Of a stretch of DNA of 64,000 nt, positions 1 to 64,000 are shown in pieces. The position numbers and the translations under genes were made by a program. The notes beneath the pieces are model-generated. The model did not search any database. It was not told the origin of the DNA and worked only from the letters and a program-made list of their open reading frames with translations. How positions within the stretch are numbered: the stretch's first letter is position 1; every line of letters starts with the position of its first letter. Source of the DNA: Oscillibacter sp. GTDB lineage: Bacteria > Bacillota > Clostridia > Oscillospirales > Oscillospiraceae. Where the stretch lies: NCBI GenBank assembly GCA_022795445.1, contig JAAWGR010000002.1, forward strand, positions 1 through 64,000, in the 5' to 3' direction.

Positions 1-1109
1 CTGAAATCCACGCAGAACAAACGGAACGGGTACTGGTTAGCGTCTCCCGGGACAACCATACGGACATCCAAGCGGCAATCGACACAGCCGCGAAACGCTA
101 TGGCGCGGTTGGGCTGCAAGTGGCTGTCGTGGAGAACGGCGAGCTCTGCGACACGTATGCGTATGGCTGGGCGACGCGGAACCAAGTGTCCATGACCGCA
201 AACCATAAAATGCGGGTCGCTTCCATCTCCAAGGTGCTGGTGGGCATCTCTGCAATGCTGCTGCGGGAGGAGGGCATTGTCGACCTGGATACAAGCATTG
301 GAGAGTATTGGGGCTGTACGGTGAAAAATCCATATCATCCGGAAACCCCCATTAGCCTCCGCACGCTTTTGACGCACACCTCCTCCTTGGCGGAGCTGGA
401 AGCCGCCGACGCCTCCTCCATCAGCAGCGTGAAAGCCCGCCTCCAAGGCAGCGGGTTTACCCGCGGGACACCGGGTGATGCGGCAATCTGGAATTACAAC
501 AACTACGGCTTTGCCGTCCTGGGCATGACGCTGGAATTGGCGTCTAACCGGCATCTGGACGCAATTTTGCAGGAGCGGCTGTTTGTCTTTATGTCCATCG
601 ACGGCGCCTTCGCCTCCGGCGACATCCAGCATACAGAACTTCTGGCGAACCTCTACCGCAACGGCGGCGAAATTTCCCGGGCAGTGGAAACCCAAAAGGG
701 TATTCATATAAAAGCCCAACCAGGTGGAAGCGGGATTTTCTTTGCAGGAGGCATGACGATCAGCGCGGCGGACCTGGGCAAGCTGGTTGGGTTGATGGCG
801 GCTGACGGCCGTTATGAAGGTATACAGCTTATGACAGAGGAGTCTGTCCGGATTATGGAATCTCGTCAGGAGATTCCCGGCGGTTCCTATCAGGCCATTC
901 CGATGCGTTACCGCACGGATATTTACGGTCGGGACGGGCTGTACTATCACACCGGCAGCGCCTACGGCGTATTTAATTGTATTTCCTATGACCCTGAGAC
1001 CGGCGACGGCGTGGTTGTGCTGACCGTCGGGGCCAGCGGAGTCCAGGACAGCAACGCCATTTACTCCATCTGTGCGGATATTAGCCAATACATCTATAAT
1101 ATTATCTAA
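1..1109 (+). CDS. Serine hydrolase of the class C beta-lactamase / penicillin-binding fold (5' end cut by window edge)
   Basis: The frame is open from base 3 with no stop, so the true start lies outside the window. The three active-site motifs of PF00144 are in order: SxxK as SISK (bases 222-233), YxN as YNN (495-503) and HTG (948-956). Such proteins acylate a serine to hydrolyse amide or ester bonds, often acting on D-amino-acid peptides; the substrate here is unknown. The visible part (about 368 codons) is near full family length, so only the N-terminus or a signal peptide should be missing. A GTG at 120 could be read as a start, but the upstream codons continue the same fold. A terminator follows 17 bases after the stop. 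Confidence 0.85.
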   Translation, partial: EIHAEQTERVLVSVSRDNHTDIQAAIDTAAKRYGAVGLQVAVVENGELCDTYAYGWATRNQVSMTANHKMRVASISKVLVGISAMLLREEGIVDLDTSIGEYWGCTVKNPYHPETPISLRTLLTHTSSLAELEAADASSISSVKARLQGSGFTRGTPGDAAIWNYNNYGFAVLGMTLELASNRHLDAILQERLFVFMSIDGAFASGDIQHTELLANLYRNGGEISRAVETQKGIHIKAQPGGSGIFFAGGMTISAADLGKLVGLMAADGRYEGIQLMTEESVRIMESRQEIPGGSYQAIPMRYRTDIYGRDGLYYHTGSAYGVFNCISYDPETGDGVVVLTVGASGVQDSNAIYSICADISQYIYNII

Positions 1110-1125
1110 ATCTCAAATAAGGACA

Positions 1126-1156
1126 CAGCGGGGAGCCTTTTTGCTCCCCGCTGTTT
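1126..1156 (+). terminator. Rho-independent terminator after the serine hydrolase
   Basis: Two perfect 11-base arms (1126-1136 and 1142/1143-1152) enclose a T-rich loop and are followed by TTTT (1153-1156). It ends the plus-strand transcript just before the convergent MerR gene. Confidence 0.8.
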
Positions 1157-1165
1157 TGCGCCGGT

Positions 1166-1924
1166 TTATTTCATATGGGCTTGGACAGCATTCCGCAGAA
1201 ATGCGGCGCAGCCGGAAATTTTACGGTCGTAGTAAGCCGTAAAGCGCGGGTCGGCAGTGTAGAGCTCCGCCAGCCCCCTATGTGCCTGGGGGGTATATGC
1301 CTCCCAGCTGTACGACAGCCAGCGGCGGTGCAGCCCAGCAATGCGGCGGCCTTCTTCTCCGGCAGGGTCCACGTTAGCCGGAACGGCGGTTTCTAATGAG
1401 GCACGGATCTCCTCTCCGAGAGCCTTCCAACTGTCATATTCCTCTTCTGTCAAGGACATGAGACAACTGTGGGCGCGCTCAACTTCTTCATCGCCGTATT
1501 TTTCCCGGATTTCGCCTCCATATGTTTCCTCATTTTCCGCAATAACCCGGCGCTTAAACGCTTCAAATTTTTCGGTATCCGGCATTTTAGTTTCTCCTTT
1601 CGCTTCCGTGATGGTTTTTTGCACCGTCAGGATCAGCGCATCCAGACGCTCCCGCTGTGCCTCCAAAACCGACAAGTGGCTCTGCAGCGCCGCAAGGCGG
1701 TCGAAGGCTGGGTCGTCTAAAAGCGTTTGGATACGGTCGAGCGGCAGACCTAATTCCCGGTAAAACAGGATGGTTTGCAGCCGGTCAACTTCTGCGGGAC
1801 CGTAGAGGCGGTAACCGGAACCGGTCATTCGGCAGGGCTTGAGCAGGCCCTTCTTGTCATACCAGCGCAGCGTCCGGGGCGTGATACCTGCCAAATCTGC
1901 CAGCGCTTTCACGGTATATTCCAT
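1166..1924 (-). CDS. MerR-family transcriptional activator with C-terminal TipAS drug-sensing domain
   Basis: 252 residues. Residues 1-70 form a MerR winged helix (TPRTLRWYDKKGLLKP then the GYRLY wing), followed by a coiled-coil dimerisation helix (about 75-110). Residues 130-250 resemble TipAS (PF07739), the domain that in TipAL and Mta binds drugs or thiopeptides. Such proteins untwist promoters with over-long spacers, usually their own and those of multidrug pumps. The SD TCAGGAGGGA sits about 8 bases before ATG 1924. The promoter upstream has exactly the geometry MerR proteins act on, so autoregulation is likely. No efflux pump gene adjoins it, so its regulon is elsewhere or only itself. 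Confidence 0.9.
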   Translation of the reverse strand: MEYTVKALADLAGITPRTLRWYDKKGLLKPCRMTGSGYRLYGPAEVDRLQTILFYRELGLPLDRIQTLLDDPAFDRLAALQSHLSVLEAQRERLDALILTVQKTITEAKGETKMPDTEKFEAFKRRVIAENEETYGGEIREKYGDEEVERAHSCLMSLTEEEYDSWKALGEEIRASLETAVPANVDPAGEEGRRIAGLHRRWLSYSWEAYTPQAHRGLAELYTADPRFTAYYDRKISGCAAFLRNAVQAHMK

Positions 1925-1948
1925 ATATGATCCCTCCTGACAAGCGTC

Positions 1949-1980
1949 AGTATAAGCCTTGACGCTGCGTTCATGTCAAG
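1949..1980 (-). promoter_or_regulatory. MerR-type promoter with 19-bp spacer and operator dyad
   Basis: Minus-strand -35 TTGACA (1974-1979) and -10 TATACT (1949-1954) are separated by 19 bp instead of 17. An inverted repeat CTTGAC-N11-GTCAAG (1958-1963 / 1975-1980) is centred within the spacer and overlaps the -35, as expected for MerR activation by promoter distortion. Confidence 0.8.
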
Positions 1981-2064
1981 AGAAATTTTTTTGAAAAAAT
2001 TTCAAGGAAATTTTGGGTATTATGTATTTAATATGTGTTTTGGCAAATCACATCGAAAACAATT

Positions 2065-2586
2065 TCATGTACCAAAGAAGAGCCGCACCGCTAAAGCCGC
2101 TGCCACAAAACCTGTCAAGTCCGCAACCAGCGCCGCGGGAACGGTGTGGCGGGTCTTATGAATGCCAGCGGAACCAAAATATACCGCAATCGTGTAAAAC
2201 GTTGTCTCTGTACTGCCCAGCATCACAGCCGCCACCCGGCCAATGTAACTGTCCGGCCCATAAGCAGCCATCAGATCACTGGCTACCGCCAAAGCGCCGT
2301 TTCCGGATACTGGACGCACCAGCATCAGCGGCGCGGTTTCCGGAGGCACCCCTAAAAAGCCCAGAATCGGGCTGCACAGGCCTGAAATCCATTCCATGGC
2401 CCCAGATACCCGGAACATAGAAACGGCTGTCAGGAGCCCTACCAGGGCCGGTATGATGCGCAAAAGGACGCTTAACCCCTCTCCGGCGCCGCGGGTCAGG
2501 GCCGCATACACGTCCACATGCTTCCCTGAGCCATAAACGGCGATTCCTGCTAACAGGAGAGGAATCACGAAGGAAGTGAGATTCAT
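2065..2586 (-). CDS. spmB: Spore maturation protein B
   Basis: 173 residues, hydrophobic throughout, with the nucleoside-recognition/Gate-type membrane fold of SpmB (conserved stretch near APLMLVRPVSGNGAL and GSTETTFYTIAVYFG). In Bacillus subtilis SpmA and SpmB are needed for core dehydration of the spore. The start is ATG 2586, which overlaps the spmA stop as ATGA and has a G-rich SD inside spmA; a longer in-frame extension to 2661 lies wholly within spmA and is rejected. Translation is probably coupled to spmA. Confidence 0.92.
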   Translation of the reverse strand: MNLTSFVIPLLLAGIAVYGSGKHVDVYAALTRGAGEGLSVLLRIIPALVGLLTAVSMFRVSGAMEWISGLCSPILGFLGVPPETAPLMLVRPVSGNGALAVASDLMAAYGPDSYIGRVAAVMLGSTETTFYTIAVYFGSAGIHKTRHTVPAALVADLTGFVAAALAVRLFFGT

Positions 2587-3164
2587 CGTTCTGCCCCCCA
2601 ATGGGAGAACAGCCAGGCCGACGCCAGCCCTGCCAGCACCGATAACACCGACGCAAACCATACCGCTGGCAGGATGTCAAGGGGCGTTGCGCAGCCCGCA
2701 GCAGCCCGTACAGAGGCGATTGTGGCGGGAATGAGCTGAATCGAGGCAGTGTTCAGCACAACCAGAAGGCACAACTCGTCACTGGCAACGCCGCCGCACC
2801 CCCAGGACATCCGGCGGGCTGCCTGGATCCCCAGCGGCGTAGCAGCGTTGCCAAGTCCCAGTAAATTAGCGGAAAAATTGGCAGAAACTGCCGCCAGAGT
2901 TTCCGAGTCCTGGCAGGCCTGCGGCAAAAGACGGCGCAAGATGGGCCGGAACGCTTTGGCCAGCCCAGTGGAGAGCCCGGAAGCGTTCATTACTTCCATC
3001 ACACCGCTCCAAAGGCAAAGGATACCAGCCATAGACAGACTGAGCTGTATGGCGGACTCCGCTCCTTCAAGCGCTGCATTTGCAACAGAATCAAGCCTCC
3101 CATAAGCAACTCCAAAGATCAAAGAAAGAACAACCATTCCAGTCCAAACCCAAGTCATTGCCAT
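2583..3164 (-). CDS. spmA: Spore maturation protein A
   Basis: 193 residues, several membrane helices, with the SpmA/Gate signature NFSANLLGLGNAATPLG near residue 95. It works with SpmB in spore core dehydration and heat resistance. The start ATG 3164 follows an AGGAGGG SD by 4-5 bases; a second in-frame ATG two codons on is further from the SD. The gene is first of a two-gene operon (4-base overlap with spmB). It is divergent from the AbrB-like regulator, itself often sporulation-linked. No clear sigma-A promoter is visible upstream, consistent with sporulation sigma control, but I could not assign one. Confidence 0.93.
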   Translation of the reverse strand: MAMTWVWTGMVVLSLIFGVAYGRLDSVANAALEGAESAIQLSLSMAGILCLWSGVMEVMNASGLSTGLAKAFRPILRRLLPQACQDSETLAAVSANFSANLLGLGNAATPLGIQAARRMSWGCGGVASDELCLLVVLNTASIQLIPATIASVRAAAGCATPLDILPAVWFASVLSVLAGLASAWLFSHWGAER

Positions 3165-3229
3165 GAAATCCCTCCTAGCTAGAAATTATGAACAAACTGT
3201 AAATCATGGAAAAAGTAGTTGACAAGCGG

Positions 3230-3259
3230 TTGACAAATACCGACAGACAGTGATATTGT
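3230..3259 (+). promoter_or_regulatory. Sigma-A-type promoter for the AbrB-like gene
   Basis: TTGACA (3230-3235), 18-bp spacer, TATTGT (3254-3259). A second TTGACA at 3219-3224 precedes it. The transcript would start about 45 bases before the GTG start. Confidence 0.55.
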
Positions 3260-3311
3260 CAAGTCAACCAAAGAGTATCAGTGGGAGGCCAATGGAGAAA
3301 GGAGTTTTATC

Positions 3312-3554
3312 GTGAAATCGACCGGAATCGTGAGAAAAGTGGACGAGCTGGGCCGGATCGTACTGCCCATCGAAATGCGCCGCACGCTGGATATCGCTGA
3401 GCGGGACGCATTGGAAATCTATGTGGAAGGCTCGTCGGTTATTCTCAAAAAGTACAAACCCAGCTGCATTTTCTGCAACATCACCAAGGACATCACGGTC
3501 TTCAAAGACAAAAATGTCTGCCCGAAATGCCTCAAGGCATTGAAACTGCTGTAA
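3312..3554 (+). CDS. AbrB/SpoVT-type transition-state regulator with C-terminal zinc-ribbon
   Basis: 80 residues. Residues 1-50 are a SpoVT/AbrB swapped-hairpin DNA-binding domain (GIVRKVDELGRIVLPIEMRR is the classic N-terminal signature). The last 30 residues hold two CxxC pairs (CIFC and CPKC), which look like a small zinc ribbon and are commonly seen in clostridial AbrB paralogues. GTG start at 3312 preceded by AAAGGAG. It is divergent from spmA. It is likely a stationary-phase or sporulation regulator; its targets cannot be read here. Confidence 0.9.
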   Translation: MKSTGIVRKVDELGRIVLPIEMRRTLDIAERDALEIYVEGSSVILKKYKPSCIFCNITKDITVFKDKNVCPKCLKALKLL

Positions 3555-3580
3555 TGTCAGTGGAAGCGGCAATGAGATGC

Positions 3581-3617
3581 GGCCGGGGCTGCCGTGTGGC
3601 CCCGGCCTGATGTTTTT
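3581..3617 (+). terminator. Rho-independent terminator after the AbrB-like gene
   Basis: Nine-base GC-rich arms (3581-3589 / 3599-3607), 9-base loop, then T-run 3613-3617. Confidence 0.8.
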
Positions 3618-3774
3618 CTCTTCAAAAAAGTTTATGTTTGTCCCGCTTTTTCTGGAAAAATCCAGAGTAATGTACTGTGAAAATGTTTGGTAATTTTTGA
3701 AAAATCCTTGAGTTGCATACGGAACCTTTGAAAAAGCGTCTCTAGCGTCTCTCACAAAAACCTGTCAAATTAGA
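3618..3774. other. Gene-free stretch between terminators
   Basis: AT-rich, with stops in all frames and no convincing SD plus start. It contains a small TCTGGA/TCCAGA hairpin near 3650. A second terminator-like hairpin follows at 3775, so a short untranslated transcript cannot be excluded, but I see no good promoter for one. Confidence 0.4.
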
Positions 3775-3802
3775 GGAGCGCCGCAGTGCAGCGCTCCTTT
3801 TT
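3775..3802 (+). terminator. Orphan terminator-like hairpin
   Basis: GGAGCGC (3775-3781) pairs with GCGCTCC (3791-3797), followed by TTTTT (3798-3802) on the plus strand. No plus-strand gene ends between 3617 and here, so it is either a back-up terminator or the end of a small RNA. Confidence 0.5.
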
Positions 3803-3804
3803 AT

Positions 3805-3844
3805 GCAGAACTGGCGGAACCAAAAAAGGCTCCGCCCGTTCTGC
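3805..3844 (-). terminator. Long hairpin at the 3' end of the feo operon
   Basis: A 17-base imperfect stem (GCAGAAC at 3805-3811 with GTTCTGC at 3838-3844, extended by GGCGGA/TCCGCC) encloses an A/T loop. It lies 35 bases after the last feo-operon stop codon. There is no good U-tract on the minus strand, so it may act as a 3' stabiliser or a weak terminator. Confidence 0.4.
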
Positions 3845-3879
3845 TTTGTATAGAAAGGAAAGAAAGCTGTAAGAAAAAT

Positions 3880-4023
3880 TTATATCTTCTTATCACAGTG
3901 ACCGCAATGGCTGCAATCGCCGTCACATGCGTGTCCCCGATTCTTCCACAGAGAACGCACAGAAAGCCCAACCAAGGCCGCCAGGACAATAAGGACAATA
4001 ACGTTTCCAAACAAAGGATTCAT
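3880..4023 (-). CDS. FeoB-associated Cys-rich membrane peptide
   Basis: 47 residues, too short for most gene callers. It begins MNPLFGNVIVLIVLAALVGL (one membrane helix), then a short basic stretch and a C-terminal cysteine cluster CDGDCSHCGHCDKKI (four Cys, interleaved His/Asp). This matches the layout of the FeoB-associated Cys-rich membrane protein family (PF12669), which always sits after feoB. ATG 4023 is 5 bases after the feoB stop, so it is probably translated by coupling. The cysteines probably bind Fe(II) or another metal at the FeoB pore; that role is inference. Confidence 0.85.
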   Translation of the reverse strand: MNPLFGNVIVLIVLAALVGLSVRSLWKNRGHACDGDCSHCGHCDKKI

Positions 4024-4028
4024 AAAGC

Positions 4029-6404
4029 TCACACCTTTGCAGCCAGTTTTCCGGAGCGAAGACTTTCGCCTTCCGGTACCTTGCGGAACAGCAGGTAAAG
4101 AACACCTGCCAAGAGAACAACTGCCACGATGGTGCCAGCGCCGAAAGCCACTTCACCTGCAATCAGGCCGCCAATCTGGTAAACGATCATGGACACAACA
4201 TAGGCCCACAAACACATGTAGCCGATAGCAGCAAGGGTCCACTTGGTATTGTTCATCTCCCGCTTGATCGCGCCCATTGCAGCGAAACAGGGAGCGCACA
4301 GCAGGTTAAAGATCATGAAGGAATAGGCAGTCAGGCCAGTGAAGATCGTTCCCACAGTAGCCGTCAGGTTTCCGGCGTACAGAACGCTCATGGTGCCAAC
4401 CACTTCCTCCTTGGCGATGAGGCCTGTGATGGTGGTAACGGTAGCCTGCCAGTTGCCAAAGCCAAGAGGCGCAAAGATCCAGCAGATCGCGCCGCCAACG
4501 GCCGCCAGGAGGGAGGCGTCGCTGTCTTCCACCATGCCAAAGCCCTCAGGCCCAAAGCCGAAGCCCTGAAGGAACCACAGGATAATGGAGCTAAGCAGGA
4601 TGATTGTACCGGCACGCTTGATGAAGGACCAGCCCCGTTCCCAGGTAGCCCGCAGGACATTCCCTGCAGAGGGAATATGATAGGCGGGCAGCTCCATGAC
4701 GAAGGGGGCAGGCTCCCCAGCAAACGCTTTGAACTTCTTGAGCATGATGCCGGAGATGATCACAGAACCGATGCCGATGAAGTAAGCAGAAGCAGCCACC
4801 CAAGGAGAATGGCCAAACAGCGCCCCGGCGAACAGAGCGATGATGGGGGCCTTGGCTCCACAGGGCATGAAGCAAGTGGTCATAATGGTCATTTTCCGGT
4901 CTCGGTCCTGTTCAATGGTACGGGAAGCCATGACGCCGGGTACGCCGCAGCCGGTAGCAACCAGCATAGGGATAAAGCTTTTGCCAGAGAGGCCGAAGCG
5001 GCGGAAAATACGGTCCATAATGAAAGCGATACGGGACATATAGCCGATATCCTCCAGAATGGCCAGCAACAGGAACAGGACCAGCATCTGAGGCACAAAG
5101 CCCAACACTGCGCCAACACCAGCGACAATGCCGTCCAGAATCAGCCCGGTAAGGATCTCGCCGCAGCCGATCGACGCAAGGATGCCTTCAATGAAAACAG
5201 GAATGCTGGGAACCCAGGTGCCGTAATCAGCGGGATCAGGTTCTTCTACTGTCAAAGCCTCCGCGTAGACGTCAGCGTTCAACTCAATAATATCGGTATC
5301 GCCGCTCTCGTCGTCGTACAAATAGGCCTCGGTATCACCGGCCTCATAGGCCTCGATGATAATCCCCGCTTCCTCGAACGCGCCGGAATCTTCTTCCCAA
5401 GCGTCCATGTCCGCGCTGAAGGGAACAAACCAGCCATCCCCAAACAGGCCGTCATTGGCCCAATCTGTCAAGGTAGTGCCAATGGATACCGTCCAGCCGC
5501 CCATGGCGATGGCGTACACCAGGAACATGGCAACCACAAAAATCGGCAGGGCCAACACGCGGTTTGTCACGATCTGGTCCACCTTGTCCGATGTAGACAG
5601 ACTGTGCTTAGCGGCTTTTTTCTTCACGGCCTTTGTGACGACGCCGTTGATGTAGGAATAGCGCTGGTTTGTGATGATGCTCTCCGCATCGTCGTCCAAC
5701 TCTTTCTCACAGTCCAGGATATGTTCTTCCAGATGAGAGGAAAGGCTGGAATCCAGTTTCATTTCCTCTTGGACCTTTTCGTCCCGCTCAAAAACCTTGA
5801 TGGCATACCAACGCAGATACTGGCTGTCAACCTTGCCCTGGATGGACTCCTCAATGTGTGCCAGGGCGTGCTCGACGCTGCCGGTGAAAACATGGGGCAA
5901 TTCCCCTATGCGCTTGGCCTGGGCTGCTGCAACTGCCTTTTCGGCCGCTTCCATACCGCCCTCGCCCTTGAGGGCGCTCATCTCTACAACAGTACAGCCC
6001 AAAGCTTCGCCCAGCTTTTGCAGGTTGATCTCGTCACCATTCTTCCGCACCAGATCGATCATATTTACCGCCACAACCACCGGCAGACCCAATTCGATCA
6101 ACTGCGTCGTCAGGTACAGGTTCCGCTCAATATTGGTGCCATCCACGATGTTCAGGATAGCATCAGGCTTCTCATTCACTAAGTAGCTCCGGGCGACAAC
6201 CTCCTCCAGCGTGTAAGGGGAGAGGGAATAGATACCAGGCAGGTCTTGGATAACGACGTCCTTGTTCCCCTTGAGACGGCCCTCCTTCTTTTCTACGGTG
6301 ACGCCGGGCCAGTTGCCGACGTATTGGTTGGACCCGGTCAAGGCATTAAAAAGGGTTGTTTTCCCGCAGTTGGGATTGCCAGCCAGGGCAATTTTAATCT
6401 CCAT
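4029..6404 (-). CDS. feoB: Ferrous iron transporter FeoB
   Basis: 791 residues. N-terminal G domain: P-loop GNPNCGKTT (residues 9-17), G3 DLPG (about 54-57), G4 NMID (about 115). Then a helical GDI-like domain and a membrane part with two Gate domains, including GCGVPGVMASRTI and the CxxGAKAP segment. It imports Fe(II) across the cytoplasmic membrane. Between the first two membrane helices is a strongly acidic loop of roughly 70 residues (rich in E/D, ends EEPDPADYGTW). ATG 6404 begins MEIKIALAG; a TTG at 6410 lies nearer the AAAGGAG SD (5 bases) and is an alternative start adding two residues. It lies third-last in the feo operon. Confidence 0.96.
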   Translation of the reverse strand: MEIKIALAGNPNCGKTTLFNALTGSNQYVGNWPGVTVEKKEGRLKGNKDVVIQDLPGIYSLSPYTLEEVVARSYLVNEKPDAILNIVDGTNIERNLYLTTQLIELGLPVVVAVNMIDLVRKNGDEINLQKLGEALGCTVVEMSALKGEGGMEAAEKAVAAAQAKRIGELPHVFTGSVEHALAHIEESIQGKVDSQYLRWYAIKVFERDEKVQEEMKLDSSLSSHLEEHILDCEKELDDDAESIITNQRYSYINGVVTKAVKKKAAKHSLSTSDKVDQIVTNRVLALPIFVVAMFLVYAIAMGGWTVSIGTTLTDWANDGLFGDGWFVPFSADMDAWEEDSGAFEEAGIIIEAYEAGDTEAYLYDDESGDTDIIELNADVYAEALTVEEPDPADYGTWVPSIPVFIEGILASIGCGEILTGLILDGIVAGVGAVLGFVPQMLVLFLLLAILEDIGYMSRIAFIMDRIFRRFGLSGKSFIPMLVATGCGVPGVMASRTIEQDRDRKMTIMTTCFMPCGAKAPIIALFAGALFGHSPWVAASAYFIGIGSVIISGIMLKKFKAFAGEPAPFVMELPAYHIPSAGNVLRATWERGWSFIKRAGTIILLSSIILWFLQGFGFGPEGFGMVEDSDASLLAAVGGAICWIFAPLGFGNWQATVTTITGLIAKEEVVGTMSVLYAGNLTATVGTIFTGLTAYSFMIFNLLCAPCFAAMGAIKREMNNTKWTLAAIGYMCLWAYVVSMIVYQIGGLIAGEVAFGAGTIVAVVLLAGVLYLLFRKVPEGESLRSGKLAAKV

Positions 6405-6410
6405 TTTCAA

Positions 6411-6540
6411 TCATACTCCTTTCCATACAGGGAGTTAAACACACCTAACTCTCTGTGCTGAAAATCGGCGGTAGAACCGCCATTTTCCGCCGCCTCCCGT
6501 CGGAGGCGGAAATCCGATAAATTTCGTATGGTTTCAGATG
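6411..6540. other. feoA-feoB intercistronic hairpins
   Basis: Two GC-rich inverted repeats lie here (GGCGG/CCGCC near 6466-6482 and CCGCCTCC/GGAGGCGG near 6489-6509). Neither has a U-tract, so they look more like mRNA processing or stability structures that set feoA to feoB stoichiometry than terminators. Confidence 0.35.
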
Positions 6541-6762
6541 TCAATTAACCTCGATCATCTCGGCATCCATCTTCCGCACAGAAAGCTCATAGCCCCGCAC
6601 GTTCAGTTCCATGGGGTCACCCAGCGGAGCAACCTTTCGCACGAAAATCTCCACACCTTTTGTGATGCCCATGTCCATAATGCGCCGCTTCACAGGCCCC
6701 TCCCCGTGCAGCCGCGTAACTATGACGGTTTCGCCCACTTGGGCGTCCTTCAGCGTTTTCAT
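6541..6762 (-). CDS. feoA: FeoA-domain protein (FeoB-proximal copy)
   Basis: 73 residues forming one SH3-like FeoA domain: LKDAQVGETVIVTRL at the start, the RRIMDMGITKGVEI core, and GYELSVRK near the end. FeoA is a small cytoplasmic partner of FeoB. ATG 6762 is preceded by a GGAGGAG SD. It is one of two tandem FeoA genes (about 30% similar by eye), which may form hetero-oligomers on FeoB or differ in regulatory role. Confidence 0.93.
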   Translation of the reverse strand: MKTLKDAQVGETVIVTRLHGEGPVKRRIMDMGITKGVEIFVRKVAPLGDPMELNVRGYELSVRKMDAEMIEVN

Positions 6763-6793
6763 TGCAACTCCTCCTGTCTCCTGAATTTTGGAT

Positions 6794-7006
6794 TCAAATC
6801 ATGATCCGATTTGCCATGCTCCGGTCCAGCGCCACCCGGCTGTCCTTCACCTGGACAATCAGGTTCCCGGCAATTTCACTCACAACAGATACATTGCTGT
6901 CCACCACGAACCCAAGCTCCGCCAGATGCTGGCGCACCTCATCTTTACCAGTGATTTTGCGAATGGTGACGGTTTCTCCCGTTTTCGCCATTGTTAATGG
7001 CATCAT
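6794..7006 (-). CDS. feoA: FeoA-domain protein (promoter-proximal copy)
   Basis: 70 residues, FeoA fold: MAKTGETVTIRKITG, then the HLAELGFVVDSNVSVV core (equivalent to the L-xx-LGF-xxG motif) and a C-terminal R-x-A-LD-x-S-MA segment. It is preceded by a GGGAGGAA SD. It is the first gene after the internal feo promoter (7083-7111). ATG at 7006 is used; a second Met follows immediately. Confidence 0.9.
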   Translation of the reverse strand: MMPLTMAKTGETVTIRKITGKDEVRQHLAELGFVVDSNVSVVSEIAGNLIVQVKDSRVALDRSMANRIMI

Positions 7007-7050
7007 GGCCGTTCCTCCCAGCTGTGTTTATCCGAAATTGGAAATCATTG

Positions 7051-7066
7051 GTTAGCAAGAACTAAC
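7051..7066. promoter_or_regulatory. GTTAG-N6-CTAAC operator, feoA promoter
   Basis: GTTAG (7051-7055) and CTAAC (7062-7066) form an inverted repeat downstream of the -10 of the internal feo promoter, in the expected position for a repressor that blocks elongation or open complex. Confidence 0.75.
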
Positions 7067-7082
7067 TACCTTCCAGAGCAGT

Positions 7083-7111
7083 AGTTTACCATGACTAACC
7101 ACCTCTGTCAA
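7083..7111 (-). promoter_or_regulatory. Internal feo promoter with a degenerate operator in its spacer
   Basis: Minus strand: -35 TTGACA (7106-7111), 17-bp spacer, -10 TAAACT (7083-7088). The spacer and -10 contain GTTAGTCATGGTAAAC (7084-7099), a degenerate copy of the GTTAG-N6-CTAAC box. This promoter would drive feoA-feoA-feoB-peptide separately from the DUF3793 gene. Confidence 0.7.
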
Positions 7112-7147
7112 GAGGACTTTCACATTTTTTCCTGTTTTTTTACCGAA

Positions 7148-7202
7148 AACCGGCCGAAGCCGGCCCTCATGCGGAATGGCAGCCGCATGAGGGCAAAGGA
7201 AA
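7148..7202 (-). terminator. Hairpins after the DUF3793 gene
   Basis: On the minus strand a GCCCTCATGCGG/CCGCATGAGGGC hairpin (about 7172-7203) is followed by a CCGGC-TTCG-GCCGG hairpin and TTTT (about 7148-7166). It probably attenuates read-through from the upstream promoter into feoA. Confidence 0.5.
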
Positions 7203-7276
7203 AAAGGAGATAAGAGAGGTGGAGATTTTTCGCCCATCCCGCTTCAAGCAGGAATCAGTTGCGTGACATCTGCCCC

Positions 7277-7780
7277 CTAGCGGAAGCGCTCCCGGCACAA
7301 GGCCGTGCAGCGGCGGTAGCAGTCAAACCGCTCTTGCGCGGCATGGGGGTCGCCGTAGACTTTCCAGCAGCCACAGGCCGTGTAATTACGGCCCTGGTTT
7401 TGGATAAAGCCTTCCACATCTTCCAAGGGGTAGCCCAGGAACAGGCCGATTTCATGGGGAAAGCCAACTTCCAGCCGCCGGCTGAGTTGCTCGAGGAGGG
7501 AGCCGCAGCCCTGGCCGGTCTGGTAACCGTGGCGCTGCAAAAACGCTTGATTGGAAGGTTCCGCGAGGATCTGGCGGAGCCATCCGGCCCGATACAGGCA
7601 GATCAGACAAGCACCTGCTTGGGCTTTCAGGATGCGGATTGCAATGCCATAGGGCGCAAGCTTTTTTGCCCAATGGAGAAACGGCGCGGCGCCCTGCCAA
7701 CGGAAAAGGCTGGCGGGTTTGAGGCCTGCCAAAGTAGGTGCGCACTGTTCTACCAAGGTTTCTTCAAAGCAATGTCCCAT
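7277..7780 (-). CDS. DUF3793 family protein, first gene of the feo operon
   Basis: 167 residues. The C-terminal half carries the family signature FPHEIGLFLGYPLEDVEGFI followed by a WKVY motif (PF12672). The biochemical function is unknown; the family is typically found beside feo genes in Clostridia. Several conserved Cys (ACGC, C at the C-terminal CYRRC) might bind metal or heme, which is inference. ATG 7780 has the SD GGAGGTG 5 bases upstream. It is transcribed from the operator-covered promoter at 7887-7915. Confidence 0.85.
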   Translation of the reverse strand: MGHCFEETLVEQCAPTLAGLKPASLFRWQGAAPFLHWAKKLAPYGIAIRILKAQAGACLICLYRAGWLRQILAEPSNQAFLQRHGYQTGQGCGSLLEQLSRRLEVGFPHEIGLFLGYPLEDVEGFIQNQGRNYTACGCWKVYGDPHAAQERFDCYRRCTALCRERFR

Positions 7781-7800
7781 GAAAACACCTCCGTTCCAGG

Positions 7801-7816
7801 GTTAGTTTATGCTAAC
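7801..7816. promoter_or_regulatory. GTTAG-N6-CTAAC operator in the feo leader
   Basis: GTTAG (7801-7805) and CTAAC (7812-7816), flanked by CCAGG/CCTGG that extend the dyad. It lies in the 5' leader between the promoter and the DUF3793 SD. Confidence 0.75.
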
Positions 7817-7854
7817 TCCTGGGGCGAAAAATTTGGCTGTATAAAATTCAACAG

Positions 7855-7882
7855 CCAACAGTTAGTTTTAACTAACTGTTGG
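7855..7882. promoter_or_regulatory. 28-bp feo operator palindrome
   Basis: Arms of 13 bases (7855-7867 and 7870-7882) are perfectly complementary, with core GTTAGTT-TT-AACTAAC. It sits 5 bp downstream of the -10 of the feo promoter, across the start point. It is the best-formed copy of the GTTAG-N6-CTAAC box. Confidence 0.85.
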
Positions 7883-7886
7883 GCTT

Positions 7887-7915
7887 ATAATAGCATACCT
7901 TTCCATACTTGTCAA
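7887..7915 (-). promoter_or_regulatory. Main feo operon promoter
   Basis: Minus strand: -35 TTGACA (7910-7915), 17-bp spacer, -10 TATTAT (7887-7892). Near consensus, so it should be strong when the adjoining 28-bp operator is free. Confidence 0.85.
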
Positions 7916-8052
7916 GTCTTTTTTCATATAATTTTCCTGTAAAAATCTCCACAGCCTTCCTAGAGATACCATTTCCTATTTTATTTATAATGTAACGGAC
8001 GATCTATACAAATGTTATAAAATAATCCATTACGTTTTCCGCCGACGAAGGA

Positions 8053-8087
8053 AAACCGCTGCCAGGGTTCCAGTCTGACAGCGGTTT
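8053..8087 (-). terminator. Terminator of the rhomboid-like gene
   Basis: AAACCGCTGCCAG (8053-8065) pairs with CTGACAGCGGTTT (8075-8087); on the minus strand it is followed by TTTT. It begins right after the stop codon at 8092. Confidence 0.65.
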
Positions 8088-8091
8088 CGCG

Positions 8092-8961
8092 TTATTCACG
8101 AAAGTGCTCGTGGTTGAAAATATGGTCCTGGCAGAAACAGTGATACCCGGCGCAGCGGGAGCAGTAACGGAACTCCAAATCCGGCCACTCTGTGTCGGTC
8201 CGGCCGCAGATAGAGCACTTGTGATGGTAGCCCCGCTCAGCCTCCTTTTTGCGCTGGCGGCGGACGGCCGCCTGGAACTGGATGGTCTGATGGGAGTTTT
8301 TATGCCGCGCATAGCCCCGGCGGCGCTCCAGCTGGTCCATGAGGTCGCACCAGAAGAACACCAGGAAGTTCAGCAGCGCCGCTACAGGCAGGAGCGCACG
8401 GAGAAAATTGCCTTGGAACAGCGCGCTGGTGATGTCCACTGCAAACAGCGCTACGTCTGCCAAAGCGAGCCATTTCGCCTTGATCGGGATGACAAACAGC
8501 AGCAGCAATTGCGCGTCGGGATAGAGGGCAGCGAAGGCCAGGAACATGGACATTCCCACATAATATGTGCCTGTCACGTAGCCAAAATGAAAGACGTAGT
8601 AACTGATGATGGCAGTCAGGATGGTAAGGACAACGCCGGAGAGATAATAGAGGTTGAATTTCGGCGTTCCCCATTCCTGTTCCAGCATGGAACCGATAAA
8701 ATACATGAAATACAGTGATAAAATCAATTGGAATGGGTCTGTAGTGTCGGGAACGAAGATGAATGTCACCAGCCTCCAAATTTCCAGATGGAGTACCTGG
8801 CCCCAATCAAAGCCCAGAAACAAAACGGCGGCATAATTACTCATGCGCAAGAGAAAAAACACGATCACGTTGCCAATGATGATGTACCGCATGAGGTTCG
8901 GGATCCCAAAACGGGGATGCTCCAAGGCAAAGCGCTCCACGGCGCGGTTCAGCTTTCTCAA
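8092..8961 (-). CDS. Rhomboid-like multispanning membrane protein with C-terminal Cys-rich domain
   Basis: 289 residues from a TTG start at 8961, chosen because AGGAGGG lies 7 bases before it; the upstream extension to 9021 has no SD. About six membrane helices carry a rhomboid-type layout, with a GMSM segment where active rhomboids have GxSx. I do not see the helix-6 histidine of the catalytic dyad, so proteolytic activity is doubtful. After the membrane part come a basic stretch and a probable zinc-binding module (CSIC, CSRC, C-F-C, then H-x3-H-x3-H-like residues). Single-gene unit, divergent from metK. Confidence 0.65.
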   Translation of the reverse strand: MRKLNRAVERFALEHPRFGIPNLMRYIIIGNVIVFFLLRMSNYAAVLFLGFDWGQVLHLEIWRLVTFIFVPDTTDPFQLILSLYFMYFIGSMLEQEWGTPKFNLYYLSGVVLTILTAIISYYVFHFGYVTGTYYVGMSMFLAFAALYPDAQLLLLFVIPIKAKWLALADVALFAVDITSALFQGNFLRALLPVAALLNFLVFFWCDLMDQLERRRGYARHKNSHQTIQFQAAVRRQRKKEAERGYHHKCSICGRTDTEWPDLEFRYCSRCAGYHCFCQDHIFNHEHFRE

Positions 8962-9000
8962 GAAAAATCCCTCCTGATCGTTGAAATTGGCAATACATGC

Positions 9001-9006
9001 ATTATA
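9001..9006 (-). promoter_or_regulatory. Probable -10 box for the rhomboid-like gene
   Basis: TATAAT on the minus strand at 9001-9006, about 40 bases before the TTG start. The -35 is poor (TGACTT at 16 bp). Confidence 0.4.
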
Positions 9007-9132
9007 CCCTCTCTGGCGCAAAAAGTCACCTATATTTTTCGTATCTTGGGAAATCCTGGATGAATAACGGACTGCTGTCTGCGCTTTTCAGCAAAATCCA
9101 TGTATTTTTGCCGGGAATCCCTGCGAAGGGGC

Positions 9133-9160
9133 TTGACAAATGGGATGGAGCGATTATAAT
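9133..9160 (+). promoter_or_regulatory. metK promoter
   Basis: TTGACA (9133-9138), 16-bp spacer, TATAAT (9155-9160). Transcription would begin about 30 bases before the riboswitch aptamer. Confidence 0.8.
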
Positions 9161-9199
9161 AAGAGTGAAAGACAGCTCTGCTGTTTGGAAAAGTACATA

Positions 9200-9293
9200 T
9201 CCTTATCAAGAGTGGCGGAGGGAACGGCCCGATGAAACCACGGCAACCTGTGTAAGCAAGGTGCCAAATCCGGCGGAAACCGACAGATGAGGA
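9200..9293 (+). promoter_or_regulatory. SAM-I (S-box) riboswitch aptamer
   Basis: Hallmark elements are in order: P1 5' strand TCCTTATC (9200-9207), AAGAG-TGG-GGAGGGA, GATGAAACC, CGGCAACC, GGTGCCAAATCC, and P1 3' strand GATGAGGA (9286-9293), which pairs with the 5' strand over 8 bp. With SAM bound the aptamer is stable and the downstream terminator forms, shutting off metK. It directly precedes the SAM synthetase gene, giving product feedback. Confidence 0.96.
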
Positions 9294-9313
9294 GCGCATT
9301 TCATGAAGCTTCT

Positions 9314-9346
9314 GCACGTTTCTCCGGAAACGTGCATTTTCTTTTT
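9314..9346 (+). terminator. Riboswitch-controlled terminator of metK
   Basis: Nine-base arms GCACGTTTC (9314-9322) and GAAACGTGC (9327-9335), tetraloop TCCG, then a T-rich tract to 9346. It is the expression platform of the SAM-I riboswitch. Confidence 0.9.
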
Positions 9347-9444
9347 GCATTCCCTCAACAAGCCGGAAACCTACCCCAGCGCCAGGGTGAAACAGGCGCA
9401 GCACTTCCGCCTCCTGGCGGAAAATTTGAAAGGAGCGCTGAACT

Positions 9445-10632
9445 ATGGCAAGACATTACCTCTTTACCTCTGAATCTGTGACAGAAGGGCACCCCGACAA
9501 AATCTGCGACCAAATCTCCGACGCCGTCCTGGACGCCATCCTGGCCCAGGACCCCCAGGGCCGCGTAGCTTGCGAGACCACCGCCTGCACCGGCTTGATC
9601 CATGTTATGGGCGAGATCACCACCGCCTGCTATGTGGACATCGACAAGCTGGCCCGGGAGGTTGTGCGGGAGATCGGCTATGACCGCGGCAAGTACGGCT
9701 TCGACTGCGACACCTGCGCCGTCATTACCTCTATCGACGAACAGTCCCCCGATATCGCCATGGGCGTGGATAAGTCTCTGGAAAATAAAACCAATGAGGA
9801 AACAGAACTGAACCATGGCGCCGGCGACCAGGGTATGATGTTCGGCTACGCCTGCGACGAGACGCCGGAACTGATGCCCCTCCCCCTGGCCCTGGCGCAG
9901 AAGCTCTGCAAACAGATGACCCTGGTACGCAAAACCGGTCTCGCTCCGTACATGCGTCCCGACGGCAAGAGCCAAGTCACAGTGGAATATGATGAGGACA
10001 ATAACCCCGTCCGCATTGACACCGTGGTCATCTCCACCCAGCACAATCCCGACATCACCCTGGAGCAGATCCGGGAAGATATGATCAATCTTGTCGCAAA
10101 GGTTGTCCTTCCCGCCAATATGCTGGATGAGAACACCAAGTTTTACGTCAACCCCACCGGACGTTTCGTCAAGGGCGGCCCTGCGGCTGACGCAGGCCTC
10201 ACGGGCCGTAAGATCATCGTTGATACATATGGCGGCAGCGCACCCCACGGCGGCGGCTGCTTCTCCGGCAAAGACCCCACCAAGGTCGACCGTTCCGCCG
10301 CCTACGCCGCCCGCTGGGTTGCCAAGAACATCGTCGCCGCAGACCTCGCCCGCCGCTGCCAAGTACAGCTGGCCTACGCTATCGGCGTGGCGCAGCCGGT
10401 AAGTATCCTGGTGGATACCTTCGGCACTGGCAAGGTGGACGACGGCAAACTGGAGGAAGCCGTACGCAAGGTCTTCGATCTGCGGCCGACGGCGATCATC
10501 CGTGACCTGGACTTGCGCAAGCCGATCTACCGCAAGCTCGCGGCCTACGGCCATATGGGGCGGGAAGACTTGGGCGTCGCCTGGGAGAAAGCTGACCGCG
10601 TGGATGCTCTCCGCGCTGCTGTGGAAGCGTAA
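9445..10632 (+). CDS. metK: S-adenosylmethionine synthetase
   Basis: 395 residues, full family length. Makes SAM from methionine and ATP. Signatures: GHPDK (residues 15-19), the [12 protein letters not shown] hexapeptide region near 125, and [16 protein letters not shown] near 270 (Cys replaces the usual Ala in GGGAFSGKD). ATG 9445 has SD AAAGGAG 9 bases upstream. It is a single-gene unit controlled by the SAM-I riboswitch and ended by a strong terminator. Confidence 0.98.
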
Positions 10633-10646
10633 ATTTCATAAGAAAA

Positions 10647-10675
10647 CGCGGCAGTCAAACGGCTGCCGCGTTTTG
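10647..10675 (+). terminator. metK terminator
   Basis: CGCGGCAG (10647-10654) pairs with CTGCCGCG (10663-10670), then TTTTG. Confidence 0.85.
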
Positions 10676-10707
10676 TTCAGCAGGGCGGGTTCCTTCGTGT
10701 CTGTACG

Positions 10708-10736
10708 TTGACGGGCAAGTAAGATGGTGATAAAAT
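10708..10736 (+). promoter_or_regulatory. Promoter of the DHFR/RibD-like gene
   Basis: TTGACG (10708-10713), 17-bp spacer, TAAAAT (10731-10736), 35 bases before the start codon. Confidence 0.7.
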
Positions 10737-10770
10737 CAAAACATCTGATATTGATCTTTGGAGGTATAGC

Positions 10771-11301
10771 ATGAGAAACGTTGTGCTTTTTATCGCCATG
10801 AGTTTAGATGGGTACATTGCGGACGCGGACGGCGGCGTGGGATGGCTTGCAGGGCAGTGCAACGAATCTGAGAATGGCGATTCCTATTCTGAATTTACCA
10901 AAACCATTGACACTGTGGTTATGGGCTGGAAAACGTATTATCAAGTGTCAACGGAGCTTTCCCCCTCGGAATGGGTTTACCGTGATTTCAGGAGCTATGT
11001 GATTACGCACAACCCGCAAAAACCTACAGAGAATATACAGTTCACCTGCGCGTCTCCGTCTGAGTTGATACGGCGGCTGAGGAAGGAACCTGGAAAAGAT
11101 ATATGGATCTGCGGCGGGGCAAGCATTGTCCAGCAGCTTATGCGGGACAGCCTGATCGATCAGTTTCATATTTCGGTCATCCCAACAGTATTAGGTTCCG
11201 GCGTCCGTTTGTTTGGAACGCTGGATTGGGAAATGAAATTAAAGCTGACAGAAAGCCGGAGCTGTGACGGAATTGTGGAAGTGGTGTATGAGAAGCGTTA
11301 A
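10771..11301 (+). CDS. Dihydrofolate-reductase / RibD C-terminal-like reductase
   Basis: 176 residues of the RibD_C/DHFR-like fold: N-terminal strand and SLDGYIADADGGVGWL loop, a VVMGWKTYYQV segment (the MGxxTY motif), then GKDIWICGGASIVQQLM for NADPH binding. Relatives such as YyaP/YwjB are annotated as dihydrofolate reductases, but their substrate is unproven. SD GGAGG 6 bases before ATG. It is first of a probable three-gene unit with the two small membrane-anchored proteins that follow (12 bases to the next ATG). Confidence 0.85.
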   Translation: MRNVVLFIAMSLDGYIADADGGVGWLAGQCNESENGDSYSEFTKTIDTVVMGWKTYYQVSTELSPSEWVYRDFRSYVITHNPQKPTENIQFTCASPSELIRRLRKEPGKDIWICGGASIVQQLMRDSLIDQFHISVIPTVLGSGVRLFGTLDWEMKLKLTESRSCDGIVEVVYEKR

Positions 11302-11313
11302 CGGAGGTGCTAT

Positions 11314-11469
11314 ATGAAAAAGAAGCGCCTGCCGGAAATCCTCAAAGGTCTGCTGCTTTGTGCCGTTGTGGCCGTGGTGGGGACAGCGCTTCTCTGCATT
11401 GCGGGAATCGTCCTGCTGATGGCGCTTGGATTGCTGCTTACACCGATCATCCGTCTGATACCGCACTGA
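11314..11469 (+). CDS. 51-residue single-span membrane protein
   Basis: Begins MKKKRLPEILKGLLLCAVVA and continues as one or two hydrophobic helices to a short IIRLIPH tail. ATG 11314 has SD GGAGGTG 4 bases upstream, and the gene sits tightly between two others. Its N-terminus (MKKKxxxxxLKGLL) resembles that of the next gene, so the pair may derive from a duplication of a membrane anchor. Function unknown. Confidence 0.6.
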   Translation: MKKKRLPEILKGLLLCAVVAVVGTALLCIAGIVLLMALGLLLTPIIRLIPH

Positions 11470-11485
11470 CCTGGGAGGTAGGGCT

Positions 11486-12646
11486 GTGAAAAAGAAATCA
11501 GGCTTTTTGAAGGGCCTGCTGGTGTGCATCGGCGCGGCGCTGGGACTTGTGGTTGTAAAGCTGATGCTGCTTTCCCTAACGGTGGGCGGCGTGTTTCTGC
11601 TGCTGTTCAGCGCCTGTTCTGAGCACCCGAACCCCCACAGCCGCCGGGAAGCGGCAGCTTACTTGCAGGAGGCGTATCCTGGGGAGGAAATCGTGGTTTC
11701 CAAGCGCTGGACATCCAATGTTAGCAAATACGGCAGCGAAGATGGCGGCCGCGTCTGGGATTGCTATTACAAAGATATGCCCGATGTGACGTTCCAGGTC
11801 ATCAGCTTCCGCCGGACGGGCGGGCCAATCCCTGTATGGGGCTACGATATTACGGACAACGCCAGCAGGAGCTTTTGGGAATATTATGTAGAGCAGTACC
11901 AGACAACGGCAGGCCGTTTGGACGCTTGGACGGATGATTACCGGTTGAAAATGGAGTTTTCTGCTATGGAAGAGGTTTATCCGGCAGCGGAACAATTACA
12001 GGCGTTCTGCGATTGGTACAAGGCCAAGCCCCACGCACCGGAGTTCCCTTCGCCGGAATGTATACTGGCGGATATGGCCTTGGGGATCAGGCCGTTGGAA
12101 AACCGGTTTGTTTATCTGGAACCAACTGAAGGCAAAACCATGGCGGACTGCATGATCGAGAGCTGTGCGGCGCTCCTGAAGGATTTTTACACATTTTACG
12201 ACATTCCCTCCCTGGATTTCACAGCAGAGGAGCTGGAATCGTATGCTGCCGCCCGCTGGAAGGATGCGCAGGGCATCCTTACCCAGTCCGACGGCGAACG
12301 GGTGCCAAACGTCATCATGGACGGCATCGGCTTAATGCCCAACGGCGGAAGTGCGCTGCCATATACCGTCATCAGTTACGGCGGGCTGTACGAGCTCTTG
12401 ACGCGTTTGGGATGCGAGCCAGACGGCAGCCCGTCGTACTACACCGTGGCTGGCATGGACGGAAGTCTCTACGAATTTTCCTATGATCCGGTGGAAATCG
12501 CAAATGGAACCCCTTGCTGCCCTGTCCGCCGGGACGGTAGACAGCTGCCCTGCAAGCATCTTGACAGAGTTGACTGCCCGCCGGTGCTGTCGCTGAGAAG
12601 CGAAATTTTCCAGGCGGTCACAGGGCTGACGGCTGCGGCAGAATAA
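11486..12646 (+). CDS. Membrane-anchored protein of unknown function
   Basis: 386 residues from a GTG start with SD GGGAGGTAG. The N-terminal 40 residues are basic then hydrophobic (MKKKSGFLKGLLVCIGAALG), ending FSACSEHP, so either an uncleaved anchor or a weak lipoprotein signal. The rest is soluble, probably extracytoplasmic, acidic and aromatic-rich with no motif I recognise. It is last of a unit with the reductase and the 51-residue protein, and a terminator follows its stop by one base. Confidence 0.7.
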   Translation: MKKKSGFLKGLLVCIGAALGLVVVKLMLLSLTVGGVFLLLFSACSEHPNPHSRREAAAYLQEAYPGEEIVVSKRWTSNVSKYGSEDGGRVWDCYYKDMPDVTFQVISFRRTGGPIPVWGYDITDNASRSFWEYYVEQYQTTAGRLDAWTDDYRLKMEFSAMEEVYPAAEQLQAFCDWYKAKPHAPEFPSPECILADMALGIRPLENRFVYLEPTEGKTMADCMIESCAALLKDFYTFYDIPSLDFTAEELESYAAARWKDAQGILTQSDGERVPNVIMDGIGLMPNGGSALPYTVISYGGLYELLTRLGCEPDGSPSYYTVAGMDGSLYEFSYDPVEIANGTPCCPVRRDGRQLPCKHLDRVDCPPVLSLRSEIFQAVTGLTAAAE

Positions 12647-12647
12647 A

Positions 12648-12672
12648 CCCCCGGAGGAACATCCTCCGGGGG
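12648..12672. terminator. Shared terminator between the unknown gene and pyrI
   Basis: Perfect 10-bp arms CCCCCGGAGG / CCTCCGGGGG with a 5-base loop. Convergent genes on either side use it; the minus-strand side is followed by TTTATT. Confidence 0.75.
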
Positions 12673-12678
12673 CTCTGT

Positions 12679-13110
12679 TCAATTCAGATGGTCACGGTCC
12701 ATTGCAGTGTCGCAGTAAGCGCAGCGGTATACATGTTGTTCCGGGTTACTGAGCAGAAAAATGGCATCCAGCTGGGGCTCCGAAACGGTGATGCAACGAG
12801 GATTTTTGCAATGGATAATGTTGACGAGCTTGCCTGGGAGCTTCAAGTGGGTTTTCTCTACCCGCACGCCATTCCGGATGATGTTCACTGTAATATTGGC
12901 GTCGAGATAGCCCAGAACATCCAGGTCAACCTCCATCGGAGTATCGATCTTGATGATGTCCTTCCGCCCCATCCGGTCGCTGCGGACGTTCTTGATGATG
13001 GCAACGGAGCAATCCAGCCGGTCAAGGTGGAGGTACTGGTAAATTTTCATACTCTTGCCCGCTTGGATGTGGTCCAGCACAACGCCGTTTTGGATACTGT
13101 CAATATTCAT
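12679..13110 (-). CDS. pyrI: Aspartate carbamoyltransferase regulatory chain
   Basis: 143 residues. N-terminal nucleotide-binding allosteric domain and C-terminal zinc domain with Cys101, Cys106, Cys130 and Cys133 (CKNPRC ... CAYC). PyrI binds CTP/ATP and tunes PyrB. ATG 13110 has SD GGAGGGG; 16 bases separate it from the pyrB stop. It is last gene of the pyr operon. Its presence implies a PyrB-PyrI holoenzyme subject to CTP feedback. Confidence 0.95.
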   Translation of the reverse strand: MNIDSIQNGVVLDHIQAGKSMKIYQYLHLDRLDCSVAIIKNVRSDRMGRKDIIKIDTPMEVDLDVLGYLDANITVNIIRNGVRVEKTHLKLPGKLVNIIHCKNPRCITVSEPQLDAIFLLSNPEQHVYRCAYCDTAMDRDHLN

Positions 13111-13126
13111 AATAAAAGCCCCTCCC

Positions 13127-14050
13127 TCATGCAGCCGAAATGTCCAGCAGCTTCAAAATCAACGCCATACGGATAAATTTTCCGTTTTTCACCTGTTTCC
13201 AATAAGCGGCCCGGGGGTCCTTGTCCACAGCCACCGCAATTTCGTTCACGCGGGGCAGGGGGTGAAGAATGGACAGGTCCGGCTTGGCGTTCAGCAGTTT
13301 TTCCGGCGTGAGGATATAGCTGTCTTTCAGGCGGAGGTAATCTTCTTCATTAAAAAAGCGTTCCCGCTGGACGCGGGTCATATAGAGCACATCCAGCTCT
13401 GGGATCACCGCGTCAAGGCTGGTCGTCTGGGTGTAGGGGATGCCGCGTTTTTTTAAGGCTTCTTCTTTCACGTAACGGGGAAGCTTCAGCTCCTGAGGGG
13501 AGATGAGGACATAACGGATATTTTCGCAGCGGCCTAAAGCGTTGACGAGAGAATGGACCGTGCGGCCAAATTTCAAGTCGCCGCAAAAGCCGATGGTAAA
13601 ATTGGACAGCCGTCCTTTTTCTCGGTGGATGGTGAGCAGATCGGTGAGTGTCTGGGTAGGATGGTTGTGGCCGCCGTCGCCAGCGTTGATGATGGGGACT
13701 TCGCTAAACTGCGCGGCGGCATAGGGAGCGCCTTCCTTAGGGTGCCGCATAGCAATGATGTCGGCGTAGCAGCTGACCGTGTGGACGGTATCGCCGACAG
13801 TCTCACCCTTGGCGGCAGAACTGGAAGCCGCTTCGGAAAAGCCCAGGACGCTGCCTCCCAAAGAAAGCATGGCCGATTCAAAGGAAAGGCGGGTCCGGGT
13901 GGAGGGCTCAAAAAACAGCGTCGCCAGCTGTTTATGGGCGCACAAATCCTGGTACTTGGCTGGGTTGGCTATGATATCCTCCGCTGTAGCAATTAGGCCG
14001 CTGATTTCCTCCACAGATAAATCCGTAACATCAATCACATTCCTCGACAT
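13127..14050 (-). CDS. pyrB: Aspartate carbamoyltransferase catalytic chain
   Basis: 307 residues from ATG 14050 (MSRNVIDV), which has SD AAAGGAG 6 bases upstream; an upstream in-frame Met lacks an SD. Carbamoyl-phosphate loop STRTR near residue 50 and the [12 protein letters not shown] motif are present. It condenses carbamoyl phosphate with aspartate, the committed step of pyrimidine synthesis. It lies 24 bases after pyrE and before pyrI. Confidence 0.97.
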
Positions 14051-14074
14051 GAAAAACTCCTTTCTCAAAACCGC

Positions 14075-14710
14075 TTACTGAATCCAACTCTCGTCTGACG
14101 GGTTCGCCCGGAATTTTTGCAGCCGTGTAATGTCCTCCGGCTGAATTTTGCCCTCGTCCGCGGCAATCTGGCACACTGCATCGAAGTTGGAGAGGCTGTG
14201 ATTCTCCACCCCTGCGGCAGCAAGACGGTCAAGGCCCTTCTGCATCCCGTAGGTGAAGATGGACACAACGCCTAGCACCTCCGCCCCAGCTTCCCGCAGG
14301 GCCTCGACGACTTCGATACAGCTTCCGGCAGTGGAAATCAAATCCTCCACGACCACAACCCGCTGTCCCCTTTCCAGACGGCCCTCAATGCGGTTCTGCC
14401 GCCCATGGTCCTTGCTGCCAGAGCGGACATAGCCCATCGGCAAACCCATAAGGTGGCCCACAATGGCGGCATGGGCAATGCCAGCCGTAGAGGTGCCCAT
14501 AAGGACCTCCACATTCGGGTAATATTTGCAGATCAAATCTACGAGGCCTTCTTCGACACGGGTCCGGACAGCAGGGGCGGTGAGGGTCAGGCGGTTATCA
14601 CAGTAGATGGGGCTTTTGATACCGCTGGCCCAGGTAAAAGGGTCGTCAGGGCGGAGGAACACCGCGCCAATCGACAGCAGGTCATGTGCAATGGTTTGTT
14701 CACGGGTCAT
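14075..14710 (-). CDS. pyrE: Orotate phosphoribosyltransferase
   Basis: 211 residues. PRPP-binding motif VVVVEDLISTAGS near residue 118 and the KDHGRQNRIEG loop before it. Adds ribose-5-phosphate from PRPP to orotate. ATG 14710 has SD GGAGGAAGGAG. Unlike the rest of the operon, a 164-base gap separates it from pyrF, and a perfect hairpin lies just before its SD. Confidence 0.96.
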   Translation of the reverse strand: MTREQTIAHDLLSIGAVFLRPDDPFTWASGIKSPIYCDNRLTLTAPAVRTRVEEGLVDLICKYYPNVEVLMGTSTAGIAHAAIVGHLMGLPMGYVRSGSKDHGRQNRIEGRLERGQRVVVVEDLISTAGSCIEVVEALREAGAEVLGVVSIFTYGMQKGLDRLAAAGVENHSLSNFDAVCQIAADEGKIQPEDITRLQKFRANPSDESWIQ

Positions 14711-14874
14711 AAAATACTCCTTCCTCCGGATAAACTGAAGTTTATCCGCATTTTATTGACGTTTCCTTGATAAATTCATAACTTTTCTGTATCAATGTTT
14801 TAAATTCCTTAAACATTTCTGCCAGAAGGTTCCTTATGCATGCCTGCCCATCCAGGCGTAGACTGGGCGGGAAA
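14711..14874 (-). other. pyrF-pyrE intercistronic region with SD-proximal hairpin
   Basis: On the minus strand a perfect 8-bp hairpin (14728-14735 with 14740-14747, loop TTCA) abuts the pyrE SD GGAGG. The rest is AT-rich with no ORF bearing an SD and no convincing promoter. The hairpin could modulate pyrE translation or protect an RNA end. Confidence 0.5.
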
Positions 14875-15576
14875 TCAGCCCAGGAATTCTTTCACCGCCC
14901 GCCGGTAGGCCGCGACGGGGTCTTCCGCCTGGGTGACTGGACGGCCTATAACGATGCAATCGCAGCCATTCCGCGCTGCCTGTTCCGGCGTCATGACGCG
15001 CTTCTGATCACCTGCGTCGCCGCCTGCAAACCGCACGCCAGGCGTAACGGTACAAAAGTTTTCACCGCAGCTTTTTTTCACCAGCGCTGCTTCCAGTGGG
15101 GAGCATACTACGCCGTCGAGGCCGCTGGCGGCGGCGTTTTTCGCGTAGGCCAGAACCGTTTCAGGCATCGGCGTGTCGATGAGTAATTCCTTTTTCAGCG
15201 TCTCTGGCGCGGTACTGGTGAGCTGGGTGACGGCAATCAGCATGGGCCGCGTTCCGTCTGGCCGGGTCAAACCCTCTAAAGCGGCTTTCATCATGCTGGA
15301 GGTCCCCGCTGCGTGGAGGTTTACCATATCTACATCCAGCCGGGCCAAGACAGCCATCGCCCGTTTGACAGTGTTCGGGATGTCGTGGAGTTTTAGGTCG
15401 AGGAAAATCTTGTGCCCACAGGCTTTCAAGTCCCGCACAATCTGTGGGCCTTCCGCATAGAACAACTCCATACCAATTTTGACGAACGGCTTTTCGCTGT
15501 CTGGAAACTGGTCCAGGAATGTAAGGGTTTCTTCCCGCGTGGGGAAATCAAGGGCAATAATTACGTCATTTTTCAT
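14875..15576 (-). CDS. pyrF: Orotidine 5'-phosphate decarboxylase
   Basis: 233 residues, TIM barrel. Catalytic [10 protein letters not shown] motif near residue 58 and the C-terminal phosphate-binding [12 protein letters not shown]. Decarboxylates OMP to UMP. Its ATG 15576 lies inside the 3' end of pyrD (11-base overlap), indicating coupled translation. Confidence 0.97.
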
Positions 15577-16486
15577 GATGTGCGCCTCCTGTCAGGTCGG
15601 AAATTTTCGAAACGCCCAGCTCTGTGCAGACAGCGGGCAGGTCCTCAATCATTTCTTTGCAGGCATATGGGTTCCGCAGGTTTGCTGCTCCAACTTCTAC
15701 AGCGGCAGCCCCTGCCAGCATCATTTCCGCAGCGTCCCTTGCCGAACAGACGCCGCCGCAGCCAATGATGGGAAGTTTTACCGCCTCATAAACATCCCAA
15801 ACCATCCGCAGCGCCACTGGGAATACGGCGGGACCGGACAACCCTCCGGTACGGTTCGCCAGGACTGGGCGGCGGGTTTTCAGGTCGATGCGCATTCCCA
15901 GCAGAGTGTTGATCAAGCAAAGTCCGTCGGCCCCTGCGTCAGCGCAAGACTTGGCAATCGCGGTAATGTCTGTGACATTCGGGCTGAGCTTCATGAAAAC
16001 TGGCTTATTCGTCACAGCTTTTACTGCCCGTGTGACGGCAGCGGCGCTTTCCGGAGCAGAACCGAAATTCGTACCGCCCATATGAACGTTGGGACAAGAG
16101 ATGTTGACTTCCAAGATGGCAACTTGTTCACAGCTGGATAGCTTTCGGCAGTTTTCAGCGTATTCTTCCAGAGAAAACCCACCCACATTGGCAATTACCG
16201 GGCCGTGGAAAATTTTGCAGAGGTTTGGCACTTCCTCCGCAATCACGGCATCCACTCCGGGATTTTGCAGGCCGACAGCATTCAGCATCCCGGAGGGAGT
16301 TTCTGCGATGCGGGGCTGCGGATTGCCAGGGCGAGCCTCTGCCGTTGTACCCTTCCAGGAAAAACTGCCCAGGATATCCAGATCGTATAATTCCGCAAAC
16401 TCCCGGCCATAGCCAAACGTCCCGGAGGCGGGGATGATGGGATTTTTCAGCCATACCCCCGCAAGGCTTACCGACAGATCTACCAT
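15566..16486 (-). CDS. pyrD: Dihydroorotate dehydrogenase, class 1B catalytic subunit
   Basis: 306 residues, FMN-binding TIM barrel. [11 protein letters not shown] carries the catalytic cysteine typical of class 1[18 protein letters not shown] binds FMN phosphate. It works with PyrK to pass electrons to NAD+. It overlaps pyrK upstream by 7 bases and pyrF downstream by 11. Confidence 0.96.
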
Positions 16487-17232
16487 ACAATTTCCTCCTT
16501 CCGAAACACCGGGCCATCCTTACAGACCCGACGGGGGCCGTTTTTCGTCGGGATGGAGCAGCCTACACAGGCCCCAAAGCCGCATGCCATCCGGGCCTCA
16601 AAGCTGAACTGCCCGCCGGTGATCTGGGGCAGGTCACAGACCGCTTTCAGCATAGGCGCCGGGCCGCAGGCCATCACATAATGACAGTCTGGAAGCATCT
16701 TTTCCAACACGTCCGTCACAAGGCCCTTCGTTCCCAAGCTTCCATCCTCCGTGGCAACCAGAACGCGGTAGCCCATAATCACCCAATCGCCTGTATAGAG
16801 AATACGCGCCTGCTCCTCAGAGGCAAAGCCCACCACAATGGCGCGAATGCCCACGCCCGCTTCCTCCATGCACCGCGCCAGGCCATACAGCGGCGCAATG
16901 CCGATGCCGCCGCCAACCAGAACTGCGTGTTTCCCCTTCGCTGCCTGGACATCAAAGCCGTTGCCCAAACCGGTCAGAATATCCAGCTTTGTTCCCACGG
17001 GCATATGGATCAGATTTCGTGTTCCTTCACCAGCCTCTTTGACCAGCAGCTCCAGACCCTCCTCCCACCACTCATGAACGGAAATTGGACGGCGGAGAAA
17101 TTTTCCCGGCAATTCGATATTCACAAACTGTCCCGGCGCGGTAATGCCCGAGGCGTCGCCCACCAGCCGCAGCATCCAGAGACCGCCTCCCCAATTCCGG
17201 GTCTGTTCCAACGTAAAAATACCCCGCTTCAT
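16480..17232 (-). CDS. pyrK: Dihydroorotate dehydrogenase electron-transfer subunit
   Basis: 250 residues. Ferredoxin-reductase-like FAD domain (RRPISVH near residue 47), NAD-binding VLVGGGIGIAPLYGL near 105, and a C-terminal 2Fe-2S site with Cys in CGFGACVGC plus a later Cys (RRVCKDG). Overlaps pyrC by 4 bases. Confidence 0.96.
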   Translation of the reverse strand: MKRGIFTLEQTRNWGGGLWMLRLVGDASGITAPGQFVNIELPGKFLRRPISVHEWWEEGLELLVKEAGEGTRNLIHMPVGTKLDILTGLGNGFDVQAAKGKHAVLVGGGIGIAPLYGLARCMEEAGVGIRAIVVGFASEEQARILYTGDWVIMGYRVLVATEDGSLGTKGLVTDVLEKMLPDCHYVMACGPAPMLKAVCDLPQITGGQFSFEARMACGFGACVGCSIPTKNGPRRVCKDGPVFRKEEIVW

Positions 17233-18503
17233 TCCGCGTCCTCCTGATAAACAATTTTCCCGCCGCAGACGGTCATATACACAGCCGCGTCAACCTTCCA
17301 GCCGTCGAAAGGGGTGGAGCGGCCCATAGACCGGAAATTGCTGCTGTTGATTACATGAGAGCGTTCCAAATCCAACACCGTTAGGTCAGCAGGCTGACCC
17401 TCCGCAATTTCTCCGCCTGGCAGATGGAACAAGCGGCGGGGATTGGCACATAGGGCGTTCAGCAGTGTTTCCAAGGGTACGATGCCCGGTTTGACCAACT
17501 TTGTATATAGTACCGGGAACGCTGTTTCCAAGCCAACGATGCCGTTCAGGCTCCTGCGCAGCCCTCCGGCCTTTTCGGCCGCAGAGTGCGGAGCGTGGTC
17601 CGTGGCGATGCAGTCAACCGTGCCATCCATCAGCGCCTCCACTAAGGCGTCACGGTCAGCGGCCGTGCGGATGGGCGGATTCATCTTAAACCGTCCATCG
17701 TCCTGGAGGTCGCTGTCGCACAGCAGCAGGTAGTGCGGGGCCGTCTCGCAGGAGACTGGAAGCCCGTCCGCTTTGGCGGCGCGGATCAGGCAGATGCTCT
17801 CTTTGGTGGAAACATGGCAGACGTGGTAACGGCAACCGGTTTCCCGCACCAGCTGGATGTCCCGTTCCACCTGCCGCCACTCGCTGGCAGGGTCATTGCC
17901 GGGCAGGTTGTGCCGCTGGGCGTATGCGCCGTCGTGGACGCGCCAGCCGGCGGTAAGGAGACTTTCGTCCTCGCAGTGGGCAACGATGGGTTTCCCCAGG
18001 GTTTTCGCACGTTCCATAGCTTGGCGCATCCGTTCTTCGGATTGCACGCCCCGCCCGTCGTCGGACCAGCCGCAGACATAGGGGGCCATAGCAGCAAAGT
18101 CGGCCAGTGTTTCCCCCTTTTCACCCCGGGTAATGGCCCCATAGGGATAGACATGGACGTTGGCGGTCTTTTCGATGGCGTCCATCTGTATTTGCAGGGA
18201 TTCCAGACAATCTGGCACAGGTTTGAGATTCGGCATGGCACATACGGCGGTATAACCGCCTGCTGCTGCTGCGGCAGTACCGGAGGCAATCGTTTCCTTA
18301 TAAGAAAAGCCAGGCTGTCGAAGATGGACGTGGACATCGACAAAACCTGGAACAATCAAATGGTTATGCAATTCAATTACAGCTCCGCCGTCTCGAGAAA
18401 GGGAGGAGGAAATGGAAATAATACGGCCTTCGGAAATAGCCAATTCCACAGGCTGTCGTTTTCCATCCCGCAGGACGGCCCCACCGGTCAGCAGCAGTTT
18501 CAT
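17229..18503 (-). CDS. pyrC: Dihydroorotase
   Basis: 424 residues, class I amidohydrolase barrel. Metal-binding DVHVHLRQPG near residue 57, conserved AHCED near 175, CHVSTKES near 228 and the CIATDHAPH segment near 300. It cyclises carbamoyl aspartate to dihydroorotate. It is the first gene of the pyr operon; only about 28 bases separate the predicted start point from the ATG, so there is no room for a PyrR attenuator. Confidence 0.96.
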   Translation of the reverse strand: MKLLLTGGAVLRDGKRQPVELAISEGRIISISSSLSRDGGAVIELHNHLIVPGFVDVHVHLRQPGFSYKETIASGTAAAAAGGYTAVCAMPNLKPVPDCLESLQIQMDAIEKTANVHVYPYGAITRGEKGETLADFAAMAPYVCGWSDDGRGVQSEERMRQAMERAKTLGKPIVAHCEDESLLTAGWRVHDGAYAQRHNLPGNDPASEWRQVERDIQLVRETGCRYHVCHVSTKESICLIRAAKADGLPVSCETAPHYLLLCDSDLQDDGRFKMNPPIRTAADRDALVEALMDGTVDCIATDHAPHSAAEKAGGLRRSLNGIVGLETAFPVLYTKLVKPGIVPLETLLNALCANPRRLFHLPGGEIAEGQPADLTVLDLERSHVINSSNFRSMGRSTPFDGWKVDAAVYMTVCGGKIVYQEDAE

Positions 18504-18537
18504 ATACGCGACTCCTTATCTTGAAATGTTTCTGTTA

Positions 18538-18566
18538 ATATTACTGGAAAACAGCCTGTCTGTCAA
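18538..18566 (-). promoter_or_regulatory. pyr operon promoter
   Basis: Minus strand: TTGACA (18561-18566), 17-bp spacer, TAATAT (18538-18543). The leader to pyrC is very short and holds no terminator/antiterminator structure. Confidence 0.75.
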
Positions 18567-18720
18567 GAGGGTACTGCGCATAGAATTTGATCATTATTAC
18601 GCATGATCGCTCCCCATTTCGACACGCCTCTTTAAACCGCTCCCCAAACGGCATATGACTTGGCCGGAACGCCGTTTGCTTGCTTTTCAGGGTTTTTCTT
18701 CGCTTCTTTTCGCGCTGGGC

Positions 18721-18748
18721 TTGACAGATATTCAGAAAATGGTAAAAT
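18721..18748 (+). promoter_or_regulatory. Promoter of the hybrid histidine kinase
   Basis: TTGACA (18721-18726), 16-bp spacer, TAAAAT (18743-18748), about 40 bases before the ATG. It is divergent from the pyr promoter. Confidence 0.65.
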
Positions 18749-18790
18749 TTATAATGAATCTTATGCTGCAAACGGGACAGGAGGGCTTTT

Positions 18791-20893
18791 ATGCAGAGAC
18801 AGGAGTGGAAGGACCAACATTCATTAACCCTCAGCGAACAAACTTTCCCAATTCTTGAACAGATCACCGCGGGAATGCCCGGCGGTTTCTTCATTTATCA
18901 TGCCGATGGGGATGAGCATTTGATCTATGCCAACCAGGCGCTGATTCAGATATATGGCTGTGAGAGCTTAGAGGAATTTCAAGATTACACCGGTTACACC
19001 TTTCCTGGGTTAGTTCACCCGGAAGATCTGGAAGTAACGGAACAAAGCATTGAACAGCAGATTTTTACTTGCAGTAAAGGCCTGGACTATGTGGAATACC
19101 GCATTATACGAAAAGACGGCGCAATCCGATGGATTGAGGACTATGGGCATTTTGTTCATACAGAACTCTATGGCGATATCTTTTACGTTTTCGTAGAAGA
19201 CGCCACAGAAAAGCATTTCAAAGCCATCGACGACGCCCACACGGCCCAGCTGGCTCAAGAGCGGTTAGAAGCCCTGGAAGCGCTTGAGCATGAGACCACA
19301 GCGCTGAAATTGGTACACGAGATTCTAAGCTCAGGCATGTGGACGATGGAATTTGACCAGCAGGGACAAATGGTCAGCGTTTTTTGGAGCCAAGACTTCC
19401 GAACCATGATCGGTTATCAGGATGAGCAGGACTTCCCCAACGTTCTCTCCTCCTGGTCGGACCTGCTCCACCCTGAAGACCACGACCGAGTGCTGAAGCA
19501 GTATTATGCCGCGATTGACGACTATACGGGTAAAAGCCTCTACAATGTAGAGTATCGTCTCCTCACAAAGGACCGCGGCTACCGCTGGTTTCGTGCCACG
19601 GGCAAGCTCTCCCGGCGGGCGGACGGTACACCGATTACCTACGTAGGCATGTTTGTGGATATCACCGAGCACAAAGAAACCGACGAGAAACTCCAGAAAC
19701 AGCACCAGCTTTTGGAGGAAGCGTTGGAAAAGGCTCAGCGAGCCTCCCGGGCTAAAACCATGTTCCTCAATAACATGTCCCACGACATCCGTACCCCCAT
19801 GAACGCCATTATCGGCTTTACCAATCTGGCCGCTACCCATCTGGACAACCGAGAACTGGTGCAGAACTATCTAAACAAGATTATTGCCTCCTCCAACCAC
19901 CTCCTCAGCCTGATCAATGATGTGTTGGACATGAGCCGTATTGAGAGCGGCAAGGTGGTCATTAATGAAACAACCTGCAACCTGTCTCAAGTCCTGCAAG
20001 ACCTTCCGTCCACAATCCAGGCCAGCCTTAAAGATAAGGGATTGAACTTTCACCTGGATGACAGCGCCCTCATTCATCCCTATGTGGTCTGTGACCAGCT
20101 GCGGCTGAACCAAGTGCTGCTGAATATACTGAGCAACGCAATGAAATTTACGCCCGCCGGCGGGCATATCTCCATCTCCGCCACAGAACGGCCCGGAGAC
20201 CAAGCGGGCACTGCTATTTACGAATTCTGTATTTGCGATACCGGCATCGGTATGGCTCCCGAGTTTATAGAATATATTTTTGAACCCTTTGAACGGGAAC
20301 GGACCTCCACTGTCAGCGGTATCCAAGGCACAGGCTTGGGTATGTCCATTAACAAGAATCTGGCCGAACTGATGCATGGCCAAATTTCCGTAAAGAGCCA
20401 AAAGGGACAAGGCAGTACCTTCATATGCAGTTTCCCCTTTTGCTTCAGCGATGCCCCCAACACGCAGGAGACGTCAGAACCCCCCATTGTGCAGAATCTT
20501 GCCAACTGGCGCCTTCTGCTGGTCGAAGACAATGAGCTGAATCAAGAGATCGCCGTGACAATCCTGGTGGAAGCCGGCTGTACCGTTGATGTAGCTTCAG
20601 ACGGGGCCGAGGCAGTGGAAAAGGTCCAGCATTCCGCGGATGACCCCTATGATCTGATCCTTATGGACATCCAGATGCCTGTGATGGACGGCATTGAAGC
20701 TACAAAAGCCATCCGTGCCTTGACTGACCCAAAGCTGGCCAGCCTGCCCATTGTCGCCATAACCGCCAATGCCTTTGAAGAAGACCGTCAGCGTGTCCTT
20801 TCTGCAGGGATGAATGGCCACTTGGGCAAACCCATTGATGTGGACAAGCTATTTGCCACCTTACAGAATATCCTAGGCGGTACACAAACATGA
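18791..20893 (+). CDS. Hybrid sensor histidine kinase, PAS-PAS-HisKA-HATPase-REC
   Basis: 700 residues, no signal peptide or membrane helix, so cytoplasmic. Two PAS folds (about 20-135 and 165-295, each with HPED and a Y-R-x-x-x-KDG-xx-RW strand), coiled coil, HisKA with phospho-acceptor His331 in MSHDIRTPMN, HATPase with N box NAMKFT and GTGLGM lid, then a receiver domain with Asp626 in LILMDIQMP. No output or HPt domain is attached and no response regulator adjoins, so phosphate must pass to a partner elsewhere. SD AGGAGGG 5 bases before ATG. The signal sensed is unknown. Confidence 0.93.
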   Translation: MQRQEWKDQHSLTLSEQTFPILEQITAGMPGGFFIYHADGDEHLIYANQALIQIYGCESLEEFQDYTGYTFPGLVHPEDLEVTEQSIEQQIFTCSKGLDYVEYRIIRKDGAIRWIEDYGHFVHTELYGDIFYVFVEDATEKHFKAIDDAHTAQLAQERLEALEALEHETTALKLVHEILSSGMWTMEFDQQGQMVSVFWSQDFRTMIGYQDEQDFPNVLSSWSDLLHPEDHDRVLKQYYAAIDDYTGKSLYNVEYRLLTKDRGYRWFRATGKLSRRADGTPITYVGMFVDITEHKETDEKLQKQHQLLEEALEKAQRASRAKTMFLNNMSHDIRTPMNAIIGFTNLAATHLDNRELVQNYLNKIIASSNHLLSLINDVLDMSRIESGKVVINETTCNLSQVLQDLPSTIQASLKDKGLNFHLDDSALIHPYVVCDQLRLNQVLLNILSNAMKFTPAGGHISISATERPGDQAGTAIYEFCICDTGIGMAPEFIEYIFEPFERERTSTVSGIQGTGLGMSINKNLAELMHGQISVKSQKGQGSTFICSFPFCFSDAPNTQETSEPPIVQNLANWRLLLVEDNELNQEIAVTILVEAGCTVDVASDGAEAVEKVQHSADDPYDLILMDIQMPVMDGIEATKAIRALTDPKLASLPIVAITANAFEEDRQRVLSAGMNGHLGKPIDVDKLFATLQNILGGTQT

Positions 20894-20996
20894 TGTATGA
20901 CCACCCGCCCAGAGAAACCAGGACTTCACTGGACATCCGCGGCCGCAAGAAGCGCATGATGGCGGCTGCATAGGCATAAGTAACCGCTGGAAAAAA

Positions 20997-21038
20997 GATA
21001 CCTTGTACGTTTTTTGCACAAGGTATCTTCTATTTTTT
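20997..21038. terminator. Shared terminator between the kinase and the XRE regulator
   Basis: GATACCTTGT (20997-21006) pairs with ACAAGGTATC (21018-21027); a T-run at 21032-21038 on the plus strand and a T-run beyond the other arm on the minus strand make it bidirectional. Confidence 0.85.
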
Positions 21039-21259
21039 TATTTTTGGCTTCTGGGATAAGGCTTTGGGTCATCGGTCAGGCCTGCCAAATAATCCATGCT
21101 GGTGTTCAATACCAGAGCAATGCGCTTGCACTGTTCCAGGGACATACCGCGCTTTCCTGTTTCAATCTTGGAATAATCACTCTGGTCAATCCCTGTCAGC
21201 ATCTGCATCTTAACTTGGGAGAATCCTCGTTCTTTTCGTAAAGCTCTTAATCTGGACAT
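21038..21259 (-). CDS. XRE-family HTH regulator
   Basis: 73 residues, nearly all a single helix-turn-helix (LRKERGFSQVKMQMLTGIDQ, SKIETGKRGMS, LDYLAGLTD-like end). ATG 21259 with SD AGGTGA. It is divergent from a small gene at 21343, and the space between carries a repeated TTGACCTAT that overlaps the neighbour's promoter, so it may repress that gene. Confidence 0.88.
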   Translation of the reverse strand: MSRLRALRKERGFSQVKMQMLTGIDQSDYSKIETGKRGMSLEQCKRIALVLNTSMDYLAGLTDDPKPYPRSQK

Positions 21260-21287
21260 GGCATCACCTGACTAATATTATGGCAAA

Positions 21288-21321
21288 TTGACCTATTGAA
21301 ATTAGGGTTCTTTTGACCTAT
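21288..21321. promoter_or_regulatory. Direct repeats, candidate XRE operator
   Basis: TTGACCTAT occurs at 21288-21296 and 21313-21321, 25 bp apart start to start. The second copy overlaps the -10 of the plus-strand promoter. Confidence 0.45.
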
Positions 21322-21324
21322 AAT
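21296..21324 (+). promoter_or_regulatory. Promoter of the 95-residue gene
   Basis: TTGAAA (21296-21301), 17-bp spacer, TATAAT (21319-21324), 19 bases before the ATG. Confidence 0.7.
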
Positions 21325-21342
21325 AAAAATGAGGTGATCGAA

Positions 21343-21630
21343 ATGGAATATGATATTTTTGAAGAAATGGGTTTTGATCCCAAATTTTTTGATCTTCCCA
21401 AAAACTTATACCAGTTTGCTATTGGGGAAATGGCAGTAAAATACCTGGAAACTCTACACCCAGATAGCATAATACCATTGGCGGAATCAAAAGCCATCGA
21501 ACTGCTTGCCGAAATCAAAGCCATTTTAGAGGATAATACCTTGGAAGACCCCGAGTGCTTCTGCCGGATCTCTGCAATCATCGCAGCGTTCGAGACGAGA
21601 GGCGTCCCAATCAAACGGCACGATTGGTAA
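21343..21630 (+). CDS. Small protein of unknown function, divergent from the XRE regulator
   Basis: 95 residues, acidic, helical, beginning MEYDIFEEMGFDP and rich in Glu/Ile/Leu, ending GVPIKRHDW. The start at 21343 has SD GAGGTGA; the longer in-frame reading from 21313 would begin inside the promoter. There is no signal or membrane segment and no recognised domain. Divergent placement beside an XRE repressor suggests a regulated pair, not a classic co-transcribed toxin-antitoxin. Confidence 0.65.
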   Translation: MEYDIFEEMGFDPKFFDLPKNLYQFAIGEMAVKYLETLHPDSIIPLAESKAIELLAEIKAILEDNTLEDPECFCRISAIIAAFETRGVPIKRHDW

Positions 21631-21681
21631 ACAAAAGGACCGCATGGCTTATATTTTTGGTGATGATTTTCAGAATTGCTC

Positions 21682-21710
21682 TTGACCTTCCGGTAGAAAT
21701 CCAGTAAAAT
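21682..21710 (+). promoter_or_regulatory. Promoter of the radical SAM gene
   Basis: TTGACC (21682-21687), 17-bp spacer, TAAAAT (21705-21710). Confidence 0.65.
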
Positions 21711-21793
21711 AGAAGTGTTGCCATAGAACCGAAACGGCGCTTCCGCTGTTTTTCATAGTCCCTATCACCATTTGAACGAAAGGCCGAGAACTC

Positions 21794-22681
21794 ATGAAAC
21801 ATCCCTATAAAACCCGTGAGGGCGGTGCGACTGTCACGATCTTCGTTCCCTACGACTGCAAAAACCACTGCCCCTTCTGCATCAACAAAGGCGAATACGC
21901 GGACCTGACCGGTTTTTCCGCCGAAAAAATTTGCCGGAGCATCCGGCGGATGGACGCTATTACGCCTTACTGCGACTTCGTATTTACCGGCGGGGAACCC
22001 TTCGCGGATCTAAAAATCCTCCAGCAGATGCTGGACGAGATTCCAACCACCCATAAGGTCTATATCAACACCACCCTCCCCGTTTCCGAGCACCAGTCCG
22101 AGGAAGACATCCTGGCATTCGCGGAGAAAAACAAACATAAAATCACCTGCATCAATGTCTCCCGCCATATGCAGAAGTTTGTCGTCGAATCCAACGACGG
22201 GCTGCTTGCCCGCCTCCCAGTGCCCTTTCGGGTGAACTGCGTGCTTTACAAGGATTATCCCGCCAAGGACCTTGTGCCCTACCTGGAACGCTTCCGCAAG
22301 GTACCTGGCGCGTCCATCCAGTTCCGGTTTGACTACACCGCTACCACTCCAGAAAATCTCTATGAGGAGAAAGACGACAAAATTTTACAGGATTTGAAGC
22401 AAATTGCCCGCTACACCGGCCTGGATGGCTGCCGGATGCGCTGTGGCTTCCACTTCGATTACCACGGCATGGAGCTAACGTATCACAAAACGCTGCCCTA
22501 TTCTACCATCGTCGAAACGGACCCCGCAAACGGCGTCATCTACGATATCCTGTATGATATCCTCATTAAGCAGAACGGCGACATCCACAGCGACTGGGAT
22601 GGTACGCCCCTGGACGTAGACGCTTATGCGCGTGTGGTTTTCGAGCCTTATGATCTGAAGTGGCTGGCAAAAATCGCATGA
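21794..22681 (+). CDS. Radical SAM protein of unknown substrate
   Basis: 295 residues. Cys22, Cys26 and Cys29 (DCKNHCPFC) form the CxxxCxxC 4Fe-4S site; FTGGEPF near residue 72 is the SAM-binding GGE motif. No SPASM or other auxiliary Cys cluster is evident, though Cys residues occur near 215-222. The C-terminal DGTPLDVDAYARVVF region is conserved-looking but not recognised. Single-gene unit between its own promoter and a terminator. Relatives are often annotated only as radical SAM proteins. Confidence 0.85.
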   Translation: MKHPYKTREGGATVTIFVPYDCKNHCPFCINKGEYADLTGFSAEKICRSIRRMDAITPYCDFVFTGGEPFADLKILQQMLDEIPTTHKVYINTTLPVSEHQSEEDILAFAEKNKHKITCINVSRHMQKFVVESNDGLLARLPVPFRVNCVLYKDYPAKDLVPYLERFRKVPGASIQFRFDYTATTPENLYEEKDDKILQDLKQIARYTGLDGCRMRCGFHFDYHGMELTYHKTLPYSTIVETDPANGVIYDILYDILIKQNGDIHSDWDGTPLDVDAYARVVFEPYDLKWLAKIA

Positions 22682-22683
22682 GA

Positions 22684-22712
22684 AAAGCGGCGGGTATCCC
22701 GCCGCTTTTTTA
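22684..22712 (+). terminator. Terminator of the radical SAM gene
   Basis: AAAGCGGCGGG / CCCGCCGCTTT with a 3-base loop and a T-run; the ispE SD follows immediately. Confidence 0.8.
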
Positions 22713-22725
22713 GGAGGCAACAGCA

Positions 22726-23592
22726 ATGAACGAACAATCCGCACCCGCAAAAGTCAATTTAGCTCTGGATATCCTGCGCCGCCGTCCCGATGGGTACCAT
22801 GATATGCGCATGATCATGCAGTCCGTTTCCCTTTGCGACAACGTTTCCCTCTCGGAGACCGCAGGCGGCTTCATCCTCCACGCAGAAGGCTTTATCCCAC
22901 CAACAGACAAAAAAACGCTGGAACAACAGGCCGTCGAGGCCTTTTTCCAGGCGCTGGGGACACCCGCGCCTGGATTGGTGGTGGAACTGCATAAAATCAT
23001 CCCTTCTTTCGCCGGTTTGGGCGGAGGCAGCTCGGATGTTGCGGCACTGCTGCGGCTGCTCCGGTCGCGCTACGCCCCAGGGATGCCGTTTTACGAGCTG
23101 GAACGCATCGGCTTGCAGGTAGGCAGTGATGTGCCATTCTGCCTGCGGGGCGGCACTGCCCTGGTCCAGGGCCGCGGGGAAGTCCTGTCAGACCTGCCGG
23201 ACCTGCCGGATTGCCGCATTTTGATCTGCAAACCAGACTTCGACCTCCCAACGGCCCGGATGTTTGCCCGGGTAACCCCTGGCGTGTGGCCAGAACAGCC
23301 GGACATCGACGGCATGGTCTCCGCCCTGGCGGGTGGAGATTTGGAAGGTGTTGCGCGGCGGTTGTCCAATGTGTTCAAATTCTCTCTCCCAGCCCCTTCT
23401 CGGGTGATGATCGAGGATATCAAAGATGTGCTCATCCGCTGCGGCGCGTTAGGCGCGGTGATGTCCGGTTCCGGGCCAGCGGTGCTGGGGCTGTTTCGCC
23501 CCGACGTGGACACAGAACGTCCTATGGGCATCCTGAAACGGCGCTATAACCAAGTCTTCCTCGCACGGCCCATTCCACGGTACGGTACATAA
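22726..23592 (+). CDS. ispE: 4-diphosphocytidyl-2-C-methyl-D-erythritol kinase
   Basis: 288 residues, GHMP kinase fold: N-terminal PAKVNLALDILRRRPDGYHD (the PAKINL-xL motif), ATP loop FAGLGGGSSDVAA near residue 97, and C-terminal GAVMSGSGPAVLGLF. Phosphorylates CDP-ME in the non-mevalonate isoprenoid pathway. SD AGGAGG. It follows the radical SAM terminator closely, so some read-through is probable. Confidence 0.96.
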   Translation: MNEQSAPAKVNLALDILRRRPDGYHDMRMIMQSVSLCDNVSLSETAGGFILHAEGFIPPTDKKTLEQQAVEAFFQALGTPAPGLVVELHKIIPSFAGLGGGSSDVAALLRLLRSRYAPGMPFYELERIGLQVGSDVPFCLRGGTALVQGRGEVLSDLPDLPDCRILICKPDFDLPTARMFARVTPGVWPEQPDIDGMVSALAGGDLEGVARRLSNVFKFSLPAPSRVMIEDIKDVLIRCGALGAVMSGSGPAVLGLFRPDVDTERPMGILKRRYNQVFLARPIPRYGT

Positions 23593-23599
23593 ACATAAT

Positions 23600-23632
23600 C
23601 CCCCGCAAATGGAAACAGCCCATCTGCGGGGG
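23600..23632. terminator. Shared terminator between ispE and pfkA
   Basis: CCCCCGCAaATGG pairs with CCATcTGCGGGGG; convergent genes lie on both sides (pfkA stop at 23641). Confidence 0.75.
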
Positions 23633-23640
23633 TGTCTCAT

Positions 23641-24654
23641 TTAATAATCGCCTTCCTGACGGTTGGTAAGGGATTCCAAGATCTGGTAACGCTCCATCTG
23701 GAAGTTCTTCTTCATTTGCAGCGCTTCCTCCATCACCATCCGCACAAGGCAGCCGTTCTGGACGCCGATGATGCTGTGTTCCGCACCCTCGATCAGGGTC
23801 ATAACAGCCTCATAACCCATGCGGCTGGCGGTCTCGCGGTCCCGGGCGCTGGGGGAACCGCCCCGCTGGATGTGCCCCAGAACAGTCACACGCGGGTCAA
23901 TGCCGATCTCTTTCTGGATACGGTCGCCAATCTCCATGGCGCTGCCTGCGCCCTCGGCGACAACCACCATATAATGGGTTGTACCCGCCAGGCGGGCCCG
24001 GCGGATTTTTTCCACGATGTCCCGCTCGAAGTCCACTTCCCGCTCAGGGATCAATACCGCCGTCGCACCAATGGCAATGCCGACATAAAGCGCCAGATAG
24101 CCCGCATGGCGGCCCATGACTTCCACCACGGAGCAGCGCTCGTGGGACTGCATGGTATCCCGCAGCTTATCGATGCACTCAATCGCTGTGTTGCAGGCAG
24201 TGTCGAAACCAATGGTGTAGTGGGAGCAGCCAATATCGTTGTCGATGGTTGCCGGGACACCGACGACGCGGAGGGACATGCCCTTCTCCTCCGCTTGGCG
24301 AGAGATGGCCAGCGCACCGCGGAAGGTTCCGTCACCGCCGATGGCGACGATGCCGTCCAGCCCCAGGAGCTTACAGGTATTCAGGGCCTTGTTGCGCCCC
24401 GCCTCCTCCATGAACTCCAAGCTCCGTGCCGTATACAGTATTGTACCGCCCTTATTGATAATATGACTGACGCCGGAGGAATCCAGCAGGACGAAATCGC
24501 TGTTAATCAGGCCATTCCAGCCCCGGCGGATGCCCACACATTTTACGCCGTTACTGCTGGCTGTCCGGACGACTGCCCGTACCGCCGCGTTCATTCCTGG
24601 TGCGTCGCCGCCGCTTGTCAGCACGCCGATGCGCTTCATTTTTTTGCCTTCCAT
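23641..24654 (-). CDS. pfkA: ATP-dependent 6-phosphofructokinase
   Basis: 337 residues. ATP site LTSGGDAPGMNAAVRAV and GGDGTFRGAL; fructose-6-phosphate site TIDNDI, MGRHAGYLAL and HIQRGGSPSARDR. The Gly in GGDGT favours ATP over pyrophosphate as donor. ATG 24654 has SD AGGAGGG at 9 bases; a second Met five codons on (MKRIGVL) is the usual family start. Own strong promoter. Confidence 0.96.
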   Translation of the reverse strand: MEGKKMKRIGVLTSGGDAPGMNAAVRAVVRTASSNGVKCVGIRRGWNGLINSDFVLLDSSGVSHIINKGGTILYTARSLEFMEEAGRNKALNTCKLLGLDGIVAIGGDGTFRGALAISRQAEEKGMSLRVVGVPATIDNDIGCSHYTIGFDTACNTAIECIDKLRDTMQSHERCSVVEVMGRHAGYLALYVGIAIGATAVLIPEREVDFERDIVEKIRRARLAGTTHYMVVVAEGAGSAMEIGDRIQKEIGIDPRVTVLGHIQRGGSPSARDRETASRMGYEAVMTLIEGAEHSIIGVQNGCLVRMVMEEALQMKKNFQMERYQILESLTNRQEGDY

Positions 24655-24740
24655 ATGTATTCGCCCTCCTCAATTATCCGGACGGTCCCGCTGCGCAGAA
24701 CCTGCCACATTCTTTTCTGGGTAAACGATTGCTTTCGTAA

Positions 24741-24769
24741 ATCATACCGCTTTCAGGGAATTCTGTCAA
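24741..24769 (-). promoter_or_regulatory. pfkA promoter
   Basis: Minus strand: TTGACA (24764-24769), 17-bp spacer, TATGAT (24741-24746). Confidence 0.8.
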
Positions 24770-24847
24770 GAGGATGTGGTTACAAACACGCCGCTTCTTT
24801 CTCTATGGAAATCCAGCGGTTTTGCACAGCTCCCCATCGCCATATCC

Positions 24848-25174
24848 TTAAAATACCATCTGTACCAGCAGCATATAGCACAGCGTTCCGCCCGCGATGG
24901 AAAGCAGCATCTGCCGCTTCCAGAGGTGCAGGGCGGCTACGGCGGCAATCGCAATAGCTTCTGGAACCCCATGACTTCCGGAAAATAGGCTCACATCCTT
25001 CAGGCAGTACACCACTAACAGGCCAAACACTGCCGATGGCAGCACCTTGCCCAAATATTGGACGTACTTGGGCGTCGGCTTCCCGGCAGGGAACAACAGG
25101 AACGGGAGGAAACGGGTCAGCAATGTCCCAAAAACCACCATACTGATGGTGATCATTTGCTGTTGCAAGGTCAT
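24848..25174 (-). CDS. azlD: AzlD-family branched-chain amino acid export subunit
   Basis: 108 residues, three or four membrane helices ([20 protein letters not shown], then [19 protein letters not shown]). Pairs with AzlC to form an amino acid exporter. Start ATG 25174 overlaps the azlC stop as ATGA; the longer frame upstream lies inside azlC. Confidence 0.9.
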
Positions 25175-25884
25175 ACCGGTTCTTCTCCTCTCTCCAGCCG
25201 CCCCCGCAGAGCTGTCAGGACCGCCAGGATAGCCAGCATAGCCGGCAGGATGAAGTTCGCCGAGCCGAACGCCAGCAGGCAGAGCAGCGACAGTCCCAGC
25301 CCTGCGAATGCGCTGGCGTGCCGCTTCTCCTTCCGCCACTGTTCCAGGAAAATCACCACAAACATGGCCGTCATGACGAACTCCAAGCCCTCCGTGTTAA
25401 AGTGCAGGAGCGAACCGAAAATTCCTCCCAACGCAGAGCCAGTGAACCAATACAACTGGTTCAGCAGCGTGACGAAAAACATGAACCATCCCCGGTCCAC
25501 ATCTTTTGGTATTTCCGCAGTGTAGTTGATGGAAAAGCTCTCGTCACACATTCCATAAATCAGGTACAGCTTTTTCCAGCCGGTTCCCCGGTACTTGTCC
25601 AGCATGGAAATGCCATAAAACAGGTGCCGGGCATTGATCATGAGGGTCATCACCAATGCCTGTAACGGGTTGAACGCACCCAGCAGCAGGTTCACTGCCA
25701 CAAATTCCATAGAACCGGCAAAAATGGTCAAACTCATTATCATGGGATACCAGCAGGAAAAGCCGGAAACATTCATGTAAATGCCATAGGTCATCCCCAG
25801 GAACCAGAATCCCGCAAAAATCGGGATTGTATGGGGAAACGCACAGCGGAAGGCTTTCTGGAGCGTCTGCGTTTGTGTGTGCAT
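25171..25884 (-). CDS. azlC: AzlC-family branched-chain amino acid export permease
   Basis: 237 residues, about seven hydrophobic helices, AzlC signature: [13 protein letters not shown] near residue 27, [14 protein letters not shown] near 82 and YGMCDESFS near 109. In Bacillus AzlCD exports 4-azaleucine and branched-chain amino acids. SD GAGGTGAC 5 bases before ATG 25884. No AsnC/Lrp regulator adjoins. Confidence 0.92.
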
Positions 25885-25975
25885 ATGGCGTCACCTCAGA
25901 GATGGAATCAAACGGTTTCGCTGTTCATGGTAACACCAAATTCCTATTTCTTCAATAGGTTTCTTTCATGGGATT

Positions 25976-26629
25976 TTATGAAAATTCCGCACAGGTTTTC
26001 AGCGTTTTGTATACCTCCAGGCCGTCCTTACGGCCAAAACGGCGGAGCGCGTCCAAATAGATCACCTTCGGCGTTTTACCGTTCTTGAGAATATCCTCAA
26101 TCTCGCCCATCCGGTCTGAGAACCCCGTCCCGGCAAAGGCCTCCTCCAGCTGGCCGCGGAGGTTGATGCTTTCTGCGTAAGCGGAGTAAAAATTGCCAAT
26201 GTCGATGCTTTTCAGCCGGGCATGGATGAGCGCTGTGCGCTTATCCGGCTTGTTGGCGCTGATAATGCTGCGCTCAATGCTGTCGTTAATGAGTACCTGT
26301 CGGGGCTTGTCCGTGCGGGCGGCCCAATATTCCCGGACGGCGTGGAAGCCGTCATCCCGGCTGATGATGGAAAGGCAGCCGTCATAGCCGCCGCCATAGA
26401 TTTCCCCCAGGCGGGTGGCGATGTAGAAGTCCAACGCGTTTTTCCGTGGCTTGACCAGCTTGCAAATCTCAAACGTACACCCAGATGCTTTGATTTCTTC
26501 CAAATACCGTGCCTCCATGTTGGGGACGGCGGCGCTGTAAAACACAAGCACATAGTCGCTGCTTTCCAAATATTCCGTCCCTTGCATCCCGGTGTTGGTG
26601 ACGTTTTCAAAATCGATTAAAAAATACAT
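25976..26629 (-). CDS. PIN/NYN-like domain protein
   Basis: 217 residues from ATG 26629 (MYFLIDFENV), SD AGGAGGG 4 bases upstream; the longer upstream reading is non-coding. The LIDFENV start, the LDFYIATRLGEI segment and the LSIISRDDGF strand carry the spaced acidic residues of a PIN-like/NYN ribonuclease fold. Target and function are unknown. Single gene. Confidence 0.75.
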   Translation of the reverse strand: MYFLIDFENVTNTGMQGTEYLESSDYVLVFYSAAVPNMEARYLEEIKASGCTFEICKLVKPRKNALDFYIATRLGEIYGGGYDGCLSIISRDDGFHAVREYWAARTDKPRQVLINDSIERSIISANKPDKRTALIHARLKSIDIGNFYSAYAESINLRGQLEEAFAGTGFSDRMGEIEDILKNGKTPKVIYLDALRRFGRKDGLEVYKTLKTCAEFS

Positions 26630-26675
26630 AGAGCCCTCCTCTCGGCGCAAATACATCCTATAAATTTTCTTTTTT

Positions 26676-26704
26676 ATCATACCACATTCCGGCGGCGGTG
26701 TACA
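26676..26704 (-). promoter_or_regulatory. Promoter of the PIN/NYN-like gene
   Basis: Minus strand: TGTACA (26699-26704), 17-bp spacer, TATGAT (26676-26681). Confidence 0.55.
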
Positions 26705-26837
26705 GTGTTCGGTAAAATTTGCAGGAAATTCAGGAAGCGCCATGCCATCCGCGCCCTTGCCGGAAGCTATGTGACCGCCTGAACAGTACCCCCTCCGGAG
26801 CCTTTTGAAAAAGTCTCAGAAAACCCGGAAAAGGGGG

Positions 26838-26867
26838 TTGACAAGGCCGCAGGGAGCGGTGTATACT
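26838..26867 (+). promoter_or_regulatory. guaB promoter
   Basis: TTGACA (26838-26843), 18-bp spacer, TATACT (26862-26867). The leader is about 25 bases, with no purine riboswitch. Confidence 0.75.
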
Positions 26868-26898
26868 CTTTCAAATTTTAAGAAAGAGGTGTCCCCCC

Positions 26899-28410
26899 AT
26901 GGCGTACTTTTTCCAGGAACCCTCCCACACGTTCAGCGAATATCTGCTCGTTCCCGGTTATTCCTCCGCAGACTGCATCCCGGCAAATGTCTCCCTTAAA
27001 ACGCCCGTGGTGAAGTATCGCAGAGGCGAGGAATGTCCTCTGATGATGAATGTTCCTATGGTTTCCGCCGTTATGCAGGCCGTTTCCGGCGATAAGATGG
27101 GCGTGGGCCTTGCCAAAGAGGGCGGGATCGCCTTTATTTACGTCTCGCAGCCCATTGACCAGCAGGCCGAGATGGTCCGCCGCGTCAAAGGCTACAAAGC
27201 GGGCTTCGTTACCAGCGATTCCAACCTCCGCCTCACGGATACCTTGGCGGACGTGCTGAGCCTGAAAGAAAAAACTGGTCACTCTACCATGGCGGTCACC
27301 AGCGACGGAACTGGGACGGGACGGCTCCTGGGCCTGGTTGCCAGCCGTGACTACCGCGTCAGCCGTATGGACCCCGCCACTCCCGTCAAGGAGTTCATGA
27401 CGCCCTTTGAAAAACTTATCTATGCCCCTGAAGGCACCACCCTCAAAGAGGCCAACAACATCCTCTGGGATCGGAAATTAAACGCCCTGCCGATTGTATC
27501 GGAAGAGCAGCGGCTGGTTTCCTTCGTTTTCCGGAAGGACTACGATTCCCATAAGGAAAACCCCTTGGAACTGCTGGACAAGCAGAAACGCTATGTCGTC
27601 GGCGCAGGCATCAACACCCGGGATTACGCCGAGCGCGTTCCTGCACTGGTGGAAGCCGGGGCAGATGTGCTGGTAATCGATTCCTCCGAGGGCTATTCGG
27701 AGTGGCAGGCCCGGACGCTGGCCTGGATCCGGGAGAACTACGGCGACACCGTAAAGGTCGGCGCAGGCAACATCGTCGACGGCGAGGGCTTCCGCTTCCT
27801 GGCGGACGCTGGAGCGGATTTCGTAAAGATCGGCATTGGCGGCGGCTCCATCTGCATTACTCGGGAAACCAAGGGCATAGGCCGAGGCCAAGCGACAGCG
27901 GTTATTGATGTGGCAGCAGAACGTGACCGGTACTTTGAGGAAACCGGTGTTTACGTTCCCATCTGCGCGGACGGCGGTATTGTGCAGGACTACCACCTCA
28001 CCCTCGCACTGGCTATGGGCGCAGACTTCTGCATGTTGGGCCGGTACTTCTCCCGGTTCAACGAGTCCCCCACCAGCAAGGTACTGATCAATGGGAGCTA
28101 CATGAAAGAGTATTGGGGCGAAGGCAGCGCCCGTGCCAGGAACTGGCAGCGGTACGACCTGGGCGGCGCGGCAAAGCTCTCTTTTGAGGAAGGCGTGGAT
28201 TCTTACGTTCCCTATGCCGGCGCACTCTCCGACGGTATGGCAACAACATTGAGCAAAATCCGCTCAACTATGTGCAACTGCGGTGCGCTTACCATTCCAG
28301 AACTGCGGGAAAAAGCCAAATTGACGCTGGTTTCCTCTGTTTCCATCGTGGAGGGCGGCGCACACGATGTGCTTTTGAAGGATTCCGCCGGCGCTGCTGG
28401 ACGAAACTGA
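26899..28410 (+). CDS. guaB: IMP dehydrogenase
   Basis: 503 residues. TIM barrel interrupted by a CBS pair (about 100-220). Catalytic Cys319 in [13 protein letters not shown]-binding [10 protein letters not shown], flap with RARNWQRYD. Oxidises IMP to XMP, the committed step to GMP. This is the longer Clostridia-type IMPDH in which the N-terminus reads [27 protein letters not shown]. Single-gene unit. Confidence 0.95.
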
Positions 28411-28838
28411 TTACAGGAAAATCGTTTACAAACAAATTCCCCTTTTCCAGGCCGCAGAAAGAATGGAACAGATTCCTGGTGAGGTTGGAGTATGCATGGG
28501 GAAAACGATCTGTTCAATATCTGCAACGGCAACTAACAAAGACCAGCTTGCGAACATCGGCAGGCTGGTCTTCGCTTTCTTTCCACGGCGTTTGACTATG
28601 GTACGTTTTTCTCTGCTTCTTCCAGGAGTTACAGTCCTTCTCCGGAAAACAGCTAAGCATCCTTATTTAATTGCAAATCGAATTTTCGAATCGGACGGCT
28701 TTCGCGTAAAACGTCCCAACCGCTCAAAACACAGAATCATCTTTCCTTTACCGCAATGTTCCTTTTAAAAGGGACATGTCAAAACCTGACCTGCGAAACC
28801 GCAGACCGCCCTGAGACCTCCCAGCCAGGAAAAAACCA
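28411..28838. other. Gene-free convergent region
   Basis: 428 bases between guaB and the minus-strand M20 gene. It holds an AAAGACCAGC/GCTGGTCTT hairpin (28538-28547 / 28564-28572) followed by a T-rich stretch, a plausible guaB terminator. A 101-codon open frame from 28463 has no SD and no protein-like composition. Nothing else is recognisable. Confidence 0.5.
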
Positions 28839-29903
28839 TCAGCTATAGAGAATCGTCCGGAAAGCAGCAATCGTGGGAGCCAGCAAAGCGTCGGGATATT
28901 GGTAATCCTGTGTGTGAAGCGGAGGGCACTCCTCTCCTGCGCCAATCCCAAAGTAAGCGCCAGGACAGCAGCGCAGGTAGTGTCCAAAATCCTCGCTCCA
29001 ACGCATGGGAGCTTCCAACGCTATGCCGCCGCAGAGCTCCAAAATCCGTTGGGCACAATCAGGACAGTTCACGGTAGCGGGAAATACATCTTGAACCTGA
29101 TGGTCAAAGGACAGATGATATTCTTTGGCAAGAGATTCCGCAAATCGCAGAATCTCTGCAAAAAGGCGCTCCAAATCCCGGTCTTGTTCTGCCCGGAGGG
29201 TAAGCCGCACTTCCGCCTGAGCGGCGGCCGTCCCGAAGGAGCGGCTTCCCATTTCCACGCCCACAACTGTGCAGAGCGTCATGCCGCTGTACCGGGTAGG
29301 TTCTGCCAGTTCCGGCAAACTGCAAAGCAGCCGCCCTACCCCTTGGGCAGGGGAAATGCCATTCTCCGGATAAGCCGCATGAGATGGATGCCCCTGAAAG
29401 AACAATGTTACTCCTTGAGAGGCACAGGCAAACGTCCCAGGCCGGGTGACGGCTTTCCCTAGTGGGAAACCAGGCAAATTGTGGGCTCCATAAATTTGGT
29501 CCACCTGTTCCCTTTGAAAAAGCTCCAAACATTCCAAGGCCCCTGCTCCAGTTTCCTCGGCGGGTTGGAACAAGAAGAAAACATCCCGTTCCAGGCGCTC
29601 CCCTTGTATGGAGAGAGCAGCACCACATAAAGCGGCAGCGTGACCATCGTGGCCGCAGAGATGGGCGGCGTTCCCACCAGGCAGCGCCAGAGCGTCGTAA
29701 TCAGCCCGGAGGGCTATGGAAGGCTTTGTCGCCCCTGGTTCCCGGTGGGCAGCATAGAACCCCGTTCCACAGGGATTCTGTTCCAGGGTGGTATGTGCGG
29801 CCAGAAAATCCATCAGCATCGTCTTGGTTTGTATTTCCTCTCCTGAGCGCTCTGGGCAGTTATACAGAGCCTGCCGCAAGGCTTGAATATCCGCAAAATC
29901 CAT
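28839..29903 (-). CDS. M20-family amidohydrolase / aminoacylase
   Basis: 354 residues. M20D layout: metal ligands in CGHDGHAAAL near residue 92, FLFQPAEETGAGA near 118 (catalytic Glu pair), AHN near 147, dimerisation domain with HPSHAAYPENGISP, and a late SEDFGHYL. Relatives hydrolyse N-acyl amino acids (hippurate, indole-acetyl-amino acids) or N-acetyl-diaminopimelate; the substrate here cannot be fixed. Start ATG 29903 uses SD AAAGGAAG; an upstream TTG has none. Own promoter at 29957. Confidence 0.88.
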   Translation of the reverse strand: MDFADIQALRQALYNCPERSGEEIQTKTMLMDFLAAHTTLEQNPCGTGFYAAHREPGATKPSIALRADYDALALPGGNAAHLCGHDGHAAALCGAALSIQGERLERDVFFLFQPAEETGAGALECLELFQREQVDQIYGAHNLPGFPLGKAVTRPGTFACASQGVTLFFQGHPSHAAYPENGISPAQGVGRLLCSLPELAEPTRYSGMTLCTVVGVEMGSRSFGTAAAQAEVRLTLRAEQDRDLERLFAEILRFAESLAKEYHLSFDHQVQDVFPATVNCPDCAQRILELCGGIALEAPMRWSEDFGHYLRCCPGAYFGIGAGEECPPLHTQDYQYPDALLAPTIAAFRTILYS

Positions 29904-29956
29904 AATTTCATCTTCCTTTCGGCCCAATGGATGACTTGAAAGCCAGTTGTTGCCTC

Positions 29957-29985
29957 ATTATAATACAAGAATCTGGAAAAAGCAA
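29957..29985 (-). promoter_or_regulatory. Promoter of the M20 gene
   Basis: Minus strand: TTGCTT (29980-29985), 17-bp spacer, TATAAT (29957-29962). Confidence 0.7.
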
Positions 29986-30154
29986 ACCGAGATGTACCGT
30001 CTCCGGTAAAGCGCGCAAATTTGCGGCGTTTGGTACAGGCAAGGAGCGCCGGCGGGGGAAGAAAAAACAAAAAAGCACAGAGGGAATTGGGGATTTGCAC
30101 AAAAAGGGGGACAAAATGCGAGTGAAACTCTATCACTTAAAAAAGAAAGAGCCA

Positions 30155-30183
30155 TTGACGGCACGTCAAAAAAAAAGGATAAT
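30155..30183 (+). promoter_or_regulatory. carA promoter with dyad over the -35
   Basis: TTGACG (30155-30160), 17-bp A-rich spacer, GATAAT (30178-30183). The -35 is half of a TTGACG-GCA-CGTCAA palindrome (30155-30169), a possible operator. The stretch 29986-30150 has no recognisable gene. Confidence 0.55.
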
Positions 30184-30236
30184 AGCATAGAATCATTGAG
30201 AAGTTGGAGAAATGTGTCCAGTGATGGGAGGACTTC

Positions 30237-31300
30237 ATGGAAAAAGGTTATTTAGTGCTGCAAGATGGACAAGTCTTTGAAGGGCTCCGCTTCGGCGGAG
30301 ATACCGGAGCCATCGGCGAATTAGTTTTCACGACCGGTATGTGCGGCTACGTTGAAACCTTAACCGACCCCAGCTACGCAGGTCAAATCGTCCTGCAAAC
30401 CTATCCCCTAATCGGCAACTACGGCATCATCCAGGAAGATTTTGAGGGCGCATGCTGCATCAAGGGCTACGTCGTACGGGAATGCTGCAAGGTTCCCTCC
30501 AATTTCCGCACAGACTGCGGATTGGACGCGTTCCTGAAAGAACGCCATATCCCTGGCCTCTGCGGCGTTGACACCCGGGAACTTACCCGCATCATCCGCG
30601 AGTATGGCGTCATGAATGCCGCCATCTGCAATGATGTGGAAGCCGGTCTCGCTGCCGCTTCTGCCTACTCCGTCACCGGCGTAGTAGAGGCCGTCACCTG
30701 TAAGACGTCCTCCCTGCATTCGGCTGAGGGCGAAGAACGCTTCCGCGTTGCTTTGCTGGATTACGGCGCAAAGCGAAATATCATCCGGGAACTGCAAAAG
30801 CGCGGCTGTGCCGTCACCGTCCTGCCCGCCGGCGCCTCCGCCGAGGACATCCTTGCAATGTCTCCGGATGGCGTGATGCTCTCCAACGGCCCCGGCGACC
30901 CGGCGGAAAATACCTACCAAATTGAACAGATCCGAAAGCTTCTGGGCAAGGTTCCCATCTTCGGGATTTGTTTGGGCCATCAGCTCACGGCCCTGGCAGC
31001 AGGCGGTTCCACTTTTAAGCTCAAATATGGCCATCGGGGCGCAAACCAGCCCGTCCGGGATTTGAACGGCGTCCGGACTTATATCACCAGCCAAAACCAT
31101 GGCTACGCTGTGGATTCTGACAGCATTAAACAGGGGAAAATCTCCTTTGCCAATGCCAACGACGGCACCTGCGAAGGCGTCGATTACCCCAGCTTGCGGG
31201 CCTTCACCGTGCAGTTCCATCCGGAAGCCTGCGGCGGACCGCACGACACCGCATTCCTCTTTGACCGCTTTACCTCTTTGATGAAAGGAGGCGACCTGTA

Positions 31301-31301
<1 letters not shown>
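30237..31301 (+). CDS. carA: Carbamoyl-phosphate synthase small (glutaminase) subunit
   Basis: 354 residues. N-terminal CarA domain (FTTGMCGYVETLTDPSYAG) and class I glutamine amidotransferase with nucleophile Cys245 in GICLGHQ and the QFHPEA His-Glu. Supplies ammonia to CarB for carbamoyl phosphate. SD GGGAGG 5 bases before ATG. The stop overlaps the carB start as TAATG. Confidence 0.97.
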
Positions 31302-35335
<4,034 letters not shown>

Positions 35336-35350
35336 AGCGCTGTGCAAAAG

Positions 35351-35388
35351 CGCCGGAACACCATCGTGTTCCGGTGCTTCTTTCTTTG
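35351..35388 (+). terminator. carAB-dapF terminator
   Basis: CGCCGGAACAC (35351-35361) pairs with GTGTTCCGGTG (35366-35376, one wobble), then a TTCTTTCTTT tract. Confidence 0.8.
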
Positions 35389-35406
35389 CAGAACCTGCAA
35401 AACCGC

Positions 35407-35805
35407 TCAGCAGCCCTGTAAATACTGGTATTCCAATAGAAGACGCCCTGTACTGTTGGACTGGTTTTGGAACTGGTAGGGCCGGTCCGCCGCAAAGCGC
35501 AGTGCATCCCTCTCCAGGAGCTGGAAGGTCTTCCCTCCGGCGGTTAGGCTGACCGTCCCAGCCATAACGGTTGCGTGGCACACGCAGCCCGACCGGGACG
35601 GCGAGGGGGCATAACGCGCCCCAATGTATAAATCCAAGAAACAGCTTGCCAAACAGGTCACTTCGTCAAAGGGCAGGCTGGGCCGCAGAACCGTCCGGCC
35701 GCCATCCAAATACCGGGGCTTCGAGTCTTGTACGCGGGCCAGGACCAGGAATGGGTCCATCTCACCGGATTCTTCCAGCATATCCTGGCCAGTATAATCG
35801 GTCAT
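35407..35805 (-). CDS. Small cupin-like protein
   Basis: 132 residues. The second half (TVSLTAGGKTFQLLERDALRF and following strands) reads as a cupin beta-barrel segment of the sort that senses small ligands in AraC-type regulators or holds a metal; no DNA-binding domain is attached. SD AAAGGAGG, 7 bases before ATG 35805. Function unknown. Confidence 0.6.
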   Translation of the reverse strand: MTDYTGQDMLEESGEMDPFLVLARVQDSKPRYLDGGRTVLRPSLPFDEVTCLASCFLDLYIGARYAPSPSRSGCVCHATVMAGTVSLTAGGKTFQLLERDALRFAADRPYQFQNQSNSTGRLLLEYQYLQGC

Positions 35806-35913
35806 GGCTCTGCCTCCTTTCGCTTTCCTCCAATCATACTACCCGTTCTGCCGTAATTTGTCAAGAAAAAACACTTGCTCTTTTTGCGGCTCAGGAGCCG
35901 TGAGGAAACTGGC

Positions 35914-36885
35914 TCAAAAGGCCAAATCCAAATCGACATTCCCCTGGATACCGTCTACCCGGCCGGTATTGGAATACTGCCATAGATCGAAGTGGTAATA
36001 AAAATTCGGCGTAGGATCATACTCCGCCAGCCACAGCTCATAGTCTGTCAGCTCCCGCAGGTCATAGTGGAGATAGCCCTGGGTCTGATTAAAATAAACA
36101 GCCGGATGATAACCCGCATCCTGAATCCGTTTGCAGAAGGCAGCGGCACAGCGGGTCATCGTCTCCCCATCCAAACCATCGGTGCGGGCCTCATCCCCAG
36201 GGATGGATTCCCAATCAAAGGCTATGGGGAAGGTAAGCGTCTGCCCATTTAAGACCTCTAAAACATAATCTGCTTCTTCCTCTGCCTCCTCAGGGCTGAC
36301 GGCCTGGGAAAAGAAATAAACCCCTACATCCAATCCGGCCCCTAACGCTTCCTGTAAGTTCTGCTCAAAAGTCTGGTCCATAAACAAACCGCCCTCAGAA
36401 TAACCCCGGTGACCCAGCCGGAGCATGGCAAACTCAATGCCGTCTGCCGCTACGGCCTCCCAGTCGATATCCTTTTGATGTGTGGATACATCAATCCCCA
36501 CCCTAGCACGCCGGCCGTTCAGCTCATAGGTCATCCGCCCTTTTTCGTCCAGCCTGAAAGCATCCTTGTCGTAGGGGTTGAGCGGCATCCCTTCCAAGGG
36601 CGTCAGCGTCATGTCACCAAACTGGAATGTGATCGGTTTGCCCTCCGGAAGATCCTCAAAAGGCTCCTCATCCCCTTGCAGGACGAGGAACAGCGCCGTC
36701 CCGGCTGTAATCAGCGCAAGGATAGAAATCACCAAGGAGAGGGCATCCAGTCTGGTCCCACGGGATCGTTTCCGTGTATGGGAGGGCGGTCTCTGCTGCG
36801 GTTCCTTGTTTGACAGCGCCTCTCTTAACGGGCGGTCAGCCGGCTCCAGCTCCTTCAAGTCCATACCAGACCGTTCGTCGTTCAT
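35914..36885 (-). CDS. Membrane-anchored GH25 lysozyme
   Basis: 323 residues from ATG 36885 (MNDERSG), SD GGAGG 8 bases upstream. Cytoplasmic basic N-terminus, one membrane helix (about 48-68), a spacer of about 60 residues, then a GH25 muramidase: GIDVSTHQKDIDW near 130, FDWES near 220, and WQYSNTGRVDGIQGNVDLD at the end. It cleaves peptidoglycan outside the membrane; the anchor suggests a role in wall turnover or sporulation rather than secretion. Confidence 0.9.
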   Translation of the reverse strand: MNDERSGMDLKELEPADRPLREALSNKEPQQRPPSHTRKRSRGTRLDALSLVISILALITAGTALFLVLQGDEEPFEDLPEGKPITFQFGDMTLTPLEGMPLNPYDKDAFRLDEKGRMTYELNGRRARVGIDVSTHQKDIDWEAVAADGIEFAMLRLGHRGYSEGGLFMDQTFEQNLQEALGAGLDVGVYFFSQAVSPEEAEEEADYVLEVLNGQTLTFPIAFDWESIPGDEARTDGLDGETMTRCAAAFCKRIQDAGYHPAVYFNQTQGYLHYDLRELTDYELWLAEYDPTPNFYYHFDLWQYSNTGRVDGIQGNVDLDLAF

Positions 36886-36980
36886 AGCGGTATCCTCCAT
36901 AATTCGACAGTTTTTTCTATTGTACCATATCCTTTCAATTTTAAAAAGATACATGTAGGATATAATTGTCCTGTTTTATA
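36886..36980 (-). other. Upstream region of the GH25 gene
   Basis: Contains a minus-strand TACAAT (-10-like, 36919-36924) but no good -35 at 16-18 bp; an A/T-rich block lies further upstream. Confidence 0.35.
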
Positions 36981-36984
36981 CAAT

Positions 36985-37315
36985 CAAGGAAAGGGATCCC
37001 TCTTCTTTTCAAAGGCCACGCCTTCCTCCTCCTGCTGGACGCCTCCCACGGTACTCGATACGCTGACCCGTATGGAGGTAGAATCCACCTACCGGTTCAT
37101 GGAAGCCACTGGCTGTCCCGGCATCGGGGACGGCTCTGTCACTGAGGAGCTTCTGCATATCGTGATTACCGCCTATTTTGAGGGGGTTTTCGAGGTCATC
37201 CGGCACCGTATGGACCGGGAAACCGCTGGGAAATCGTCAGCTGGGATGCAACCACGCGGCAGGGTTCAAAACTATCCTGTCTCCTGAAGACCGCTGAAAG
37301 GGCATTGTTATATTT
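36985..37315 (+). pseudogene. Probable remnant of a TetR-type regulator C-terminus
   Basis: The frame read through 37072 encodes LLHIVITAYFEGVFEVIRH followed by RMDRE, which resembles the last helices of TetR repressors. It then runs out of frame: the phrase GWEIVSWD, a typical end region, appears in the next frame from about 37230. There is no SD or HTH upstream. This looks like a 5'-truncated, frameshifted remnant, or less likely a chance open frame. Confidence 0.4.
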
Positions 37316-37368
37316 TTGAGCCGTGGTTCACGGAGCCGGGAAAAAATTCCACCTTTGACAAAAAGGGA

Positions 37369-37397
37369 TTGACAACCTATGGAAGATATGGTATATT
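37369..37397 (+). promoter_or_regulatory. Flavodoxin promoter
   Basis: TTGACA (37369-37374), 17-bp spacer, TATATT (37392-37397). Two GTTAG-N6-CTAAC boxes follow directly. Confidence 0.8.
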
Positions 37398-37406
37398 ATG
37401 TCCGTG

Positions 37407-37422
37407 GTTAGCTAAAACTAAC
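37407..37422. promoter_or_regulatory. GTTAG-N6-CTAAC operator 1 of the flavodoxin gene
   Basis: GTTAG (37407-37411), CTAAC (37418-37422), starting 9 bp after the -10, so across the start point, as in the feo promoter. Confidence 0.8.
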
Positions 37423-37779
37423 TATCTGGCGGGTGATAGGGCAGCCCGCTTCTCTTCCCAGCAAAAGTTAGTATATACTAACTACAGGCAAATACCGTCT
37501 CTTCCAGCGCCTTTGGGCTTATACGGATGACTGGCAGATAGGCCTTGCAGGCACAAGGCCTGCCCACCGCTCACCGGTAAAATCAGGACGCCGCAGCTTC
37601 AAAAGTCAGGCAACTTTTGACAGCCATGAGTCAGCACCTCTTGCGTTCCTTTGATTCTGTGAAGACGGTATCCCCAGCCAGGTGTTTTCTGACCACCTGC
37701 ACGGACGGATGGCCTCCATTGCCCTATGCAGCCAGCCCGCCCAGCCTCCGCAAAACATCATGAAAGGAACGATACAACA
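37423..37779 (+). other. Long flavodoxin leader
   Basis: About 370 bases separate the promoter from the ATG. It holds a second operator (37466-37483), a perfect AGGCCTTG/CAAGGCCT hairpin (about 37543-37564) and an AAAAGT/ACTTTT hairpin near 37603-37620. No SD-preceded ORF is convincing. It may be a structured leader or decayed coding DNA. Confidence 0.45.
37466..37483. promoter_or_regulatory. GTTAG-N6-CTAAC operator 2 of the flavodoxin gene
   Basis: Perfect 18-bp palindrome AGTTAGTATATACTAACT, 60 bp after the first box. Confidence 0.8.
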
Positions 37780-38211
37780 ATGGGAAAAATTGCAATTGTC
37801 TATTGGAGCGGCACCGGCAACACAGAAACCATGGCGCAGTGCATCGCTGAGGGCGCTAAAGCCGCTGGTGCGGAAGCGGAAATGATGGGCCCCACGGAGT
37901 TCTCCGCCGCCCGGTTCCCAGAGTTCAGCGCAGTCGCTTTCGGCTGTCCCGCTATGGGCAGCGAGGTCCTGGAAGAAGAAGACTTCGAGCCTATGTTTAC
38001 CAGCTTGGAAAGCTCCTTGAGCGGCCGGAAGATCGCCCTCTTCGGCTCCTACGGCTGGGGGGATGGCCAGTGGATGCGTGACTGGTACGCCCGCTGTGAG
38101 GGCGCAAACGCCAACCTTATCCAGGATGAAGGCCTGATCGCCAATGAAGCGCCGGACGACGACGCGCAGGAAGCCTGCCGTCAACTGGGCAAAACTATGG
38201 CCGCCTGCTGA
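37780..38211 (+). CDS. Short-chain flavodoxin
   Basis: 143 residues from ATG 37780 (MGKIAIVYWSGTGNTE). The FMN-phosphate loop is WSGTGNTE (residues 8-15); the isoalloxazine loops lie at GCPAMGSE and SYGWGDGQW. It is an electron carrier that commonly replaces ferredoxin when iron is scarce. The upstream in-frame extension to 37726 has no SD; AAAGGA lies 11 bases before ATG 37780. The two operators ahead tie it to the feo operon's control. Confidence 0.95.
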   Translation: MGKIAIVYWSGTGNTETMAQCIAEGAKAAGAEAEMMGPTEFSAARFPEFSAVAFGCPAMGSEVLEEEDFEPMFTSLESSLSGRKIALFGSYGWGDGQWMRDWYARCEGANANLIQDEGLIANEAPDDDAQEACRQLGKTMAAC

Positions 38212-38256
38212 GGCACTTACACAAATTTGATACCAATCTCTTTTTTCCCTCATACT

Positions 38257-38282
38257 GCCCCGCATGGCTCTCCGTGCGGGGC
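38257..38282 (+). terminator. Flavodoxin terminator-like hairpin
   Basis: GCCCCGCA (38257-38264) pairs with TGCGGGGC (38275-38282); a weak T content follows. Confidence 0.5.
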
Positions 38283-38310
38283 GCCTCCTCTTCCGGCCCA
38301 GCAAACCAGA

Positions 38311-38345
38311 CGGCCGGTGCGAAACATCCACACCGGCCGTTATGT
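38311..38345. terminator. Hairpin between flavodoxin and aldo/keto reductase
   Basis: CGGCCGGTG (38311-38319) pairs with CACCGGCCG (38331-38339), then TTATGTT. It separates convergent genes. Confidence 0.55.
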
Positions 38346-38361
38346 TACCCATATTTCCCCG

Positions 38362-39288
38362 TCAGCCAAGGTAGTGGGCAATGGCTGCGTCCAGCGCCGC
38401 CATTTCTTCTCCAGTCAGGCTCCACGCAAACGCGGCTGTATTCTGGAGCACTTTCCGGCGCTGCTGTGCACCCACAATACAGGTGGAGACAAACGCCTTC
38501 TGCGCACACCAATTCAGCGCAATCTGCGCCAGCGGTACATTATCATGTTCTGCGGAAAAATGGTCCATGACCTTCAAAAGCTCCATAACTTTGGAGAACA
38601 TTGGTTCCTGGAAGTGTTTATAAAAGCGGTTGCGGCTGTCACTCGGCCCAAAAGTAGCCAGCTCCCGGTAAGCGCCGGTCAGGATACCGCCGCCCAGGGA
38701 ACCATAGGTCATGACGCCCATGCCTTGCGCCGCCGCCCATTGGATAAGGGTTTCATCGTCCCGGTGGACCATGGAATATTGGGGCTGGTAAGCCTCGATC
38801 TCACAGTATTGGCCCGCTTCCTCCATCTGTGCCTGGCTGAAGTTGGAAACACCTACATGCAGGATTTTGCCTTCCTGCTTCATTTTATACAGCTCGCCCA
38901 TGGTTTCCTCGAAGGGGGTGGCCGGGTCCGGCCAGTGGACCAGCATCAGGTCGATGTAATCCGTCCGCAGATTCCGCAGCGACTCCTCGCACTGACGGCG
39001 GATACCTGCCGCCGAACCGTCCCGCTGGTAGGTGATACCATCCACGAATACATTGCCGCATTTGGTGGAGAGGAAGATATCCTTCCGAACCCCCATCTCC
39101 TCCAAGGTCTTACCAACGCACCGCTCCGCCGCGCCGCCATTATAGGCCGGTGCCGTGTCGATAAAATTCACCCCCGCCTCTACGGACGCCCGGATGGCAT
39201 CCTGCCGGACTTCCTCTGGGTTATCGTCCCAGCCAACGCCTCCCACGCCCCAGGTGCCTAGGGTCATCTCTAATACTTTGTATCGCAT
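38362..39288 (-). CDS. Aldo/keto reductase
   Basis: 308 residues from ATG 39288 (MRYKVLEMTLGTWG). NADPH-dependent TIM barrel: FIDTAPAYNGGAAE near residue 47 (catalytic Asp and Tyr), Lys in FLSTKCG, His in LMLVHWPDP, and the cofactor loop IVGAQQRRKVLQN. SD-like GGATGGAG precedes. The substrate is not predictable; it is probably a general aldehyde or ketone detoxifier. Single gene. Confidence 0.9.
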   Translation of the reverse strand: MRYKVLEMTLGTWGVGGVGWDDNPEEVRQDAIRASVEAGVNFIDTAPAYNGGAAERCVGKTLEEMGVRKDIFLSTKCGNVFVDGITYQRDGSAAGIRRQCEESLRNLRTDYIDLMLVHWPDPATPFEETMGELYKMKQEGKILHVGVSNFSQAQMEEAGQYCEIEAYQPQYSMVHRDDETLIQWAAAQGMGVMTYGSLGGGILTGAYRELATFGPSDSRNRFYKHFQEPMFSKVMELLKVMDHFSAEHDNVPLAQIALNWCAQKAFVSTCIVGAQQRRKVLQNTAAFAWSLTGEEMAALDAAIAHYLG

Positions 39289-39491
39289 TGCTGCTCCATC
39301 CTTTCCGTTCTCCAAACTTGAGCCTTGGCGTGTAACGCGCCCTAGTTCAAAAATCCACCTCATTATACCACTAAATAAACATGGACAGTGGAAAATGTAC
39401 GGAACATTCCCCATTATTTGTTATATGATACCATATTTCACAACGGATGGGAAGCACTTTTCCTCCCGAAAATAAAAAGTTGAAAAAGCAC

Positions 39492-39520
39492 TTGAAAAAC
39501 GAAAAGGATTGTGGTATAGT
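39492..39520 (+). promoter_or_regulatory. Promoter of the phospholipase C-like gene
   Basis: TTGAAA (39492-39497), 17-bp spacer, TATAGT (39515-39520), 32 bases before the TTG start. Confidence 0.75.
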
Positions 39521-39535
39521 AAAAATACTTATGAA

Positions 39536-39551
39536 GTTAGGAGGTACTAAC
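39536..39551. promoter_or_regulatory. GTTAG-N6-CTAAC operator overlapping a Shine-Dalgarno
   Basis: GTTAG (39536-39540), CTAAC (39547-39551), extended to AAGTTAG...CTAACTT. The six central bases are part of the AGGAGG SD of the next gene. Confidence 0.8.
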
Positions 39552-40103
39552 TTGCAAAAACGAAGTCATACACTGTTAGCGCATACCCTCCTCCGGAGCC
39601 AGTGCGGCTTTGACGCCAAGCGCTTCGAGTTGGCATTTCTGTTCGGCTCCTTCCAGCCGGATGTGAACCCCTTCAGCTACTTAAAGGGCTCCCTTCATTA
39701 TAAAAAACTGCGGGGGCACAATTATGCAAATTCCCGCGACTACATCAACACAAAAATCCGGAAACTTCAGTGCCGCTCCAGTTGGACTATCTGGCAGTAT
39801 TATACCTTGGGGAAACTCACCCATTACCTGGCTGACGCCTATACCTATCCTCATAATGAAAATTTCCCCAACAACATGATAGACCACCATAAATATGAGA
39901 CAAATCTCCGCTTCTTCATGCGGGGCTACCTCGCCCATCGGCATGTCTGCCGCCAACAAGCCCGGCGGGACTTGATTGCCGCCTTGGACGAACTGCATGA
40001 TCAGTACATGTCTACGCGGGCGGGAATGTACCGGGATGTAAACTACATTCTCAAGGCCACCGGTCTCCTGATGGCCGGTTGCTGCCCCAGCTCCGTCGCT
40101 TGA
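39552..40103 (+). CDS. Zinc-dependent phospholipase C-like protein
   Basis: 183 residues from a TTG at 39552, chosen because AGGAGG lies exactly 7 bases upstream; the earlier frame start at 39447 precedes the promoter. It has the PF00882 pattern of zinc ligands: early His, GSFQPDVNP, GHNYAN, GKLTHYLADAYTYPHN and HHKYE. There is no signal peptide, so it is probably intracellular, unlike secreted toxins. The operator ahead places it in the same putative metal regulon as feo and flavodoxin. Confidence 0.8.
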   Translation: MQKRSHTLLAHTLLRSQCGFDAKRFELAFLFGSFQPDVNPFSYLKGSLHYKKLRGHNYANSRDYINTKIRKLQCRSSWTIWQYYTLGKLTHYLADAYTYPHNENFPNNMIDHHKYETNLRFFMRGYLAHRHVCRQQARRDLIAALDELHDQYMSTRAGMYRDVNYILKATGLLMAGCCPSSVA

Positions 40104-40155
40104 ATTAGCGGAAACGATAGTTTTTTCCGTGCAATACCACTGCATTTTAGTAAAC

Positions 40156-40186
40156 TTGACGGTTTTCATTTTGCCAGTGATATGCT
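40156..40186 (+). promoter_or_regulatory. Candidate promoter of the aromatic amino acid operon
   Basis: TTGACG (40156-40161) and TATGCT (40181-40186) with a 19-bp spacer, about 40 bases before the leader peptide. The spacing is long; the -10 assignment is uncertain. Confidence 0.5.
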
Positions 40187-40227
40187 ATCCTTTTCATACG
40201 AGTAAAAAATCTAAAGGGGTACTTGCT

Positions 40228-40329
40228 ATGACCTGCTTCACCCACACAGCCGAATACCGTTACTTTACTTTCAGCTTTACCTATTTTGGTAAGGCTTTTC
40301 GTGGTTTGGCTGAAAGTATGTGTGTGTAA
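40228..40329 (+). CDS. Phe/Tyr-rich leader peptide of the aromatic operon
   Basis: 33 codons. Six Phe and three Tyr; codons 10-24 (40255-40299) contain eight aromatic codons out of fifteen (YRYFTFSFTYFGKAF). The SD AAAGGGG lies 8 bases before ATG 40228. The stop is followed by a hairpin and then a terminator, all before aroF. This is the layout of ribosome-mediated attenuation as in enteric pheA or his operons: a ribosome starved of Phe-tRNA or Tyr-tRNA would stall in the cluster. Confidence 0.9.
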   Translation: MTCFTHTAEYRYFTFSFTYFGKAFRGLAESMCV

Positions 40330-40380
40330 GCTTACAGGTCCGGAAAAGGTCCGCCGTGTAAAGCAACCCGCAGCCAAACC
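40303..40380 (+). promoter_or_regulatory. Antiterminator pairing of the aromatic attenuator
   Basis: GGTTTGGCTG (40303-40312, inside leader codons 26-29) is perfectly complementary over 10 bases to CAGCCAAACC (40371-40380), which is part of the terminator's 5' arm and loop. The two structures are mutually exclusive. A third hairpin (about 40329-40363, GCTTACAGG with CC...TGTAAAGC) lies between. Confidence 0.8.
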
Positions 40381-40395
40381 GGCTGCGGGTTTTTT
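40365..40395 (+). terminator. Attenuator terminator before aroF
   Basis: AACCCGCAGCC (40365-40375), loop AAACC, GGCTGCGGGTT (40381-40391), ending in six T (40390-40395). Confidence 0.92.
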
Positions 40396-40438
40396 GCATG
40401 ATATAGCCTTATTTTCTTTTATTTAGGAGGAATTTCTT

Positions 40439-41449
40439 ATGATCGTCATCCTGAAACACAACCCAAATCGCGACCAATTAGACAGCCTTATCTCCTGGCT
40501 CCAGGAAAAAGGCGTCACCATCCACACCAGTATCGGTGAGGCCAACACCATCCTGGGCCTTGTAGGCGACACCTCCAAACTGGACATCGACCTCATCGCT
40601 GCACTGGATATCGTGCAGGATGTGAAGCGCGTCCAGGAACCTTACAAAAACGCAAACCGTAAATTCCATCCCGAGGACACGGTGGTCTCCGTCGGCAATA
40701 CCCAAATCGGCGGCGGCACCCTGACCCTTATGGCCGGCCCCTGCTCCGTGGAAAGCGAAGAGCAGGTCGTTGCCATCGCCAAGGCCGTCAAGGCTAGCGG
40801 CGCGACTATGCTGCGCGGCGGCGCATTCAAGCCCCGGACCTCCCCCTACGCCTTCCAGGGTCTGGGCGCGACAGGCTTGGAATATTTGAAGGTCGCCCGC
40901 CAGGAAACCGGTCTGCCAATCGTGACGGAACTGATGGATGTTACCCAGCTGCCCCTGTTCAAGGATGTGGACGTCATCCAGATCGGCGCACGGAATATGC
41001 AGAACTTCGACCTGCTGAAGGCCGTCGGCCACCAGGACCGGCCTGTCATGATCAAACGCGGTATGTCTGCCACCTATGAGGAATGGCTCATGAGCGCCGA
41101 GTACGTCATGGCCAGTGGCAATGAAAACGTCATCCTCTGTGAGCGGGGCATCCGCACCTTTGAGAGTTACACCCGTAACACTTTGGACCTTGCCGCCATC
41201 CCAGTGCTGCGGCAGCTGACCCACCTGCCCATTGTCATCGACCCCAGCCACGCCACAGGAAAATACTGGTTAGTCGAGCCTCTGGCCCGGTCTGCCGTGG
41301 CCGCCGGCGCCGACGGCCTGCAGATCGAAGTCCACAACGATCCCGCCCATGCCTTGTGCGACGGCCCCCAGTCCCTGAAACCAGACGTATTCGATCCCCT
41401 GGCGAAAAAGTTGCTGAAACTCCACGCCTTCATGCAGGAATTGGACTAA
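40439..41449 (+). CDS. aroF: 3-deoxy-7-phosphoheptulonate (DAHP) synthase, type I-beta
   Basis: 336 residues. N-terminal ferredoxin-like regulatory domain (1-70), then a DAHPS barrel with [38 protein letters not shown] and DPSHATGK. Condenses PEP with erythrose-4-phosphate. The N-terminal domain in Thermotoga-type enzymes gives Tyr/Phe feedback inhibition, so control may be both allosteric and by the leader peptide. SD AGGAGG. First structural gene of the operon. Confidence 0.96.
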
Positions 41450-41468
41450 CCGGAACGGGAGGATTTTT

Positions 41469-42305
41469 ATGAACGTAGGAATTGTTGGCTTGGGACTGAT
41501 CGGCGGCTCTATGGCAAAGAGCACTAAGGTCCGTACCTCCCATACGGTCTGGGGCGTTGACCTGGACCACGAAACCATGACCATGGCCCGTATGAGCGGC
41601 GCGATTGACGCTCCCCTTACGGATGAAAACCTCGGGGAATGCGATTTGATCCTGGTGGCAATCTGCCCTTCAGCCGCCATCGAATGGGTAAAAACCCATG
41701 CGGATAAAATTGCCCCTAAAACGATCCTGGTGGACCTCTGCGGCGTGAAGCGCATGGTTGTTGAGGCCCTCGCCCCGGTTGCGGAACAGCACGGCTTTGC
41801 CTATATCGGCGGACATCCAATGGCGGGCCGGGAACGGGGCGGCTTTACATCGTCCAGCGACAGCTTGTATGTGGGCGCGTCGATGATCCTGACGCCGGAT
41901 GAACGCACGGATATGCAGCTTTTGGAGGTGTTAAAAGCCTACTTTTTAGATATCGGCTTTGCAACCCTCACCTTCTCGGACCCAGAGGAGCATGACCGGA
42001 TCATTGCCTTTACCTCCCAGCTGGCACACATTGCTTCCAGCGCATATGTAAAATCACCGGAGGCACAACGCCGCAGAGGGTTTTCCGCAGGCAGCTTCCA
42101 GGATATGACCCGTGTGGCGCGGCTGGATGAGGACATGTGGACCGAACTGTTTATGGCCGATTCCGACTATTTGATTAAAGAACTGGATATTTTGATTGCA
42201 AACCTGAACGAGTACGCGGAGGCTTTGAAAGCAGGCGACGCCCAGCGGATGCGTACCCTTTTGAAAGAAGGTAAAGACCGGAAAGCAACTGCGGGAGGGA
42301 ACTGA
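41469..42305 (+). CDS. tyrA: Prephenate dehydrogenase
   Basis: 278 residues. NAD-binding GLGLIGGS (residues 7-14), catalytic HPMAGRERGGF near 117, and the helical dimerisation domain. Converts prephenate to 4-hydroxyphenylpyruvate for tyrosine. No ACT domain is present, so it is probably not itself feedback regulated through one. It overlaps aroB by one base (TGATG). Confidence 0.94.
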   Translation: MNVGIVGLGLIGGSMAKSTKVRTSHTVWGVDLDHETMTMARMSGAIDAPLTDENLGECDLILVAICPSAAIEWVKTHADKIAPKTILVDLCGVKRMVVEALAPVAEQHGFAYIGGHPMAGRERGGFTSSSDSLYVGASMILTPDERTDMQLLEVLKAYFLDIGFATLTFSDPEEHDRIIAFTSQLAHIASSAYVKSPEAQRRRGFSAGSFQDMTRVARLDEDMWTELFMADSDYLIKELDILIANLNEYAEALKAGDAQRMRTLLKEGKDRKATAGGN

Positions 42306-43399
42306 TGAAAACCATTCGTGTAAACACTGCGAGACCCTATGACATCCAGATTGGGCAGGGCTTACTGGAACAAGCTGGGGAACGCTGCCGCGCCGCTTTG
42401 CCGAGGGCAGGAAAAATTGCCGTCGTAACGGACAGTACCGTTGCGCCCCTTTATCTCGAAACTGTGGCGGACAGCCTCCGGGCAGCGGGGTTTCAGGTCT
42501 TCTGCCAGACCGTGCCCGCAGGCGAGGGGTCCAAAAATACCGCTAGCCTGTCTGCTCTCTGGGAGTCGTTCATGGAATTCGGCCTCACCCGCACGGACGC
42601 CGTGGCTGCCTTGGGCGGCGGTATGGTAGGGGACTTGGCAGGCTTTGCCGCCGCAACCATCTTGCGGGGGATCGACTATGTACAGATTCCCACCACCTTG
42701 TTGGCCCAGGTGGATTCCTCTGTGGGCGGGAAGGTAGCCATTGACCTCCAGGCAGGGAAGAACTTGGCCGGAGCCTTCTGGCAGCCCAGTTTGGTACTGA
42801 TGGACACAGATACCCTCCGGACATTGCCGGATCGGGATTTTTCCAGTGGTATGGCAGAAGTAATCAAATACGGCTGTATCGCTGATCGGGCATTCTTTGA
42901 CTTCCTCACCGCCCATGCCAGCCGGGAAGCAATCCTGGCAGAAATCGAATCCGTATTGTATACTTGCTGCGATATTAAACGAAAAGTTGTTGAGGAAGAC
43001 GAGCGGGATACCGGACTTCGGATGATCCTCAACTTCGGCCACACCGTCGGCCACGCCTATGAACGGATGGGGAACTATGAAACCTGGACGCACGGTGAAG
43101 CCGTCGCAGCCGGGATGTGCGCCGCTGTGCAGATCGGGTTTGGCCTGGGCGTCAGCGGCGGAGACGACAGCGGCATCCAGGAACTGATGGATTTACTGGA
43201 GGCATTTCATCTGCCGACACAGATCCCCTTGGATACCAGCGAAGCCTGGAATGCCGTGGTGGAAGCTGTGGGGCTGGACAAAAAGGGCACTGGGGACGAG
43301 CTTACCATGATTTTCCTCAAACGCATGGGAGAAGCCTTGCCAGTAAAGCAAAAAAAGGACAGCGTACTGGAAAACCTGGAAGCCATTTACGGGCGTTAG
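42305..43399 (+). CDS. aroB: 3-dehydroquinate synthase
   Basis: 364 residues. NAD site GGGMVGDLAGFAAAT near residue 100; metal and substrate residues in AEVIKYG near 188 and FGHTVGHAYE near 245. Cyclises DAHP. Ten bases separate its stop from aroA. Confidence 0.96.
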   Translation: MKTIRVNTARPYDIQIGQGLLEQAGERCRAALPRAGKIAVVTDSTVAPLYLETVADSLRAAGFQVFCQTVPAGEGSKNTASLSALWESFMEFGLTRTDAVAALGGGMVGDLAGFAAATILRGIDYVQIPTTLLAQVDSSVGGKVAIDLQAGKNLAGAFWQPSLVLMDTDTLRTLPDRDFSSGMAEVIKYGCIADRAFFDFLTAHASREAILAEIESVLYTCCDIKRKVVEEDERDTGLRMILNFGHTVGHAYERMGNYETWTHGEAVAAGMCAAVQIGFGLGVSGGDDSGIQELMDLLEAFHLPTQIPLDTSEAWNAVVEAVGLDKKGTGDELTMIFLKRMGEALPVKQKKDSVLENLEAIYGR

Positions 43400-43409
43400 G
43401 AGGTGCGTT

Positions 43410-44636
43410 ATGGACATATGCATCCACCCCCGCCGCCTGTTCGGCGCAGTCTCCCCCCCTGCCAGCAAATCCCTTGCACACCGCTTGATTATTGCGGCTA
43501 CCCTGGCCGCCGGGACCAGCAAAATCCGGAACGTCAGCCTCTCCCAGGATATCGAGGCTACGCTCCGCTGTATGGATAATTTCCGCTGCAAGTGGAAATG
43601 GACCGGAGAAAACGCCTTGGAAATCACTGGCTGCATCAACCAGGAATGTGACCGGACCGGCCTGCCCCAGTTTGACTGCGGCGAATCCGGCTCCACCCTG
43701 CGTTTCCTAATCCCTTTGGCCCTGGCGCTGGGGGGCGGCGGGGAATTTCGCGGCCATGGCCGCCTGATGGAGCGTCCGCAGGAGCCATATTTCCAGATTT
43801 TCGACAAACAGGGGATTTTTCATGAGCAGAAGGATGGCATCCTTACCGTCCAGGGTGATTTAAGACCTGGAGAATACCGTTTGCCGGGCAATGTGTCCAG
43901 CCAGTTTTTCACCGGCCTGCTTATGGCCCTGCCGCTGCTGGACGGCCCCAGTATGATTACCAGCACCACGGAGCTGGAATCTGCCGCTTACATTACTATG
44001 ACCATGGGGGTTTTGGAGCGAGCCGGAGTCCCCGTACGGTACGCGAAGGAAATCAACAGTTTTGGCGTTGCGCCCTCGGTCTACCAACCGTTCGAAGCAG
44101 CTGTGGAGGCGGACTGGTCTCAGGCGGCGTTCTGGTATTCGGCTTTGACGCTGGGCAATTCCGTGCAAATCCGCGGTCTGGACATCCGCTCTTACCAGGG
44201 CGATAAAATCATCGCCGACCATGCCCGCACACTGTCTGTTCCCGGGGACGTGACCATCGACCTCTCCAACTGTCCCGACCTTCTGCCGCCTCTGGCGGTG
44301 ATGGCCGCCGTGCGCCGGGGGGACACCTATTTCACCAACGCCGCACGCCTGCGTTTGAAGGAGAGCGACCGCCTGACCACCGTCCACGCTATGCTGACGG
44401 CTCTGGGCGGTCTGGCGGAGGAAGGGCCTGACCGTCTGACGGTACACGGCGTTTCAGCCCTCACCGGCGGCACCGTGGACGGGGCCAACGATCATCGGAT
44501 TGTCATGGCCGCCGCCATCGCCGCTACCCGCTGCGTAAACCCAGTGACAATTTTAGGTGCAGAGGCTGTGAAAAAATCCTATCCGGACTTTTGGCGGGAT
44601 TATGAAAAATTGGGAGGCGAAGTGCTTGTCGTCTGA
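43410..44636 (+). CDS. aroA: 3-phosphoshikimate 1-carboxyvinyltransferase (EPSP synthase)
   Basis: 408 residues, slightly short for the family. PASKSLAHR near residue 17, the GESGSTLRFLIPLAL segment (LxGxxxRP region), PGNVSSQFFTGLL, RLRLKESDRL and NDHRIVMA. Joins PEP to shikimate-3-phosphate. Its 3' end contains the SD and start of aroC. Confidence 0.95.
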   Translation: MDICIHPRRLFGAVSPPASKSLAHRLIIAATLAAGTSKIRNVSLSQDIEATLRCMDNFRCKWKWTGENALEITGCINQECDRTGLPQFDCGESGSTLRFLIPLALALGGGGEFRGHGRLMERPQEPYFQIFDKQGIFHEQKDGILTVQGDLRPGEYRLPGNVSSQFFTGLLMALPLLDGPSMITSTTELESAAYITMTMGVLERAGVPVRYAKEINSFGVAPSVYQPFEAAVEADWSQAAFWYSALTLGNSVQIRGLDIRSYQGDKIIADHARTLSVPGDVTIDLSNCPDLLPPLAVMAAVRRGDTYFTNAARLRLKESDRLTTVHAMLTALGGLAEEGPDRLTVHGVSALTGGTVDGANDHRIVMAAAIAATRCVNPVTILGAEAVKKSYPDFWRDYEKLGGEVLVV

Positions 44637-45717
44637 GTTTGGAAAAATTTTAAAAGTCTCGGTTTTTGGGCAGTCCCACGGAAAAGCCATTGGTGTTGTG
44701 GTAGACGGCCTGCCTGCCGGGGAAGCGGTCGACCTGGAGGCACTAAACGCCTTTTTAGACCGCCGTAAACCTGGTAAGAATCCCCTATCCACCGCCCGGA
44801 AGGAAGCCGATACGCCGGTCTTCCTCTCCGGCCTGGAAGACGGCAAAACCTGCGGCGCACCGCTGTGCGCCATGATCGAAAATGCCGACCAGCACTCAAA
44901 AGACTACCGCGAGCTTGCCGACAAACCCCGGCCTGGTCATGCAGATTACACCGCCGCCGTCAAATGGGGCGGACACGCGGACATGCGGGGCGGCGGTCAT
45001 TTCTCCGGCCGCCTGACGGCCCCTCTGTGCATCGTGGGGGGAATTGCCAAGCAAATCCTTGCCCGCCGGGGCATCTACATTGGCGCGCATCTGGCCTCTG
45101 TGGGCCACGCACGGGACATGCTTTTTCCTTTGTATCCCACAGCGGAGCTGTTCGACGCCGTAGCGGCGAAGCCGCTTCCCGTCTTGAACGATCACGCTTG
45201 GGAGACGATGCAGGCGGCCATCCTGGCTGCGAAGGAAGATCTTGACAGCGTAGGCGGCACGGTCGAGTGTGCCGCCACCGGCCTGCCTGCCGGACTGGGA
45301 GACCCCATGTTTGAGGGTGTTGAGAACCGTCTTGCAGCGGCGCTGTTTGGTATTCCTGCCGTGAAGGGCGTTGAATTCGGCGACGGCTTCCATGCCGCGA
45401 CGCGCCTGGGTTCGGAGAACAACGACGCCTTCACTATGGAAGATGGGCAAGTCCGTGCCGAGAGCAATCATGCCGGCGGGATCCTGGGCGGCATCACTAC
45501 GGGAATGCCTCTGGTCCTCCGTGTGGCCGTCAAGCCCACGCCGTCTATTGGCAAACCTCAGAAAACGGTCAGCCTGTCTGCTATGGAAAACACAGACCTC
45601 ACCATCCACGGACGCCACGACCCCTGTATCGCCCACCGGGCAGTACCGGTCGTAGAGGCGGTAACTGCCGCAGTCCTGTTAGATTTATTGTTGGAGGGAA
45701 ATCATGGAACTTTCTGA
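44626..45717 (+). CDS. aroC: Chorismate synthase
   Basis: 363 residues from a TTG at 44626 (SSEFGKILKVSVFGQSHGKA), preferred because GGGAGG lies 8 bases upstream and the family normally begins here; an ATG at 44602 would add eight residues. FMN-binding GQSHG, GGGHFSGR and ESNHAGGILGGITTG motifs are present. Forms chorismate. Overlaps aroA by 11 bases and pheA by 14, so translation is coupled. Confidence 0.95.
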   Translation: MSSEFGKILKVSVFGQSHGKAIGVVVDGLPAGEAVDLEALNAFLDRRKPGKNPLSTARKEADTPVFLSGLEDGKTCGAPLCAMIENADQHSKDYRELADKPRPGHADYTAAVKWGGHADMRGGGHFSGRLTAPLCIVGGIAKQILARRGIYIGAHLASVGHARDMLFPLYPTAELFDAVAAKPLPVLNDHAWETMQAAILAAKEDLDSVGGTVECAATGLPAGLGDPMFEGVENRLAAALFGIPAVKGVEFGDGFHAATRLGSENNDAFTMEDGQVRAESNHAGGILGGITTGMPLVLRVAVKPTPSIGKPQKTVSLSAMENTDLTIHGRHDPCIAHRAVPVVEAVTAAVLLDLLLEGNHGTF

Positions 45718-46840
45718 AATCCGTACAAAAATCGATACAATTGACGACCAAATGTTGGCCCTGTTCTTGCAGCGTATGGACCTGGCGGAAGAAGTGGCCG
45801 CCTATAAAAACGAACATCATCTGCCGATCCTGAACAAGGAGCGGGAGCGGGCGGTCTTGGCTAAGGTAGCGGAAAACGCCGGGACACGGGAACGTTACGC
45901 TTACCACTTGTTTTCAACACTCTTTGAACTGTCGCGTTCCCGCCAGGCGGAATTGATTTCTTCTTCTACAAAGGTTGGGGCACAGGTGCGCGCCTCCCTG
46001 GAAGCTGGGCGTGAGCTGTTCCCCCAGACCGGTCTGATTGCCTGCCAAGGCGTGGAGGGCGGTAACTCCCAAGCTGCCTGTGACCGGCTGTTTCCCCGGG
46101 GAAGCCTCATGTACGTCAAAACCTTTGAGGCTGTGGCGTCCGCCGTAGAATCCGGACTCTGCAAATTCGGCGTCCTGCCGATTGAAAACAGCTCGAATGG
46201 CTCTGTCCGGGCGGTGTACGCACTTTTGCAGGACCATAGCCTCTCCATCGTCCGCTCCACCCGGCTGTGTATCCGGCATGAGCTGCTGGCCCAGCCCGGC
46301 GTGAAGCTGGAAGACGTTACGGAAATCTACTCCCATGAACAGGCCCTTGGTCAATGCAGCCGCTTCCTTAACCGCCTGAACGGTGTGAAGATCATCCCTT
46401 GCGGTAACACTGCCGCCGCCGCTAAGATGGTAGCTGAATCCGGAAACCGTCACGCAGCCGCGATCTCCTCCCACCCCTGCGCGGCGCTGTATGGCCTGGA
46501 GTGCATTAACGACCATATCCAGAACAGCGACAATAATTATACCCGTTTCGTCTGCATTACAAAGAATCCAGTGATTTATGCCGGAGCAAACCGCGTCAGC
46601 CTCATCATCGCCTTTGACAACCGGCCCGGAGCGCTGTACGAAATCCTTTCCAAGCTGGCGGCGCTGGATATCAACCTGACAAAGCTGGAATCCTGCCCAG
46701 TGGTGGGGAGTGATTTCGAGTTCATCTTCTTCCTGGAGCTGGAAGCCGATCTCCGGGACCCCAGCGTCCTGGCGATGCTGGAAGAGATGGAGCGAAGCTG
46801 CGCCCAATTCCAGTTCCTGGGCAACTATGCGGAAGTTTAA
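45704..46840 (+). CDS. pheA: Chorismate mutase - prephenate dehydratase (P-protein)
   Basis: 378 residues in three domains: chorismate mutase (1-85; LSEIRTKIDTIDDQM and KNEHHLPILNKERE), prephenate dehydratase (about 105-285; VLPIENSSNGSV, SHEQALGQC) and C-terminal ACT (about 297-372; LIIAFDNRPGALYEIL). It makes phenylpyruvate; the ACT domain gives Phe inhibition. It overlaps aroC. This fused form supplies the operon's only chorismate mutase, serving both Phe and Tyr. Confidence 0.96.
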   Translation: MELSEIRTKIDTIDDQMLALFLQRMDLAEEVAAYKNEHHLPILNKERERAVLAKVAENAGTRERYAYHLFSTLFELSRSRQAELISSSTKVGAQVRASLEAGRELFPQTGLIACQGVEGGNSQAACDRLFPRGSLMYVKTFEAVASAVESGLCKFGVLPIENSSNGSVRAVYALLQDHSLSIVRSTRLCIRHELLAQPGVKLEDVTEIYSHEQALGQCSRFLNRLNGVKIIPCGNTAAAAKMVAESGNRHAAAISSHPCAALYGLECINDHIQNSDNNYTRFVCITKNPVIYAGANRVSLIIAFDNRPGALYEILSKLAALDINLTKLESCPVVGSDFEFIFFLELEADLRDPSVLAMLEEMERSCAQFQFLGNYAEV

Positions 46841-46846
46841 ACGGCG

Positions 46847-48130
46847 ATGGCAGGGAAACTTTATGGCTTATTAGGCCGGAAATTAGGACACAGCTGGTCT
46901 CCCCCTATCCATGAGGCTTTGGGCTGCAAAGGTTACCAGCTGATCGAGCTGGAACCGGAACAGCTGGGGGACTTCCTCAAACGGGAAGACATCGGCGGGC
47001 TGAACGTCACAATTCCCTATAAGCGGGACGTTATGTCCCACTGTGACGTGATCGACCCAGCGGCGGAAGCCATCGGCAGTGTGAACACGCTGGTCCGCCG
47101 GGGCGGAAAACTTTACGGCTACAATACGGATATCGACGGCTTCCGCTATATGCTCCGCCGGGCGAAGATTTCCCTCATGGGGAAAAAAGTAATCATCTTA
47201 GGCAGCGGCGGAGCGTCCCTGACGGCCTATGCCGCTGCGGCACAGGAACACGCCCGGAAAATTGTAGTGATCTCCCGGACGGGCGCAGACAACTATAACA
47301 ACCTCCCAGAGCTTCACGCCGACGCGGAAGCTCTCATCAATACCACCCCTGTGGGCATGTGGCCCAACCTGGAGGGCCGGTGTGTCGATTTGGAACTTTT
47401 GCCTTCTGTAGTGGATGTGGTGGATGTAATCTACAACCCGGGCCGGACAAACCTGCTGCTTCAGGCGGAGGGATTGAGCAGAACGCATAAGCCTTGGAAC
47501 TGGGAACGGGGAGATCCAACTCCCCGCTGTTTCCACTGGACAGGCGGGTTACCAATGCTGGTAGCTCAGGCCAAACGGGCAGAGGAGCTGTTCTTTGGCC
47601 AGCCCATCCCGGACAGTGAGACAGAGGCCCTTGTTGCAAAGCTTTGGCAGGATATGACAAACATTGTCCTCGTCGGAATGCCAGGGAGCGGCAAAACTAC
47701 CGTTGGCCAGGCTCTTGCACAGTTGTCCGGCAAATCCTTTGTCGACTTGGATGACGGTATCGTCCGTAAAGCAGGCAAACCTATCCCGGAAATCATCTCC
47801 AACGACGGCGAAGGAGTATTCCGGAACCTGGAACATCAGGTTTTAATGGAAGCCTGTGCCAAGAGCGGACAGGTAATCGCCACTGGCGGCGGGGCCGTCC
47901 TCTGGTCGGAGAACCGGGAGGCTATGCGCCGTACCGGGCGGGTGTACTATCTCCGCCGCCATTTGGAGGAGTTACCCACCGAAGGCCGTCCGCTCTCCCA
48001 GGCAGGGAAGCTGGAGGAAATGTACCAGCTCCGGAATCCGCTGTACATAGCGGCGGCAGACTTCACGGTCACAAATGACAGCAGTCCGGAGGAAGCCGCT
48101 TCCGGCATTTGGAGGGATTTTTGTGGATAA
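46847..48130 (+). CDS. aroE-aroK: Natural fusion: shikimate dehydrogenase - shikimate kinase
   Basis: 427 residues. 1 to about 265 is AroE: SWSPPIHEALG, GLNVTIPYKRDV, GSGGASLTAYAA (NADP loop), NTTPVGMWPN. About 270-427 is AroK: P-loop GMPGSGKTT (277-285), ATGGGAVLW, and a C-terminal RPLSQ lid. It catalyses two consecutive-pathway steps (dehydroshikimate to shikimate to shikimate-3-phosphate). There is no SD before the kinase part. Six bases from pheA; overlaps aroQ by 8 bases. Confidence 0.95.
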   Translation: MAGKLYGLLGRKLGHSWSPPIHEALGCKGYQLIELEPEQLGDFLKREDIGGLNVTIPYKRDVMSHCDVIDPAAEAIGSVNTLVRRGGKLYGYNTDIDGFRYMLRRAKISLMGKKVIILGSGGASLTAYAAAAQEHARKIVVISRTGADNYNNLPELHADAEALINTTPVGMWPNLEGRCVDLELLPSVVDVVDVIYNPGRTNLLLQAEGLSRTHKPWNWERGDPTPRCFHWTGGLPMLVAQAKRAEELFFGQPIPDSETEALVAKLWQDMTNIVLVGMPGSGKTTVGQALAQLSGKSFVDLDDGIVRKAGKPIPEIISNDGEGVFRNLEHQVLMEACAKSGQVIATGGGAVLWSENREAMRRTGRVYYLRRHLEELPTEGRPLSQAGKLEEMYQLRNPLYIAAADFTVTNDSSPEEAASGIWRDFCG

Positions 48131-48566
48131 AAAAATTCTGGTCCTCAATGGGCCAAATATGAATATGCTGGGCATCCGCCAGCCGGAGATTTACGGCAAG
48201 TCCACCTATGAGGATTTAAAGACCATGATTTCCGCTGAGGCAGAAAAGCTGGGCGTAACAGTCTCCTTCTTCCAGTCGAACCACGAGGGAGCTCTTGTGG
48301 ACGCCATCCAGCAGGCATATTTTGACAAAATAGACGGCATCATCATCAACCCTGCTGCCTATACCCATACCAGCGTGGCGCTCTTGGACGCAGTAAAAGC
48401 CGTTGGCATCCCGACGGTAGAGGTCCATGTCTCTGACCCGGACACGCGGGAGGAGTTCCGGCATGTGTCCTACATCCGTGCCGCCTGCGTGGGAACCATC
48501 CGCGGCCATGGGCTGGCGGGTTATCTGGAAGCCCTGCGGCTTTTGGTGGAACGTGTAGATGGCTAA
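48123..48566 (+). CDS. aroQ: 3-dehydroquinate dehydratase, type II
   Basis: 147 residues from GTG 48123 (SD GGAGGG 6 bases upstream, inside aroEK). Type II signature LVLNGPNMNMLGIRQPEIYG, FFQSNHEG, INPAAYTHTSVAL and EVHVSDPDTREEFRH. Last gene of the operon, completing the path to chorismate. Confidence 0.96.
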   Translation: MDKKILVLNGPNMNMLGIRQPEIYGKSTYEDLKTMISAEAEKLGVTVSFFQSNHEGALVDAIQQAYFDKIDGIIINPAAYTHTSVALLDAVKAVGIPTVEVHVSDPDTREEFRHVSYIRAACVGTIRGHGLAGYLEALRLLVERVDG

Positions 48567-48592
48567 CCACAAAACCTTTACGGCAAAGCAAA

Positions 48593-48620
48593 AGCCCCGG
48601 CTTTTAAGCCGGGGCTCTTT
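48593..48620. terminator. Shared terminator of the aromatic operon and the bmp gene
   Basis: AGCCCCGGCTT / AAGCCGGGGCT with a 2-base loop gap (48593-48616), T-rich on both sides. Confidence 0.85.
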
Positions 48621-48640
48621 CTGTTCGGATTTGGACTGGA

Positions 48641-49870
48641 TTAGATAACGTTCAGGGTCACATTGCTCCAATCCGTGGTTTCGAGCTTGGTGAAGTCGTT
48701 ATCCACGGTGAAAGCGCCGCTCTTAACGGAAGCCAGCAGCTCTTCATACTCGGAGATGCTGTAGTTTTCCAGAGACCAAGTATCGGTGGGGAGGCCAACC
48801 GAGTCCTCCGCAGCGCCCAGGGAGGTGGGCACGCCGCCGATTTCATCCCAAGAACCGTCATAAACCTTGGTCACAGCCCACTGCACCGCGTCGGCAAGGC
48901 CCTTCATGGCAGAAGTCACAACTGCGTCAGACTCGCTGGACTGGTCCACGTCCACGCCAACCACATAGGCGTCATTAGCGGAAGCCGCCGCGGCGATGGA
49001 CTGGAACATCGCGCCGCCGCAGGCAAAGATGATCTCCGTGCCGCTCTGGTACCAGCCGTTAGCCATGGTCTGGAGCTCGGGGGAAGCGGAGAAGCCAGCG
49101 CCGTACTGCCAGCTGTAGTTAATGCTGACATCCACGCCCAATTCGGCAGCCGCCGCATTGGCGCCCTGGACATAACCATAGCCATAACGGCAGCAGGCAT
49201 CGTTGGTGCCGCCACCGCCGCCGGAGAAGCCCAACTTCGTGAAGCCTTCACGAACCACAGCATATCCAGCAAAATAGCCGCACTGCTCTTCCTTGAATGC
49301 AATCGGGGCAACGTTGGTGAGGTTGTTGCCGTCCGCGTCAGCAAGGGGGTAACCGTCGATGAAGATGAACTTTGTGTCAGGGAACTCAGCGGCAGCACGG
49401 GTCAGCGCACCTTCCTGCATGAAGCCAGCGCAGACCACGACGGCAGCGCCGGAATCCACGGCGGCTTTCATCGCGTCGTAACGGTCATCATCAGTAGCTT
49501 CGGTGGCGTTGGCGGGCTGATAATACTTATAGGACAGGCCGTTGGCGGCAGCATAGAGCTTCACGCCGTCGAAGGTGCCCTGGTTGAAGGATTTATCCTT
49601 CAGCTGGCCGACGTCGGTAACGAACGCAATCTCATAGGTGCCGTCGGCAGAAGTCATGGTGTCGTCGATGTCGTCCGCAGACAGCGCTCCAGACATCTGG
49701 GCGTCGTCCGCATCATTGCCGCCGCTGGGCTCCTGGTTCTCATCCTGCTGGGTGTCGCCGCCCTGCTGGGTGTCACCGCCGGTGTCGCCGCTGCCTCCGC
49801 CGCCGCAGGCGGCCAGGGAGAGCACCAGAATCATTGCCAGGATCAGTGCAAGAAACTTCTTCATGTGCAT
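48641..49870 (-). CDS. BMP-family (PnrA-like) nucleoside-binding lipoprotein
   Basis: About 407-409 residues. Signal peptide with lipobox LSLAAC (Cys20 if counted from MKKF, start 49864; an ATG two codons earlier is nearer the GGAAGG SD). A low-complexity linker of about 40 residues with GGDTQQ repeats follows, then the BMP fold (DKSFNQGTFDGVKLYA, GGGGGTNDACCRYGYGYVQGAN, VVGVDVDQSSES). Relatives bind purine nucleosides for an ABC importer. It is downstream of deoC-deoD; the permease and ATPase genes are not in this window. Confidence 0.92.
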   Translation of the reverse strand: MHMKKFLALILAMILVLSLAACGGGGSGDTGGDTQQGGDTQQDENQEPSGGNDADDAQMSGALSADDIDDTMTSADGTYEIAFVTDVGQLKDKSFNQGTFDGVKLYAAANGLSYKYYQPANATEATDDDRYDAMKAAVDSGAAVVVCAGFMQEGALTRAAAEFPDTKFIFIDGYPLADADGNNLTNVAPIAFKEEQCGYFAGYAVVREGFTKLGFSGGGGGTNDACCRYGYGYVQGANAAAAELGVDVSINYSWQYGAGFSASPELQTMANGWYQSGTEIIFACGGAMFQSIAAAASANDAYVVGVDVDQSSESDAVVTSAMKGLADAVQWAVTKVYDGSWDEIGGVPTSLGAAEDSVGLPTDTWSLENYSISEYEELLASVKSGAFTVDNDFTKLETTDWSNVTLNVI

Positions 49871-50007
49871 TATACCTTCCTTTCATATTGCGGCCCATGT
49901 TGGGCCTCGGTCCTGAGGACTGCCTCATTATATCAGCTTATCTCGCCAATTTCAACGGCAATTCCACAATTTTACGGTTTGTTTTCTATTCTTTCCCGTT
50001 TGAATAC

Positions 50008-50721
50008 TCAGCGGGCCATCTCCACCGCAGTCTCCAAGGCAATCTCCATCATCTGTGTGAAGCTGGTCTGCCGGTCGGCAGGAGGCAGCTCTTCGCCGGT
50101 GACAAGGCTGTCAGAGATGGTGCAGATTGTCAGTGCGCGCTTCCCGGCTTCAGCGGCGTTGCAGTACAGCGCAGCAGATTCCATCTCCACCGCCAAAACG
50201 CCCATCTTGCCCCAGTCCAAGGAATTATACGTTTTGTTATAGAAGATATCAGAAGACAGCAGGTTGCCCACAGGTGGCTCCACGCCCAGGCGGCGGGCGA
50301 CAGCCACGGCAGTTTCCAGCAGTTTAAAGTCGGCGATGGGAGCGAAGGTACCAGACATGCCGAACTGGTGGACGTAGTTGGAATCTGTGCAGGCGGCTTG
50401 GCCCATAACCACATCCCTTAGCTTCAGCTTGGGGGAAATGGCTCCGGCGCTGCCGATCCGCATGATGTTGTCCACGTCGTACATATGGAACAGCTCGTGG
50501 GAGTAAATGCCAATGCTGGGCATCCCCATGCCGGACGCCATAACAGAAACAGGCGTGCCCTTATAACTGCCGGTATAACCCTGGATGCCCCGGACGTTAT
50601 TCACCAGCTTGGCGTCTTCCAGGAACGTCTCGGCAATAAATTTCGCCCGCAGTGGATCGCCGGGCATCAGAACGGTTTTCGCGAACGCGCCTTTCGCGGC
50701 TTCATTATGCGGTGTTCCCAT
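50008..50721 (-). CDS. deoD: Purine nucleoside phosphorylase, DeoD type
   Basis: 237 residues. TPHNEAAKGAFAKTVLMPGDPLRA start, GSAGAISPKLKLRDVV, and VEMESAALYCNA with the catalytic SDSL loop late. Splits purine (deoxy)nucleosides into base and (deoxy)ribose-1-phosphate. Four bases after the deoC stop. Confidence 0.95.
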   Translation of the reverse strand: MGTPHNEAAKGAFAKTVLMPGDPLRAKFIAETFLEDAKLVNNVRGIQGYTGSYKGTPVSVMASGMGMPSIGIYSHELFHMYDVDNIMRIGSAGAISPKLKLRDVVMGQAACTDSNYVHQFGMSGTFAPIADFKLLETAVAVARRLGVEPPVGNLLSSDIFYNKTYNSLDWGKMGVLAVEMESAALYCNAAEAGKRALTICTISDSLVTGEELPPADRQTSFTQMMEIALETAVEMAR

Positions 50722-50725
50722 ATGC

Positions 50726-51382
50726 TCACTCCTTCATGGCCTTTACAGCCTTCACAACCCGGCTGGTGCCCAGCCTGGACGCACCCAGGTTGATAAAATC
50801 TTCCGCATCCTTCAGGTCGGCAATGCCTCCGGCGGCCTTGATCTTCACATCCGGACCAACATGCTTGGCAAACAACGCCACATCTTCCCGGGTGGCCCCG
50901 CCGCCGCCGAAGCCGGTAGAGGTCTTGATATAGTCCGCCCCAGAGGCTGTGACAATCTCACACATCTTGACCTTCTCCTCATCGGTGAGGAAGCAGGTCT
51001 CAATGATAACCTTCAGAAGCTTCCCCTTGCAGGCCTCCTTGATCGCCTTGATCTCTGCCAAAATGTCGTCCCAACGCTTGTCCTTTACCCAGCCCACGTT
51101 AATCACCATGTCCACCTCATCCGCACCGTTGTCCACCGCGTCGGAGGCCATGAAGCATTTTGCCGCTGTGGTGTCGTAACCGTTCGGGAAGCCGATCACT
51201 GTGCAAATGGGCAGCTTGCCCGCCGCGTACTCCGCCGCTTGCTTGACGTAACTGGCCGGAATGCACACGCTGGCACAGCCGTATTTTATGCCGTCGTCGC
51301 ACAGGGCACGGATTTCCTCCCACGTAGCGGTCTGTGCCAAAAGCGTATGGTCGCATTTGCCAAGGATTTCTTTCAGTTCCAT
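50726..51382 (-). CDS. deoC: Deoxyribose-phosphate aldolase
   Basis: 218 residues from ATG 51382 (MELKEILGK), SD AAAGGAGAG; the longer upstream frame has no SD. Class I aldolase with Schiff-base Lys in [18 protein letters not shown] before it, and phosphate loop AAGGIADL. Cleaves deoxyribose-5-phosphate to acetaldehyde and glyceraldehyde-3-phosphate. First gene of deoC-deoD-bmp. Confidence 0.96.
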
Positions 51383-51476
51383 TTCAGCACTCTCCTTTAT
51401 TTTTTGATTATCCAGCCGTTTCCTTCTCTTGCGCTGCTTTACAGGCACGGCACAGCCTGCGGGGTCTCTGGTCTGT

Positions 51477-51505
51477 ATTGTACCAAACTTTTCCGCACCT
51501 GTCCA
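51477..51505 (-). promoter_or_regulatory. deoC operon promoter
   Basis: Minus strand: TGGACA (51500-51505), 17-bp spacer, TACAAT (51477-51482). Divergent from the protease promoter 12 bases away. Confidence 0.65.
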
Positions 51506-51516
51506 GTGCTGCCCTC

Positions 51517-51545
51517 TTGCAATGGATGGAAAAGCGTGCTAAAAT
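51517..51545 (+). promoter_or_regulatory. Promoter of the S1C protease gene
   Basis: TTGCAA (51517-51522), 17-bp spacer, TAAAAT (51540-51545). Confidence 0.65.
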
Positions 51546-51578
51546 AACGGCAACACTTCTAGTTTTGGAGGCTTCTAC

Positions 51579-52799
51579 ATGAAAAAGAGAATCACAGCAA
51601 TGTTTTGTACTCTGCTTCTGCTGGTTATGACGCTGCCCGCTGTCTCCGCCTTGGAGGGTGAAGGCCGCCGTGCCGCAGACCTGCTGGCGGCGCTGGGCGT
51701 GATCAACGAAGCGGAAGATTACGCGCTCTCCGAGCCCGCTACCCGCAATCAAGCAGCTCTTGTGCTGGTCCGGCTGTCCGGGAAAGAGAATACCACCGGC
51801 AGCGCTTTGGAATACGCCGTGGATCAAAACTGGGTCACCGTTACCAGCAAGCTGGGCGAAGCCGTTGACGCGGACGAGTTCTACGCGTCCCTGTTCCGGA
51901 TGCTGGGCTATACGGAATTCCCGGAGGAAACCGCCGCCACTTATGCGCGGCATATCGGCATGGCTTCCCAAGCCTACACAGGCAGCCTGACCAGGAGCGA
52001 CCTGTTCCAGATCATCCAGGACGTTCTGACTTTCCCCGCCGCCGACGGTGTCAAGGTGATCCAGAAGCGGATCAACCAGGGCCTCTGTACCCAGGCGACT
52101 GCCAACGCCCTGGGCCTGTTTGACGAGGAACTCACTGCCCGGCAGATCGCCGACCGCTACACGTCCGCCGTCTTCTGCATCCGTTCCTACGAAACAGAAA
52201 AAGATTACAAGAATCAAAAGCCTACCGGAGAAGCCAGTGGCTTCTTCATCTCTGCCGATGGACTTGCCTTAACAAACCACCACGCCCTTGACGACGCCAC
52301 TACCGCCACCGCTACCCTGGTGACCGGCGAGACTTATCCCATTGAGCGCGTCCTGTACTACGACGCCGGGATCGACATCGCCCTTGTCCGAGTTTCCCGC
52401 ACAACGGTGGACGGCGTGGAAACCCCCGCTTTCGCTACCCTGGACCTGGCTGGCACGAAGGACCTCCGTCCCGGCGATGTGGTTTACACCTTGGGCAATC
52501 CCTTGGGCCTGGGCCTGGCTGTCAGCAGCGGCATCATCAGCGATGTCAACCGGGATGTTGAGAACTATGACCTGCCTATGGTCATGAACACCGCTGACAT
52601 CTCCCATGGCAGCAGCGGCGGCGCGCTCCTGAATCTCTATGGCCGTGTAACTGGCGTTACCTCTGGTGCATATACTTATGGCAACAACATGTACCTCGCC
52701 GTTCCTGTGGACGTGGTCCTGGAGCTGGACTGGACTGTAGAGGGCCAGCCCCTAGCGGAAGCTACCGCCGAATATCTGGCATCTCTGGAAGAAAAATAA
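51579..52799 (+). CDS. Secreted trypsin-like (S1C/HtrA-type) serine protease with SLH-like N-terminus
   Basis: 406 residues. Signal peptide (cleavage near AVSA/LEG). Residues 30-185 contain repeats resembling surface-layer-homology modules (AADLLAALGVINEAEDYALS, ATRNQAALVLVRLSG). The protease domain follows, with triad His235 (TNHHAL), Asp266 (DAGIDIAL) and Ser346 (HGSSGGALL). No PDZ domain is present, unlike typical HtrA. Probably acts at the cell surface in quality control or processing. Confidence 0.9.
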   Translation: MKKRITAMFCTLLLLVMTLPAVSALEGEGRRAADLLAALGVINEAEDYALSEPATRNQAALVLVRLSGKENTTGSALEYAVDQNWVTVTSKLGEAVDADEFYASLFRMLGYTEFPEETAATYARHIGMASQAYTGSLTRSDLFQIIQDVLTFPAADGVKVIQKRINQGLCTQATANALGLFDEELTARQIADRYTSAVFCIRSYETEKDYKNQKPTGEASGFFISADGLALTNHHALDDATTATATLVTGETYPIERVLYYDAGIDIALVRVSRTTVDGVETPAFATLDLAGTKDLRPGDVVYTLGNPLGLGLAVSSGIISDVNRDVENYDLPMVMNTADISHGSSGGALLNLYGRVTGVTSGAYTYGNNMYLAVPVDVVLELDWTVEGQPLAEATAEYLASLEEK

Positions 52800-52820
52800 A
52801 CCCAACGGTTTCGCAAAAAA

Positions 52821-52842
52821 AGCCCCTAAGGGGGCTTTTTTG
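52821..52842 (+). terminator. Terminator of the S1C protease gene
   Basis: AGCCCC / GGGGCT hairpin (52821-52836) in A-run and T-run context. Confidence 0.8.
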
Positions 52843-52878
52843 CACAAGCCAAGCGGCCCAGCCTATTAGGAGGTTTTT

Positions 52879-53544
52879 ATGCTGAAAGTTAACCGTTTGA
52901 AAAATTTATATGAAGGTCCTCTGCCGCCTATGGTTTTAACAGATTATGATGCGATGTCAAAGTTTTTGAGCAGCGGCGCTCAGCGCTGCAAGTCCTCTGG
53001 ACGAAATTTTGACCTGTTCCTGGACTGGGCCATCCACGCGCTCTTGGCCAGCCTCACCTCGGACAGTGCTTCCCGAATTTTCCTTCCCAAAACGAAAACC
53101 GGCCCCTTTGAGATGGATGACCTGATCCCCATTTCCGGCCTTGTTCCTTCAGGAAAAAAGCGGATCCAATTGCAGGAAGTGAGCCTGATTGCCCCGGTTT
53201 GGAACAACAGCGATTTGGAATCGGCCCTGGAAGCCTTTTACGACAGCGGCTTTGCCGACGTCAAACTGGAACAATCCTTTGGCGGTGTGTACATCGAGGA
53301 ACTGCGCTTGGCAATCATTGATTCGCCCGCGGATGTCAGCGTCCCCTACGTCCTGCGTACTTGGAACCGCGGCAGCGTAGAACTGGACTCTTTCAAACTC
53401 AAGGACCTGGAACCCCAACTCACCACCGACGGCGACAACTGGTATTACCAAGAGGATGGCGAAGAGATTAGCGAACCGGTTTTGGAGCCGCGCATGGCTG
53501 CACTGTATAATTGTGCCCTCCGCCGCTACAACAGCACGGTCTGA
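52879..53544 (+). CDS. Protein of unknown function
   Basis: 221 residues, soluble, no signal peptide. Begins MLKVNRLKNLYEGPLPPMVL and ends ALRRYNSTV; mixed alpha/beta composition with several acidic stretches. No motif recognised. SD AGGAGG at 6-7 bases supports a real gene, and strong terminators flank it on both sides. Confidence 0.75.
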   Translation: MLKVNRLKNLYEGPLPPMVLTDYDAMSKFLSSGAQRCKSSGRNFDLFLDWAIHALLASLTSDSASRIFLPKTKTGPFEMDDLIPISGLVPSGKKRIQLQEVSLIAPVWNNSDLESALEAFYDSGFADVKLEQSFGGVYIEELRLAIIDSPADVSVPYVLRTWNRGSVELDSFKLKDLEPQLTTDGDNWYYQEDGEEISEPVLEPRMAALYNCALRRYNSTV

Positions 53545-53548
53545 AAAT

Positions 53549-53588
53549 AACAGCCCGGTACCCCCCAATAGGTACCGGGCTGTTGTTT
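53549..53588. terminator. Shared terminator between the unknown gene and the FMN reductase
   Basis: 14-base perfect arms (53549-53562 / 53571-53584), then GTTTTA; A-rich on the other side. Confidence 0.85.
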
Positions 53589-54214
53589 TATCGATTAAAA
53601 TTGGTCCGTGCACCAGACTCAGCGGCAGGCGGTTCGATGCCCTTCTCCCGTCCTGCTTCAATACACCGGAGCATCCAAACCATATTGCGCCCTAAATTCC
53701 GCATAGTCTGCAATCCTTCCTGATCCTGTGTAATCTGTTCCGGTCCTGGACCATGAACCATATTCCAATAAGTAGAGCTCACCAAAGGCGTTTGATAGTA
53801 GGTCAGGTACTTGTTCAGCACATCTAATGCAGCGGTGGTCCCAGCACGGCGAGCCACAACGACGGAAGCCATTGGCTTATGTTCAAAAGCGTCTCCACCG
53901 GCGTAAAACATCCGGTCCAAGGCCGCAATCAACCGGCCGCTGGGGCTGGAAAAATACACCGGCGAACCAATAACCAAGCCGTCTGCGGCCCGAATCTTGT
54001 CTAACCACTCATTGACAAAATCATTTGGAAAAACGACACACTTTCCCTTCCGGCCGCATTGGCCGCAGCCGATGCAGCCCGCTATTGGTTTGCCGCCCAC
54101 ATGGAGAATTTCTGTCTCAATGCCAGCTTCCTGGATGGGTTTCGCCACTTCTGCGAGAGCCAAGGCAGTGGTTCCATTTTTCCGGGAACTTCCGTTAATC
54201 ATAACAACTTTCAC
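53588..54214 (-). CDS. NADPH-dependent FMN reductase / flavodoxin-like protein with a ferredoxin-like Cys cluster
   Basis: 208 residues from GTG 54214. Flavodoxin-like FMN_red fold: INGSSRKNGTT phosphate loop, GSPVYFSSPSGRL near residue 83. The insertion CIGCGQCGRKGKC (Cys near 46-58) may bind an iron-sulfur cluster, as in iron-sulfur flavoproteins. Electron transfer partner unknown. Own promoter upstream. Confidence 0.88.
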   Translation of the reverse strand: MKVVMINGSSRKNGTTALALAEVAKPIQEAGIETEILHVGGKPIAGCIGCGQCGRKGKCVVFPNDFVNEWLDKIRAADGLVIGSPVYFSSPSGRLIAALDRMFYAGGDAFEHKPMASVVVARRAGTTAALDVLNKYLTYYQTPLVSSTYWNMVHGPGPEQITQDQEGLQTMRNLGRNMVWMLRCIEAGREKGIEPPAAESGARTNFNR

Positions 54215-54261
54215 TTAAAACAATCCTTTCTTTTTGTTGCCGTTTCTGCCACTTTTGTGCC

Positions 54262-54290
54262 ATTATATAACATCCCTCCTAGAAAATCAA
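54262..54290 (-). promoter_or_regulatory. Promoter of the FMN reductase gene
   Basis: Minus strand: TTGATT (54285-54290), 17-bp spacer, TATAAT (54262-54267). Confidence 0.7.
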
Positions 54291-54302
54291 CCAGAACACG
54301 GA

Positions 54303-54331
54303 TTGCTTTCAAACCCAAGCTGTGATATACT
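54303..54331 (+). promoter_or_regulatory. Promoter of the acetyltransferase gene
   Basis: TTGCTT (54303-54308), 17-bp spacer, TATACT (54326-54331), 32 bases before the ATG. Confidence 0.65.
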
Positions 54332-54363
54332 GCACCTACTTTATGAGGAAAGGACACGTTTTT

Positions 54364-54978
54364 ATGACCGAATTAGAACGTATGTTGTCCGGAAAACTAT
54401 ATTATCCTGGGGATGAAGCCCTTGTCAAAGCCCGCAGGAAAGCACAGACTCTCTGCTGGCAGTACAACCGGACGCACCCTGAAGCCTACGCGGAACGTAC
54501 AGATATCCTAAAACAGCTCCTAGGCGCAATGGGGGAAAATTGTTACATCAAACCAACCTTTCAATGCGATTATGGTTCGAATATCTATCTGGGCGATCAT
54601 TTTTATGCAAATTGTGACTGCGTGTTCCTGGATGTTGCCCCTATCACCATCGGCCGGGATGCCTACCTTGCTCCCCGGGTTTGCCTCTACACGGCCGGGC
54701 ACCCTACCACACCGGAGGTTCGCAATGCCGACCTGGAATTCGGCCTGCCGATTACCATCGGTGACAGCGTGTGGATCGGCGGAAATGCTGTTATTCTTCC
54801 CGGCGTTACCATTGGTAGCGGCACGATCATCGCCGCAGGTTCTGTGGTTACGCGAGATATCCCCTCGAACGTGATTGCTGGGGGAAATCCCTGCAAGATC
54901 CTCCGTCCCCTTACTGACGCAGACCGTACCAAGTGGGAGGACCAGCGCCGTTTATATGAGGAATCCAGGCAGGCATAA
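54364..54978 (+). CDS. Maltose/galactoside O-acetyltransferase family protein
   Basis: 204 residues from ATG 54364 (MTELERMLSGKLY), SD AAAGGA. N-terminal Mac domain, then a left-handed parallel beta-helix of hexapeptide repeats (NIYLGDHFYANCDCVFLD, ITIGDSVWIGGNAVILPGVT, IGSGTIIAAGSVVTRDIPSN) with catalytic His in YTAGHP. Acetyl-CoA-dependent acetylation of a sugar, presumably in detoxification. Confidence 0.92.
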   Translation: MTELERMLSGKLYYPGDEALVKARRKAQTLCWQYNRTHPEAYAERTDILKQLLGAMGENCYIKPTFQCDYGSNIYLGDHFYANCDCVFLDVAPITIGRDAYLAPRVCLYTAGHPTTPEVRNADLEFGLPITIGDSVWIGGNAVILPGVTIGSGTIIAAGSVVTRDIPSNVIAGGNPCKILRPLTDADRTKWEDQRRLYEESRQA

Positions 54979-55045
54979 GAATATGATGCAACAGCCCCAT
55001 AGCCACTATTGTATCCAGCAATTCCCTTGCAGATTTAAATAAAAA

Positions 55046-55076
55046 TCCCCCGGCGGCTTGGGAAACCGTCGGGGGA
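55046..55076. terminator. Shared terminator between the acetyltransferase and glgP
   Basis: TCCCCCGGCGG / CCGTCGGGGGA (55046-55056 / 55066-55076, one wobble). On the minus strand it is followed by ATTTTTATTT, ending the glg operon. Confidence 0.8.
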
Positions 55077-55081
55077 TATAG

Positions 55082-57511
55082 TTACTTGTGGGGAACGTGC
55101 CAAATGTTATCTGCATATTCCGCGATGGAACGGTCCGCCGCAAAGATGCCGCTTCGGGCAATGTTGTGCAAGCTCATACGGTTCCACCGCATGGGGTCGG
55201 CGTAAGTCTCCACCATCCGGCGCTCCGCCTCGCAATAGGAAGCATAGTCCGCCAACAGCAGATACTCGTCCGCTGGGCTTCCACCCGCGCCCAGCAGCAA
55301 CCGTTGGTACAGGTCGTCATAAGACACGCCGTCCCGGAAGCCGGACCGCAGCGCGTCCATCGCCCGCCGAAGGTCGGCATTATGGTTGTAGATGCGCTGG
55401 GGCACATAGCCTTCCCGCTTGAGGTTCTCCACTTCGTCCGCATGGAGGCCAAAGAGGAACATGTTCTCGTCGCCCAAAACCTCGTGCATCTCCACGTTGG
55501 CGCCGTCCAGGGTGCCGACGGTCAGGGCGCCGTTCATCATAAACTTCATGTTGCCCGTGCCGCTGGCCTCTTTGCCGGCGGTAGAAATCTGCTGGCTCAC
55601 CTCGCTGGCGGGCATCAGCACCTCTGCCAGAGAGACGCGGTAGTTCTCCAGGAACACTACCTGCAATTTGTCCTTACAGATTGGGTCATGCTCGATCTGA
55701 TCCGACAGAGAGTTGATCAGACGGATGATCCGCTTGGCGACTTCGTATCCCGGTGCAGCCTTTGCGCCGAAGAGGAATGTGTGGGGCTGCTGGATCACAT
55801 TGGGATCATCCCGCAGCTTCTGGTAGATGGTAATGATATGCAGAACGTTCAGGAGCTGACGTTTGTACTCATGCAGGCGCTTGGATTGTACATCGAAGAT
55901 GACATCCGGGTTCAGAACGACGCCCCGGCTCTTTTTCGCATGGGCCGCGAAAGCCACCTTGTTCTGATACTTGATCTCTGCCAACCGCCTCAAAACGCTC
56001 TCATCGTCCGCATAAGCATCCAGTTTCTGGAGGTTGGAAGCATCTGACAGATAGGCGTCGCCGCCGGTCAGATCTTTGAGGAGGCTGTCCAGGCCAGGGT
56101 TAATCTCGCTCAGCCAGCGGCGGTGATCGATACCATTAGTGACATTCTGGAACTTGTGCGGTTCCATCTGGTAGGCGTCCCGGAAGACGTCCTGCTTCAG
56201 AATATCCGAGTGCAGCGCGGACACGCCATTGACGGCCATGCCGCCTGCAATACACAAGTTTGCCATCCGGACCTCGCCGCCCCAGACGATGGCCATTTTC
56301 TCCGTTTTGGAGGGATCGTAGCGGTAATACTCCTCTACTTTCCGCTGCCAGCGGTCAGAAATTTCACGAATAATCTGCCAGATTCGGGGCAGGCGACGCT
56401 CCACCAAAGTTTGAGACCAGCGTTCCAACGCCTCCGCCAGGACCGTGTGGTTTGTGTACGCCACAGACTGTGTAGTGATGTTCCACGCCTCATCCCAGTC
56501 CATACCCGCATCGTCGATGAACACCCGCATCAGCTCGGGGATAACCAGGGTGGGGTGGGTATCGTTGATCTGGATCACATTTTTCTCGTGGAAGTTTTTC
56601 AGTGTGCCGTAAGTGTCCAAGTGCTTCGTACAGATAGACTGGATGGTAGCGGACACGAAGAAATACTGCTGCTTCAGCCGCAGGGACTTGCCCTCCGGAT
56701 GGTTATCCTCGGGGTACAGCACCTTAGCGATTGCTTCTGCCATGGCTTTTTCCTCGGTGGCCTTCAGGTATTCGCCCCGGCCGAACAGACTCATGTCCAG
56801 CGGGGTCGTCGGCACTGCATCCCACAGCCGCAGGACGTTCACATGCTCCGTGTTATACCCAGCAATTTCCATGTCGTAGGGCACTGCCAGCACCGTGGTG
56901 GCATTTTCGTTAACCGTGTGCAGGTGGCCATCGTCCCAGAACTCTCGCAGCGTGCCGCCGAAGGACACCTGCTGCGCCTCAGCGGGCTTGGGGATCAGCC
57001 ATGCCGCTCCCAGGTCTTTCCAGTGGTCCGGCAGCTCCACCTGCTGGCCTTCCACAATTTTTTGCTTGAACAAGCCCAGCTCGTAACAGATAGAATAGCC
57101 AGTAGCGGGGATATCCAGGGTGGTCATGGAGTCCAGGTAGCAGGCTGCCAGACGACCCAGGCCGCCGTTGCCCAGGGCGGCGTCAGGCTCAACCTCAAAA
57201 ACGTCGCCCGCCTTGAATCCCAGCTGCTCCAGGGCTCCTTTCAGCTGAGGCAGAATCCCCAGGTTATAGGCATTTTTCATCAAGCTCCGGCCCATCAGAA
57301 ATTCCATGGAAAGGTAATGGACCTGCTTCTTCTTCTGCACCCGGGTGCGCTTCCGGCTCTCCACTTCCCGCAGAGCCATCACGTCCCGCAGCACCAGTGC
57401 ACTGGCGCGCATCACCTCCCCTTCGGTGGCCTCTTCAGGGGCCTTGCCGAAGTTCGTCATCAGTTTTGCCGTCAGGCTGTCTTTCAGGGTTTGTGTCGTA
57501 AATGGTGTCAT
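55082..57511 (-). CDS. glgP: Glycogen/maltodextrin phosphorylase
   Basis: 809 residues, GT35 family. LSMEFLMGRSL near residue 68, GNGGLGRLAACYLDS near 113, and the pyridoxal-phosphate motif EASGTGNMKFMMNGALT near 660. Releases glucose-1-phosphate from glycogen. It is the last gene of the glg cluster, 43 bases after glgA, so synthesis and breakdown enzymes are co-transcribed. Confidence 0.97.
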   Translation of the reverse strand: MTPFTTQTLKDSLTAKLMTNFGKAPEEATEGEVMRASALVLRDVMALREVESRKRTRVQKKKQVHYLSMEFLMGRSLMKNAYNLGILPQLKGALEQLGFKAGDVFEVEPDAALGNGGLGRLAACYLDSMTTLDIPATGYSICYELGLFKQKIVEGQQVELPDHWKDLGAAWLIPKPAEAQQVSFGGTLREFWDDGHLHTVNENATTVLAVPYDMEIAGYNTEHVNVLRLWDAVPTTPLDMSLFGRGEYLKATEEKAMAEAIAKVLYPEDNHPEGKSLRLKQQYFFVSATIQSICTKHLDTYGTLKNFHEKNVIQINDTHPTLVIPELMRVFIDDAGMDWDEAWNITTQSVAYTNHTVLAEALERWSQTLVERRLPRIWQIIREISDRWQRKVEEYYRYDPSKTEKMAIVWGGEVRMANLCIAGGMAVNGVSALHSDILKQDVFRDAYQMEPHKFQNVTNGIDHRRWLSEINPGLDSLLKDLTGGDAYLSDASNLQKLDAYADDESVLRRLAEIKYQNKVAFAAHAKKSRGVVLNPDVIFDVQSKRLHEYKRQLLNVLHIITIYQKLRDDPNVIQQPHTFLFGAKAAPGYEVAKRIIRLINSLSDQIEHDPICKDKLQVVFLENYRVSLAEVLMPASEVSQQISTAGKEASGTGNMKFMMNGALTVGTLDGANVEMHEVLGDENMFLFGLHADEVENLKREGYVPQRIYNHNADLRRAMDALRSGFRDGVSYDDLYQRLLLGAGGSPADEYLLLADYASYCEAERRMVETYADPMRWNRMSLHNIARSGIFAADRSIAEYADNIWHVPHK

Positions 57512-57554
57512 GAATTCTCCTCACTCCGCCGGCGGGGGGTTGTTTCCCGGCGAT

Positions 57555-59423
57555 TCATTTTTTGTTGCTCCCCTTTTTAGCGGACTTCTTTGCCGTTTTC
57601 GCCGCTTTTTTTGCAGTTTTCTTGGAGGTCTTTGGAGCCTTTTCCGTCTCCGGCACAATCTCCTCAGCAGCTTCCATCGCCGGCTTTTCTACAGCTTCCT
57701 CTGCTGGGACGGCGTTCTCAACGGGAACCTCAGCCGCAGGAGTTTCTACCGTTGCTTCTGCCGCCGGGGCCTCTACCGCAGGGGGGGCTGCCGCCGGAAC
57801 CTCTGCTGCTGGAATTTCTACAGGCGCTTCTGCCGCCGCTGCTTCCACGGGGACTTCTGCCGCAGCCGTTTCTGCCGTTGCTTCTTCTGCGGGAGCAGGT
57901 TCCGCAGGAACCTCTTCAACTGGAGTTGGAGCCTCAGCCGGTGCTTCCGCAGCGCGGACGGCGCTCTCGCCGTTCGAAACAGGCCATTCCTGACCGGTAA
58001 TGTTTGCGTAAATGCGCAGGTATTCACGCGCACTCCGCGCCCAGCTGAAATCGCATTCCATAGCACGCTGACGCAGACGGGCGAATGCATCGGGATAATC
58101 TTTGTACAGGTATACAGCTTCCCGGATAACATAAAGCATATCGCCGCTGGAATAGTGGGCGAAGGTGAAGCCAGTACCCGTGTCAGAAATGGCATCGCGG
58201 GGCTGCACAGTATCCTTCAGACCGCCGGTCTCCCGTACAATTGGTACAGCACCATAGCGCATGGCGATCATCTGGCTCAGGCCGCAGGGCTCGCTCTTAG
58301 AGGGCATGAGGAACAGATCCGCACCGCCGTAAATGGCCATGGACAGGTCCTCATTATAGTCCAGCTGTACCGACATACGGCCCGGATATTGCTGGGAGGC
58401 CCAACGGAAGAAGTCCTCATATTTCTGATCGCCTTTGCCCAGAATCACCATCTGCACAGGGAGGTCCATAATATCATGCAGCACTTCACAAATCAAGTCC
58501 AAGCCTTTGTGGGACACCAGACGGCTGACCATTGCCAGAATTGGGGTATGAGGCTCCTCCCGCAGGCCAACCAGCTTTTGCAGCGCCGCCTTGTCGGTTG
58601 TCTTGCCAGCCATGTCTTCCACAGAGAAGTTCGCCGCGATACGGGGGTCCGTGCGGGGGTCATACAGTTTCATGTCGATCCCGTTCAGCACACCGCTGAG
58701 CTTATCGGAACACCGTTGCAGGATGCTCTCCATATGGTGCGCAAAATAGGGCATCTTCAGCTCGCTTGCATAGGTTGGCGAGACGGCGTTCACCGCGTCG
58801 GCGCAGAGGATCGCGCCCTTGAGAAGGTTCAGGTCGCCGTCCATCAGCAAAGTACCGTCCTTCACCCAGCCCGCGTCCAGGCCGAACAGTTCGCCCAAAA
58901 CATAGGGGTTATACCGGCCCTGGTATTCGATATTATGGATCGTCAGCACAGTCTTGATGGAACGGTAACGGTCTTCCCGCACGCCGTCATCCTTCAGATA
59001 GACCGGCACCAGGGCGGACTGCCAATCGTTGTAGTGTACCACATCCGGCCAGAATTTCATACGGTCCAGCATCTTAACCACAGCACGGGAAAAATAGCCG
59101 AACCGTTCGCCGTCGTCCAAATGGCCATACAGTTCCCAGCGGGCAAAATATTGTTCATTATCCAGGAAATACCAAGTTACGCCATCCCGTTCTAAGGAGA
59201 ACAAGCCGCAGTATATGTGCCTCCAGCCCAGGTCCACATAATCGTAGCACTCGAAGTACAGCTGGTCGCCGAACTTCTCCTTCACCTTCTGGTATAAAGG
59301 CAAAACCACAGCGACTTCCGCGCCCTGCTTTGCCAGGGACGGAGGCAGCGAACCCGCCACATCGGCCAAACCGCCGGTTTTACAGAAAGGCACTGCCTCG
59401 CTGGTAACATATAGAATCTTCAT
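57555..59423 (-). CDS. glgA: Glycogen synthase with a long Ala/Glu/Pro-rich and Lys-rich C-terminal extension
   Basis: 622 residues; the GT5 catalytic part is only about 1-478 (ADP-glucose-binding KTGGLADV at 15-22, LKGAILCADAVNAVSPTYA, SKSEPCGLSQM). Residues 479-622 are extra: about 115 residues of repeated PAEAP/AAEVPVE-type acidic Ala-Pro-Glu sequence, then a basic tail (KTSKKTAKKAAKTAKKSAKK) like histone H1 or HctA-type proteins. GC-rich repeats without frameshift indicate a real extension. ADP-glucose polymerisation activity should be intact. Promoter at 59518-59546. Confidence 0.95.
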   Translation of the reverse strand: MKILYVTSEAVPFCKTGGLADVAGSLPPSLAKQGAEVAVVLPLYQKVKEKFGDQLYFECYDYVDLGWRHIYCGLFSLERDGVTWYFLDNEQYFARWELYGHLDDGERFGYFSRAVVKMLDRMKFWPDVVHYNDWQSALVPVYLKDDGVREDRYRSIKTVLTIHNIEYQGRYNPYVLGELFGLDAGWVKDGTLLMDGDLNLLKGAILCADAVNAVSPTYASELKMPYFAHHMESILQRCSDKLSGVLNGIDMKLYDPRTDPRIAANFSVEDMAGKTTDKAALQKLVGLREEPHTPILAMVSRLVSHKGLDLICEVLHDIMDLPVQMVILGKGDQKYEDFFRWASQQYPGRMSVQLDYNEDLSMAIYGGADLFLMPSKSEPCGLSQMIAMRYGAVPIVRETGGLKDTVQPRDAISDTGTGFTFAHYSSGDMLYVIREAVYLYKDYPDAFARLRQRAMECDFSWARSAREYLRIYANITGQEWPVSNGESAVRAAEAPAEAPTPVEEVPAEPAPAEEATAETAAAEVPVEAAAAEAPVEIPAAEVPAAAPPAVEAPAAEATVETPAAEVPVENAVPAEEAVEKPAMEAAEEIVPETEKAPKTSKKTAKKAAKTAKKSAKKGSNKK

Positions 59424-59517
59424 AAGCTACTCCTTCTCTTCCATAAGAAAACATTTTCCGCCCTCCCGTTTCCGGCAGGGCCTTCCGCCGGGATAGCCGG
59501 CACTTGTTCAAGTTTAT

Positions 59518-59546
59518 AGAATACCAGATTTTCCGCAAAACGTCAA
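59518..59546 (-). promoter_or_regulatory. glgA-glgP promoter
   Basis: Minus strand: TTGACG (59541-59546), 17-bp spacer, TATTCT (59518-59523). The leader is about 85 bases. It lets glgA-glgP be expressed apart from glgBCD. Confidence 0.65.
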
Positions 59547-59624
59547 CTCCTCCCGTTCCATCCACAAAATGGAATTCTCTTTTGGGAGGCTTTGACAGAG
59601 GTATAACAGCCGGTCTATGCAGGA

Positions 59625-59948
59625 CTATACGCCCCTGCTTTCAATCCCTTCCTGTTCCGCCCGGAAGGCAGCGGCCAGCCCGCTTTCGCCGCACTGCTCA
59701 CAAAGAGCGATTTCCGAATCCAAAACCTTCCGCATCTCCAGCCCGCTGAGGAAATCGGTAAACCGCTCCCCTGCCTGAAGGCCCTCAAGAAAGTGGATTT
59801 CCCGGCAGTACCGGCCATCCGCACACTCATACCAGACCCGCGTCTCAAGCGGGCCAAAGCATATATGCTGTACAACAGCCCGCCTTCCATCTGCATCATG
59901 CTCGGTTCTTGGAGCCTCATGCAGCCAAGAGCCAACCTGAAATCCCAT
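59625..59948 (-). CDS. Small protein of unknown function inside the glg cluster
   Basis: 107 residues from ATG 59948 (MGFQVGSWLHEAP) with SD GGAGTGG 6 bases upstream; ATG 59963 is an alternative. Soluble, with balanced composition (ETRVWYECADGRYCREIHFL, ERFTDFLSGLEMRKVL) and four Cys. The overlapping frame 59615-60040 is less protein-like. It lies between glgD and glgA; no domain recognised. Confidence 0.5.
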   Translation of the reverse strand: MGFQVGSWLHEAPRTEHDADGRRAVVQHICFGPLETRVWYECADGRYCREIHFLEGLQAGERFTDFLSGLEMRKVLDSEIALCEQCGESGLAAAFRAEQEGIESRGV

Positions 59949-60036
59949 GATATCCCACTCCATCCGTATGTTATGAAGCCGCTATGGATTTCCCGCCGGC
60001 ACAAAGGGAAAAAGGGGGACGGTCGCCCCCTTTTCC

Positions 60037-61149
60037 TCACACACGACTGCCTTTTGCCAAAACAATGGGGTAAGTGGAATGACCCATGAGCGTCCGGTCC
60101 GGGAGAATCTCCACCCTCTTGTCCGTAATCACATAAGAGAGCTGCGCGTTGCGCCGCACAGTAGTGCCTTTGAAGAGCACGCAGTTGCGCACCACTGCAC
60201 CTGCCTCTACCACGACGCCTGTACAGAGGATGGAGTTTTCCACCACACCTTCGATAATACAGCCGTCGGCCATCATGGAGTTCACGCAGCGTCCGTTCGC
60301 GCCCACATAGGACGGCGTACGGTCCGTGCCCTTGGCCCGGATGGGGCGTTCCGACGTAAACAGTTCTTTGCGGATGGCCGGGGTTAGCAGCTGCATACTG
60401 CGGTCATAGTACTCCTGCACCGAGCGGATCTGCGCGGCAAAGCCATTCCAGATGTAACTGCCCAGGTGGAGACTGTCTTTCTTTGCCAGGAGCACATCCC
60501 GCCTCCAGCTGAACTGGTCCTTCGCATTGCACTCATCTACCAGGTTTTTCAAGAGCTTCGTAGAGACGACATAGACTTCCAGGCCACGATAGCCTCGGGG
60601 CGTATTCAGGTTATAGAGCACCTGAGTGATACGGCCCTCCGCGTTCTTCTCGAAGTAGGTACCATTTTGGGTGGCGAAGCTGTCGTTGCCGCAGACTACA
60701 GTAATGTCCGCACCGGACTTCAGGTGGCTATCAAAGATGTCCGCCAGAGGCAGGTTAGCAACCAGATCGCCCTCCATCATAACCACATAGTCCTGACGGA
60801 TGGTTTCCAGATAGCTGCGCACATTTGCCAGGGCTTCGATCTTGCCCCGGAAGGGCATAACGCCCCAGTTCTGCTGATAATTGAAAGGCGGTAGCAGCCG
60901 CAGGCCGCCGCGCTTGCGGGAGAGGTCCCAATCCTTGCCGGTGCCCAGGTGGTCCAGCAGGCTCTGGTACTGGCCGTGTAGCACAATGCCCACGTCGGTG
61001 GTTCCGGCGTTGACAAGGTTGGAGAGGCTGAAATCTACCGTCCGGAAACGGCAGCCAAACGGCATTGAGGACGCGGAACGGATCTCGCCCAGTTCCCGCA
61101 GGTCGTTGCGCCGTTCATAGGAAAAGATGATACCATGCAGTCCATTCAT
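60037..61149 (-). CDS. glgD: Glucose-1-phosphate adenylyltransferase, GlgD subunit
   Basis: 370 residues. Nucleotidyltransferase fold plus left-handed beta-helix, but the catalytic G-G-x-G-x-R-L loop seen in GlgC is replaced by [15 protein letters not shown], typical of the non-catalytic regulatory GlgD of Bacillota. It pairs with GlgC to make ADP-glucose. Overlaps glgC by 4 bases. Confidence 0.95.
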
Positions 61150-62354
61150 TTCTTGGACACCTCCTCACCGTTGCGGTCCAGCATGATGCCAGGCGCAACG
61201 TTCTTACCTTCCGGCACAATGCACTGAGGGGCCAGTACCGTCAGGCCCCAGCCGTCGGGATAATCTTCCGGCTTGCCTCCCACATGGCAGCCCGGACCGA
61301 TGTGGCAGTCCTCACCCAGGATGGCATATTCCACCACGGCTCCAGGAGCAACCTTCGCGCCGGGCAGCAGGACCGAATAGCTAACGCGTGCGCCTGCCGC
61401 TACGTCCACGTTGGGGGACAGGACAGAGTTCTCCACGATACCCTCCAAATCGCTGCCGCGGTTGAAAGCGCTGTGGGTCACAACGGACTCAGGCCCCAGG
61501 TAGACCGCCGCCGCGTTGACAGAACGGGCGTAGATCGGCCAGGATTTGTCGTGCAGGTCCAGACCGCTTTCGGGGGACAGCATATCCATATTGGCGTCCC
61601 ACAGGGACTCCAAGGTACCTACGTCTTTCCAGTAACCCGCGAAGCGGTAAGCAGCCATTTTTTCTTTATTCCTCAGCATAGCGGGGATGACGTTCTTACC
61701 AAAGTCGTTTTCAGAGTTGGGGTCGTTCTCGTCGTCGATCAGATACTTCCGCAGCACCGGCCAGGAGAACACGTAGATGCCCATAGAGGCCAGATTGCTC
61801 TTGGGTTCCTTCGGCTTCTCTGCGAACTCGGTGATCATATCCTCACCATCGACGCTCATGATGCCGAACCGCGGAGCCTCGTCCCAAGGCACTTCCATCA
61901 CGGAGATGGTGCAGGCGGCGTTGGTTTCCTTATGCCGTGCAAGCATCTTGCCATAATTCATTTTATAAATATGGTCGCCAGAGAGGATCACCACATAGTC
62001 CGGATCATACAGATCCACAAAACCCTTATTTTGGTAAATGGCGTTAGCGGTACCTTTATACCAGCTGGCGCCCTCGCTGCTCTGGTAAGGCGGGAGGATG
62101 TGTACGCCGCCGTCGCTGCCGTCCAAATCCCAGGGCTGGCCGCTGCCGATGTAGCTGTTCAGCTCCAGAGGGCGGTACTGGGTGAGGACGCCGACCGTAT
62201 CAATGCCGGAATTGGTGCAGTTGGAGAGGGGAAAATCAATGATGCGGTACTTGCCGCCGAAGGGTACGGCGGGCTTTGCCATGTCGCCCGTAAGGACATA
62301 CAGGCGGCTGCCCTGTCCTCCGGCCAGCAGCATGGCAACACATTCTTTTTTCAT
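61146..62354 (-). CDS. glgC: Glucose-1-phosphate adenylyltransferase, catalytic GlgC subunit
   Basis: 402 residues. [13 protein letters not shown] nucleotide loop (residues 11-23), [37 protein letters not shown]. Makes ADP-glucose from ATP and glucose-1-phosphate. It overlaps glgB (ATGA) and glgD (4 bases), so the three are translationally coupled. Confidence 0.97.
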
Positions 62355-64000
62355 GTCTTGTCCAGCTCCTTTTTCAACTGTTTTTTCGCTCTGGGCTTTC
62401 TGGGGGCCTTGACCGCCTCCACCAGTGTTTTGGCAGAGGATTTTGCCGTTTCACCAGCCGCCTTGGCCGCCTTGGGAACTTTTACTACCGCCTTAGCCTT
62501 GACGGCCTTGGCCTTGGGAAATTTGCCTTCGCCCCGCAGAAACACTGCGCCGAAAGCCGGGATCTTGATCGCAGCCGAGTGCTCTTTGCCGTGGGATTCG
62601 ATGGCCTCCACCAACACAGGTTCCTTGTCGCCAAAACCGTCGCCGCCGTATGCCGGGTCGTCGGTGTTGAACACGGGGGTATATTGCCGCCGGGCGGGGA
62701 CGCCCAAACGATAGTCCTCATAAGTATTGGGCGAGAAATTGATTGCGCACAGCAGCTCGCGGCCCTTTTTGTCCTTTCGGAGGAAAACGACCACGTTATT
62801 ATGGTTATCATCTACCACCAGCCACTCAAAGCCCTCCCAGCTGAAATCGATCTCCCACAGAGCGGATTCCCTCTTGTAGAAAGCATTGATTTCTTTGAAG
62901 AACTTATGGATCTGCTGATTTTCCTCTTTTTCCAGTAAATACCAATCCAACTGTTCTTTATCATTCCACTCGTGCCACTGGCCCAGCTCTGCGCCCATGA
63001 ACAGCAGCTTCTTGCCAGGATGGGCCAGCAGGTAAGCGTAGAAGCCCCGGGTACTGCGCAGCTGGTTTGTATAGTCGCCAGGCATCTTGCCCACAACCGA
63101 GCCTTTCATGTGGACGACCTCGTCATGGGAAATCGGCAGCACAAAATTCTCGGAGAAAGCATACATCATGGAGAAAGTGATATCCTTGTGGTGGTCCTGC
63201 CGGAACCAGGGATCCATCTTCAAATAGTGGCACATATCGTTCATCCAGCCCATGTTCCACTTGAGGTTGAACCCCAGGCCGCCGATGTCCGTCGGACGGC
63301 TGACCATCGGCCACGCGGTGGATTCCTCCGCAATCATCATCACGCTGGGGTTGACGCTGAACGCCATGGCGTTCAGCTCCCGGAGGAAATCGATGGCCTC
63401 CAGATTCTCATGTCCGCCGTACTTGTTGGGCGTCCATGCGCCGCCCTGGCGGTCGTAATCCAGATAGAGCATCGAAGCAACGGCATCTACGCGCAGGCCG
63501 TCGACATGGCACTCCTCCAGCCAGAAGCGGGCGGAGGAGAAGAGAAAACTCTTGACCTCAGGCCGGCCGTAGTCGAAGACCCGCGTACCCCAGCTGGCAT
63601 GTTCCCACTTGTTGGGATCGCTGTACTCGTAGCAGCAGCCGCCGTCGAACTGGTAGAGGCCATGGGCGTCTTTGCAGAAATGGGAGGGCACCCAGTCCAA
63701 GATTACAGCAATGCCGTTCTTATGCATATGGTTCACGAACCACATGAAATCCTTCGGTGTCCCGTAGCGGGAGGTAGCTGCAAAATAACCGGTACACTGA
63801 TAGCCCCAGGAGCCATCGAAGGGGTGCTCCAGCACTGGCATCAGCTCAATGGCGGTATAACCCATTTCCTTGACATAAGCCGCCAGCTCTTTCGCCAGGT
63901 CCTTATAGTCATAGAAATCGCCGTTCTCCCGTTTTTTCCAAGAGCCGAGGTGGACCTCATAAATATTCAGAGGAGACTCATAAACAGGGTGTTTTGCCTG
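62351..64000 (-). CDS. glgB: 1,4-alpha-glucan branching enzyme with Lys/Ala-rich tail (5' end beyond window)
   Basis: 549 residues visible; the frame runs off the right edge without a stop or credible start (upstream codons read [13 protein letters not shown], a GlgB motif). GH13 barrel: [15 protein letters not shown] with the nucleophile Asp, MIAEESTAW with the acid Glu, [14 protein letters not shown]. The last ~55 residues after the beta-sandwich ([11 protein letters not shown] on) are Lys/Ala-rich ([20 protein letters not shown], then [15 protein letters not shown]), resembling the GlgA tail. Introduces alpha-1,6 branches. First visible gene of the glg operon. Confidence 0.96.

Follow-up and report, generated by a model that had tools for sequence, protein, structure and literature searches.

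How does a member of the Clostridia decide whether to transcribe its genes for phenylalanine and tyrosine synthesis? In textbook accounts, leader-peptide attenuation is found mainly in enteric bacteria, where ribosome-mediated attenuation has been described for pheA, trp and his, and T-boxes or TRAP are the devices of Gram-positive bacteria. The question is raised by a stretch of 64,000 nucleotides from Oscillibacter sp. (contig JAAWGR010000002.1; hereafter the window), in which a short open reading frame (ORF) dense in Phe and Tyr codons and an intrinsic terminator precede a predicted aromatic operon. This leader very probably controls transcription by classical ribosome-mediated attenuation in response to charged tRNA-Phe and tRNA-Tyr, a reading drawn from sequence comparison and folding models.

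The Leader ORF and the Operon It Precedes

The window is contig 81 of an assembly of 3.24 Mb in 151 contigs, estimated to be 92.9% complete. The leader ORF (Table 1) begins with an ATG at 40228-40230, ends with a TAA at 40327-40329 and would encode the peptide MTCFTHTAEYRYFTFSFTYFGKAFRGLAESMCV. A preliminary description of the locus had proposed a leader of 33 codons with a Shine-Dalgarno (SD) sequence and nine aromatic codons, eight of them in codons 10-24. This description is borne out, as the ATG, the stop and the word AAAGGGG can all be read in the sequence and the aromatic codons are F4, Y10, Y12, F13, F15, F17, Y19, F20 and F24. Up to seven Phe/Tyr codons fall within 12 codons; when regions upstream of aroF were dinucleotide-shuffled, 18 of 801 shuffles held an ORF with six or more in 12 codons and 2 of 801 held one with seven or more. 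A scripted flag for SD-like words is set for most of the leaders listed from such regions. The RNA from 40229 to 40400 folds at -73.9 kcal/mol, against a shuffle mean of -45.9 (sd 3.79, n = 200; z -7.39). A possible promoter was recognized by eye, comprising TTGACG and TATGCT separated by 19 nt, with a TG one base 5' of the latter as in an extended -10 element; position 40156, with which the preliminary description began, is the first base of its -35 hexamer. TGnTATnCT-like sequences are likewise visible by eye 5' of the leader in several relatives. Because a consensus scan found no promoter 5' of the leader, the element is offered here as a candidate read by eye. The upstream neighbor (39447-40103) encodes a protein with a Zn-dependent phospholipase C domain (PF00882).

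Table 1. Features of the leader and operon, with positions in the window.
Feature	Position	Strand	Remarks
Possible promoter	40156..40186	+	TTGACG, 19 nt, TATGCT; TG one base 5' (extended -10); by eye
SD-like AAAGGGG of leader ORF	40213..40219	+	ends 8 nt 5' of ATG
Leader ORF	40228..40329	+	33 codons, nine Phe/Tyr codons; presumably translated
Region 1, protector arm (codons 7-9)	40247..40254	+	pairs with 40305-40312
Control-codon cluster YRYFTFSFTYF (codons 10-20)	40255..40287	+	residue mostly kept; synonymous codons vary just 5' of hairpin A
Hairpin A, nested inside 1:2 helix	40273..40296	+	40273-40281 with 40288-40296
Region 2, antiterminator 5' arm (codons 26-29, within leader ORF)	40303..40312	+	97.0% of cells paired with region 3 (78 distinct sequences)
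Intrinsic terminator (region 3:4)	40365..40395	+	11-bp stem 40365-40375/40381-40391; T's to 40395
Region 3, antiterminator 3' arm, also terminator 5' arm and loop	40371..40380	+	loop letters mostly stay complementary to region 2
aroF, DAHP synthase, ferredoxin-like N-terminal domain	40439..41449	+	Pfam PF00793, PF18152
tyrA, prephenate dehydrogenase	41469..42305	+	Pfam
aroB, 3-dehydroquinate synthase	42305..43399	+	Pfam
aroA, EPSP synthase	43410..44636	+	Pfam
aroC, chorismate synthase	44602..45717	+	Pfam
pheA, chorismate mutase/prephenate dehydratase with ACT domain	45704..46840	+	Pfam; ACT match slightly under cut-off
Fused aroE-aroK, shikimate dehydrogenase and shikimate kinase, one ORF	46847..48130	+	Pfam
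aroQ, type II dehydroquinase	48075..48566	+	Pfam; domain begins at residue 20

The operon downstream had been called a complete one for aromatic amino acids, and Pfam backs the identities of all eight genes, of which aroQ may have its true start further inside the ORF. The leader thus stands before a predicted operon for the same amino acids that it encodes. A second aromatic-pathway gene follows aroF in 68 of 70 loci with room for one. Searches of the window's genome (92.9% complete) gave neither TrpF nor TrpC, and TrpC matches occur in 16 of the 86 genomes of the genus (9 of the 42 good genomes), 15 of them above the cut-off. In many members of the genus, the operon may accordingly supply Phe and Tyr alone, in keeping with a leader that has codons for these two but is nearly devoid of Trp codons. 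Trp makes up 0.6% of residues in the 87 leaders whose AroF is less than 80% identical, and 80 of these 87 hold at least two Phe plus at least two Tyr, with the caveat that Phe and Tyr percentages are inflated because the leader ORFs were picked for their density in these residues. The scarcity of TrpC also hints that Trp auxotrophy is common in the genus.

Alternative Helices and a Model for Attenuation

The terminator that had been proposed at 40365-40395 was recovered by a terminator scan, for which 0.6 such sites are expected by chance in the region. A perfect 10-base alternative pairing had been proposed as well, and 40303-40312 (GGTTTGGCTG) is indeed fully complementary to 40371-40380 (CAGCCAAACC). 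Two further elements, absent from the preliminary description, are a helix between 40247-40254 and 40305-40312 (the protector, 1:2) and a hairpin formed by 40273-40281 and 40288-40296 (hairpin A). Hairpin A is a possible pause or bridging hairpin. A U followed by a G stands 11 nt 3' of it (40288-40308), an arrangement that we take to resemble hairpin-stabilized pause sites. By analogy, a pause at hairpin A could keep polymerase and ribosome in step.

From these parts we infer that the ORF is translated, that ribosomes can stall on it and that stalling affects transcription, as follows. With both tRNAs charged, the ribosome would pass the Phe/Tyr codons and leave at the stop, whereupon region 1 (codons 7-9) would pair with region 2 (codons 26-29), so that the terminator 3:4 would form and transcription would end before aroF. 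With Phe or Tyr scarce, the ribosome would stall in codons 10-17, covering region 1 or opening hairpin A; region 2, once freed, would pair with the newly emerging region 3, the terminator would fail to form, and aroF-tyrA-aroB-aroA-aroC-pheA-aroEK-aroQ would be transcribed. The first part of this scheme, stalling that leads to the antiterminator, stands as originally put forward; what had been missed is the 1:2 protector, which probably sets the non-stalled state.

Folding models show such switching. In the window transcript cut just before region 4, region 2 from 40305 onward pairs with region 1 at a probability of 0.73-0.99. Across 76 leaders of the same type (the genus type, defined below; 3 of 79 leaders without the searched motif were dropped), region 2 pairs at a median of 0.67 with the sequence 5' of hairpin A and of 0.02 with region 3. 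For the window's terminator arm, the modeled pairing with upstream sequence is 0.27 with no ribosome and 0.77-0.87 with a ribosome on codons 4-17; it is 0.27-0.29 with the ribosome on codons 19-25 and 0.62 with the ribosome on the stop codon. Medians for the genus type (n = 79) are 0.42 for free RNA, 0.41 at the stop and, on codons of the Phe/Tyr run, 0.69 (mean) or 0.79 (best), and those for other leaders (n = 90) are 0.45, 0.42 and, on Phe/Tyr codons, 0.66 (mean) or 0.75 (best). The early non-aromatic codons 5-9 of the window are as permissive in the model as the control codons, and within the permissive zone Phe/Tyr codons rank only mildly above others (0.61 and 0.71 among circular shifts). 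A modeled ribosome on codons 10-13 covers region 1 and one on codons 15-17 opens hairpin A; control is thus likely to be exerted at Y10-F17, and the later Y19, F20 and F24 probably lie beyond the point of switching. A caution had been voiced about timing, given that the antiterminator arm lies within the coding region. Region 2 is indeed inside the ORF, and the protector helix, if formed, probably answers most of the difficulty. The weak point that the model leaves is the moment at which a ribosome rests on the stop codon or departs from it, an event that Elf and Ehrenberg consider responsible for high basal trp expression (PMC1183508).

Conservation within the Genus

An aroF gene was identified in 76 of the 86 genomes of the genus, and upstream regions were examined for 74 of these, leaving out two on contigs that were too short (G169, G212). 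A Phe/Tyr-dense leader with a terminator is present in 72 of the 74 (71 by script, plus L121), a few of the 72 being other leader types; in the remaining two (L203, L209), the sequence upstream of aroF lacks a leader, and neither hairpin A nor the region 2 motif is present. Those leaders that match the window's in type were aligned as the genus type, comprising 79 leaders in 78 distinct rows, mostly from the genus and some from the family. The terminator is paired in 98.5% of cells of this alignment and holds 59 double-change cells, against 11.6 in shuffles. The antiterminator, paired to the extent given in Table 1, holds 4 double-change cells, a number reached by 4 of 500 shuffles, and its variation is mostly one-sided, A/G opposite U; inspected by eye, a few changes in the terminator loop, which pairs only in the antiterminator, or in the arm are matched on the opposite side. 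Hairpin A is paired in 99.9% of cells across the 78 distinct sequences, with six of its nine pairs invariant and no double changes. The protector 1:2 is paired in 80.2%, with covariation not above shuffles. Swapping partners within the genus type gave no significant result for either the antiterminator (109 of 2000 permutations) or the protector (655 of 2000).

Codon usage divides the leader in two. Codons in hairpin A undergo no synonymous change among the 79 leaders: TTT, GGT and GCT are each kept in 79, and the exceptions to AAG (78 of 79) and ACC (77 of 79) alter the residue. Control codons just 5' of the hairpin vary synonymously, as TAC 63/TAT 10, CGC 45/CGT 19 and TTT 67/TTC 9. This contrast in synonymous change indicates that RNA is conserved in hairpin A and amino-acid identity at the control codons. 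Conservation of the leader codons and of the pairing among relatives had been named as one test of the proposal, and leader, terminator, aromatic codons and antiterminator pairing are all conserved.

The same data bear on the possibility that free Phe or Tyr is sensed by the nascent leader acting as an arrest peptide, its amino-acid sequence and not the supply of aminoacyl-tRNA causing the stall, in the manner of TnaC, an arrest peptide that responds to Trp. Strong conservation of YRYFSFTYFxGKAYFGLAES in the genus type is what such a peptide would produce, but its most conserved stretch coincides with hairpin A, where codons are without synonymous variation and it is therefore the RNA that is kept. 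The peptide of divergent relatives, moreover, differs, yet the density of Phe and Tyr persists. An arrest peptide is accordingly considered improbable, and stalling for want of charged tRNA is retained as the preferred reading.

Distribution across Clostridia and Beyond

Regions upstream of aroF were collected by similarity to the window's AroF or leader; 214 loci gave 206 with an aroF upstream region (eight T-box loci were dropped), and 187 of these have distinct ends. An ORF with at least five Phe/Tyr in 12 codons occurs in 171 of the 187 (at least six in 166), leaving 16 without a leader of at least five, and 163 of the 171 leader regions have a terminator of -12 kcal/mol or below, compared with 17 of 342 shuffles. 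For a wider view, aroF is present at E<=1e-60, among the matches listed, in at least 177 of 243 genomes of the class and at least 211 of 249 of the phylum. Two samples of 40 regions, one for the class and one for the phylum, were picked by hand from the best matches listed, with one genome per family; coming from the top of the matches, they favor AroFs like that of the window, and families with low-scoring AroFs only are outside them. In the class sample 29 of 40 regions have a leader with at least six Phe/Tyr, and in the phylum sample 12 of 40 do (41 of 80 in all, one region of only 129 bases, L239, being counted as a miss), against 18 of 801 shuffles. With a terminator of -8 kcal/mol or below also demanded, the counts are 26 of 40 and 12 of 40, against 3 of 801. 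All 12 leaders of the phylum sample are among the 14 most query-like AroFs and none occurs in the other 26 regions; the leader thus seems tied to a clade of AroF. Among 87 leaders outside the genus type, similarity to the genus peptide exceeds that of shuffles of each peptide at p<=0.05 in 48 and at p<=0.01 in 31, which suggests common descent for many of them. Leaders of another look, with FYFSAGY-like peptide stretches, occur in other families (L226, L244, L246-L248, L264-L267); their terminators often carry CTCAT in an arm.

A Clostridia-like aroF with a Phe/Tyr-dense ORF upstream was also seen in eight records (L030, L040, L065, L067, L071, L077, L078, L081) labeled as Thermoguttaceae, Lentisphaerae, Spirochaetaceae, Kiritimatiellae and Treponema(taceae). 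These represent either transfer of the operon together with its leader or misassigned MAG contigs. No Phe/Tyr-dense ORF was seen before aroF in other records of this kind (L052, L053).

Known RNA families were sought as well. Neither a T-box, a SAM riboswitch nor any other Rfam family matches the leader at gathering score, and a search at E up to 10 gave four sub-threshold hits, including the trpB motif (20.1 of 59 bits) and Thr_leader (15 of 55). Rfam amino-acid leader families have no match at gathering score at the window leader or in the 80 sampled regions. A SAM-I riboswitch is located elsewhere in the window, at 9200-9293 on the + strand (82.8 bits). Three of the 80 sampled regions (L282, L290, L291), all leaderless, have a T-box at gathering score. 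The window's genome has 15 T-box matches, nine of them over the cut-off, and T-box control is therefore likely elsewhere in this genome. It had been assumed that Bacillota normally use T-boxes or TRAP for such operons; this fits aroF in Clostridia poorly, with leaders in 41 and T-boxes in 3 of 80 regions, in a sample that favors window-like AroFs.

A further alternative holds that the terminator is run by an RNA-binding protein, an unknown riboswitch or a T-box-like element, the ORF being incidental. The nearly invariant nucleotides of hairpin A are as expected of a ligand or protein site, but the leader's Rfam hits are all sub-threshold, Phe/Tyr-dense ORFs recur in the sampled regions at the rate just given, and synonymous variation at the control codons mostly preserves the amino acid. 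Control of this kind is held to be about as improbable as an arrest peptide. For the attenuator itself, the evidence leans modestly towards a broader view, in which a homologous bivalent Phe/Tyr attenuator is the prevailing control of aroF operons across Clostridia, beside T-boxes elsewhere in the genomes; the operon has carried its leader into other phyla; and the ORF spans the antiterminator arm in some lineages such as Oscillibacter, where one stretch serves codons and two alternative helices.

Co-evolution of the Helices in Divergent Leaders

Co-evolution was assessed by swapping helix partners among 81 leaders outside the genus type that share less than 30% of 8-mers and have a terminator of -8 kcal/mol or stronger. 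Regions 2 and 3 of the same leader beat swapped partners by 3.35 kcal/mol (double-centered mean; 0 of 2000 permutations, n = 81). Control regions gave no such effect, with 1919 of 2000 for the stretch before the ATG and 1651 of 2000 for the spacer after the terminator (78 leaders). In a second set, the 38 family-sample leaders with a terminator, the antiterminator gain is 3.51 kcal/mol (0 of 2000); none of the 80 sampled regions has more than 30% of 8-mers in common with an earlier region, so no leader of the second set has a near-identical counterpart in the first. The protector 1:2 gains 2.51 kcal/mol (0 of 2000, n = 80, one leader with too short a region 1 being dropped), against 293 of 2000 for its control. 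Tested one by one against shuffles of their own leader, antiterminator duplexes reach p<=0.05 in only 34 of the 89 distant leaders and 30 of the 80 close ones, a weak outcome that may reflect competing partners for the arm within the sequence scored. In divergent leaders as well, the start of region 2 often lies within the ORF, at a median of 11 nt 5' of the last base of the stop codon.

A constitutive partial terminator preceded by a translated, non-regulatory short ORF is the least probable alternative, as the 1:2 and 2:3 helices, which exclude each other, show co-evolution in distantly related leaders, and the genus type shows covariation in its terminator. The leader, the terminator and the conservation and co-evolution of the pairings thus support the original proposal of ribosome-mediated attenuation, at the level of sequence.

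Relation to Known Systems and Implications

The T-box riboswitch binds uncharged tRNA directly, without a translated ORF, and has a terminator/antiterminator output. It shares with the window leader the signal of uncharged tRNA and the switch between terminator and antiterminator, and differs in its direct binding of tRNA without a translated ORF; the window leader has no T-box match. The pheA leader of gamma-proteobacteria has control codons for the product amino acid and the alternative helices 1:2, 2:3 and 3:4, features that the window leader shares with the pheA and pheST leaders, probably including the 1:2 helix. It differs from them in its combination of Phe and Tyr codons, in an eight-gene operon led by aroF, in its occurrence in Clostridia and in having the antiterminator arm within the ORF. 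Phenylalanine attenuators and pheST are named for gamma-proteobacteria in PMC1262725, which also states that in Firmicutes no aminoacyl-tRNA synthetase gene was known to be under classical attenuation and assigns tyrosine to T-boxes.

Within Bacillota, histidine leader-peptide attenuators are known from small groups of species (PMC2965389, PMC9413887). By description, they resemble the window leader in being classical leader-peptide attenuators of Gram-positive bacteria, in which T-boxes are used as well, and differ from it in serving histidine genes and in their restriction to small species groups. The nearest precedent in the literature searched is the Acholeplasma aroF motif uORFC-13-1, known from 24 sequences of Acholeplasma and environmental origin only, with at least one Phe residue and a position before aroF (PMC8632094). 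Like the window leader, it is described as an upstream ORF with one or more Phe codons before aroF, adjoining an intrinsic terminator; unlike for the window leader, Tyr codons go unmentioned in the passage that describes it, the basis on which the two were compared (PMC8632094). No description of a Phe/Tyr leader before aroF in Clostridia was found in the literature searched, which was mainly open-access. As far as this literature and Rfam 15 go, a widespread bivalent Phe/Tyr attenuator is apparently undescribed.

If the reading proposed here is true, a leader-peptide attenuator would be a common form of control before aroF in Clostridia, gut bacteria included. It would also offer many natural variants with which the design of such leaders could be tested, with respect to codon number, stop position and helix strengths, and in these leaders the constraint on codons and that on RNA structure can be separated codon by codon.
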